From a virus, in IMG/VR virus record IMGVR_UViG_3300048837_002000, positions 1 to 34,568 of that record: a DNA stretch of 34,568 nt. One strand, given 5' to 3'. A program made the translations under genes and the position numbers. Below are positions 1 to 34,568 of this stretch, in pieces (the first letter of the stretch is position 1; the number at the start of each line of letters is the position of its first letter). The notes under the pieces were generated by a model. That model did no database searches. It had not been told where the DNA came from and saw nothing but the letters and a program-made list of their open reading frames with translations.

Positions 1-401
1 CGCGGCAGGAAAAAACCAATCTTTGTGGATTCGGGATAGAAGACCAGCTTCAGCGGCTGGGGGTCTGTTGTGAGACCGGCAAGCACTCGCCTTACCAGCT
101 TGATCCCCATTCCGCCACCTTCTTTCAGGGGATCTTCTTCATCGACCAGAGTCACATCTTCCGCGAGCTTGTAGTCGAGCATTTTCATCAACTGCTTCTT
201 TTCCGGAGGTGCGATTTTCGCGTAATTCTGGGTCCAGAAAGAAACGCTGAAGCGACTGTTCTTGAATATGATATCAAAAAAGCGATCTTCACCTTCTGCC
301 AGGCGGGCCAGATTTTCCTGACCGTTATCTTCGATTTCCTTGCGGAACATTTCCAGAAAGGCTGGATAGTTATTGCGTGCCGTAATTCCATAGGCCGATT
401 C
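1..401 (-). pseudogene. Host gene fragment (3' part) cut by the phage insertion
   Basis: The minus strand is open from the window edge to base 401 without a start codon, and a TGA (413-411) closes the frame just past the proposed phage end. The translation looks like a real protein (ESAYGITARNNYPAFLEMF, then FFDIIFKNSRFSVSFW). Near its end is GGGMGIKLVRRVL, which recalls the glycine-rich ATP-lid motif of GHKL/HATPase domains. This suggests a histidine-kinase-like or anti-sigma-like ATP-binding protein, but only weakly. Both ends are missing: the C-terminus lies beyond base 1 and the N-terminus should lie on the far side of the prophage. Confidence 0.5.
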
Positions 402-456
402 TGTATAGGATCAGGAATGAAGTCAGGACGAATCACTTAAGTCGAGAATGAAAAAG
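402..456. other. Putative phage left end with transposase-binding repeats
   Basis: Transposable phages of this group end in 5'-TG...CA-3'. TGTATAGG at 402 matches the first five bases of Mu (TGTAT), and the host frame is intact up to base 401. GATTC (397-401) would be the 5-bp target duplication. Just inside are two imperfect direct repeats, GAAGTCAGGACGAA (about 419-432) and TAAGTCGAGAATGAA (about 438-452), spaced about 19 bp. GAATCACTTAAGTCGAG also resembles the Mu L1 transposase site. The matching right end and the second GATTC copy are not visible, so the boundary is provisional. Confidence 0.45.
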
Positions 457-460
457 ACGG

Positions 461-480
461 AAAACGGCTGATTCTCAGCT
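461..480 (-). terminator. Possible weak terminator of the early operon
   Basis: On the minus strand the 3' flank of the last early gene contains GCTGA-GAA-TCAGC (479-467), followed by CG and TTTT (464-461). The stem has only 5 bp and the T tract is short, so it would be a weak intrinsic terminator. It sits between the C5 methyltransferase gene and the phage end, where early transcription should stop. Confidence 0.35.
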
Positions 481-537
481 TCTTTCTGGGAAAATGCAGG
501 ACATTCTGTCGGAAGGTCCGTCAGCTACAGGCAAGTT

Positions 538-1551
538 TTACGAGTCCGAATCCAGCTGCGCGGACCTGATTGCGCGCAACAAAATCTGAATTATGGGGGG
601 CACAACTGCGTTTCCGAGGAGCTTGTAGGCCACTTGATCTGACTCAGGCAGGAAGAACGAATCCGGGAAGCCCTGGAGCCGGGCACATTCGCGGGGGGTG
701 AGTCTGCGCGGGTTGGAGTCTGGTGTGGGGCCCGGTATCAATATCTCCGATCCGTCTTTGCCGTAGCGAGCTGACAGGGTCCTGGCGACTCCGTCGAGGT
801 CAGCCAGAGAGAATCCGAAGCCGTTGCCTGCGGCACGGTGTTTCGCGCGGTGCTGCTGTAGGTATTCCCAGAGCTTATCTGACAGAGTGTAGATCGTATC
901 AGGGGCTGCTTCCAGAATGTCTCTGAGGCGGGGTACCGGATCTGCTCCCAGCCATTCGAGTTCATTGCAGAGCGCGGTCAGATATTTTGGCAGATCCTCC
1001 CGATCCCGAAAGCAAGCGATGTACAGGCGGGGCCTGCGCTGTGGTACCACGAGCGTGGCCTCAATCTCGCTGATGTGGACAGTGTAGCCAGCGGCCTGCA
1101 GGTCGGTCCGGATTTGCTGGAGGACGGCACCCTTTTGCATGGTTTTCAGGTTGCGCACATTCTCCAGCAGCATGAAGCGCGGATTGTGCTCCAGGGCGAT
1201 CCGGATGATCTCCATGTAGAGCTGGCCACGTGAATCGGCAAAGCCGGATGGCCTGGACAGGGATGCGTGTATGGCAATGCCCGCACTGCTGAACGGCTGG
1301 CACGGGAAGCCGCCGCAGATCAGGTCATGCGGCGGAATGCTGCCGGCATCGATGGCCGTGATATCTCCGTAGGGCACGTCGCCAAAGTTGTTGCTGTAGG
1401 CCAGGCGCGCCAGCGGGTCAATGTCTGAACTGAAAACGGTTTCGAACTCTTCGCGGTCCAAGGCCAGGCGGAAGCCGCCAATGCCGCAGAATAGATCAAC
1501 GGCCCGCACGACGCTCCGCCTCTTGTTTGAGTACCCAGATAGTGACTTCAA
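538..1551 (-). CDS. C5-cytosine DNA methyltransferase (orphan)
   Basis: It transfers a methyl group from SAM to C5 of cytosine in DNA. The 337-aa protein has all main motifs in order: I DLFCGIGG (19-26), IV GGFPCQPFS with catalytic Cys84, VI ENV (130-132), VIII QRRPRLYI (171-178), then a target-recognition region (about 180-258), IX RRLTPRECARLQGFP (282-296) and X LLGNAVVPP (311-319). It is full length. No restriction endonuclease is nearby, so a protective or anti-restriction role is likely. It is the last gene of the early operon, next to the phage end, and overlaps the 79-aa gene upstream by 56 bp. Confidence 0.93.
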   Translation of the reverse strand: MKSLSGYSNKRRSVVRAVDLFCGIGGFRLALDREEFETVFSSDIDPLARLAYSNNFGDVPYGDITAIDAGSIPPHDLICGGFPCQPFSSAGIAIHASLSRPSGFADSRGQLYMEIIRIALEHNPRFMLLENVRNLKTMQKGAVLQQIRTDLQAAGYTVHISEIEATLVVPQRRPRLYIACFRDREDLPKYLTALCNELEWLGADPVPRLRDILEAAPDTIYTLSDKLWEYLQQHRAKHRAAGNGFGFSLADLDGVARTLSARYGKDGSEILIPGPTPDSNPRRLTPRECARLQGFPDSFFLPESDQVAYKLLGNAVVPPIIQILLRAIRSAQLDSDS

Positions 1552-1735
1552 AATTTTCCAGGAGCGCAGCTATCACAGCCCACATCCCTGCAAACCGGTA
1601 CCGGCAATGTATCCATCCCTCATACTGGCCGCAGATTCTATCCTTCGAGTCTTCGAAACCGGCAAAGTTGATGCACAGAGCGCAATTCTTCCCGGCCTTA
1701 GCGCCAAAGCATTGTCTTCTGGCAAGGACTCTCAT
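1496..1735 (-). CDS. Small cysteine-containing protein of unknown function
   Basis: This 79-aa protein lies between the two methyltransferase genes. Its ATG overlaps the stop of the upstream methyltransferase (ATGA), and its 3' end overlaps the C5 methyltransferase start. Cysteines at 9, 18, 21, 35 and 44, including CALC (18-21), may bind a metal. A hydrophobic stretch near residues 49-60 (AGMWAVIAALLE) is too short for a confident membrane segment. I do not recognise a family. Translational coupling and position are the main support. Confidence 0.55.
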   Translation of the reverse strand: MRVLARRQCFGAKAGKNCALCINFAGFEDSKDRICGQYEGWIHCRYRFAGMWAVIAALLENFEVTIWVLKQEAERRAGR

Positions 1736-2484
1736 GTCTCCAACCCCTTCATCACTTCTTCAATTCTCAGATTGGCCAGAGCTGCTCGCTCTGGGTCGCG
1801 TTCAAATCCTATGAAGTGCAGTTGCTTGCGCTGTAGCACGGTGGCCACGGCTGTAGTGCCAGATCCGCTGAAAGGATCCAGGACGATCTGGCCCGGTTTC
1901 AGGCCCGCAAGTTTGAGGCACTGGGTGGGCAGGACCAGCGGAAAGGCATGTGGGTGCAGGCGATCATCCCGGGACTGAATGGTTTCGTGCGGCAGGTACC
2001 AGACGTTGCCCTGGCAGCGAGCTGCGCGGCCATAGCGGCGGGCGTTGCTGGGGTCGGCATAGGGGATGCTGATGGCCATGCGGTCCAGGGTTGGTTTGCC
2101 CTTCGCGAAAATGAAAACGAATTCATACAGGTTGTTCAGGCTGCGCTGCCCCTGCACGGGCGTGAAGTGGCCCTTGATCCAGATGACGGTATCGACCAGA
2201 CGGAATCCGGCCAGAGCCAGCAGTTCGGCGCAGCCGAAAGGTCTGAGTTTGGATCCGGCCATGTGGCCAAAATTGAAGAACAGCAGAGAGTCCTGGGCAT
2301 GGACCCGGAAGAGCTCGCGCGATAGACTGGCCATGAGATCAATGCTAAAGCCGTCCTCATCCTTATAGGGAGGTGATGTGATGGTGCAATGAATGCTTTC
2401 CGGCTCCAGCTGGGAGAGGCCGGCCAGGGCATCCATCTTGAGCAGAACGATGAGGGGCAGAATTGCTGTCCCGCTCACAGGCAA
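1732..2484 (-). CDS. DNA (N4-cytosine or N6-adenine) methyltransferase
   Basis: This is a SAM-dependent amino-methyltransferase of the beta type. The catalytic motif IV TSPPY (36-40) comes first and the SAM-binding motif DPFSGSGTT (203-211) comes near the C-terminus. SPPY is more typical of N4-cytosine enzymes, though some N6-adenine enzymes share it. The length of 250 aa is normal. Target recognition would lie between the motifs (about 100-180). The ATG overlaps the preceding gene by 10 bp. With the C5 enzyme it forms a modification pair without a visible nuclease. Confidence 0.9.
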   Translation of the reverse strand: MPVSGTAILPLIVLLKMDALAGLSQLEPESIHCTITSPPYKDEDGFSIDLMASLSRELFRVHAQDSLLFFNFGHMAGSKLRPFGCAELLALAGFRLVDTVIWIKGHFTPVQGQRSLNNLYEFVFIFAKGKPTLDRMAISIPYADPSNARRYGRAARCQGNVWYLPHETIQSRDDRLHPHAFPLVLPTQCLKLAGLKPGQIVLDPFSGSGTTAVATVLQRKQLHFIGFERDPERAALANLRIEEVMKGLET

Positions 2485-2843
2485 TCGTCCTGAAATTGCA
2501 GATAGGAAGGGCCGCCGGTTCTGGACATGACCGGTCCGGTCCTATGCAGCAGAAGGAAATCGAACTGCTGGCCTTCGATGGCCCCATACACCTGGGTCAT
2601 GAATTCATGGAAACGGGTCGGCGACATGCCGGCATCCAGATAGCAGAGAAAATCATTAAAGGCTTTGGGCGTGATGGTCTTGAGATCCAGGCACTGAGCC
2701 AGAAAGCCAAACTGACGAAACTCTATGACATAGCTGCGCCCCTTTTCGTAGATCTCTGGATCATGCTTCCGGACTGTGGTGAAGTACGGGCAGAGCAGCT
2801 TTTGATTGTAATTCTCTGTGAATTTGATAGTCGGTCGTTCCAT
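2475..2843 (-). CDS. Early protein of unknown function
   Basis: The 122-aa protein begins MERPTIKFTENYNQKLL and has a mixed hydrophobic and aromatic pattern (YVIEFRQFGFLAQC). The compact size and YEKGRSYVI segment vaguely recall ASCH-like folds, but I cannot support that assignment. It sits between GemA and the amino-methyltransferase, with 4 bp before it and a 10-bp overlap after it, so it is part of the same transcript. Confidence 0.6.
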   Translation of the reverse strand: MERPTIKFTENYNQKLLCPYFTTVRKHDPEIYEKGRSYVIEFRQFGFLAQCLDLKTITPKAFNDFLCYLDAGMSPTRFHEFMTQVYGAIEGQQFDFLLLHRTGPVMSRTGGPSYLQFQDDCL

Positions 2844-2847
2844 TTTA

Positions 2848-3318
2848 TTATCCGCGATTGGCGATGGATTTCAGGGCTTCGATCAGGCTCTGGGCCTGCC
2901 GGCGATTGAGGGAGGCAAAGGGCTTCCGGAACATTCGATTGGAAAGTCGCTCCAGGTCGATCCGTGGCGCGGCGGCATTGATTTTTCCCAGGAGGTCTTG
3001 AATCAAAGCATCCTGGTCCGGGCTGCGCTTCCAGTGGGCCAGAGTCTCGACTCCGGCCGCTTTCTGCTGGCGGCGCTCCGAGCGTTCGTGCCGCTCCAGC
3101 AGTGCAGCCAGATGTGCGACCAGAGCTTTGCCCTGGCGGGCGGAAATGCGGGACAGAGAATCGGATCCCGTTTGCTCGAAGAGGATGGCATAGACCATGC
3201 TGTCATCGATTCCCAGAGCTCTGGCCAGGCCCCAGACCCGCTTGATGTCCGCCTTGGCGATGTGCGGGCTGGCAGAAGGCCGTGAGCGCCGGCGAGCTTC
3301 ATCCAGAGTCGATGGCAT
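2848..3318 (-). CDS. gemA: GemA / Mu gp16-like regulatory protein (DUF1018)
   Basis: The 156-aa protein has the helical pattern of the GemA/gp16 family: IAKADIKRVWGLARALGIDDSMVYAIL (about 20-46), then LSRISARQGKALVAHL (about 54-69). The C-terminal part repeats a similar helix-rich motif (LNRRQAQSLIEAL, about 138-150). In Mu, GemA is an early protein linked to changes in host gene expression and DNA topology. Position directly after Gam and a small membrane protein supports the call. Its start touches the stop of the gene before it. Confidence 0.75.
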   Translation of the reverse strand: MPSTLDEARRRSRPSASPHIAKADIKRVWGLARALGIDDSMVYAILFEQTGSDSLSRISARQGKALVAHLAALLERHERSERRQQKAAGVETLAHWKRSPDQDALIQDLLGKINAAAPRIDLERLSNRMFRKPFASLNRRQAQSLIEALKSIANRG

Positions 3319-3524
3319 CAGCGGATTTTCAGCTGGTCCATATCCAGCATGCGCAGAATCCCCGCCAGTGCGAAGGCGATGATGAACCAGATGGCGGGAT
3401 CAAAAGGGGCAACGACCAGGCCCTTATCCCACAGCGACCAGAGAAAGGCGCCAAGGGCGTACAGGCCCAGCAGAAGGAAGAGGCTGATGATTCCCACCAT
3501 CAGCCCTTTCGTGAATCGGCTCAT
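3318..3524 (-). CDS. Small inner-membrane protein with two membrane segments
   Basis: The 68-aa protein has two clear hydrophobic helices, GLMVGIISLFLLLGLYALGA (about 7-26) and IWFIIAFALAGILRML (about 45-60), joined by a short loop. No catalytic motif is visible. It overlaps the end of gam by one base and the start of gemA by one base. Such small membrane proteins are common in early regions; superinfection exclusion is possible but unproven. Confidence 0.6.
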   Translation of the reverse strand: MSRFTKGLMVGIISLFLLLGLYALGAFLWSLWDKGLVVAPFDPAIWFIIAFALAGILRMLDMDQLKIR

Positions 3525-4108
3525 CAGCAGGCGACCTCGAGCTCGGTGTCGACAGCCGATGGCTTCACGTACAGCCGCTCGACTCCCTCTTCGATTTCCA
3601 CTCCAATCAGCTTGCGGGCTGTGATGGGATCGGCCAGGACGGCGTCCTTGTTGATCTCCAGCTTCAGGCGCAGGAAGACCTTGTTGAATTTTGTCACAGC
3701 CTTGTGGTAGTAATCGAGCAGGCCGTTTTCCGCCAGGATCTTCTCCACCAGTTTGGCCGACTGTCGGGTCTTGACGGCAGCGGGTTTGTCGCGGTAGCTG
3801 ATGCTGCCGGTCGGGAAGGCCACGGTCTTCTTTTCCGTGGGGAAGATCTCTTTGCGATTCAGATCCGCAAAGGCCTTGATGCCCAGGCTCACCGCAAGGA
3901 TCGCCGCATCGATGGGCTGGAGTTCTTCTCCCAGCTGCTCCTGAAGGGCCTGGATCTGCTCTCCATAGCGGTTCTCAATGTCCCTCTTCTGGCGCTGCAA
4001 ATCGCCCATCTGTGCGATGGCCCCTTCCAGTTCCGCACGGTTCTTGATGGTCAAAGCCACCACATTGTCTTTTGCGGCCGCAGCCGGCTCAGTCTTCTTC
4101 TTGCTCAT
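3524..4108 (-). CDS. gam: Gam, host-nuclease inhibitor
   Basis: Mu Gam binds double-stranded DNA ends and shields them from host exonucleases; it is a relative of Ku. This 194-aa protein matches the family in length. It has a long N-terminal coiled coil (about 25-65, with LQRQKRDIENRYGEQIQALQ), then the characteristic FPTGSISYRDKPAAVKTR segment (about 98-115) and a C-terminal region rich in lysine and glutamate. It overlaps the preceding lysine-rich peptide gene by 4 bp. Confidence 0.88.
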   Translation of the reverse strand: MSKKKTEPAAAAKDNVVALTIKNRAELEGAIAQMGDLQRQKRDIENRYGEQIQALQEQLGEELQPIDAAILAVSLGIKAFADLNRKEIFPTEKKTVAFPTGSISYRDKPAAVKTRQSAKLVEKILAENGLLDYYHKAVTKFNKVFLRLKLEINKDAVLADPITARKLIGVEIEEGVERLYVKPSAVDTELEVAC

Positions 4109-4230
4109 GCTGACTCCTTCTGATCCTGCATGACCACGCCGCCGGACTTGCGTTCGGTGACGGTCACACGATTCACTTTCTTGCGGGCGACGGTCTTCTT
4201 CTTCGCGGCCGCTTTCTTCTTCTTTGCCAT
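4105..4230 (-). CDS. Lysine-rich 41-aa peptide, histone-H1-like
   Basis: The ORF starts with MAKKKKAAAKKKTVARKK and ends in a hydrophilic tail (GGVVMQDQKESA). It has a strong ribosome-binding site (AGGAGG, 6 bases before ATG) and its stop overlaps the gam start (ATGA). About a third of its residues are Lys or Arg, mostly in the first half, so binding to DNA or RNA is likely. It lies between muB and gam, so it may help protect or compact transposing DNA, but this is inference. Confidence 0.65.
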   Translation of the reverse strand: MAKKKKAAAKKKTVARKKVNRVTVTERKSGGVVMQDQKESA

Positions 4231-4240
4231 GGTTTCCTCC

Positions 4241-4259
4241 TTTAGGCTTTAGGCTTTAG
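4241..4259 (-). repeat. Short tandem heptamer CTAAAGC
   Basis: On the minus strand, directly after the muB stop, CTAAAGC occurs twice and is followed by CTAAAGGAGG. The third, partial unit becomes the ribosome-binding site of the lysine-rich peptide gene. Copy-number change here would alter the spacing between the two genes but not the Shine-Dalgarno to ATG distance. Confidence 0.6.
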
Positions 4260-5224
4260 ATTGCTTCTTCTTCGCGCAGCGTCAGGCCGCTCAGCCGACT
4301 CTCCATAGTATGGATGATGGCCTTGGCGATTTCGCTCTGCTCATCGGCTTTGCCATTGAGCACATCAGAGACGCGCTGGGGGTTGATGCCCTTGAGTTCC
4401 GGGTTCTCCGTGCGGGCGATGTGGACGATGTCGCGCTGGGTGTAGGACGACTGCCGGAGCCGGTAGCGCAGATCCAGGCGCGGCAGAGCGGCGATGTTTT
4501 CCAGTTTCAAATAGAATAGATCGTTCTTGATCTGGTCGGGCCATTCGGTGCGCAAGAGGCCGACCAGATGTTGCACTCCCAGCGGCGTCTTGTAGCGTAT
4601 GGCGCTGGCAAAGCGGGACTTCAAATGGTCCACGCTGAAGACCAGACCAAACCGCTTCTGGGCAATGAGGACAATTTCTTCCTCACTGAGCGGCATCAGT
4701 CTGACATGCTCAATTCGATGGCCCAGTTCCGGCAGGGCGAAGATGCGCTCCCAGGTCCGGTGGGTCTTTCCAAAGAGAATGATGGAGAAAAGATGCTCGG
4801 ATGCACCATGGATTTCATGGATCTTCTTTAGATCCCGGAAGGTCTGGAGGTTCAGGTCCTGGGCTTCATCGATCACCAGAATGACTTTGCGGTGGTCTGC
4901 GGCAGCGCGCTGCAGGGCCTGCGAAAGAGCTGTGTACTGGCGCTCCACCGATCCGGGAATGTAGGCCTCGGGATCGCAGGCTTCGATCATGAGCTTCATG
5001 ATCTGGCTGATGCGGGATGTGGTTTTGGTGAAACCCTTGAGGGCCACGACAATGAACCTCCGTTTGGCATCGTGGATCCAGTAGTCCACGAACCGATTGT
5101 GCATGGTGGTCTTGCCCGATCCGACCTCAGCGACGACGGCCAGAAAGCCGTTTGCCTTAATGGTCTGCGTGATGGAATTGCGGGCCGTGATGTAGCCCCT
5201 GGTTTCAATGAACGGTTGCTTCAT
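4256..5224 (-). CDS. muB: MuB-like AAA+ ATPase, transposition target-selection protein
   Basis: MuB binds DNA in an ATP-dependent way, delivers target DNA to the transposase and stimulates strand transfer. The 322-aa protein has Walker A VGSGKTT (34-40) and Walker B VILVIDE (114-120), followed by AQDL, as in MuB/ExeA-type ATPases. Near its C-terminus is RVSDVLNGKAD, which resembles a helix-turn-helix. The large N-terminal HTH of Mu B is absent, since Walker A lies at residue 34. Its start overlaps the end of the transposase gene by 20 bp. Confidence 0.88.
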   Translation of the reverse strand: MKQPFIETRGYITARNSITQTIKANGFLAVVAEVGSGKTTMHNRFVDYWIHDAKRRFIVVALKGFTKTTSRISQIMKLMIEACDPEAYIPGSVERQYTALSQALQRAAADHRKVILVIDEAQDLNLQTFRDLKKIHEIHGASEHLFSIILFGKTHRTWERIFALPELGHRIEHVRLMPLSEEEIVLIAQKRFGLVFSVDHLKSRFASAIRYKTPLGVQHLVGLLRTEWPDQIKNDLFYLKLENIAALPRLDLRYRLRQSSYTQRDIVHIARTENPELKGINPQRVSDVLNGKADEQSEIAKAIIHTMESRLSGLTLREEEAI

Positions 5225-6965
5225 TGGTAGTCTCCCTGTGTTTTTCTATAATTTGATTCGAATAAAGAATTACGCTATCGCCACGGATCTGGCCGGTGAG
5301 CTTCAGCTCTTCACGGAAAACGAACTGTAAAGAATTCAGTATGTCACCGGCCCAGGCCAGCAGCTCTGCATCGTTCAGGCGGGTCAGGCGATGCACCCAG
5401 AGCATGGCGGCTTCGACTGTTTCGAAAGCCTGCGGAGGAACCAGAGACGTTGTTTCTACAGCCCGGGCCGGGTTGGGGAAACGCAGGACCTTTGACTCAG
5501 GTTCGGGCGGCAGCGTATCCTCATACAGAATCTGGCGCGCCAGCTGCTTGCCACGGATGCGGGCCTCATCGCGGTTGATGGCGCCCTGGGACTGCGGGTT
5601 GGATTTGATGTCCGTGAAGCTGTGCTCGCGGATATCAACCAGCGGAGCGATCGTGCCGTCGGGTAGTTCCGCCACGTAACGCCGCTCTTCCCCCTGGCGG
5701 ATGGCCGGCATGTAGATGGCAATCTTCTGGCCGATGATGGTTTCCGAATGCGATACGAAGTAGCGGTTGCTATCGATCTGGACCTCTCCGAAATTGCTGA
5801 CCACGCGCGTGAAATTGGACACCAGTGCGTCCTGGATGTTCTGCTCCGTGATGCGCCGGACGGGACGCTCTTTGATGGCGCGCTGCCATTTGTCATAGAA
5901 GCCGCGCTTGCGACAGATGTGCGAGGACCAGGCCTGCAAGAAGTAGTTCAACTGGTTGATGTCCTTGATGGTGTTGCGGTTCAGGATGGATTCTGGCCCG
6001 CGTTTGGAGGCACCGATGCGGCTTTCCACGAGGCCCTTGGCTGAGGGGTTGCCTGGTGTGTGTGTCTCGATGTGCGCACCCAGCCGACCCATGAAGCGGG
6101 CGATGAGGCTCGATCCGCCGATGCCCGAACCACGGTCCGCGAAGAGGATGTCCGGGACGCCCTCGATGGGGCAATCATGCAGGGGTGCCTGGCGACCTTC
6201 GAGCGGAGAAGGCAATTCGCGCTTGGGCAAAAGGCAGAGCTTGAGAAAGGTCAGCCAGTCCTGGGCGTTCTCGCCACCCATGCGGGCACCGTCCGTGGTG
6301 GGCTCGGGAGCGAAGGCGCGCACCAGATAGGAGCGGCTGTACATATCGACCAGGTAGTAGACCCAGATCTTGTAGAGCTTTTCGCGGGCCAATAGATCCG
6401 CGGCATGGGTGTCGCCGCGCGGCAGATCATAGGGCACGATCTTGCCATCGAGGCGCAGGTAGTAATGATTGAGGGGAGTGGCATCGACCACGAAGACATG
6501 GCCGGGGTAGTCGGCAGTCAGGTGCCAGGCGGCAGAGCGCAGGCCGGTCGATTTGCGGTTGAGGCCTTCGCGGCGCAGGATGCGGTTCATGCGCACCAGG
6601 CCGGCGGAGTCGGAATAGAGGCCCCGGGGCAGGAGGCCCATATTCTCTGCTACCATGATCAAGTGTTCAGTGGATCCATAATGGCCCTGGTAGAGGCCAG
6701 CGATGGTCAGAGCGTGGTCGCGCTCGAGGGCGAGCTGGCCCTGGCTCTTGCGCGTCTTGCGCCGGACCCGGCCGGCAGCCAGGTCAACAGGAGAATGACC
6801 GCGTTTCAGAAGCCCAATCTTCCGATACGCGGCTGACAGGGAGAGCCCGCAGAGGTCTGCGAATTCGCGCAGAATGCGGGACCGCTCCGTGCGGCTGCCG
6901 GCCTTCCCATGGCGTTCTGTAAAGGATAACAGAACAGCCATATCTATGGATCTACCTCTTGCCAT
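5205..6965 (-). CDS. muA: MuA-like DDE transposase
   Basis: The enzyme cuts and joins phage ends to target DNA for integration and replicative transposition. The 586-aa protein has an N-terminal helical DNA-binding part (about 1-60). The RNase H-like core has Asp161 (VFVVDATPL), Asp277 (ILFADRGSG) and Glu314 (AKGLVESRIG). LVDMYSRSY (about 205-213) is the conserved strand between them. A Mu-type beta-barrel region follows (about 400-480). Length is slightly below Mu A (663 aa). It lies 7 bp after the 300-aa gene and overlaps muB. Confidence 0.92.
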   Translation of the reverse strand: MARGRSIDMAVLLSFTERHGKAGSRTERSRILREFADLCGLSLSAAYRKIGLLKRGHSPVDLAAGRVRRKTRKSQGQLALERDHALTIAGLYQGHYGSTEHLIMVAENMGLLPRGLYSDSAGLVRMNRILRREGLNRKSTGLRSAAWHLTADYPGHVFVVDATPLNHYYLRLDGKIVPYDLPRGDTHAADLLAREKLYKIWVYYLVDMYSRSYLVRAFAPEPTTDGARMGGENAQDWLTFLKLCLLPKRELPSPLEGRQAPLHDCPIEGVPDILFADRGSGIGGSSLIARFMGRLGAHIETHTPGNPSAKGLVESRIGASKRGPESILNRNTIKDINQLNYFLQAWSSHICRKRGFYDKWQRAIKERPVRRITEQNIQDALVSNFTRVVSNFGEVQIDSNRYFVSHSETIIGQKIAIYMPAIRQGEERRYVAELPDGTIAPLVDIREHSFTDIKSNPQSQGAINRDEARIRGKQLARQILYEDTLPPEPESKVLRFPNPARAVETTSLVPPQAFETVEAAMLWVHRLTRLNDAELLAWAGDILNSLQFVFREELKLTGQIRGDSVILYSNQIIEKHRETTNEATVH

Positions 6966-6972
6966 TGTTGTC

Positions 6973-7875
6973 TCAGGGAGTCAGGTCATCCGTGGGTAGA
7001 TCGCCCGCTTCACGCGGGGTCCAGATGGTCGAGCCCCAGTGCTGGCGGATCCGCTCGAGGCCGGCCTCGATGGCGGAAAGCGAGCGCGAGAAATTGCCGG
7101 CCACTTCCGCATCGCCGACCAGAGCTTCCGGGAGCGTGTCCATCCGACCAATCAAGGCGAGCACTTGAGTCGTGGTGTCCACGAGGAGGCTGACGGCCTC
7201 ATGCTTCTGGGTCACGTAGACCAGCCGCGAAGGATCAATGTCCTTGCTTTCGGTGATGGCCTTCTCCAGTTCAGCTGCGCGCAGGCGCAATTTGCCCAGG
7301 TCCTCCTGCATGCTTTCGATGAGGCTGTCCTTTGCACTCAGTTTGGCTGCATTGGTCTTGAGCTTATGGTCCAGCTTCTTGACTTCCTCCGCTGTTTCCT
7401 TCTTGAGCTCCGTGCGGATTTGTTTGGCGAAGTCCTTCGCAGAGATTTCCGTGCCGTCTTCGAGGATGACCTTGCCGCCGCTAAACTGGATGCTGCCATC
7501 AGCGATGCCATCGGCGGTCTGCTCATGCTTACTGTAGAGGAGTAAGTGTGTGATGGGCTGCGAGAGCACCATGTCCGCATCCGGCGCTTCCGCAAATCGG
7601 TCCGCTACAGCTACCAGATTTTTAAAGGTCGTGTATGAAGACTGGAAATTCTCCAGCAGCCATTCGCGCATGGAACCGCAGTTCTCAATCAGATAGAGCT
7701 TCTGGTCGCGGATGGTCTTGAGAGCCACGGCCACGGTGGCCAGACCGGCTTTGACCTGGTGCTTGGCAGCGGCGAGAGACGCAGTATGCTCTGCTGTGAA
7801 GGTCAGCTCCTTTCCGGTTTCGGGGTCCGTGATGACGAGGTTCTGGGTTGCGATGTCTTTTTCTTTTCGAGCCAT
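6973..7875 (-). CDS. Early protein, DUF3102-like with coiled coil
   Basis: The 300-aa protein has a segment YLIENCGSMREWLLENFQ (about 61-78) followed by a Ser/Thr-rich helix. This resembles the DUF3102 / plasmid-type DNA-binding pattern (W.. F..S..T...Y). Residues 150-215 form a long charged coiled coil rich in Lys and Glu. It has a good ribosome site (GGAG, 8 bases before ATG) and lies directly before the transposase gene. A DNA-binding or replication-accessory role is plausible, not shown. Confidence 0.6.
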   Translation of the reverse strand: MARKEKDIATQNLVITDPETGKELTFTAEHTASLAAAKHQVKAGLATVAVALKTIRDQKLYLIENCGSMREWLLENFQSSYTTFKNLVAVADRFAEAPDADMVLSQPITHLLLYSKHEQTADGIADGSIQFSGGKVILEDGTEISAKDFAKQIRTELKKETAEEVKKLDHKLKTNAAKLSAKDSLIESMQEDLGKLRLRAAELEKAITESKDIDPSRLVYVTQKHEAVSLLVDTTTQVLALIGRMDTLPEALVGDAEVAGNFSRSLSAIEAGLERIRQHWGSTIWTPREAGDLPTDDLTP

Positions 7876-8123
7876 AGTGTTTTCTCCGTAGTGATGCGGA
7901 CCACTGGCTGGCCCGCATGGATTTGATTTTGAAACTGGTAAGACAGCCTGTAGGCTGTGTATTCGCGCTCGATCACCTTGCCTGCGAGCATATCTGCCAG
8001 AGCACGTTCCACATTGCGGCGCGGTGCGCCAGTGGCCAGGACCAGATCCGGTACTGACCAGCTGCAGGGAAAATACTTCAGAAAGAAATACGTAAGCTGG
8101 ATGATGAGCTGCGAACGAGTCAT
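7803..8123 (-). CDS. Small winged-helix-like protein
   Basis: The 106-aa protein has an N-terminal helical region and SVPDLVLATGAPRRNVERALADML (about 23-46), which looks like a helix-turn-helix with recognition helix RRNVERALADML. A basic tail follows. Its ATG overlaps the peptidase stop (ATGA). Its last 24 codons overlap the start of the 300-aa gene, an unusually long overlap here, and the basic tail may be poorly conserved. It is possibly a regulator of the operon. Confidence 0.5.
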   Translation of the reverse strand: MTRSQLIIQLTYFFLKYFPCSWSVPDLVLATGAPRRNVERALADMLAGKVIEREYTAYRLSYQFQNQIHAGQPVVRITTEKTLWLEKKKTSQPRTSSSRTPKPERS

Positions 8124-8785
8124 GGGAAGTTGATCACCTCCGGTTGCATTTCATAGACCGGCGGCTGGGGATCCTGCACGTAGAAATAGCGCAGGCCGTA
8201 GCGGGTGGTGTTGGCAGCCACGAAGCTGGCCGGGTAGGCAATGTAAGCGCCGCTGCGACCGCCACGGTAGCCGGTCAGGGCATCGCCATAGGGATCATGG
8301 AAAACAAACCAGAGTTCACCAGCGGCATCCCAATAGTAGCCGACCAGTGTGACAAAGTGTCCGTCGCTCGTGAAGAGACTGGCGTAGACGGCCGGGCTGC
8401 CCTGATCGATGATGCGGACCATGTCGTCCAGGGTTCCGTCCGACTCCTGAAAAATGATCTGCCCGCCGATCTCCTCTTTATCCAGAACCATCTCTGCGAA
8501 GCTGATGTAGTTCTCGATGAAGGCGCCCATGCGATGCCCGCGCATCCATGGCCGCATCTTGACCAGCTGCTCCCCGATTCCTGGCCGGCCAAAGCCAGGT
8601 TCCAGAGAATCCACCATAGCATAGATGTAGCTGTCCGTGCCGGCTTCCGGAATCCACGAAGACAGAAACATGGCCAGAGCGGTGTAGCCACACTGGCTGT
8701 GCGGACCCACCACAGGTGTGCCAATGTTATCGCGCTGCGAATTGTAGGTCGATTCGAGCACTTTGCAACCCTGGCCCTGGGTCAT
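8120..8785 (-). CDS. C39-like (papain-fold) cysteine peptidase
   Basis: The 221-aa protein has the signature of the Peptidase_C39_2 group: Gln31-Cys32 in SQCGYTALAM, His143 in DGHFVTLVGYYWD and Asp164 in FHDPYGD. Cys32, His143 and Asp164 would form the triad, with Gln31 in the oxyanion hole. There is no signal peptide or ABC-transporter domain. It is coupled to neighbours on both sides by ATGA overlaps. The substrate is unknown; it could cut a host or phage protein, or peptide cross-links at lysis, since no other endolysin is seen in the window. Confidence 0.7.
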   Translation of the reverse strand: MTQGQGCKVLESTYNSQRDNIGTPVVGPHSQCGYTALAMFLSSWIPEAGTDSYIYAMVDSLEPGFGRPGIGEQLVKMRPWMRGHRMGAFIENYISFAEMVLDKEEIGGQIIFQESDGTLDDMVRIIDQGSPAVYASLFTSDGHFVTLVGYYWDAAGELWFVFHDPYGDALTGYRGGRSGAYIAYPASFVAANTTRYGLRYFYVQDPQPPVYEMQPEVINFP

Positions 8786-9015
8786 GGTTGGGCTCCGAAG
8801 AATGCCCGGACATTCATCCAGAATCTTTCCCAGGGCGTGTAGATGAACACGTCCAGGTCCGGGGTCAGGTTGCGTTCGCTGGCCCGGGCGGCGATTTCGC
8901 GGCTGGCCGTCTGGACGGTTGGCGTCGTGCGGGCCCGGATCCCTTCGCGCTTTGTAGAAGCGGCCGGTTTTCCGACGCTCTTTTTGCTAACTTTCTTTTT
9001 GGTTGCTGTCGACAT
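8782..9015 (-). CDS. Small protein with lysine-rich N-terminus
   Basis: The 77-aa protein begins MSTATKKKVSKKSVGKPAA and ends in an aromatic segment, TPWERFWMNVRAFFGAQP. The start at 9015 is chosen because GGAGGAG lies 6 bases upstream, whereas an upstream ATG at 9129 would overlap the previous gene. The basic head is similar in composition to the 41-aa peptide before gam. The aromatic tail could be an amphipathic helix. Function is unknown. Confidence 0.55.
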   Translation of the reverse strand: MSTATKKKVSKKSVGKPAASTKREGIRARTTPTVQTASREIAARASERNLTPDLDVFIYTPWERFWMNVRAFFGAQP

Positions 9016-9031
9016 TATGTCTCCTCCTGTA

Positions 9032-9256
9032 TTATGTTTTGCGACCGAAGTCCAGTAAGTGGCGCAGGGGTGCCATTTGGGCCTGGAGGCAGCTCTTGCA
9101 TTTGTGCTGCTGGTAGACCGCTTCCACACGCTTGTAGCAATTGCTGCAGATGTGGAGCCCCTGCTGGGCGGCCGACAAGTGGTCGGCGAAACTGATGATG
9201 GGCGCTGGCTGTACGCTGCGGCCGGGCTCGATGCGGGCTATGGGATTGACGTTCAT
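9032..9256 (-). CDS. Small zinc-ribbon protein
   Basis: The 74-aa protein carries CSNC (about 38-41) and CKSC (about 54-57), a four-cysteine zinc ribbon that fits nucleic-acid or protein binding. The start at 9256 (MNVNPIAR) is preferred because GGAG lies 8 bases upstream. A longer version from 9337 would overlap the opposite-strand gene at 9293. It continues the minus-strand operon beyond the inserted plus-strand gene. Confidence 0.6.
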   Translation of the reverse strand: MNVNPIARIEPGRSVQPAPIISFADHLSAAQQGLHICSNCYKRVEAVYQQHKCKSCLQAQMAPLRHLLDFGRKT

Positions 9257-9292
9257 GCAAGCGGCTCCAGGGTGGGGTCGGGGGACTCCAGA

Positions 9293-9784
9293 ATGAATGA
9301 ATTGCGGTATGTCATGTGCGTCGGTCCAGATCGACATGTGTACAGAAGTGAACGAAGTAAGGATCAGCCTCTATGGTGCACGCTGTGCCAGGCTCCCATC
9401 TCCATAGCATGCGCCAGATGCGGAGCCGAATTTTCAAGCCGCCCCAGAAGGTTTTGTCCTTTTTGCGCAGGCGAATTTGATCAAAGGAATATATTTTGTC
9501 TGGCGGTAGAATTATTACTGGCCCGTGCGAAGACCCGTGATACTCATAATTACTCTCAGTTACAAACTGTTTTAGACGGCTCAGCATACCCTTTGCTCTC
9601 GCGTTCGAGATCCCAGGCAGAAAGGCAGCCGCCACTGCCTCCGGAAGCTGCAGCTCGCTGGCAGAAGATCCGCGATTTTTTGAGCGCGGCCAGGCAAAAC
9701 GATTTGATCGCTGCAACAGAAAAGTTAACATTGAACGAGTATTTTGATCTGTACGCTGGAACCAGTTTGAAGCCATACCCATAA
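9293..9784 (+). CDS. Zinc-finger protein of moron type, DUF2321-like
   Basis: The 163-aa protein has paired CxxC motifs: CTLC and CARC (within about 29-43) and CPFC (about 55-58). A helical region rich in Leu and Ala (FCLAVELLLARAK) follows. This order, zinc ribbons then a helical tail, resembles DUF2321 proteins. It is the only plus-strand gene inside the minus-strand early block, and much of it is visibly more AT-rich than its neighbours, both signs of a later insertion. No convincing promoter or terminator is seen. Expression in the lysogen and a defence or exclusion role are possible but unproven. Confidence 0.6.
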   Translation: MNELRYVMCVGPDRHVYRSERSKDQPLWCTLCQAPISIACARCGAEFSSRPRRFCPFCAGEFDQRNIFCLAVELLLARAKTRDTHNYSQLQTVLDGSAYPLLSRSRSQAERQPPLPPEAAARWQKIRDFLSAARQNDLIAATEKLTLNEYFDLYAGTSLKPYP

Positions 9785-9789
9785 CCCCC

Positions 9790-10005
9790 CTATTCCATTT
9801 CCCCAAGATAGCGCCGCACCCGGAAGAGATCCGGCTCCAGACCCAGCTCTTTGAGGTGCAGCCAGAAGCGAGCCAGCGCGGCTGAACTGAGCTTGCGTTT
9901 TTCATCCAGCGGCAGCCGTCCTCCGATGTCCGCGCAACGGATGGCCAGGCCCCGTAGATCGATGCTGATGGCATTGAGATCTGCTTGCGTGGGCCAGCTC
10001 ACCAT
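9790..10005 (-). CDS. Small early protein of unknown function
   Basis: The 71-aa protein is helical (LRGLAIRCADIGGRLPLDEK, ALARFWLHLKELGLEPDLF). Its ATG overlaps the end of the 30-aa membrane peptide by 7 bp. Its 3' end lies 5 bp from the convergent end of the zinc-finger gene at 9293-9784. No family is recognised. Confidence 0.55.
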   Translation of the reverse strand: MVSWPTQADLNAISIDLRGLAIRCADIGGRLPLDEKRKLSSAALARFWLHLKELGLEPDLFRVRRYLGEME

Positions 10006-10091
10006 TTCCCTTCTCCTGCATGTATTGCGCCCACCACATAGACCGCAGTCACCAGCGCAGCGACTGCCAGTAAAATCAGATCCGCGTTCAT
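9999..10091 (-). CDS. 30-aa single-span membrane peptide
   Basis: This very short ORF reads MNADLILLAVAALVTAVYVV and then GAIHAGEGKW. It is one hydrophobic helix with a short polar tail. Its ATG overlaps the stop of the upstream gene (ATGA), and its stop overlaps the start of the next, the same coupling pattern as its neighbours. GAGAAGG near its end supplies the ribosome site of the next gene. Such peptides often modulate a membrane partner; the partner is unknown. Confidence 0.5.
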   Translation of the reverse strand: MNADLILLAVAALVTAVYVVGAIHAGEGKW

Positions 10092-10288
10092 TTCAGACCG
10101 CCCGGCCTGCGGCGTTTGTGCAGCTTCGCCTTGCGACGGCGTTCAGCGCGGTTGCCTGAGAGACTACGGCTGCGATCGGACAGCGTAGGACGGCGGCACT
10201 GAGCCCGCACCAGAGCCTGCTTTTCCAGCTTCAGTTTTTCTGCTATTGCCATGGAGTCCTCTAAGATCCACGGATTCACGCCGCTCAC
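10088..10288 (-). CDS. Small basic protein
   Basis: The frame encodes up to 66 aa and ends with a very basic tail (ERRRKAKLHKRRRPGGLK), suggesting nucleic-acid binding. Two starts are plausible. GTG at 10288 overlaps the preceding stop and has GGAGGGG 5 bases upstream. ATG at 10252 has GAGGA and would give 54 aa. The coupling pattern slightly favours the longer form. Confidence 0.5.
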   Translation of the reverse strand: MSGVNPWILEDSMAIAEKLKLEKQALVRAQCRRPTLSDRSRSLSGNRAERRRKAKLHKRRRPGGLK

Positions 10289-10617
10289 AGAGTCCCCTCC
10301 GCGAGGTGGCGGCGAATCACGCCGGGCAGAGTCCGCAGTCGCTGCCAGAGGCGCGTCCGTTCCGGCGCCGTGAATCCCAGCTCTGCCATTTTATCCAGGA
10401 TCTTCTGGCGGTTGCCTGGGTGAGGTCTATAACCCTTCGACCGCAGGTATTCCATTTCCGCCCGGCCCTTTTCCCATGGTTTCATCCGAAATTCTTTGCT
10501 TACCATCATCATCTCTGCCCGCTTTATCGCAGCGTGTATCTCCTGTTCTCGCTCTTTGCGCCTTTGCTCATACATGACATCCTCAACCCGACCGACGTAT
10601 CCGGATTCACCCCTCAT
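10285..10617 (-). CDS. Early protein of unknown function, helical and basic
   Basis: The 110-aa protein has a charged helix (YEQRRKEREQEIHAAIKRAE, about 16-35). A C-terminal half contains GFTAPERTRLWQRLRTLPGVIRRHL, which is rich in Arg. Its ATG overlaps the upstream stop (ATGA) and GGAGGG lies 6 bases ahead. No known domain is recognised. Confidence 0.55.
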   Translation of the reverse strand: MRGESGYVGRVEDVMYEQRRKEREQEIHAAIKRAEMMMVSKEFRMKPWEKGRAEMEYLRSKGYRPHPGNRQKILDKMAELGFTAPERTRLWQRLRTLPGVIRRHLAEGTL

Positions 10618-10772
10618 CTTGGCCCTCCGGCGAGTATCGCCTCAAGGAGCGCGACACGACGTTGAATACATGCGATCTCTCTGTAGAGGTCCAGGGCTTC
10701 TTCTCTCCTCAGATCCGCTATATTCTGTGCCAGCCATTCGATCTTCAAAAGCAGTCCCTCTCTAGAAATCAT
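10614..10772 (-). CDS. Small helical protein (52 aa)
   Basis: The start at 10772 is chosen because it overlaps the stop of the HTH gene (ATGA) and GAGGTG lies 5 bases upstream. A start at 10799 would overlap that gene by 31 bp. The product is one long amphipathic helix (IEWLAQNIADLRREEALDL, then IACIQRRVALLEAIL) and may form a coiled-coil dimer. Function is unknown. Confidence 0.5.
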   Translation of the reverse strand: MISREGLLLKIEWLAQNIADLRREEALDLYREIACIQRRVALLEAILAGGPR

Positions 10773-11065
10773 CTTGGCCACCTCCTGAGCAGCGGCCACA
10801 GCCGGAGCACATCAGCATCACTGAGTTCCAGATCCCGTTGGATGCGCTGGACGATCCACGCCACCTGTCGCCGCCCGTTGATTGCATCGCTGAGTCGCTG
10901 GTAATCTATTTCCAGCCTCTGAGCCGCCCGCGTCAGGTTTCCGTATTTAGCGGTGACCATTCTTTTTATTGCGCCCATGTCGGTCGGCTCAATGCGCCGC
11001 CACAGCTCCACGCCGCTCTTCCCGGACTGCACCAGAGCCTCCATTTTTTCTGCCGTTGCTGCCAT
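10769..11065 (-). CDS. Small HTH protein, possible Cro/Ner-type regulator
   Basis: The 98-aa protein contains YGNLTRAAQRLEIDYQRLSD (about 41-60), which fits a helix-turn-helix with recognition helix DYQRLSDAING. A following segment (QVAWIVQRIQRDLELSDADVLRLW) is helical. It lies near the start of the early operon, as Ner or Cro do, and so may damp repressor or early transcription. A good ribosome site (GAGGAG, 7 bases before ATG) is present. The 157-bp leader before it holds the tRNA-like element. Confidence 0.6.
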   Translation of the reverse strand: MAATAEKMEALVQSGKSGVELWRRIEPTDMGAIKRMVTAKYGNLTRAAQRLEIDYQRLSDAINGRRQVAWIVQRIQRDLELSDADVLRLWPLLRRWPR

Positions 11066-11168
11066 TGGTTCTCCTCGTTCTATTCTAAATTCTAAAGTAT
11101 TGCAAAATGCCTGTTAACGTCCGGCCGACGATCCTGCCATCAGGCTCATGCCACACGAGTGGCCGGGA

Positions 11169-11214
11169 TGGGCGCAGTCGGGATTCGAACCCGATGGACC
11201 TCCGCAGGCTGCGC
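11169..11214 (-). ncRNA. tRNA-like minihelix (acceptor stem, T arm and CCA)
   Basis: The minus strand reads GCGCAG (11214-11209), a small hairpin CCT-GCGG-AGG, TCCA, then a perfect T arm TCGGG-TTCGAAT-CCCGA (11194-11178), CTGCGC (11177-11172) and CCA (11171-11169). The first and last hexamers pair fully. The T loop TTCGAAT is canonical. There is no D arm or anticodon arm, and no fit to a full tRNA was found further upstream. It lies between the first early gene and the HTH gene, so it is probably transcribed. It may be a tRNA remnant or a functional tRNA-like structure. Confidence 0.5.
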
Positions 11215-11222
11215 TTTGCATG

Positions 11223-11741
11223 TCAGGCCGCTGCCCGCAGTTCCAGACGCTGGCGCAGCAGACGCAGCCACTGGGAACGGACGCGCTTGCCGCTCTTGGT
11301 ACTGAGTCTTACGATGCGATGGTTCTCGAAGAGGGTGAAGGCCAGATTGAGGTCGGCGATTTCCTGCGCGCTCAGGCGGGCACAAACGGCCAGAGCTTCC
11401 TCATTGTTGCTCAGGCCGGCGTAGAGGTTGTGTCCGATTTCCTGCCCGCGCGCGATGGCGGCTTCCAGCTCCCGGACGGCTGCTGCTGTATCGTCCGCGT
11501 ATTCCTGCCAGTCGGCCAGCGGAGCAGTCCGGCCGGGTTTCTTAACCTGACGGTAGCGGTTGATGTCCCGGGCCCGGCCAGCGTGGTTGGCGGTCAGAGC
11601 ATGACACTCCTGGATCAGGAATTCCCGATCCAGCCGCGCCTGGGCTGCGCTCACCAGCTTGGCCAGCTTGAGTTGCTCTTTTCCGTTCAGCTGCTGCAGG
11701 TTGGCCTGCAGCCAGTCGATTTGTTCTTTGAATGTTTCCAT
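11223..11741 (-). CDS. First early protein, unknown function
   Basis: The 172-aa protein is almost entirely helical (FKEQIDWLQANLQQLNGKEQ; AAVRELEAAIARGQEIGHNL). The C-terminus is basic (TKSGKRVRSQWLRLLRQRLE), suggesting nucleic-acid contact. It is the first gene after the strong early promoter, with AGGGGA 7 bases before ATG. As the first product of derepression it could be a regulator or take-over protein; no family is recognised. Confidence 0.6.
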   Translation of the reverse strand: METFKEQIDWLQANLQQLNGKEQLKLAKLVSAAQARLDREFLIQECHALTANHAGRARDINRYRQVKKPGRTAPLADWQEYADDTAAAVRELEAAIARGQEIGHNLYAGLSNNEEALAVCARLSAQEIADLNLAFTLFENHRIVRLSTKSGKRVRSQWLRLLRQRLELRAAA

Positions 11742-11777
11742 GTGATGGTCCCCTTTTAGTACTTGCCTTTTTTTGCG

Positions 11778-11802
11778 CCCGAGGCCAACTGTTGGCCTCG
11801 GG
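11778..11802. promoter_or_regulatory. Perfect 12-bp inverted repeat at the early transcript start
   Basis: CCCGAGGCCAAC (11778-11789) is mirrored by GTTGGCCTCGGG (11791-11802) around one central base. The predicted early transcript would begin at about 11803, so its first 25 bases would fold into this hairpin. It is not followed by a T tract on either strand, so it is not a normal terminator. It may be a repressor or Cro operator, or a 5' hairpin protecting the mRNA. Confidence 0.6.
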
Positions 11803-11809
11803 TAGTATT

Positions 11810-11839
11810 ATTATACGATGTAATTACGTCCGATGTCAA
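11810..11839 (-). promoter_or_regulatory. Early promoter, full sigma70 consensus
   Basis: On the minus strand TTGACA (11839-11834) and TATAAT (11815-11810) are separated by 18 bp; both hexamers match the consensus exactly. Transcription would start near 11803 and run into the 172-aa gene at 11741. The -35 box overlaps the ATG (11833) that opens the upstream frame of the repressor, so repressor and early promoter are interlocked. Confidence 0.75.
11817..11830. promoter_or_regulatory. Operator-like palindrome in the early promoter spacer
   Basis: GATGTAATTACGTC is a near-perfect palindrome with core GTAATTAC; only one base pair per half is mismatched. It fills the spacer between the -35 and -10 boxes of the early promoter. 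A dimeric HTH repressor bound here would block RNA polymerase. The adjacent S24 repressor gene is the natural candidate. Confidence 0.5.
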
Positions 11840-11869
11840 GCAGAAAATTTACCCAGAGCGAGTTTTTTT

Positions 11870-12577
11870 TTGCGTGACCGGTTGAAATTACTTTTGGCGG
11901 CTCTGAAGTTGAGTCAGACCGAATTCGCTGCCCGCATTGGGACCTCAGCGGGGACGGTCGGTCAGATCATGTCTGGGCGGGCCAAATCCTTTAATGGCAC
12001 AACCCTGGGGAATATTGCTGACCGGTTCGGAGTTTCAATCGACTGGCTCCTGACCGGAGAGGGCCCCATGTTCCGGGCAGAGGCGGAGGCCCCGGCCGAA
12101 CCTGCGCCGCGCCGATCCCTCTACCAGAAGCCGCCCCGGCCCGAATCATACAGTGCCCGGCTGTATGCCACGGTGCCGGCCAGCCCGCCCTCCGGCGTGG
12201 ACCAGGACTACGAAATTGTGCAGGTTCCGGCTTTTCCTGGGATGCATGACCGCTGCTATCTGGCCCGGGTGCGGGGTTCCTCCATGAAGGGGGCTGGAAT
12301 TCAGGAGGGAGACATCGTCTTTGTGGACCCACTCAAAACGGCCCGCAGCGGGGATGTGGTGGTGGCCGTGGTGGATGGAGAGGCCGCGCTCAAGGAGCTG
12401 GTGCGCTACAAGGGCCGGACGCTGCTACGGGCGCATGGCCGGGGCATCCCGGATCTGGATATAACGGAGCGCAATGCCCATATCGATGGGGTGGTGATTC
12501 GGCTGGAGCGGAGTTTCCAGCGGGAGGATGTGCTGGAGGACAGCCTGGAAAAAAGGGAGGCGGGGGAGGAAAAGTAG
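11870..12577 (+). CDS. XRE/S24 repressor (LexA/CI-like), start uncertain
   Basis: This lysogeny repressor has an N-terminal HTH (about 14-60, LSQTEFAARIGTSAGTVGQI) and a C-terminal S24 self-cleavage domain. The catalytic dyad would be Ser138 (RGSSMKGAG) and Lys175 (AALKEL), so RecA-linked induction is likely. The chosen start is TTG at 11870, giving MRDRLKLLLAALKLSQ with GAGCGAG shortly upstream. No ATG opens this frame near the HTH. An ATG at 11833 lies in another frame and would join it if the T9 run (11863-11871) lost one T. It diverges from the early operon. Confidence 0.85.
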   Translation: MRDRLKLLLAALKLSQTEFAARIGTSAGTVGQIMSGRAKSFNGTTLGNIADRFGVSIDWLLTGEGPMFRAEAEAPAEPAPRRSLYQKPPRPESYSARLYATVPASPPSGVDQDYEIVQVPAFPGMHDRCYLARVRGSSMKGAGIQEGDIVFVDPLKTARSGDVVVAVVDGEAALKELVRYKGRTLLRAHGRGIPDLDITERNAHIDGVVIRLERSFQREDVLEDSLEKREAGEEK

Positions 12578-12614
12578 TTGCGGGTGGGTGCGGAACATCT
12601 GCCTGCTAACGGAT

Positions 12615-13370
12615 ATGAAAAAGCTATCAATACTTCTGGTAATTCTCTTTGCATTGGCATGCGAAGAGGCACAAACCAATCAGAAGCCATTGCGCTACCT
12701 GAATAGCAAAGACCCCTTTGAAATAGCATCAGTGAACCAGAATGCGGATTCTAACATCATCGAAATCAATGCAGTTCTTAAGAAAGAGAATCGAACGTGG
12801 TCTGTTTCCACGGAATGGAGCAAGGTCAGAAAACGGGCCAGGAGTTGCAGCCTGACTGATGACAAAGGAGAGATCTTTCGAAGCACGGACACCTACTCTG
12901 ATCAGTGCCAGGTGAAAGCTGAATCTCTCCCCTCTGGCAATGCCAAACTGGTTTTTCGGTTTGTCGGGATCGAGCACGAGCAAAGCAAGGAACTTATTGG
13001 AGCGACTGGAGAAATTCATGCTACTGGTTTCGAAGGTCTGAAGTTGCGCTTTCCTTTGGGCCTGGAACCTGATCTGGATGATGACGACTATCTGGTTCGA
13101 GATATTTACCCTGATCCGTTCTGGCGGATTGCCAGTCACACTCATTCCTCCCATGAACCTGCGGCTTCTCTTTCCAGACCGGGTATGATGGACCAGGCTG
13201 GCGGCTTACTGTTGATCTGCGTTGCGCTGTTTGTAGTCATGCAACTGATTCTGATCGGATACAATTACATTCAGATCCACCGGGCCAAACAAGAAATCAG
13301 GGCTGAAAGGGACCGCATGGCTGCCTGGGAGCGGCAAAAACCTATTGACTACCCGCCTGATTTCCGATAG
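12615..13370 (+). CDS. Lipoprotein with C-terminal membrane segment
   Basis: The 251-aa protein starts MKKLSILLVILFALACEEAQ, a signal peptide ending in a relaxed lipobox with Cys16. The middle (about 30-180) is a beta-rich domain with three further Cys. A second hydrophobic stretch (GGLLLICVALFVVMQLILIG, about 196-215) precedes a charged C-terminus. A start at 12528 would overlap the repressor and lacks the signal peptide at the front. Position after the repressor suggests expression in the lysogen and a change of the host surface; function is unknown. Confidence 0.6.
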   Translation: MKKLSILLVILFALACEEAQTNQKPLRYLNSKDPFEIASVNQNADSNIIEINAVLKKENRTWSVSTEWSKVRKRARSCSLTDDKGEIFRSTDTYSDQCQVKAESLPSGNAKLVFRFVGIEHEQSKELIGATGEIHATGFEGLKLRFPLGLEPDLDDDDYLVRDIYPDPFWRIASHTHSSHEPAASLSRPGMMDQAGGLLLICVALFVVMQLILIGYNYIQIHRAKQEIRAERDRMAAWERQKPIDYPPDFR

Positions 13371-13380
13371 CTTGAATATT

Positions 13381-13638
13381 ATGCCCCATGCATTGTCCCG
13401 GCGCCCATTGAACCGGAAAATGGTTTTCGGGAAACCCAGCAGCCTTGGATTCCCGGCCTTCTTGCCCAACGAGATGCGATTGCGGAGCGTTGAGGAAGCT
13501 AAAGAGGAAATCCTGCGGCGGACTGAGGAATACCCCGAGGCAGTCCATCATGTGAAGGTTTCTGGCAAAACTCTGCTGCTCAGATCAGACAGCGTGGAAG
13601 ACTATCTCAAGATCTTGCGTGAAAGTCTGAATGTCTGA
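13381..13638 (+). CDS. Small protein of unknown function
   Basis: From ATG 13381 the frame gives 85 aa. The C-terminal 56 residues, from MRLRSVEEAKEEILRRTEEY, look like a compact alpha/beta domain (HHVKVSGKTLLLRSDSVEDY). The N-terminal part is less convincing, so a start at 13471 is possible. The stop overlaps the next ATG by 8 bp. No family is recognised. Confidence 0.45.
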   Translation: MPHALSRRPLNRKMVFGKPSSLGFPAFLPNEMRLRSVEEAKEEILRRTEEYPEAVHHVKVSGKTLLLRSDSVEDYLKILRESLNV

Positions 13639-14035
13639 GCAGGAACCCTCTTCAAAAGAGGGGCTCGCGAATATGATTAGCCTTCTAGAGAAGGACATGG
13701 ACATCCGCTCCAAGGAAATCGCGGTCCGGAATGCTGAGATAGCCGCGCAAAAGGAAGTCCATCTGGCTACCATCGCCTCTGCCGGGCGTCAGTCGGATCA
13801 GCAATTCGAAATCTACCGCAAGCAAAGCGACCGCGAAGATAGGAAGCACGGCCGCAAGCACCAGATGGTGATCTGGAGTGCGACCATTGTAACCCTCAGC
13901 ATCTTGTTTTGTTTCTATCTTATCTTTGCGGGGCAATCCGAATTGGGCCTGCGCATTCTCATCCCGCTCCTCAGCGGAGTGGTGTCTTTCATTGGTGGCT
14001 ACGGGTACGGTCGCCGCAATGAAGATTCCGCCTGA
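13631..14035 (+). CDS. Membrane protein with N-terminal coiled coil
   Basis: The 134-aa protein has a charged helical N-terminal half (about 10-75, KDMDIRSKEIAVRNAEIAAQ). Two membrane helices follow, MVIWSATIVTLSILFCFYLIF (about 78-98) and GLRILIPLLSGVVSFIGGYG (about 105-124). It is coupled to the small gene upstream. A role in lysogenic conversion or superinfection exclusion is conceivable from its location, without direct evidence. Confidence 0.6.
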   Translation: MSEQEPSSKEGLANMISLLEKDMDIRSKEIAVRNAEIAAQKEVHLATIASAGRQSDQQFEIYRKQSDREDRKHGRKHQMVIWSATIVTLSILFCFYLIFAGQSELGLRILIPLLSGVVSFIGGYGYGRRNEDSA

Positions 14036-14082
14036 TCTTTTTTCTTCTTGACGTTCTGCCATATTGAGCTTCCGGCAATTTC

Positions 14083-14313
14083 ATGCCGCAAGTCCAGCCA
14101 TCGACCAACTACTTCGACGATCCCATAACGGCCCAGGAAGCCGCGCGCATTCTGGGCGGCATCAGCGCGGAGACGGTCCACAACTATCGCAAGCTGGGCA
14201 AGTATCGCGGTCGCTTTCGCGTCCTCTCCCGGCGCACCATTTTATACTGCCGCGCGGACATCGTTGCCCATGCCACGGCCTGCTCCAGTCGGGCCGAATT
14301 TTTCTGTGAGTAA
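14083..14313 (+). CDS. Small HTH DNA-binding protein, possible late regulator
   Basis: The 76-aa protein has ITAQEAARILGGISAETVHN (about 16-35), a helix-turn-helix of the excisionase/MerR-like type. A basic wing (YRGRFRVLSRRTILYCRADI) follows. It lies directly upstream of the inverted repeat at 14328 and the predicted late promoter at 14369, the place where Mu encodes late activator C. The ribosome site is weak. It may activate or repress the late operon. Confidence 0.6.
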   Translation: MPQVQPSTNYFDDPITAQEAARILGGISAETVHNYRKLGKYRGRFRVLSRRTILYCRADIVAHATACSSRAEFFCE

Positions 14314-14327
14314 ATAGCCGGTTTTTC

Positions 14328-14345
14328 CAAAAGTTACGGCTTTTG
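14328..14345. promoter_or_regulatory. Inverted repeat upstream of the late promoter
   Basis: CAAAAG (14328-14333) and CTTTTG (14340-14345) form 6-bp arms around TTACGG. It lies about 24 bp upstream of the late -35 box, a usual position for an activator site, and just after the HTH gene. It could also act as a weak terminator of that gene. Confidence 0.3.
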
Positions 14346-14368
14346 ATAGAACTGCCCGCGACTGGCCG

Positions 14369-14397
14369 TTGCACCTTTCCAGAACCTCTGCTATATT
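14369..14397 (+). promoter_or_regulatory. Probable late promoter
   Basis: TTGCAC (14369-14374) and TATATT (14392-14397) are 17 bp apart, close to the sigma70 consensus. It precedes the lysis, head and tail genes, which run without a clear break to the end of the window. The distance to the first gene leaves a leader of about 90 nt with a strong hairpin. Confidence 0.55.
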
Positions 14398-14447
14398 CCT
14401 GAAACGATTCCGGTAAGTCCGGGAGTGTGATGGAAAGTCCCTGTTGC

Positions 14448-14467
14448 CCCGGCCCCGCAAGGCCGGG
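14448..14467 (+). terminator. Strong hairpin in the late leader, possible attenuator
   Basis: CCCGGCC (14448-14454) pairs with GGCCGGG (14461-14467) around CCGCAA. It is followed by CGAATTTTCG, which contains a short T run. This could attenuate late transcription or shape the leader. The surrounding sequence (GGTAAGTCCGGG, GGAAAGTCC) does not match a riboswitch that I can confirm. Confidence 0.35.
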
Positions 14468-14491
14468 CGAATTTTCGGGAGCGGAGGCAGT

Positions 14492-14692
14492 TTGGAACGG
14501 CTGAAACTGAACGACATCATCAGTTACGGAGTGCTCATCGTCTCCATGCTGGTGTATTACTTCACCGCCCACCAGTCGCAGGAGCGTCGCCTGGTGATCC
14601 TTGAGACCAAAGCCGTTCGCACCGAGCAGGACGTTTCCGAAATCAAACAGGACATCAAGAGCGTCCTGGAACTATTGAGGCAGCGCAGATGA
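14492..14692 (+). CDS. Small membrane protein with coiled coil, lysis-cassette candidate
   Basis: The start is TTG at 14492, with GGAGG 6 bases upstream. The 66-aa product has one N-terminal membrane helix (IISYGVLIVSMLVYYFTA, about 9-26). A heptad-rich helix follows (VRTEQDVSEIKQDIKSVLEL, about 44-63). This layout resembles XhlA-like or inner-membrane spanin-like proteins, although it is short. Its stop overlaps the ATG of the holin-like gene. Confidence 0.6.
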   Translation: MERLKLNDIISYGVLIVSMLVYYFTAHQSQERRLVILETKAVRTEQDVSEIKQDIKSVLELLRQRR

Positions 14693-14994
14693 AGTTCCTC
14701 TACACAGACGATCGCTCCGGCAAGTTCAGCTCCACAACTTTGCGCACCTGGCTTTGCTTTGCCCTGTTCTTCTTCTACGCCACAGCCCTGGCCATTGGCT
14801 CCTTTGCCGGCCTCAACATCAGTTCAGCCCAGCTCGATTTGCTGGGCCTGCTGGGCATGGTCTTTGGCGCGGGGGGCATGCTCTACATGGGCAAGCGCAT
14901 CAATGAGTCCAGGACCAGGTTGCCCAGGCTGCGCGAGCCGGACGATTTCCTGAACGAACCCCGCCATTCCGCGGTCGATTCAAGGCAGCTATGA
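14689..14994 (+). CDS. Holin-like membrane protein
   Basis: The 101-aa protein has two hydrophobic helices, TWLCFALFFFYATALAIGSF (about 20-39) and LDLLGLLGMVFGAGGMLYMG (about 49-68). A charged C-terminal tail follows. Size, topology and place among small membrane genes before the terminase fit a class II-type holin that permeabilises the inner membrane. No sequence motif proves this. It is coupled by ATGA overlaps on both sides. Confidence 0.6.
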   Translation: MKFLYTDDRSGKFSSTTLRTWLCFALFFFYATALAIGSFAGLNISSAQLDLLGLLGMVFGAGGMLYMGKRINESRTRLPRLREPDDFLNEPRHSAVDSRQL

Positions 14995-15212
14995 TCTATG
15001 CAATTTTCAAAGACATCCCGCTTAGAACCTACGTGCCGCTTCTTCTGGCCGCAGTCCTCTTTCTGGTCTGGCTGGGACTGCGCACCTGCTCGGGCATCAG
15101 CTTTGCCCTGGGCACGGACGAGAACCAGGCGAGCCCGGATGTCCATACCTCTGCTCCTCGCTCTTACGATGCTCTGCGGGTGCCTGAGTCTCCCCCAGGA
15201 GGCGCGCGCTAA
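14991..15212 (+). CDS. Single-span membrane protein, inner spanin candidate
   Basis: The 73-aa protein has an N-terminal membrane segment (TYVPLLLAAVLFLVWLGL, about 13-30) and a polar tail rich in Ser and Pro. The lipoprotein frame starts inside it (15139) in another reading frame, as Rz1 starts within Rz in lambda. It is shorter than most inner spanins and lacks a coiled coil, so the assignment is tentative. Confidence 0.45.
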   Translation: MIYAIFKDIPLRTYVPLLLAAVLFLVWLGLRTCSGISFALGTDENQASPDVHTSAPRSYDALRVPESPPGGAR

Positions 15213-16080
15213 GCGCGAAGTCTCATGTCAGGGCAGTTTTCAGAGCACGGCCGGCACGCTGATCATTCCACCGGAAGCGGTGGTCAGTCGGCAAGAAATC
15301 CGGACGCTGGAGCGCAGCAATTTTGTGCCCGCCTTCCGCTACAACAGCCTGGCCACGCATGCAGCGGATTTGAGTCGCTGCCTGAGCGCAGAGCAATGCC
15401 TGCGCAAGTGGGTGGAATGGGAGCGCGACTGCGCGCAGGAAAGGATCCGGCGCATGCGCCACTCGCCCCTGCCGCCAGCGTTGCAACTCTTTCAGGGCTG
15501 CCAGATCACGAAGCCGGCCTGCCAGGAGGCCAGCATGTATAATGCCACGGTCAAAGAGCGGGCCTTTGCTCTCTTCCTGCAGGGCCAGAATCCCGAGCAG
15601 ATCGCCGGAGTCCTGCGCCAGCATTACCCGAAGCTATCGGCCAACACCGTGCGCAAGTGGGCTGAGGCTGAAGACGGTGGCGAGACCTGGGAAAGCCGCC
15701 GCCATGATGTGGACCGCGCAGCCCGGCGCCGGATCGAAGAGCAGTCGGCCCTGTCCCGTTCGCAGATCAAGCACCAGGTGACCAGCCTGCGCCAGACGTT
15801 ATACAACAAACTGATTTCAGAAGCCGCGCCCGAGGCCAAGAGTTACGAGGGTTCGGTCTACGCCTTCCGGGCTCTGCTTAAGGCGGAGCTCGACATTGAG
15901 AACGAAGAAGAGAATCGCTTCAGTCCGCTCATGGCAGCGGAGGCTCTGCTCGAGGCTCTCCACGACCACCCCGAAGTGCGCAAGGTCATGAAGAAGCACT
16001 GGGCTGAAATCAAAGGCATCATCGCCGGGAAACTCAACCACCTGACCAAAACCAGAGAGATCGAGGTAGCAGCACAATGA
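15139..16080 (+). CDS. Lipoprotein frame continuous with TerS
   Basis: ATG 15139 opens MSIPLLLALTMLCGCLSLPQ, a lipoprotein signal with Cys15. About 117 residues follow with paired cysteines (RCLSAEQCLRKW, ERDCAQE, GCQITKPACQ). The lipoprotein then has no stop and runs in frame into the small terminase at 15535. A strong internal ribosome site (CCAGGAGG) precedes that ATG. Either the fusion protein is rarely used, or a 1-base change removed the lipoprotein stop; TAA at 15540 lies in another frame. The lipoprotein part would be the outer-membrane spanin candidate. Confidence 0.5.
   Translation: MSIPLLLALTMLCGCLSLPQEARAKREVSCQGSFQSTAGTLIIPPEAVVSRQEIRTLERSNFVPAFRYNSLATHAADLSRCLSAEQCLRKWVEWERDCAQERIRRMRHSPLPPALQLFQGCQITKPACQEASMYNATVKERAFALFLQGQNPEQIAGVLRQHYPKLSANTVRKWAEAEDGGETWESRRHDVDRAARRRIEEQSALSRSQIKHQVTSLRQTLYNKLISEAAPEAKSYEGSVYAFRALLKAELDIENEEENRFSPLMAAEALLEALHDHPEVRKVMKKHWAEIKGIIAGKLNHLTKTREIEVAAQ
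15535..16080 (+). CDS. terS: Small terminase subunit-like protein (DUF1804-like)
   Basis: The 181-aa protein starts MYNATVKERAFALFLQGQNP, a helix-turn-helix region continuing to TVRKWAEAEDGGETW (about 38-52). This matches the DUF1804 / Mu gp27 pattern, which recognises DNA for packaging. A helical middle and an acidic-to-basic C-terminus follow. The start is supported by AGGAGG 5 bases upstream. Its stop overlaps the TerL ATG (ATGA). Confidence 0.72.
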   Translation: MYNATVKERAFALFLQGQNPEQIAGVLRQHYPKLSANTVRKWAEAEDGGETWESRRHDVDRAARRRIEEQSALSRSQIKHQVTSLRQTLYNKLISEAAPEAKSYEGSVYAFRALLKAELDIENEEENRFSPLMAAEALLEALHDHPEVRKVMKKHWAEIKGIIAGKLNHLTKTREIEVAAQ

Positions 16081-17738
16081 GAGCGCGACTGGCAATCTTC
16101 ACCATGGCGGCCGTATTTATGGGAGCATCTGTAGAGAAAGAATTCCTGGAGAACTTCCTCACGGAAGGGGGCCGCAAGTTCGACCGGACCACTCTGGAAG
16201 AATTCCTGGTGCGCAATGTAGTGGTCCGCGACGGAGCAAAATACCAGAGCTACAATTTCAGCGGCCACGCTCCCCTGCGCTGGATCACCCGCAAGCTGGG
16301 GAACTGCAAGCAGATCGTCTGCATGAAGGCGGCCCAGGTGGGCTTCTCCACCTGGATGATTGGCCGCTCCCTGTACCTGACCGATGGCCGGCACATGAAC
16401 GTGGCTTTCTTCTTTCCCAACGGTCCGGCCATGAGCGACTTTGTGCAATACCGCATTGACCCGCTCCTGGCATCGTCGCCCTATTTTGAAAAGCTGCTGC
16501 GTGACACCGCCGGCACAGACAACATCAAGATCAAGGAGATCGGCAAGGCCATCTACGCCTTCCGGTCCACCTCCACCATGACGGGGGTCAAGAGCTTTGA
16601 CTCAGACATCAACGTAGAAGACGAAGTCGATGAGCACAACCCGGAGCATCTGGAGTTCACCCGCGACCGACTCTTGCATTCTAAGTTCGCCTTTGTCATG
16701 GCCGGCAGCCAGCCCTCCATCGATGACTTTGGCATCCATGCTGCCTTTCAGGACTCCAGCCAGCGCTGGTGGCAGGTGCGCTGCTCCTGCGGCCACTGGA
16801 ATGAACTGGTCGGTCTCTTTCTGGAAAACCCGGAGCGGCTGATTCAGGGCGATGAGTATGTCTGCCACAACTGCCAGCGGCCTCTGGACAACCAGAAAGG
16901 CGAATACGTTGCCACCCGTCAGCATGAAATCGAGGGCATTCAAATTTCGCAACTGGCCTTGAAGCAACTCAGCCCGGCAGAAATTCTGAAACGCTGGCAG
17001 AAGTCCCAGGTCTCCCTCAAGAAGCGCAAGAACTTCTATATATCTACCATTGGCGTCCCGTTCAGCACGTCCGACGAAAAGCCCATCAGCCAGAGCCTGC
17101 TCGTTTCGATGCGCGGCGACCATGGTCTACAAGACGGCGCGGAGTTCTTCACCTACATGGGAGCCGACCAGGGCGACACCGTCCACATGGTCTTTGGCGA
17201 GCCCACCCGCGACAACCGTGTCCGCATCATTGGTCTCGCGAAATTCTCCGTGCTCGATGAGGATGCGCACTGCAATGCCATCATCCGTATGAATGTCTAT
17301 GCCGGCATCCTGGATGCCATGCCCAATAAGAACTGGTCGATTCGCATGGCGCTGGGTTTTCCGGGCAACATCAAGATCCAGTACTTTGCCAAACGCTGGG
17401 CCGAACGCTCGGAACTATTGCCGGGGGCTGAGACCGTGGAAACGATTCTGACCAACCGCGATGAGTCCTTGCAAGACACGGTCGATGCCATCAAGAACGG
17501 CCTCTTCATCCTGCCGGATCCCGCCCGTCTGAGCCCGTCGGATCTGGCCCTCCACCAGGAATTCGAATACCATTTGAAAATGCTGATCCGCGAACGCAGC
17601 GAAGACGAGAACGGCAAGACGGTCTACCAGTTCAAGAAGAAGGTCCCGAACCACTTTGGCATGGCGCTCAATTCTTTGCGCCTCGCCTACGAAGGTGCCG
17701 GCGGTCCGGATGGGGCGGCTCTGCCGATCTGGGGATAG
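16077..17738 (+). CDS. terL: Terminase large subunit (GpA-type ATPase/nuclease)
   Basis: This motor packages DNA into proheads. The 553-aa protein has a Walker A-like CMKAAQVGFST (82-92), Walker B INVEDEVDEH (178-187) and a zinc ribbon CSC...CHNC (236, 238, 263, 266). The nuclease domain starts with Asp364 in MGADQGDTVHM. The zinc ribbon between ATPase and nuclease is typical of lambda gpA-like enzymes rather than Mu gp28. GAGGTAG lies ahead of ATG 16077; a later ATG at 16119 is possible. Confidence 0.9.
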   Translation: MRARLAIFTMAAVFMGASVEKEFLENFLTEGGRKFDRTTLEEFLVRNVVVRDGAKYQSYNFSGHAPLRWITRKLGNCKQIVCMKAAQVGFSTWMIGRSLYLTDGRHMNVAFFFPNGPAMSDFVQYRIDPLLASSPYFEKLLRDTAGTDNIKIKEIGKAIYAFRSTSTMTGVKSFDSDINVEDEVDEHNPEHLEFTRDRLLHSKFAFVMAGSQPSIDDFGIHAAFQDSSQRWWQVRCSCGHWNELVGLFLENPERLIQGDEYVCHNCQRPLDNQKGEYVATRQHEIEGIQISQLALKQLSPAEILKRWQKSQVSLKKRKNFYISTIGVPFSTSDEKPISQSLLVSMRGDHGLQDGAEFFTYMGADQGDTVHMVFGEPTRDNRVRIIGLAKFSVLDEDAHCNAIIRMNVYAGILDAMPNKNWSIRMALGFPGNIKIQYFAKRWAERSELLPGAETVETILTNRDESLQDTVDAIKNGLFILPDPARLSPSDLALHQEFEYHLKMLIRERSEDENGKTVYQFKKKVPNHFGMALNSLRLAYEGAGGPDGAALPIWG

Positions 17739-17739
17739 C

Positions 17740-18828
17740 ATGGGAAAAGCACTGAAAGAATTTGCCTCCGGCTGGCGACTGGACGATGCCACGGGCCTCG
17801 CTCTCCTGGGTGGGGCGGAGATCCACAAGAATGGCCAGGGCCGCCTGCGCCTCATGGACATGGGCCAGATCCTGGCAGAGGCAACTCCTGCTGCTGGCGC
17901 GGAGCCCGCCGTCGAGGACGATGGTTTTATCACCCGGCCTTTCCGGATGCTCTCGGCCATCCTGATCGAGGGCTACTGGCTGGACCTTTCCGACCAGGCC
18001 GTCCTCAAGAAAGCCCTGCCGCTTTTCAATAACGTGACCATCTTTAAGAACCATGCCCCGGATGTGGACGACTGGGTGGGCGTGGCATTGAATGCGCGCT
18101 GGTCGGAGGAGCTGGGAGTTCCGGGCATCGACGCCGACTTCAAGATCGACAAGGCCGGCAATCCGCGGCTGGCCCGGGGCCTATCCATGAACCCGCCGGC
18201 CATCAATGCCTGCAGCGTCGAGCTGAGATTTCAGGCCAAACGCAGCCATGCTGATATGGGCTGGGAGTTCTACGAGAACCTGGGCCGCGAAGTGGATGGT
18301 CAGGTGGTCCGCTGGATCGTCACGCGCATCAACCGCATCCCGGAGGTCAGCCTGGTCTACGCCGGAGCGGACCCGAGCGCAAAGGCTCTTTCTATGGATC
18401 GCATACATCACGTCAATCAGGAGGAACATCGAATGGATGAAGAATTGAAAGAGGCCCGCCAGGAGCTGGAGGCTTTGAAGAAATCGCAGGGAGAGGTCAA
18501 CCAGGAGCTGGAACGTCTGCGCGCTTTCGAGGCCAGCGAAACCACTGCGGCCCGCGAAGAGGCTCTGCGCCTCTACCAGCTGACGCGCGGCGACCGCGCC
18601 ACAGCGGCGCTCATGGAGGTCATCAAGACTGCGAGCCTTTCCCAGGCGAAAGCGTATGTCTCTGAATACACCCGCGAACTGGAAGAGGCCCATCCGGCCC
18701 GCTGCCAGAAATGTGGATCGAGCGCGATCAGTCGGGCCTCGGCCGTGGCACCGGCGGTGCCCGGTGAACCGGGAACGGAAGCGCCCGTTGACATGAGCCA
18801 GTTTGCCATCGGGAACGGGAAAAAGTAA
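17740..18828 (+). CDS. Prohead protease fused to scaffold (Mu gpI-like)
   Basis: The protease part (about 1-215) matures the prohead. Candidate catalytic residues are His105 (FKNHAPDVDDWVG) and Ser159 (INACSVELRF), in the order used by phage prohead serine proteases. From residue 232 a coiled coil follows (MDEELKEARQELEALKKSQG) and near the end is CQKC. Length 362 aa. The ATG directly follows the TerL stop. An internal start makes the scaffold alone. Confidence 0.75.
   Translation: MGKALKEFASGWRLDDATGLALLGGAEIHKNGQGRLRLMDMGQILAEATPAAGAEPAVEDDGFITRPFRMLSAILIEGYWLDLSDQAVLKKALPLFNNVTIFKNHAPDVDDWVGVALNARWSEELGVPGIDADFKIDKAGNPRLARGLSMNPPAINACSVELRFQAKRSHADMGWEFYENLGREVDGQVVRWIVTRINRIPEVSLVYAGADPSAKALSMDRIHHVNQEEHRMDEELKEARQELEALKKSQGEVNQELERLRAFEASETTAAREEALRLYQLTRGDRATAALMEVIKTASLSQAKAYVSEYTRELEEAHPARCQKCGSSAISRASAVAPAVPGEPGTEAPVDMSQFAIGNGKK
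18433..18828 (+). CDS. Nested scaffold protein from an internal start
   Basis: ATG 18433 lies in frame within the protease gene and has a strong ribosome site (AGGAGGAAC) 4-9 bases upstream. It would give a 131-aa scaffold with an N-terminal coiled coil and a CQKC motif. Nested protease/scaffold pairs are known from Mu (I/Z) and lambda (C/Nu3). Confidence 0.7.
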   Translation: MDEELKEARQELEALKKSQGEVNQELERLRAFEASETTAAREEALRLYQLTRGDRATAALMEVIKTASLSQAKAYVSEYTRELEEAHPARCQKCGSSAISRASAVAPAVPGEPGTEAPVDMSQFAIGNGKK

Positions 18829-18830
18829 CG

Positions 18831-18977
18831 ATGGCTCTCAGACGCAAATACAGGCCCGTAGAGGCCCCGTGCTCTGCGCGGCCTGTCGATGGGTCTGAAC
18901 CGATTTGTGATTCAAATGGACGCAACCTCATGCAAAATAGACACCTTGTAGAAGGCGTTCTGAACGTGGGGACATAA
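18831..18977 (+). CDS. Short ORF of 48 aa between scaffold and portal
   Basis: The ORF starts 2 bases after the scaffold stop and encodes MALRRKYRPVEAPCSARPVD and 28 more residues with a second Cys. It ends 10 bp before the portal. Its ribosome site is weak. It fills an otherwise empty gap in a compact operon, but no family is known and it may not be translated. Confidence 0.35.
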   Translation: MALRRKYRPVEAPCSARPVDGSEPICDSNGRNLMQNRHLVEGVLNVGT

Positions 18978-18987
18978 TCCGGAGGTT

Positions 18988-20355
18988 ATGGGGACAAAAA
19001 TGATGTTCGCTGCATTCAAAAACCTGCTCCTGTGGACCCGCCGCTGGTCGAGCCGTTCCTATCGCGAGCTGCGCAGCAGTCTCTTCGCCGGAGGCATGAG
19101 CACGGACCGCGCCAGCTCTGCCGAAGGTGCGGTCTACAACATCAATCAGATCAGCCCCGGCTTCCCCATCGAGTTCATTGATCTCATTGACCGGCTGGTT
19201 CTGGTCACGCCCGATCTGAATCAGGCCGTGAAGCGCATCGTCCATCTGGCCATGACCGGCCTCGAATTCGAACTGGAAGACGCCAGCGAAGCAGAGCAAG
19301 ACCGCGCTCGCCTGGAGATCAAGAGCTTCCTTTCCCGCCACCCGGGCATCATCAACAAACTGGTGCGTCAGGTCTGCCTGACCGGAGCGGTCTCAGCGGA
19401 GGCCGTGCCCAATTTGAACCTCAAGGGCCTCGCAGAATTGCGGCTGGTGAAAGTCGCCAGCATTCGCTTTGGCCGCGTGCAGGAAGAGGGCCGCCTGGTC
19501 GTGCGTCCCCACCAGCAGATCCAGCATGGCTACGCTACGCTCAACCCCCGGCAATACTACTACGAGGCCCTGGAGACCACGGAAGATTCCCCGTATGCCA
19601 TCCCGCCTTTCATCGCTGCGCTGGAGAACGTCTTCATCCAGAGATCGGCCCGGGAGAGCACCCGCTCTGTGCTGGCCAAACTGGGTCTGCTGGGATTCCT
19701 CCATGTGAGCCGCAAGCGTGGCCGCCCCCGCCCGGGTGACCGGCCGGAGGACACGGCCAACCGCGAAGAAGAGGATCTCAAAAGGCTCCGGGATTCTGCC
19801 ATCGAGAAATTGAGCAAAGGCCTGGTCGTTTCCTACGATGACGTAACCATCCAGCATTCGGCTGTGACCGGAGACACGCGCGGGTTCGATTCCGTCTGGA
19901 GGACCAATGAGGAGCAAATCGCCTCGGGCCTGGACATTGATCCGGCCATCCTGGGACGCAGCTATTCGACCACGGAGACCTACGCCGGAGTCGTCTTCAC
20001 GGCTTTTGTCCGCAAGCTGGCCAACCTGCGCCAGCCCGTTGAGAACTTTTTGAAATTCGCTCTGACCCTGCACCTGCGTAGCCTGGGCTTCAAGTTCAGC
20101 CGCCTGCATGGAGTGTGGGGACCGGATGCTTCTATTGACCGGCAGGCTGATGCCCTGGCGGAGAAGGTCCGCGAAGAAACCGAGCAACTGCGCATCCAGA
20201 ATGCCCTGTCCAAAGTGGCGGCAGGGATCATCGATCTGGAGACTGCAGCCCGAGAGCTGGGCTACGAAAAGGCTACCGGCACACAGGCCGGTCAGGCCGG
20301 AGCCGTGATCAGCTTACAGGACTTTGTAAAAAAAAAGCGGCAAGTGGCAGCTTAG
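18988..20355 (+). CDS. Portal protein
   Basis: The dodecameric portal sits at one capsid vertex and passes DNA. The 455-aa protein starts after GGAGG (4 bases before ATG). It shows portal-like features: the helical N-terminus with ITPDL-like LVTPDLNQAVKRIV (about 71-84), then the later segment RGFDSVWRTNEEQIASGLDI with DPAILGRS and a Thr-rich turn. A helical C-terminus follows. The gene ends in GTA AAA AAA AAG, a slippery site where a -1 shift leads into the MuF frame. Confidence 0.78.
   Translation: MGTKMMFAAFKNLLLWTRRWSSRSYRELRSSLFAGGMSTDRASSAEGAVYNINQISPGFPIEFIDLIDRLVLVTPDLNQAVKRIVHLAMTGLEFELEDASEAEQDRARLEIKSFLSRHPGIINKLVRQVCLTGAVSAEAVPNLNLKGLAELRLVKVASIRFGRVQEEGRLVVRPHQQIQHGYATLNPRQYYYEALETTEDSPYAIPPFIAALENVFIQRSARESTRSVLAKLGLLGFLHVSRKRGRPRPGDRPEDTANREEEDLKRLRDSAIEKLSKGLVVSYDDVTIQHSAVTGDTRGFDSVWRTNEEQIASGLDIDPAILGRSYSTTETYAGVVFTAFVRKLANLRQPVENFLKFALTLHLRSLGFKFSRLHGVWGPDASIDRQADALAEKVREETEQLRIQNALSKVAAGIIDLETAARELGYEKATGTQAGQAGAVISLQDFVKKKRQVAA
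20328..20337 (+). other. Slippery A9G site, probable -1 frameshift from portal to MuF
   Basis: Nine A residues then G contain A_AAA_AAG in the portal reading phase (20331-20337), the dnaX-type -1 heptamer. After a -1 shift the frame stays open from 20337 through to the MuF stop at 21701. The 43 codons before the first MuF start (20466) look coding. AGGA lies 10 bases upstream of the heptamer, and GCAGC...GCTGC about 9 bases downstream could form a hairpin. The fused product would be about 904 aa. RNA polymerase slippage on A9 is the alternative. Confidence 0.6.
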
Positions 20356-20465
20356 AAACTGATGCCTGCTGCGGGTCGGATCAACAATCCGGCCCCGACC
20401 TGGCCGAAAGGCTGGGCGAAGTCGACCGCGAAAGCGAACGCCTTCTGGACACCATCCAGGAGGGG

Positions 20466-21701
20466 GTGCTTTTGCAGTTCTTTAAAAAGTACGGCGATGC
20501 TGTGGCCTCGATGCTGCTCACCGCCGGCAGATTGATTTCAGCGGAGAATGCTGCGGACCGGATTGTTGAATTCTTTCAACAGGAGTTCGGGCAGCGTTTT
20601 CCGGATGCAGTCTATGAGGATTTGCGAGCAGGCTTCCGGGCCTCCTGGCAGCAGGGTCAGAATTTTCCGGTTCGGAAGAACTGGGAGAAGCTGCCTGTGC
20701 CCACAGAAACCATCGACTGGTTTTCCCGGGCCAATCACTTCGATGTCTCTCAAAAGATGTCGAACTACGATGCGCCCATCCGCGCGGCGGTGCTTGAGGC
20801 CCTCGCCAGCGGAAAGAATGCAGATCGGCTGAAGGTGCTGCAGGAAAAGCTGGGTGAGACGCTCAAGGATCCGCCGCTGCGCAACCACCTGGAAAACATC
20901 TTCAGGAACCTGTCTTCCAGGGCTTCGGTATTCTCCCGGGTCCAGCGCTATGAGGCGCTGGGCATCAAGGAGATTGAAATCGTGGCCATCATGGACAGGC
21001 GCACCAGTGCGCTGTGCAAGACCATGAACGGCCGGCGCATTTCCGTGCAGACCGTGAGCGAGTTTGTGGACGAATTCACAGGCACACCCTACGATGCTGA
21101 CTTCTGGGGTAAATTCAAGAACCCGCCAGAGAGCGCCTTTCGGGGTGAACTGGACCGGCTGGGCACGAAGGAGTTGATCGAGAAAAAGCTGAACCTGCCT
21201 TTGCCGCCCTATCACTTCCGCTGCCGAACCACGACTGTGGTCAGCGAGAAGAGCAAGGTGCTCAACCGCAAGGGCCAGGAGCTCAAGGGTGAAATCCAGG
21301 CACCGCCGGGCACCAGTGAGACCAACCGGCATTACGATCGTTTTGAGGACTGGAAGAACCTGCGCCCCGATGAGGTGCTTTCCAAAGTCGAGACGGCCCA
21401 GAAGCTGGCCCGCTGGGATGCGGGGCAGCTGGACATACACTTTGCCAAGCATGGATCTCTAATGGGGCTCAAAGACGCGGCGGACTATGCGGCGCTTTCA
21501 AAAAAGGTTTTACGGGAGTTCGATAGGTTCTTACTCTACCAGGTGGATGATGCCAGTTCCGACCAGCGCCGCCTTGGATTCTACAATGCCCCTGAGAACA
21601 TCTTTGTGGCCGTGGACGAATCTTTCAACATCCGAACGATGTTCCCGCTAGCTGATGAACAGCGCAAAAGGTATATGGAGAAAATGGTCAAAATGCGATG
21701 A
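20466..21701 (+). CDS. MuF-like head morphogenesis protein with C-terminal toxin-like domain
   Basis: The N-terminal two thirds belong to the MuF/SPP1 gp7 family: IMDRRTSALCKTMNGR (about 175-190) and PPYHFRCRTT (about 247-256). The last 90 residues differ: HFAKHG (325-330), an Ala/Leu helix, GFYNAPENIFVAVDE and NIRTMFP (388-394). This resembles the BECR-type RNase domains (EndoU/Barnase/RelE-like) found on MuF proteins. The start is GTG 20466 or TTG 20472, the latter at better spacing from AGGAGG. It may also be made as a portal fusion by frameshift. Confidence 0.72.
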   Translation: MLLQFFKKYGDAVASMLLTAGRLISAENAADRIVEFFQQEFGQRFPDAVYEDLRAGFRASWQQGQNFPVRKNWEKLPVPTETIDWFSRANHFDVSQKMSNYDAPIRAAVLEALASGKNADRLKVLQEKLGETLKDPPLRNHLENIFRNLSSRASVFSRVQRYEALGIKEIEIVAIMDRRTSALCKTMNGRRISVQTVSEFVDEFTGTPYDADFWGKFKNPPESAFRGELDRLGTKELIEKKLNLPLPPYHFRCRTTTVVSEKSKVLNRKGQELKGEIQAPPGTSETNRHYDRFEDWKNLRPDEVLSKVETAQKLARWDAGQLDIHFAKHGSLMGLKDAADYAALSKKVLREFDRFLLYQVDDASSDQRRLGFYNAPENIFVAVDESFNIRTMFPLADEQRKRYMEKMVKMR

Positions 21702-22012
21702 GCGAGATCGACTGGAAAAAGATATTTTTCATTCGCTTGCACGATCTCGTCACCGATCGCGCGGACATGGATGAGGTCGAAAAGATCAGTGCCGTAGATA
21801 TGGTCGCTGATCTGATGGATTCCAGAATTGACTCCACCTTTGTTGAAAGCGCCGGGAACGAGCATGTCCTCAAACTCCTGGCCGGGTATCCCGTCACGGA
21901 TGAAGACCCCTGGCCCTGGCATGCAAAAGCTATCTCTGAAGGAAAGTATCCACTGAACAATCTGCCGGAAGGTGTGCGCGAATTGGCGCGCACGCTGTAC
22001 TACGAAAAATGA
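21698..22012 (+). CDS. Probable immunity protein of the MuF toxin
   Basis: The 104-aa protein is acidic and helical (WKKIFFIRLHDLVTDRADMD; WHAKAISEGKYPLNNLPEGV). Its ATG overlaps the MuF stop by 4 bp, so it is translated together with the toxin-like domain. Small acidic proteins directly after polymorphic toxin domains are commonly their immunity partners. I do not recognise an immunity family by sequence, so this is inferred from context. Confidence 0.5.
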   Translation: MSEIDWKKIFFIRLHDLVTDRADMDEVEKISAVDMVADLMDSRIDSTFVESAGNEHVLKLLAGYPVTDEDPWPWHAKAISEGKYPLNNLPEGVRELARTLYYEK

Positions 22013-22028
22013 GAAGGAGAGGATTCAG

Positions 22029-22766
22029 ATGGAAACAACTACGGAGAGGGTTTTACAACCTGTCATTGTAACTTTTAAACATTCGGGGCTTGTTGCCGCC
22101 GACGCAGGCAAGCCGGTCAAGATCACCGCCAACGACACCGTTGCGCTGTGCTCCAATGGCGATGCCTTCGACGGCATTCTGGCCACGGTCGAGACCGACG
22201 TTTGCGGCGTCCAGATCTCCGGCGATGTGACCGCTGAATACTCGGGTTCTGCTCCCGACCTCGGGGCCTGCGCCATTCTGGCTGCGGCAGCTGGAAAGGT
22301 CAAGAAGGCCGTGGCTGCGGCCCTGACGGCCGGCTACCAGGAATGGGGCTTCTCGGCCGCGAAGACGGGAGCGTCGGCATCGGGGCTGGCCAATGATACG
22401 ACCACCTATGGGATTCTCGTGGCCATCGATGCTGTGGTGAAAGAGGTTTCCATTGTGGGATCAGCCGCGCAAACGTTGACCAATGTGGCGGCCGCCATAG
22501 CCACGGATCTGGGAGCGGCTGGAACGTGCGCTGTTGTGTCCGGAAAGCTCCGCATCACCAGTGCAACCACGGGTAGCGCTTCCCGGGTGCGCATCACGGA
22601 TGGCAACGACTCCGCCGATGCCGGTCTTTTTGCCACGCTGACGGATGCCAATGTGGCCGCAGAAGCGGCCGTGGATGGCACGAGCGATGCTCTGGGGCCG
22701 CATACCTACTACCGGGTCTGGGCTGTGGACACAGAGAATACTCTGGTCCGCTTCAGGATGGCATAA
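22029..22766 (+). CDS. Capsid decoration protein with inserted domain (DUF2190-like)
   Basis: The 245-aa protein starts METTTERVLQPVIVTFKHSG, with GGAGAGG 8 bases upstream. Its ends match the next gene (LQPxIVxFKHS, DAFDGILATVE, VCGVQ, YSGSxPD, and RxWxVDTxxxxVRFR). Between them is an extra segment of about 125 residues (about 99-224), rich in Gly, Thr and Ser, with a beta-sandwich look (LTNVAAAIATDLGAAG; LRITSATTGSASRVRI). It probably binds the outside of the head; the insertion may display a ligand-binding domain. Confidence 0.65.
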   Translation: METTTERVLQPVIVTFKHSGLVAADAGKPVKITANDTVALCSNGDAFDGILATVETDVCGVQISGDVTAEYSGSAPDLGACAILAAAAGKVKKAVAAALTAGYQEWGFSAAKTGASASGLANDTTTYGILVAIDAVVKEVSIVGSAAQTLTNVAAAIATDLGAAGTCAVVSGKLRITSATTGSASRVRITDGNDSADAGLFATLTDANVAAEAAVDGTSDALGPHTYYRVWAVDTENTLVRFRMA

Positions 22767-22767
22767 C

Positions 22768-23145
22768 ATGGGGCTGGATATGATTGCACCCTCCACGGAG
22801 AACGTCCTGCAGCCGACCATCGTGAGTTTCAAACACTCTGCTCTGGTGGCTGCAGACCTGGGCAAACCTGTGAAGGTTAGCGCGAGCGATACCGTGGCCC
22901 TTTGCGCGGACGGCGATGCCTTTGATGGCATTCTGGCCACAGTCGAACCCGGCGTGTGCGGGGTGCAGGTGGCCGGGGATGTGACGCTGGAATATTCCGG
23001 GTCAGATCCCGACCATGGCTTTCAGCCCATCGTGGCTGCGGCCAGTGGCAAGGTGAAGCTGGAAGGCTCACCAGCGGATTACAATTACCGCCAGATCTGG
23101 AATGTGGACACTACAGATAAAAAAGTCCGCTTTCGTCTGGCCTGA
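22768..23145 (+). CDS. Capsid decoration protein, short paralogue
   Basis: The 125-aa protein is a compact version of its neighbour without the inserted domain. It shares GKPVKxxAxDTVALC, DAFDGILATVE and the final VRFRxA. The start at 22768 is directly after the previous stop, with no clear ribosome site; a second ATG (22780) is possible. The two genes most likely arose by duplication and may mix on the capsid surface. Confidence 0.65.
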   Translation: MGLDMIAPSTENVLQPTIVSFKHSALVAADLGKPVKVSASDTVALCADGDAFDGILATVEPGVCGVQVAGDVTLEYSGSDPDHGFQPIVAAASGKVKLEGSPADYNYRQIWNVDTTDKKVRFRLA

Positions 23146-23191
23146 GAGACTTTTCCATTGCGTTTCCGGAATACCCAAATGAGGTATTCAG

Positions 23192-24241
23192 TTGGACAAA
23201 CTAAAGAAATTGGCCCTTGAATTAGGGCTATGGCAAGAAGCCAAAAACAAGCGCATCACCTTCACGGAGGTGCTGGCCAAACTCGAAGCGGACAGTGGAT
23301 ACACTCCCGAAGGCGAGTATGCAAAGTATGATGCTTATGAGCGCCAGCTGGCTGCCCATGGGATCAAGATCAACGACCGCGCCTCTCTGGTAGAGCATTT
23401 CTTTGCCACGACCGACAGTCGCATCCTTTTCCCCGAGTTCATCGACCGGCAGATTCGTCTGGGTCTGGAACTGGGCCGCCTGGACCTGCGCCTTGAGGAC
23501 ACCTACTCCGTCTCCCAGACCGTGACGGAACCCACGGTGACACCGGTGGCCCTGGACTTCTCCAAAGAAGATGTAAAACCCAAGCGCGTGGCCGAAGGCG
23601 GCGTCTTCCCCCGGATGAAGGCAGCGCTCAAAGACAAGAGCATTCGCCTGAAGAAGGTGGGCCGGCAGCTCGACATGAGCTATGAAGTGCTGCGCCGCAT
23701 GCAGGTGCTCGAAGCCGGCATGATCTTCCAGCGCTTTGGCTACCAGATGTCCCGCGAAATGACCCGCGAAGCTCTGGCCGTCATCAAGGACGGGGATGGC
23801 AATGTGGGTTCTGCTGCCAGCACCTCTGATGCTGGAGGCACGTGGACTTACGCCGATCTGCTCGACTGCATCTTCCGCTTCACGGACGGCCATCAGGCCA
23901 CGCACATTGTGCTGAACCCGGCCTTCCTCCAGGCCATCCTTTCCGACGACACGAACTTCAAGCAATTGCAGTCTGTGAATCTGCTGGAGTCCTTTGTGAA
24001 GACGGGCATGGTCCAGAACTTCTTTGGCCTGAACTGGCGCACCCATGCCGACCTGACCAACGAAACCATCCTGATCTATGAGCGCGACACAACCCTCAAG
24101 TATTATGAGGAGCGCGGATCAGCCATCCAGGAAACGGACCGGATCATCAACCAGCAGATCCAGGGCACGGTTGTATCGCTCAACTATGGCTTTGCCAAGA
24201 TGTTCGATGGCGCCTGCCACTACAAGACCAAGAGCCCGTAA
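23192..24241 (+). CDS. Major capsid protein (HK97-fold)
   Basis: The 349-aa protein starts with TTG, preceded by GAGGT 6 bases upstream. It has an N-terminal helical part (about 1-70), then RIQ-like helices and VSQTVTEPTVTPVALDFSKE (about 108-127). Later come AVIKDGDGN and HIVLNPAFLQAILSD, as in phage capsid proteins, and a C-terminal beta region (GTVVSLNYGFAKMF). Its place after decoration genes and before the connectors fits. Confidence 0.75.
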   Translation: MDKLKKLALELGLWQEAKNKRITFTEVLAKLEADSGYTPEGEYAKYDAYERQLAAHGIKINDRASLVEHFFATTDSRILFPEFIDRQIRLGLELGRLDLRLEDTYSVSQTVTEPTVTPVALDFSKEDVKPKRVAEGGVFPRMKAALKDKSIRLKKVGRQLDMSYEVLRRMQVLEAGMIFQRFGYQMSREMTREALAVIKDGDGNVGSAASTSDAGGTWTYADLLDCIFRFTDGHQATHIVLNPAFLQAILSDDTNFKQLQSVNLLESFVKTGMVQNFFGLNWRTHADLTNETILIYERDTTLKYYEERGSAIQETDRIINQQIQGTVVSLNYGFAKMFDGACHYKTKSP

Positions 24242-24260
24242 CGGATAGGCTGGAGGGAGC

Positions 24261-24695
24261 ATGATGGTAAACGAGCTGGAAACACTCAAGGCGCTGGTAG
24301 GCGTAAGCGGGGACAGTCTGAGTCTGGACGACCAGACCGTTCTGGCCGGCCTTTCGCAGACGGCCTTTGAGTTCTGGCTCGATGCCGCGGCTACCGCGGC
24401 CGGTCTGGACATCGCCAGGTGGCTCGGCGTGACTCCGGTCGCGCTGCCAGCCACCACGGCCACGCGCATGGCAGAGGTCTTGCTCGTGCAGTCGGAGATC
24501 GTCCACCAGTTCGGAATCTGCACGGCCCTTTCGGAAGCGCGCATCAAAGTCGGGGGCGATGACGGCAACGAAATCGACATCCGCCACATTGCGGCAGAGG
24601 AACGCGCCCTCGAGGCTGAGTCTCTGCGCCGCCGGGCCTATCGCCTGGTGACCGGGAACGATGCCCCGGCCGGATTCGCGGGGGTGCTTGGATGA
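24261..24695 (+). CDS. Head-tail connector protein candidate
   Basis: The 144-aa protein begins MMVNELETLKALVGVSGDSL and is mostly helical, as are gp6-like head-tail connectors. It follows the capsid gene by 19 bp with GGAGGGAG 2-9 bases upstream, and overlaps the next gene by 4 bp. The role is inferred from position. Confidence 0.5.
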   Translation: MMVNELETLKALVGVSGDSLSLDDQTVLAGLSQTAFEFWLDAAATAAGLDIARWLGVTPVALPATTATRMAEVLLVQSEIVHQFGICTALSEARIKVGGDDGNEIDIRHIAAEERALEAESLRRRAYRLVTGNDAPAGFAGVLG

Positions 24696-25117
24696 AACCC
24701 GCATCCGGAATCATGCGTTCGGCTTTCCAGCGCAGCGCCACAACAAGGGTGACGCTCCTGGTTCCGGCGGCCCGGGCAGGACGCTTGCAGGCCACGGCCC
24801 GGGGCGTCTTTGCTCCGGCCTGTTCTTTCAAGGGCGTCTGGATCCGCCGCAGGGCAGACCTCACCCATGGCAGCGGCGGCGAGCGGCAGGGCTACACGGA
24901 TCTGATCCAGTTCGTAGTGCCCACGGATCCCGGCTTTGTGATGCCCCTGCAAGGGCATCGCATCGTGCGCGGTCTGTACGCCGTAGACGACACCTGGTCC
25001 GCGGCAGATGAATGGGAGATCGCCTCCCCTCCGGACCATCTGAGTGAATACGATGCCTTTCATGTGATCCAGCTGCAGCTGCGCAAATTCGCGCGTGGAG
25101 GTGCCGGCAATGGTTGA
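24692..25117 (+). CDS. Head-tail joining (stopper-like) protein candidate
   Basis: The 141-aa protein is beta-rich in the middle (FKGVWIRRRADLTHGSGGER; IVRGLYAVDDTWSAADEW). It lies between a helical connector and the gpG-like gene, where phages encode a stopper or adaptor. It overlaps both neighbours by a few bases. The assignment is from order only. Confidence 0.45.
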   Translation: MKPASGIMRSAFQRSATTRVTLLVPAARAGRLQATARGVFAPACSFKGVWIRRRADLTHGSGGERQGYTDLIQFVVPTDPGFVMPLQGHRIVRGLYAVDDTWSAADEWEIASPPDHLSEYDAFHVIQLQLRKFARGGAGNG

Positions 25118-25541
25118 ACTCTTTGACCCATTCGGCCCGGCCCTGGGGCGCGCGGCGCAAACAGCCGTATCGACTTTTGAAAAAGCGATTGGTCGGTCTG
25201 CGGCAACGGTGCAGCGCAATGCCACCCTGGGCATTCGGCGGCAGAAATACAGCGGGCTCTGGCCGGCTCTTTCTGAAGCCTATGCCGTGCGCAAGGCTCT
25301 CAAAGGGCATGGCAATGCCCTGCTCATCAGCGAAGGCGATTTGTCCGGCTCGATTGAAATGAGCAGGCGCAGCGCGGTCACGTATGATGTGGGCACCAAC
25401 ATGGTCTACGCCCGGGCGCATGAGCTGGGCTATGAAGCCCGGGGCATTCCGGCCCGACCCTTCATGGGGCCAGCTCTGGAAGAGTCCGTGCCTGAGATCA
25501 AAGAGCATTTCCGGGATGCGGTGCAGGGCCTTTTCTCATGA
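25110..25541 (+). CDS. Virion morphogenesis / tail completion protein (gpG-like)
   Basis: The start at 25110 (MVELFDPFGP) has GGAGGT 7 bases upstream. A GTG at 25095 is less likely. The 143-aa protein contains YDVGTNMVYARAHELGYEAR and IPARPFMGPALEES (about 93-126). This is the conserved end of the gpG/HK97 gp10-like family, which helps join tail to head. It overlaps the next gene by 4 bp. Confidence 0.72.
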   Translation: MVELFDPFGPALGRAAQTAVSTFEKAIGRSAATVQRNATLGIRRQKYSGLWPALSEAYAVRKALKGHGNALLISEGDLSGSIEMSRRSAVTYDVGTNMVYARAHELGYEARGIPARPFMGPALEESVPEIKEHFRDAVQGLFS

Positions 25542-26218
25542 GACAAGCCCACATCACCTACCTGCGCTCTCTGGCGGCCGGCCTGATTCTGAATGGAACG
25601 CAACCGTTCCAGGCGGCCACCGATCCCACGGATCTGGCGCAGGCCAGATTCCTGGAAATCGAGCCGGCTGCCAACCGCTTTCAGGAGCTGGTGCCTTTCT
25701 GCGTCCTCAGCGCAGGCAAGCCGCAAAACATCCGCGATGGTCGGCGCATCCGCAAGCTGGGTCTTATGCCGCAGGCAGAGCCGGTGGAGGGCGAGATCAC
25801 GCCCATGGATCTGGTCTATCTGCGCCAGCACTTCAAGCAGCGCTTTCCCTATACCCTGACCTTCTGGCTGGAGGATCCGGCCGCAGATGTCCTGAGTTCG
25901 GCGGAACCCCTGCCGGTGGATGAGCCAGAAGATCCGGAAGCAGAAGTGCCTGAGCCAGCTCTGCACAGCTATGGTCTGATCGACCAGGCTTTGCTCTACA
26001 TCGCCAGCCATGAATACTTTGCCAATGAGGTATCCGGCACCGTGCGTGTGGTGGCGGGAGATAGTGGCATGGTCAGTGATCCGGTCGGTGAGCTGGCACT
26101 TTACAAACTTTACCTTGAGATCATTTTTGAAGATGGCCTTCAGGCACAGGAGCACATTCCCACCCTGGCTGGAGCCGCCTTCAGTATTCGCAATACGACC
26201 GTGGAGGCAAAAATATGA
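25538..26218 (+). CDS. Tail protein, tail terminator-like by position
   Basis: The 226-aa protein starts MRQAHITYLRSLAAGLILNG. Near its middle it has an acidic Pro-rich linker (LPVDEPEDPEAEVPEPAL, about 128-145), splitting it into two parts. It lies between the gpG-like gene and the sheath. It may terminate the tail tube; no motif confirms this. It overlaps the next gene by 4 bp. Confidence 0.45.
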   Translation: MRQAHITYLRSLAAGLILNGTQPFQAATDPTDLAQARFLEIEPAANRFQELVPFCVLSAGKPQNIRDGRRIRKLGLMPQAEPVEGEITPMDLVYLRQHFKQRFPYTLTFWLEDPAADVLSSAEPLPVDEPEDPEAEVPEPALHSYGLIDQALLYIASHEYFANEVSGTVRVVAGDSGMVSDPVGELALYKLYLEIIFEDGLQAQEHIPTLAGAAFSIRNTTVEAKI

Positions 26219-26508
26219 AACTGAGCGAATTCTGTGCGCAGCACAAGATCAAGAAACACGTGGAGGCCGGGCTGCAGGCCCATCTGCGCTGTAGCATGGA
26301 GCAGGACCTGGCACCAGGCGTCCTGACTCAGGCCTACGCGGATTTCATGGGCCGGCCCCTGCCGGGCTCTGAGTCACCGGCTCTGCGGACACCGCCGCCC
26401 AGCGCGATCGCGGGCCTGCCAGACGGCAAAGCCCCGGCCGAGTTGGACACTCCAGTGGGTGAGTCCGGCGTCCTCAAAGATCAAGAAAAACGTAAAGGAG
26501 GCAAATGA
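26215..26508 (+). CDS. Small protein before the tail sheath
   Basis: The 97-aa protein has a helical N-terminal half (CAQHKIKKHVEAGLQAHLRC). The C-terminal half is low in complexity, rich in Pro, Ala and Gly. Mu has a short gene (gp38, DUF2635) at this place, but I cannot confirm the family here. It overlaps the sheath ATG by 4 bp. Confidence 0.5.
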   Translation: MKLSEFCAQHKIKKHVEAGLQAHLRCSMEQDLAPGVLTQAYADFMGRPLPGSESPALRTPPPSAIAGLPDGKAPAELDTPVGESGVLKDQEKRKGGK

Positions 26509-27986
26509 TGCCTACACCAGATGTAATCACAACGCACCAGGACGGGGGGCTCGGCAATTCCGATTTCATTCCGGATCGGGTGCATGCCAAGATTGGCCCG
26601 GCAGAAACCGGGACCGCCAATCAGATCTACCTGATCCGCAACTATGCGCAGGCCAAAACCATTTTCGGGGCCGGTGCCCTGGTGGATGCTCTGCGCCAGC
26701 ACTTTGAAGAGTTCGATGAGCTTCAGGGCCAGCGCCCCGCACCTGTCGTGGCCATCAGGCCGGTGAGCGACACGGCGGGTTCGATCGCAGCGCCCGTCAA
26801 GGCGGGGACGGGACTGGCCGCTCTGCCCACAACAGCGGGAACGGTGACGGGCTCGCGAGTCGTGGTGCTCAAGTTCACCAAAGCGGGCGCGCATGCAACG
26901 GCTGAATACCGCCGGTCGACCGATGGGGGCCAGACCTTTGAAGCCCCGGTGGTGACTCCGGCTTCTGGGCAGTCCATCAGTCTGGCAGTGGGAGCGACGG
27001 CTACCTTCACGAACGATGCCACACCGGCAGACACTTTCCATGTGGATGACACCTACACCTTCACCATCAGCGGACCCACGGCCAGCAATTCGGCGCGACT
27101 GGATGCGCTGGAGGCCCTGATGCAGGAATACCGTCTCTACTGGATCCACATGCTGGGCGCTGCCACGCGGGCCTTTGCCATTTCGGTCTCACAGATTCTG
27201 GAATCCATGGAGACGGCCAACCATTTGCCCTGCTTTGCCGTCCTCGAGGGCGCTCCCAAAGTCAGCGGCACGGTGGAAGATTACCTCCAGTCGCTCGTCG
27301 ATGAATGGGATCCCTTTGTGCATTCGCGGGTGGCTATTGTCACGGCCGAAGGCCGCTACATCCCCGGCGGCATCCGGGCCTACGGTGGCTTTGCTGCGGT
27401 CTACGATGCGGGCGATACCATTGGCGAATGGCGCAATGCGGCCACGCTGCTGTGCGCGAAGCTCGCCGCCGGTGCTCCCAATGTGAGCGCGGGCTACGTG
27501 AAAATCCACCGCAGCCTGACCATGAGCGAGATCCGCTACTGGAATGAAGGCTACCAGGATTACATGGATGTGCTGCACGACATGGGTCTCACGGTCCTCA
27601 AGAAATATGATGACTACGACGGCATCTACATCGCGAAGGACCGCATCAAGGCCGCATCGGACAGCGACTTCCGCGACATCCCGGAACGCCGGCGGGCGGA
27701 CAAGATGCACCGCATCGCCTACCAGACTTCGCTGCAGTTTCTGGGGCAGGATACGGAGGCCAACAGCGGCACGGGAGGTCTGGATTACGTGAAGGCCACC
27801 ATGGACCAGGCTGTGTCCGATGCCATGGAAAAGCCCGGTGCGGCTGAGATCTCCGGCCATGCCATCAAACTCGATCCGCAGAAGAACTTCGCCAGCACGA
27901 AGATTCTCGAAGCGGATCTGACCATGTTCATCGCGGGCCGGATCAACGGCATTCGCTGGCGCACTGCATTCGCGCCCACAACGTAA
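26505..27986 (+). CDS. Contractile tail sheath protein (DUF2586-like)
   Basis: The sheath contracts to drive the tube through the envelope. The 493-aa protein has the N-terminal fold (TPDVITTHQDGGLGNSDFIP). A Thr/Ser-rich beta insertion follows (about 85-190). The C-terminal core, with IHRSLTMSEIRYWNEGYQDY (about 330-349) and LTMFIAGRINGIRWR, is conserved among sheath proteins. AGGAGG lies ahead of ATG 26505/26508. The tube gene follows, as is usual. Confidence 0.8.
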   Translation: MMPTPDVITTHQDGGLGNSDFIPDRVHAKIGPAETGTANQIYLIRNYAQAKTIFGAGALVDALRQHFEEFDELQGQRPAPVVAIRPVSDTAGSIAAPVKAGTGLAALPTTAGTVTGSRVVVLKFTKAGAHATAEYRRSTDGGQTFEAPVVTPASGQSISLAVGATATFTNDATPADTFHVDDTYTFTISGPTASNSARLDALEALMQEYRLYWIHMLGAATRAFAISVSQILESMETANHLPCFAVLEGAPKVSGTVEDYLQSLVDEWDPFVHSRVAIVTAEGRYIPGGIRAYGGFAAVYDAGDTIGEWRNAATLLCAKLAAGAPNVSAGYVKIHRSLTMSEIRYWNEGYQDYMDVLHDMGLTVLKKYDDYDGIYIAKDRIKAASDSDFRDIPERRRADKMHRIAYQTSLQFLGQDTEANSGTGGLDYVKATMDQAVSDAMEKPGAAEISGHAIKLDPQKNFASTKILEADLTMFIAGRINGIRWRTAFAPTT

Positions 27987-27997
27987 GGAGGAAATAG

Positions 27998-28441
27998 ATG
28001 CCTGCAGAAGATTTCAACAGCCCGGCCGTCGAGGCCTACAACTTTCAGAACTTCATCCTGAATCTCTTTGGATTCGAGGTGGTCCACTTTTCCGGTTTCG
28101 ATGGGGATGCCCAGCGCGAAATCGAAGTCATCAATGGCAAGCGCGGCGAGCCGGTTGCTTATGCCGTGAAGAACTTCAAGCGCAACGTGAAGGCGCTGAT
28201 CCATGCCGAAGAGCTGGAAAAGCTGGTGAAGCTTGCCGCTCCCTGGGGAGGCAATCCGGAGTATTTGCCGCCGTCTCCGTGCGTGGGCATCGCAGCGCCC
28301 TACAACCGCACCCCCATGAAGATCATCTACCCGCAGGTGCTCCTCACCAAGTGGTCTTATGCCTTCAAAGAGGGCACAGCCAAAACGGAAATCCCGCTGG
28401 AATTTGTGGTCCTACAAAGACCGGTCATCACATTCGAATAA
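27998..28441 (+). CDS. Tail tube protein
   Basis: The 147-aa protein has tube-like length and place, between sheath and tail chaperone. It contains beta-strand patterns such as FGFEVVHFSGFDGDAQREIE and KIIYPQVLLTKWSY. GGAGG lies 6 bases before ATG. Tube monomers of myophages are about this size. No diagnostic motif is visible, so order is the main evidence. Confidence 0.65.
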   Translation: MPAEDFNSPAVEAYNFQNFILNLFGFEVVHFSGFDGDAQREIEVINGKRGEPVAYAVKNFKRNVKALIHAEELEKLVKLAAPWGGNPEYLPPSPCVGIAAPYNRTPMKIIYPQVLLTKWSYAFKEGTAKTEIPLEFVVLQRPVITFE

Positions 28442-28460
28442 AGGAATAAGGTAAAACGAT

Positions 28461-28895
28461 ATGGAACAAAGATACATTCCCCAGAGCATCAACCCCTACT
28501 ACGCTGATGTTGAGGCGGTGCGCAAAGCGGGCGAGCTTTTGCCCGCGGAATACCAGCCCATGGATGAGGCCTGGCTGGAGAAGAATGCGGAGGCCATTGA
28601 CATATTGAAAGCAGCCTTCGCGGAGAAAGGCGGGATCCACCTCTTGACCGTGGGCGACTATCAGGTCCTCTGCCGGGCTCCGTCCCGCGAGATCCTGAAC
28701 AAGAGCGCGAAGCTGGCGCAAAGCAGCAGCCGGGTCGATGCGGACGTGGGCTTCGTGGGCCAGTGCCTGATCTCTCCGGCACCGGCCGTGCTGGCTCACT
28801 GGATGAATGACCACGCCGGTCTTGCCAGCGCCTTCGCTGCCAAACTTCTGGAGATCTCAAAAGTCAATCAGGAGGCTCAGGCAAAAAAGCTATAA
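28461..28895 (+). CDS. Tail assembly chaperone (G-type product)
   Basis: The 144-aa protein lies between tube and tape measure, where the chaperone pair of Mu-like and lambda-like tails is encoded. It ends in GCA AAA AAG CTA TAA. A -1 shift at A_AAA_AAG adds a second domain. The acidic helical N-terminus and modest length fit the family. It is preceded by a 19-bp gap and AAGGTAA. Confidence 0.7.
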   Translation: MEQRYIPQSINPYYADVEAVRKAGELLPAEYQPMDEAWLEKNAEAIDILKAAFAEKGGIHLLTVGDYQVLCRAPSREILNKSAKLAQSSSRVDADVGFVGQCLISPAPAVLAHWMNDHAGLASAFAAKLLEISKVNQEAQAKKL

Positions 28896-29095
28896 GCTCC
28901 GCGCTACAGGAACTACAATCCGGCCGTGGCACAGTGGAAGTTCTCGCAGAACTCTATCTGGGCCGCCGCCGGTTGCCTGCCGGAGACGATGAGGCCTATG
29001 CTATGGTAGCCGCAATCCAGTATATTGAAACACGCCTGGTCGAACTCATTGAGGTGGGTGTAGCGCGGGGCATTGTGAAGGCCTTCGATGGCTGA
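28461..29095 (+). CDS. Frameshifted tail assembly chaperone (GT-type product)
   Basis: The product has the first 143 residues of the chaperone plus 68 residues in the -1 frame (AISSALQELQSGRGTVEVLA, then YLGRRRLPAGDDEAY). The extension has no start codon near its beginning, yet reads as a helical protein, which supports frameshifting. In lambda the T part recruits the tape measure, which here starts inside the end of this frame. Confidence 0.75.
28883..28889 (+). other. Programmed -1 frameshift site of the tail chaperone
   Basis: A_AAA_AAG is in the chaperone reading phase. AGGAGG ends 7 bases upstream, like the internal Shine-Dalgarno stimulator of dnaX. Shifted translation stays open for 68 codons and ends at TGA 29093-29095, overlapping the tape-measure start. 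Such G/GT frameshifts are widely conserved in tailed phages. Confidence 0.8.
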
Positions 29096-31421
29096 GTACA
29101 AAGTCGGCGTCACGCTTGGCCTGGCCGATGGCCTGTCCGGCAAACTGAATGCCATCAACGAGAAGTGGAAAGCCTTCCAGCAGAATACGAAGGTTGCCGC
29201 CGAGGATGTGCAGTGGTTCAACGATTCTTGGAGCCGGGTCAAGACGGGCACGGCCGTGGCTGGCGTCGGCATGGCGATGCTGGGCGTAAGCGCGGCCATG
29301 GTCAAGGCCCGGATGGAATCGGAGAAACTGGAGTCCAACATCCAGTCTCTGGGTGTGACGGCCAGCGAGGTCAGCTCGATCTCCGCATTCGGGACCGGGC
29401 TCGCGGCGGAGATGGGCGTGGCCAAGGAGACTTTCCTCACGGGGGTCTACGATCTTAAGTCCGGCATATCATCGCTCAATGCTGCGGACATGGGTGCCTT
29501 TGCGGGAGCCGTGGCTCAAACCGCAACAGCCACCAAGGGCGATTTTGCTCAGCTTTCCAAGCTCTTCGCCCAGACCTACCAGACCTATCGCGGCATGTAT
29601 GGAAACATGAGTGATCTGGACATGGGGAACCTGATCGGGAATACTCTGAGTCTCGCGGTCCAGAAATACAGGACCGACGGTGCGGCCATGCAGCAGGCCA
29701 TGACGAGTCTGGGCTCTACGGGCGCGGCTCTCAAGATCTCCCTGACCGAGCAGGCGGCCGTGCTGGGCACCTTGCAGAACAAAATGGATCCGGGTTCGGC
29801 CGGAACGGCCTACCGGGCCTTTCTCGCCAAAGCCGGAACGGGACTGCAAAGTCTGGGCATCAGCGCCACCGATGCCACAGGCAAACTGAAGTCCATGCCG
29901 GATATTCTGTCCTCCCTGCGCGACAAGTTCGGCGAAAATATCGACGCCACAAAGGAGCTGCCCGCGCTCTATCAGGCTTTTGGCGAAGAAGGTGCCAAGA
30001 CGGTTCTGAATCTCTTGCCACACGTCGATGCTCTGCGCGGTGACATTAGCGAGCTCGGTGCGACGGTAGAGAATCGGGACTGGTCGGCGTTGAAGAAAAT
30101 GTCCGATACCAACCTGGACAACCTGGTGGGCACAACGGCGCGCCTCAAGGAGGGCTTCAATGCTCTCTTTGCGGACGCTGGCGGCCCCATGGCATCCGCT
30201 CTGAACACGCTCCTGCAACCGCTGGCCAGCGTGGTGGGCTGGGTGGCGAAGCTGGGCACGGAGCATCCCAACATAGCAAAAATCGTGGGGGTCACTTTCA
30301 CTCTGGTGGCTGTGGTGGTGACGCTGACCGGCGTGGTGATGGCGGCCCAGGGTGCGCTCAACATGTTCCGGATCATGAACTACTATTCGGCGCTGGCCCA
30401 GACGGCCAACACTTCCGCCTCCAGTGCAGCGGTGATCGGCCAGTCGATACTACAGGCGAAGACCTGGATCACCATCGGCGCGACGCAGGCCTGGGCTGCT
30501 GCACAGTGGCTCGTGAATGCGGCCATGACTGCCAATCCCATTGGCCTGATCATCGTGGGCGTGGCCGCGCTGATCGGCGGGATCTACCTGTTGGTCAAGA
30601 ACTGGGAGAGCGTCACGGGCCTTTTCGATTCGCTCAAGACCAAATGGAATGCCATGCCCAACTGGGTGAAGGGTCTGGTAGTGCTCCTCCTCTTGCCGCT
30701 TCTGCCTTTCATTGGCATTCCTTTACTGATCTACAAGAACTGGGACACCATCAAGGAAATCCCGGGCAAGGTCTTCGCCTTCTGGAATAAGCTGCCGGGC
30801 TGGGCGCAGTTTCTGCTGGCGGGCCTCATGCCCATCATCGGCATACCGCTCCTGATCTACAAGAACTGGGACAGACTCAAAGCCCTGGCGGCGATGGTTC
30901 CGGGCTGGCTGGCGGGGCTCAAAGAGTCTTTCCTGACCGCCCTCTCAGATCTGGGCAACACTTCGGGCGGGATGCTCATGAAGACACTGGCCCGGGGCAT
31001 TGTGGCCGGCGGCAAATGGGTCATTGGCGCCATCGTGGAGGTGCTCGGAGGTCTGGGCTCTTTCTTCAACATGTCCGATGCGAAACGCGGGCCCCTGGCG
31101 AAAACCACACAGTTCGGGTCCAATCTGCCCAAGACCTACGCTTCGGGCATTGACAAAGGGGCCAGTGCTGTGACGCCGTCCGTCCAGCGTTTCGCACAGA
31201 AGGCTGCGGGCGCTCTGTCCGTTCCCCTGAAGCCGCTGGATGCGGCCAGTGCGGGCGGGGCGGCTCGTGGCCAGAAGGGCTTCACGCTGAATTTCAAGAA
31301 CCTGATTGGCGAACTGAATCTGGAAGGAGGGTCCAGTAAGGGATCCCTGGATGAACTCAGCCGGAAGATCGCACAGGTGCTGTTTCGCGAGATGGAGAAA
31401 TACGAGGCGGTTACCTTATGA
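29088..31421 (+). CDS. Tail tape measure protein
   Basis: It sets tail length and enters the host membrane at injection. The 777-aa protein is the longest tail gene, begins MAEYKVGVTLGLADGLSGKL and is mostly helical. Hydrophobic segments lie at about 400-425, 475-500 and 525-600. In the last region a 42-residue unit containing GIPLLIYKNWD is repeated twice (first copy DNA at 30714, second at 30840). It overlaps the chaperone extension. Confidence 0.82.
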   Translation: MAEYKVGVTLGLADGLSGKLNAINEKWKAFQQNTKVAAEDVQWFNDSWSRVKTGTAVAGVGMAMLGVSAAMVKARMESEKLESNIQSLGVTASEVSSISAFGTGLAAEMGVAKETFLTGVYDLKSGISSLNAADMGAFAGAVAQTATATKGDFAQLSKLFAQTYQTYRGMYGNMSDLDMGNLIGNTLSLAVQKYRTDGAAMQQAMTSLGSTGAALKISLTEQAAVLGTLQNKMDPGSAGTAYRAFLAKAGTGLQSLGISATDATGKLKSMPDILSSLRDKFGENIDATKELPALYQAFGEEGAKTVLNLLPHVDALRGDISELGATVENRDWSALKKMSDTNLDNLVGTTARLKEGFNALFADAGGPMASALNTLLQPLASVVGWVAKLGTEHPNIAKIVGVTFTLVAVVVTLTGVVMAAQGALNMFRIMNYYSALAQTANTSASSAAVIGQSILQAKTWITIGATQAWAAAQWLVNAAMTANPIGLIIVGVAALIGGIYLLVKNWESVTGLFDSLKTKWNAMPNWVKGLVVLLLLPLLPFIGIPLLIYKNWDTIKEIPGKVFAFWNKLPGWAQFLLAGLMPIIGIPLLIYKNWDRLKALAAMVPGWLAGLKESFLTALSDLGNTSGGMLMKTLARGIVAGGKWVIGAIVEVLGGLGSFFNMSDAKRGPLAKTTQFGSNLPKTYASGIDKGASAVTPSVQRFAQKAAGALSVPLKPLDAASAGGAARGQKGFTLNFKNLIGELNLEGGSSKGSLDELSRKIAQVLFREMEKYEAVTL

Positions 31422-31936
31422 TCGCGCCGGCCATATTCTCAGGCGGATACCTGGCTCCGGCCTTCCTGACAGATGACACGGACCCTCTCATTATCAGTTC
31501 ACTTGAAGGCGATGTAGTGAAGCTGCCGGCTGGCACTCAGGTCGGTGCATCGCAGGCCCGGCGGTTGAGCATCACACAGGTGAACGGACTCAAGGGCACG
31601 GTGAAAGAGATGGCCGGCTTTGAGGACTGGCAGGTGAGCGTGAGCGGTCGCTTCGTGGCCCCGGGCTACCTGCTGGGAGTGCCGGGCATTCCCTCCATCA
31701 TCCAGCAAGTCCGGCGTCTGCACTCGCTCTGGAAGCGCGAAGCAGAACTGACCGTGACCAACATGAAGCTTAATAGTCTGGGCATTACAACCGTGGTCAT
31801 GGACAAAATCGAATGGCCCGATGCGCCCAGCGAATTCGAGCAGCCCTTCTCCTTTTCCCTTCTGTCTGACGTGGCCCTGGATCTGGATCAGGCCGGTCTC
31901 GATTCCAAAGCAGATGTTCTGGGGGCCGTGCTATGA
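31418..31936 (+). CDS. Tail protein, DUF6046-like
   Basis: The 172-aa protein starts MIAPAIFSGGYLAPAFLTDD. It contains LSITQVNGLKGTVKEMAGFE (about 49-68) and VSGRFVAPGYLLGVPGIPSI (about 74-93), as in DUF6046 proteins found after tape measures. The role is probably at the tube-baseplate junction. It overlaps both neighbours by 4 bp. Confidence 0.55.
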   Translation: MIAPAIFSGGYLAPAFLTDDTDPLIISSLEGDVVKLPAGTQVGASQARRLSITQVNGLKGTVKEMAGFEDWQVSVSGRFVAPGYLLGVPGIPSIIQQVRRLHSLWKREAELTVTNMKLNSLGITTVVMDKIEWPDAPSEFEQPFSFSLLSDVALDLDQAGLDSKADVLGAVL

Positions 31937-32313
31937 TGGTGCTGGCTACGCATGTTTCGGGCAGCGATGATACGCTACCGCGCATTGCCGCTCTGTATTA
32001 CGGCCGCTGGGAACTCTTCTATCTGATCTACGAGGCCAACAAGAGCGTCATCGGTGGAATCGACGGACTGCGGCCCGGCATGCCCCTTGCGATTCCGCTC
32101 CCGGCGACGAAAGAGCTGCGTCATGTGGTGCAGACCGGTGATTCGTTTGAAGCGCTATCATTATTCTACTATGAAACCGAGCACTTTGCGCGACTCATTC
32201 GGAAGGCCAATGGCGGTATCGTCATCTATGAATCCGTGGGCGTTGAGCTCGTCATTCCGGCTCTGGTCACGCCTGCGGAGCTGGACGCAGCTTCCCGCCG
32301 GACGGCTGCATGA
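31933..32313 (+). CDS. Tail protein with LysM-like repeats
   Basis: The 126-aa protein has a LysM-like segment RHVVQTGDSFEALSLFYYET (about 61-80), ending in GVELVIPAL. The first half shows a similar pattern (DTLPRIAALYYGRWELFYLI ... GMPLAIPLP). It is comparable to gpX/LysM tail proteins that bind the hub or peptidoglycan. It sits before the hub gene and overlaps it by 4 bp. Confidence 0.65.
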   Translation: MMVLATHVSGSDDTLPRIAALYYGRWELFYLIYEANKSVIGGIDGLRPGMPLAIPLPATKELRHVVQTGDSFEALSLFYYETEHFARLIRKANGGIVIYESVGVELVIPALVTPAELDAASRRTAA

Positions 32314-33287
32314 TTCTCAAGATGGAACAGCAACTGGAAGTCGCCGGTATGCAGTTTTCCACTGTGCGCGAAGTGGTTCTGGACTCATCCCGCAACACAC
32401 CGACGGACACGCTGACGGTGAAGCTCCCGCGCTACAAGAACCTCAAGAAGGAGCAAATCAAGGTGGGGGCTCCGGTGCGCTGGAGCGCAGGCTACAGGCA
32501 GAGCGGCATTTTCCCGGAATTCGAGGGCCGCGTTTTCAAGGTCCAGCCCCGCGAACCCATTGAGTTCGAATGCCGGGACGATATGTCCAGCCTGGCGGCG
32601 CGGCGGATGCAAACGAACTTCTACAATGCACCTCTGGCCGATGTGATGGGTCGCGCTGCGGCTGGCCTTGCGGCCGACATACGGGTGCAATCCCCGGTCC
32701 CGATCACTCTGCGTTGCATGGGGAAATCGGCCCGCTTTGTGCTCTGGGAACTCCGTCGCATTTACGGCTATGACTGCTACTTCAAGAACAATCGCCTGGT
32801 AGTGGAAGAAAGCGGTCAGGCTCCCGGTGAGGCAGCTCTGCGCTTTGTGATCCCGGCCAATGATCCAAGGTTGCGGAGCAGCAGCTACAGCGGGGCCGCA
32901 CTCATTCTGGAAGACCAGCTCGAGCTAACTTCAGCACCGCGCAACATCCGAGTCGTGGTTGAGAGTGAGGATCCAAAAACAGGCGTGAAGCAGATGGCCA
33001 CCTACGGCGCGGGAACGGAAGAGGTCCGCTACATCGCCGATGGCCTGACCGGTGCCGCACTCCAGAACCGGGCCCGCGCACTTTATGGCAATGCTCAGGG
33101 CTCCTTCTCTGGCAGTTTCAAGACCCTGGGCGCGCCGCCCGTGACCCATTCCATGACCATCCAGATTCAGGACGAAAACGAGCCCGAACGGTCCGGCATG
33201 GCCAGCGTGGAGCGGGTGGTCAAAACCTTCAGTGGAGAATCGGCCACGTACAGACAAGAAATCCATGTCACGAGGGCCGCAGCCTGA
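32310..33287 (+). CDS. Baseplate hub protein (Mu gpP / gpD-like)
   Basis: The 325-aa protein has the typical pattern of hub proteins: an N-terminal beta domain, then IEFECRDDMSSLAARRMQTN (about 83-102), then LRRIYGYDCYFKNNRLVVEE (about 148-167). It would bridge tube and baseplate. Its stop overlaps the next ATG (TGATG). Confidence 0.68.
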   Translation: MILKMEQQLEVAGMQFSTVREVVLDSSRNTPTDTLTVKLPRYKNLKKEQIKVGAPVRWSAGYRQSGIFPEFEGRVFKVQPREPIEFECRDDMSSLAARRMQTNFYNAPLADVMGRAAAGLAADIRVQSPVPITLRCMGKSARFVLWELRRIYGYDCYFKNNRLVVEESGQAPGEAALRFVIPANDPRLRSSSYSGAALILEDQLELTSAPRNIRVVVESEDPKTGVKQMATYGAGTEEVRYIADGLTGAALQNRARALYGNAQGSFSGSFKTLGAPPVTHSMTIQIQDENEPERSGMASVERVVKTFSGESATYRQEIHVTRAAA

Positions 33288-33721
33288 TGGAATCGGAACT
33301 GATCGAAGCGCATCGCCGTTTGCAGACCGTGCTGAAAGGCCAGGCGAGCGCACCCACAAAGGGCATCGTGGGTGCCGTATCCGAAGCGCAGCAAACCTGC
33401 ACCATCCAGGTGGGAATGGAGGTCCTGCATGATGTTCCATACTACGGACCGGTGACTCCCGTATCTGGCATGGAAGCCGTTGTCCTGTTCCGGGAAGACG
33501 AGGCATCGCGGCCAGCAGCCATCGCCTTTCGGTCCGCCACTCCTTCGCTCATGGTCACCCCCACCGGACAGGTGCAAATTGGACCGGTGGGCGACACACT
33601 CGGTGCCATTCTGGCCGAACTCTTCATCGCACTGGAAACCGCAACTGCGGGCGGCGATCCCCTGAGCACGGCCGCGCAAATCACGGCACTCAAGGCACGG
33701 GCTGAGGCCGTGTTATTATAG
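33287..33721 (+). CDS. Baseplate spike-like protein (gp45/gpV-type)
   Basis: The 144-aa protein has a beta-rich OB-like middle (GIVGAVSEAQQTCTIQVGME; PVTPVSGMEAVVLFREDE). A repeat-like stretch (LMVTPTGQVQIGP) follows, as in spike tips. A C-terminal helical part (LAELFIALETATAG) is unusual for a spike. Position after the hub supports the call. Confidence 0.6.
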   Translation: MESELIEAHRRLQTVLKGQASAPTKGIVGAVSEAQQTCTIQVGMEVLHDVPYYGPVTPVSGMEAVVLFREDEASRPAAIAFRSATPSLMVTPTGQVQIGPVGDTLGAILAELFIALETATAGGDPLSTAAQITALKARAEAVLL

Positions 33722-33733
33722 AAAATACAAATT

Positions 33734-34102
33734 ATGCTTGACCTTGATACAGAAACAACAGCAGCCGGAGTGAAGGGAGACCTGAAACTCGATGCAGCGG
33801 ATGACCTGGCCGTCCAGTCGGACGATTTGCGGATCATTCTGGCGGAAATCAAGGAGCATTTTGAGATGCGGCCAGCCGATGACCTGGACTATCCGGAACT
33901 GTATTCGCGTCAGCGGCGCATGCAGGGCAGCGATGATCCATCCGATCGTCTGGCCCGGATCATGGATGCGGAGCGCATGCTGGCCCAGCATCCGGCCATT
34001 GTGCCCGATAGCATCGGTGTCGATCTGGATGCGTCGGACGCCTTAACGGTGAGTTTTCGCACAAAGAGCGGACAGTTCGTAAGGAATTTTCAACTGAAAT
34101 GA
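33734..34102 (+). CDS. Baseplate wedge protein (gp25/gpW-like)
   Basis: The 122-aa protein contains LAVQSDDLRIILAEIKEHFE (about 25-44) and a final LTVSFRTKSGQFV. It resembles Mu gp46 and gp25-like wedge proteins, which link hub and J-type protein. The ATG lies 12 bp after the spike gene; the stop overlaps the next start (ATGA). Confidence 0.65.
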   Translation: MLDLDTETTAAGVKGDLKLDAADDLAVQSDDLRIILAEIKEHFEMRPADDLDYPELYSRQRRMQGSDDPSDRLARIMDAERMLAQHPAIVPDSIGVDLDASDALTVSFRTKSGQFVRNFQLK

Positions 34103-34568
34103 AGATCGAAACCACAAAGAACGAGGTGCTCAATCAGATCATTCTGGATCTGAAAGAATCGCCAGCCGTCTTCAAGAATTTCACCTTCAGTCCGCTTTCG
34201 CGGGTCTACAGTCTGATCAGGGCCTTTGCCTTTGCCATCTATGCCTTCATTGACACGCGCCTGGTGACGCTGCTCAAATCGATCCATCCGCATACGGCAG
34301 AGGAAGATGATCTGCACGAATGGCTGCGCCGCTATGGCCTGAGCTGGAAGCAGGCCAGCCGGGCCATCCATAATGTTCGGATAGGTTCAGAGAATCTGCC
34401 GGAGGTTACGGACATTCCCATCCCACAGGGGCTGATTGTATCTACCGCCGGCGCGGAGGAAAGCCGGGTGCGCTTTCGGACCCTGACGGCCACCAAGCTC
34501 CTGACCACGACTATCGAGGACCTGAACGGCTATTTCACCGTGGTCCTCCAGGTGGAGGCTCTGGTTCC
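34099..34568 (+). CDS. Baseplate J-like protein (Mu gp47-like), partial
   Basis: The first 156 codons are visible; the 3' end is beyond the window. It begins MKIETTKNEVLNQIILDLKE. Further on it has HPHTAEEDDLHEWLRRYGLS (about 56-75) and a segment beginning IPIPQGLIVSTAGAEESRVR, as in baseplate J proteins (TAxGxDLDxxGxxxG-like, then IPxGT). Myophage order (wedge, then J) agrees. Confidence 0.8.
   Translation, partial: MKIETTKNEVLNQIILDLKESPAVFKNFTFSPLSRVYSLIRAFAFAIYAFIDTRLVTLLKSIHPHTAEEDDLHEWLRRYGLSWKQASRAIHNVRIGSENLPEVTDIPIPQGLIVSTAGAEESRVRFRTLTATKLLTTTIEDLNGYFTVVLQVEALV

Follow-up and report, generated by a model that had tools for sequence, protein, structure and literature searches.

We found that a tRNA-like minihelix in a transposable phage of the B3/Mu kind heads a 105-nt RNA block lying between the first and second early genes of that phage. 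The whole 34,568-base virus record (IMGVR_UViG_3300048837_002000) was analysed and is called the window here. The block (11110–11214, minus strand) is identical at 101 of 105 positions to a stretch of a spirochaete prophage (L003:3674–3778) and is very likely a conserved functional RNA. On present evidence there is about an even chance that this structured RNA of the early polycistronic transcript is read by tRNA-processing enzymes and separates the messages on either side of it. Minihelices of similar build occur in other phages, and one of these carries an array of about ten with strong covariation.

Read on the minus strand from 11214 to 11169, the minihelix consists of GCGCAG, CCTGCGGAGGTCCA, TCGGG TTCGAAT CCCGA, CTGCGC and CCA. 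The 5′ acceptor strand GCGCAG (11209–11214) pairs with the 3′ strand CTGCGC (11172–11177), the T arm TCGGG-TTCGAAT-CCCGA occupies 11178–11194 and is invariant in L003, and the place of the D and anticodon arms is taken by a 14-nt linker (11195–11208). RNA folding (MFE −18.2 kcal/mol) gives the acceptor stem, a perfect T arm and, within the linker, a mini hairpin of 3 bp, CCU-GCGG-AGG, whose loop contains GG; linkers of this kind are also seen in other phage minihelices. The fold thus returns exactly the stems given in a preliminary description of this DNA, including the tiny hairpin of the linker. Because the folding energy is ordinary relative to shuffles (z −1.0), it is not used as evidence. 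When the window was dinucleotide-shuffled 600 times, 1% of the shuffled sequences contained a T arm and 6-bp acceptor joined by a short linker. ARAGORN reports no tRNA at the minihelix, and Rfam at its gathering threshold assigns no family there. With permissive settings, the only relevant sub-threshold match is to mascRNA-menRNA, which aligns end to end at 26.6 bits against a cut-off of 42.5.

Compared with a tRNA, the minihelix retains the T arm and the acceptor stem, with an acceptor of 6 rather than 7 bp and an acceptor/T stack of 11 rather than 12 bp; there is no cloverleaf with an anticodon arm, only the 14-nt linker. The preliminary description had also seen an encoded CCA. Those letters follow the stem immediately, with no discriminator base in between, and in the tRNA register positions 11168–11171 read N73-CAT (CCAT here, ACAT in L003), which leaves the minihelix without an RCCA end. 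An encoded CCA is also absent from most tRNAs of the L003 host and of a second spirochaete. Because the CCA is not conserved, is out of register and is mostly missing from host tRNAs, this part of the description falls. The appeal to CCA-adding enzyme goes unsupported as well, as the two phages differ at the base concerned (C in the window, A in L003).

The window phage encodes a transposase that matches phrog_2610 (E 9e-123) and a MuB-like ATPase, and Pseudomonas phage B3 and its relatives are distant matches. The early region runs along the minus strand in the order promoter, gene 1, minihelix and small HTH Ner-like gene. The probable early promoter, TTGACA-18-TATAAT (11839–11810), matches the sigma-70-type consensus at 12 of 12 positions and lies about 590 nt upstream of the minihelix. 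Gene 1 (11223–11741, minus strand) encodes a 172-aa protein that has no significant family in Pfam and a 46% identical homologue at the same place in L003, and the minihelix begins 9 nt past its stop codon. The next gene (10769–11065, minus strand) encodes a small HTH (Ner-like) regulator, which has weak HTH matches, is 71% identical in L003 and has homologues in L012 and L020. The element therefore sits between two early genes and not in the 5′ leader, where it had been placed before. Searches of viral contigs with the gene-1 or Ner-like protein found no relatives. A long palindrome, GCCCGAGGCCAACTGTTGGCCTCGGGT, is present at 11777–11803, beside the early promoter and between the repressor and gene 1, and is likely an operator. 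Near the left end of the record are two adjacent DNA methyltransferase-like genes (538–1551 and 1732–2484, minus).

Among the relatives found, L003, a prophage within a Spirochaetales genome, is the closest; its transposase is 69–70% identical, and it has the same gene order and the same element, likewise 9 nt past the gene-1 stop codon and upstream of the Ner-like gene. When the two early regions are aligned, the minihelix proves to be only the first 43 nt of the block, which ends at 11110, and that conservation extends 60 nt beyond the tRNA-like part. The block is the best-conserved 105-nt window of the aligned regions (0.962, against 0.886 for the next, which is coding, and a mean of 0.593), and its conserved start coincides exactly with the first acceptor base. 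Two of the four differences fall in a single pair of a downstream hairpin, one in the linker, and one changes CCA to ACA. The downstream hairpin, GCCAC-TCGT-GTGGC (11150–11163, minus strand), begins 8 nt beyond the minihelix stem and reads GGCAC-TCGT-GTGCC in L003, a C–G to G–C double change that preserves pairing. Two further hairpins are predicted on the same strand, CCTG-ATGG-CAGG (11133–11144) and CGTC-GGCCG-GACG (11118–11130), both invariant in L003. The acceptor and T stems are identical in the window and L003, the only two known homologues, and thus have no covariation of their own. The compensatory changes that the preliminary description had named as a check on these stems are hence neither confirmed nor refuted by them; they do appear in the next hairpin and are abundant in the minihelices of another phage (L157). 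Because the block is the most conserved stretch, starts at the acceptor base and carries a compensatory change in its hairpin, we regard it as a conserved RNA element and not a decaying remnant.

Strong matches to a covariance model built on the block occur in the window and L003 only. No further homologues were found in the viral_contigs set or the INPHARED phages, nor, setting aside G001, in the 30 genomes of the order and 393 genomes of the phylum that were searched. The relatives L002, L013, L014 and L020–L022 and the named B3-like phages show no such minihelix, with some of these contigs ending before the leader. Immediately outside the block, both phages have GCAAA before and UUUGC after it, with different spacing (ATGCAAA-block-CATTTTGCA in the window and GGCAAAC-block-CTTTGCA in L003). 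These flanks could close the whole block like a leader–trailer helix, which we offer as a lead and not as a result. A leader–trailer interaction is reportedly among the findings for MALAT1. The near-complete conservation of the 3′ half would suggest a further ligand or partner, or a tertiary fold. Other accounts of the block were tried and rejected. An encoded peptide, MSLMAGSSAGR, lacks a ribosome-binding site, and the identity extends to third codon positions; a second promoter at the block's 3′ end, TTAACA-17-TAGAAT, has a different spacing in L003; and repeats of the block elsewhere in the window phage are not clearly above chance.

By its build, the element appears to be one of a wider group of phage RNA modules that combine an acceptor stem, a D-arm-like GG mini hairpin and a T arm, lack an anticodon arm and usually have a hairpin after them. 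An IMG/VR scan for GCAG-N-T-arm-CTGC returned at least 120 records, which total 1.08 Mb and are thus preselected for the T-arm pattern. About half of the matches listed are ordinary tRNAs, and the 63 non-tRNA matches among those listed include 32 with perfect T stems. This enrichment was not accepted as evidence, because tRNA fragments at att sites would produce it too, and evidence for the class was limited to tests of the acceptor, mini hairpin, downstream hairpin and covariation. A strict scan (T arm of 5 pairs, acceptor of at least 6 pairs, linker of 7–22 nt, fixed acceptor sequence dropped) of the 1.08 Mb, drawn from records among the matches listed, found 29 minihelices, 28 of them outside ARAGORN tRNAs, against 0.0 per set in ten dinucleotide shuffles; 17 of the 29 do not match the initial search pattern. 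The only strict minihelix in 135 kb of bacterial chromosomal loci is the L003 copy, and 162 kb of named phages contain none that satisfies the strict definition.

The window and L003 elements pass the same scan (T arm, acceptor of at least 6 bp, linker of 7–22 nt, no ARAGORN tRNA) and join the 28 in a set of 30 from 16 records, in which copies from the same record are not independent. GG is present in 29 of the 30 linkers. A mini hairpin with GG in its loop can form in 19 of them, compared with a shuffled mean of 2.1 (maximum 7), and the window linker CCT-GCGG-AGG is of this kind. In tRNA, GG is what the D loop supplies for docking with the T loop, and the GG loop of the phage minihelices may dock in the same manner. 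A hairpin of at least 5 Watson–Crick pairs follows within about 25 nt in 19 of the 30 (4.4 for shuffled sequence, with a maximum of 9, and 5.9 for sites picked at random in those records), or in 11 of 16 when one minihelix is counted per record; in the window this hairpin is GCCAC-TCGT-GTGGC. By a crude gene call, which wrongly places the window and L003 elements within a spurious antisense ORF, 20 of the 30 elements are intergenic and the next gene is co-stranded in 24. No Rfam family claims the class minihelices. Beyond the T loop, the window element has no clear sequence similarity to the other phage minihelices, and convergence is possible. A joint MAFFT alignment of minihelices from different phages was left out of the pair counts because it shifted the acceptor register.

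The best example of the class is L157, a 180-kb viral record (IMGVR_UViG_2529292852_000001) with nine exact copies of GGCACGYAYGGTT...GTTCRANYC, all on one strand and seven of them within 1.9 kb; a reversed-pattern control found none. About ten anticodon-less minihelices, several followed by a hairpin, form an array in a mostly gene-free stretch of this record (L157:10851–12879, minus strand). An alignment of ten copies had 99.4% paired cells, and 8 of the 16 pairs had changed on both sides, in 20 such cells. This covariation was reached by 0 of 500 shuffles and was destroyed by sliding the partner 1–3 columns. Rfam at its gathering threshold names none of these minihelices and has a few short tRNA matches elsewhere in the record. 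A HEARO RNA is located a few kb from the array.

Related or comparable elements are found in further phages. Prochlorococcus phage P-SSP7 has an unannotated related element at 603–647, with a 5-bp acceptor and a 6-bp T stem, in its left-end region upstream of the first annotated gene at 1079. A near relative, likewise with a hairpin downstream, is present in L152. Also unannotated in P-SSP7 (L214, 1–2500), at about 1020–1060, is a second perfect T arm, GAGAGG-TTCAATT-CCTCTC, and then a hairpin, a short distance upstream of the first annotated gene. L012, a spirochaete B3-like prophage with a 46% identical transposase, has a different 77-nt tRNA-like element (5897–5973, minus strand) between two early genes, beginning 19 nt past a stop codon. 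Its acceptor has 8 bp, a T arm is present, and the arm at the anticodon position ends in a non-decoding loop, AGAAAGA, without U33; the element folds better than 98% of shuffles and has a tRNA-Sec match below threshold. In L097, L164 and L204, a minihelix, a small hairpin, a purine-rich ribosome-binding site and a start codon follow in close succession, a layout that may suggest a 5′ UTR role in those phages.

The element more likely marks a site of RNA processing than the remains of a dead tRNA. A signal that separates messages or frees a small RNA would fit its position next to a stop codon, the start of the block at the acceptor base and the intergenic recurrence of such elements. We infer cleavage, the enzymes involved and the effect on gene expression as follows. 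Host tRNA-processing enzymes would read the acceptor/T-arm stack and the elbow, RNase P would cut before G11214 (the predicted +1 position), 8 nt after the gene-1 stop codon, and RNase Z might cut after base 73. Cleavage would then separate the gene-1 message from the downstream Ner/transposition message, and the product would be a structured 5′ end or a stable RNA of about 105 nt. Bacterial RNase P favours an RCCA end, and the weak points of the processing reading are the 6-bp acceptor, the missing RCCA and the few relatives that carry the element. In addition, near-perfect identity over 105 nt exceeds what a processing signal alone needs. In vitro, bacterial RNase P accepts hairpins made up of no more than an acceptor stem and a T stem-loop (PMC11143913). 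RNase P also cuts phage C4 RNA (PMC5320573), and tRNA-like structures such as mascRNA are cut by RNase P and RNase Z (PMC4919922). We tentatively favour processing by RNase P and RNase Z as the main role of the element, at somewhat less than even confidence.

Of the roles proposed in the preliminary description, both a processing signal and a cis regulator gain support from the conservation, the compensatory change in the adjacent hairpin and the similar elements in other phages. As a cis regulator of the Ner-like gene, the block would work uncleaved, as a switch in the 5′ UTR to which a tRNA-handling protein (SerRS, EF-Tu or TruB/TrmA) or a phage protein binds, and would control translation or attenuation. 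The block does lie in the Ner-like 5′ UTR and ends 44 nt before the start codon, its near-complete 3′-half conservation suggests a specific ligand or a tertiary fold, and the minihelices of L097, L164 and L204 shortly precede a ribosome-binding site and start codon. However, the downstream hairpins leave the ribosome-binding site uncovered, the spacer to the start codon is not conserved and no antisense target is common to both phages, and we consider both regulation by binding and control of translation or attenuation doubtful. A released stable RNA acting in trans, which would titrate tRNA-handling or tRNA-cutting enzymes, such as defence nucleases that hold on to the acceptor and T arm, or pair with a target, has precedents in the RNase P-processed C4 antisense RNA (PMC5320573) and in Cas12a3, which engages the acceptor stem, T arm and CCA (PMC12851939). 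A role that depends on dosage would be in keeping with the tandem array of about ten copies that one phage carries, but the window has a single copy with no encoded CCA and no match to Rfam C4, and such an RNA is unlikely here. Antisense targets were sought in the early and repressor transcripts and rejected, none of at least 9 pairs being common to both phages.

The remaining explanations deny that the element is an RNA signal. The minihelix might be a tRNA 3′-end fragment, either an att-site copy or a host tRNA remnant, whose acceptor stem was completed by a chance upstream complement. Among the matches listed, 15 of the 32 perfect non-tRNA T arms in viral contigs do lack a good acceptor, as att-site fragments predict, and 31 of 37 bases in one part of the element agree with the V arm and T arm of tRNA-Ser(UGA) of other spirochaetes. 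This phage, however, is of the transposase/MuB-like ATPase type, with no integrase noted among the subset of its ORFs searched; the L003 host genome has neither a second copy nor a tRNA with this 3′ half; and the conserved sequence extends 60 nt beyond the tRNA-like part, where a hairpin shows a compensatory change. A fragment is quite improbable on these grounds, and the suggestion that the element is only a tRNA remnant is further disfavoured by its place in the best-conserved early stretch. As for an origin from tRNA-Ser, a model of the block matches tRNA-Ser(UGA) of two other spirochaetes at 27.5 bits, and a decoy model with an unrelated linker reaches 26.8 on tRNAs; because the decoy scores nearly as high, descent from tRNA-Ser is not established. 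The very high nucleotide identity and inverted repeats such as TGCCATGAGCCTGATGGCA could alternatively mark a DNA site for transposase, repressor or a host factor, with palindromes that merely resemble RNA hairpins. We hold this to be very improbable: the block is unrepeated in the phage, whereas binding sites usually repeat; the canonical T loop and its G53–C61 closure are RNA features; and the compensatory pair preserves the hairpin while breaking the alternative palindrome in the window.

In animals (mascRNA), organelles and plant viruses, RNAs that resemble tRNA and are cut by tRNA enzymes are well known, and in mitochondrial tRNA punctuation the mRNAs are separated by tRNA-processing enzymes at intergenic tRNA shapes. 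By analogy, the way the phage element works may most resemble mascRNA and tRNA punctuation. It shares with mascRNA/menRNA (RF01684, in MALAT1 and MEN-beta) an acceptor stem, a mini D-like hairpin, a T arm and the lack of a normal anticodon arm, and mascRNA/menRNA likewise sits just behind a longer transcript, where RNase P and RNase Z cut (PMC4919922), a step that is presumed in the phage. In contrast, mascRNA/menRNA belongs to animal nuclear lncRNAs and has an additional small hairpin in the anticodon position, and the scores of 26.6 and 25.4 bits do not reach the RF01684 cut-off of 42.5. Plant t-elements are tRNA-like shapes between genes at which tRNA-processing enzymes separate messages (PMC4919922); these systems differ in operating in organelles, with a protein-only RNase P in plants, and no phage counterpart was found in the literature searched. 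The C4 antisense RNA of P1/P7 and the C4-like sRNAs are phage immunity-region RNAs of similar size, and host RNase P is described as freeing C4 from a longer RNA by a cut at the 5′ base of a stem (PMC5320573). C4 folds into three stem-loops and carries antisense loops. No target was found for the window block, the C4 covariance model gave no match at the gathering threshold or at E up to 10, and no syntenic C4-type pairing of at least 9 pairs is present in both phages. The bacterial RNase P model substrates (PMC11143913) are synthetic, with a 7-bp acceptor and a 3′ RCCA, compared with 6 bp and no CCA in register here.

Our open-access literature searches turned up no account of anticodon-less tRNA-like elements between phage genes, and no phage class of tRNA-like RNAs cut by tRNA enzymes in Rfam or the papers searched. 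This novelty is provisional because subscription journals lay outside the search. It is possible, and we propose it with some reserve, that unrelated phages carry unrecognised anticodon-less tRNA-like RNAs, singly or in tandem, at which host tRNA enzymes cut transcripts into messages and small hairpin RNAs. If true, this would amount to tRNA punctuation without tRNAs. The idea is testable in P-SSP7, a well-studied cultured cyanophage with a closely similar element. Should the class be real, many RNA-processing sites go unseen in current phage annotation, since tRNA finders rely on an anticodon arm; the members of the class would also serve as minimal substrates of natural origin for RNase P, RNase Z, CCA-adding enzyme and elbow-binding proteins, and would provide a simple rule for the division of polycistronic phage transcripts.
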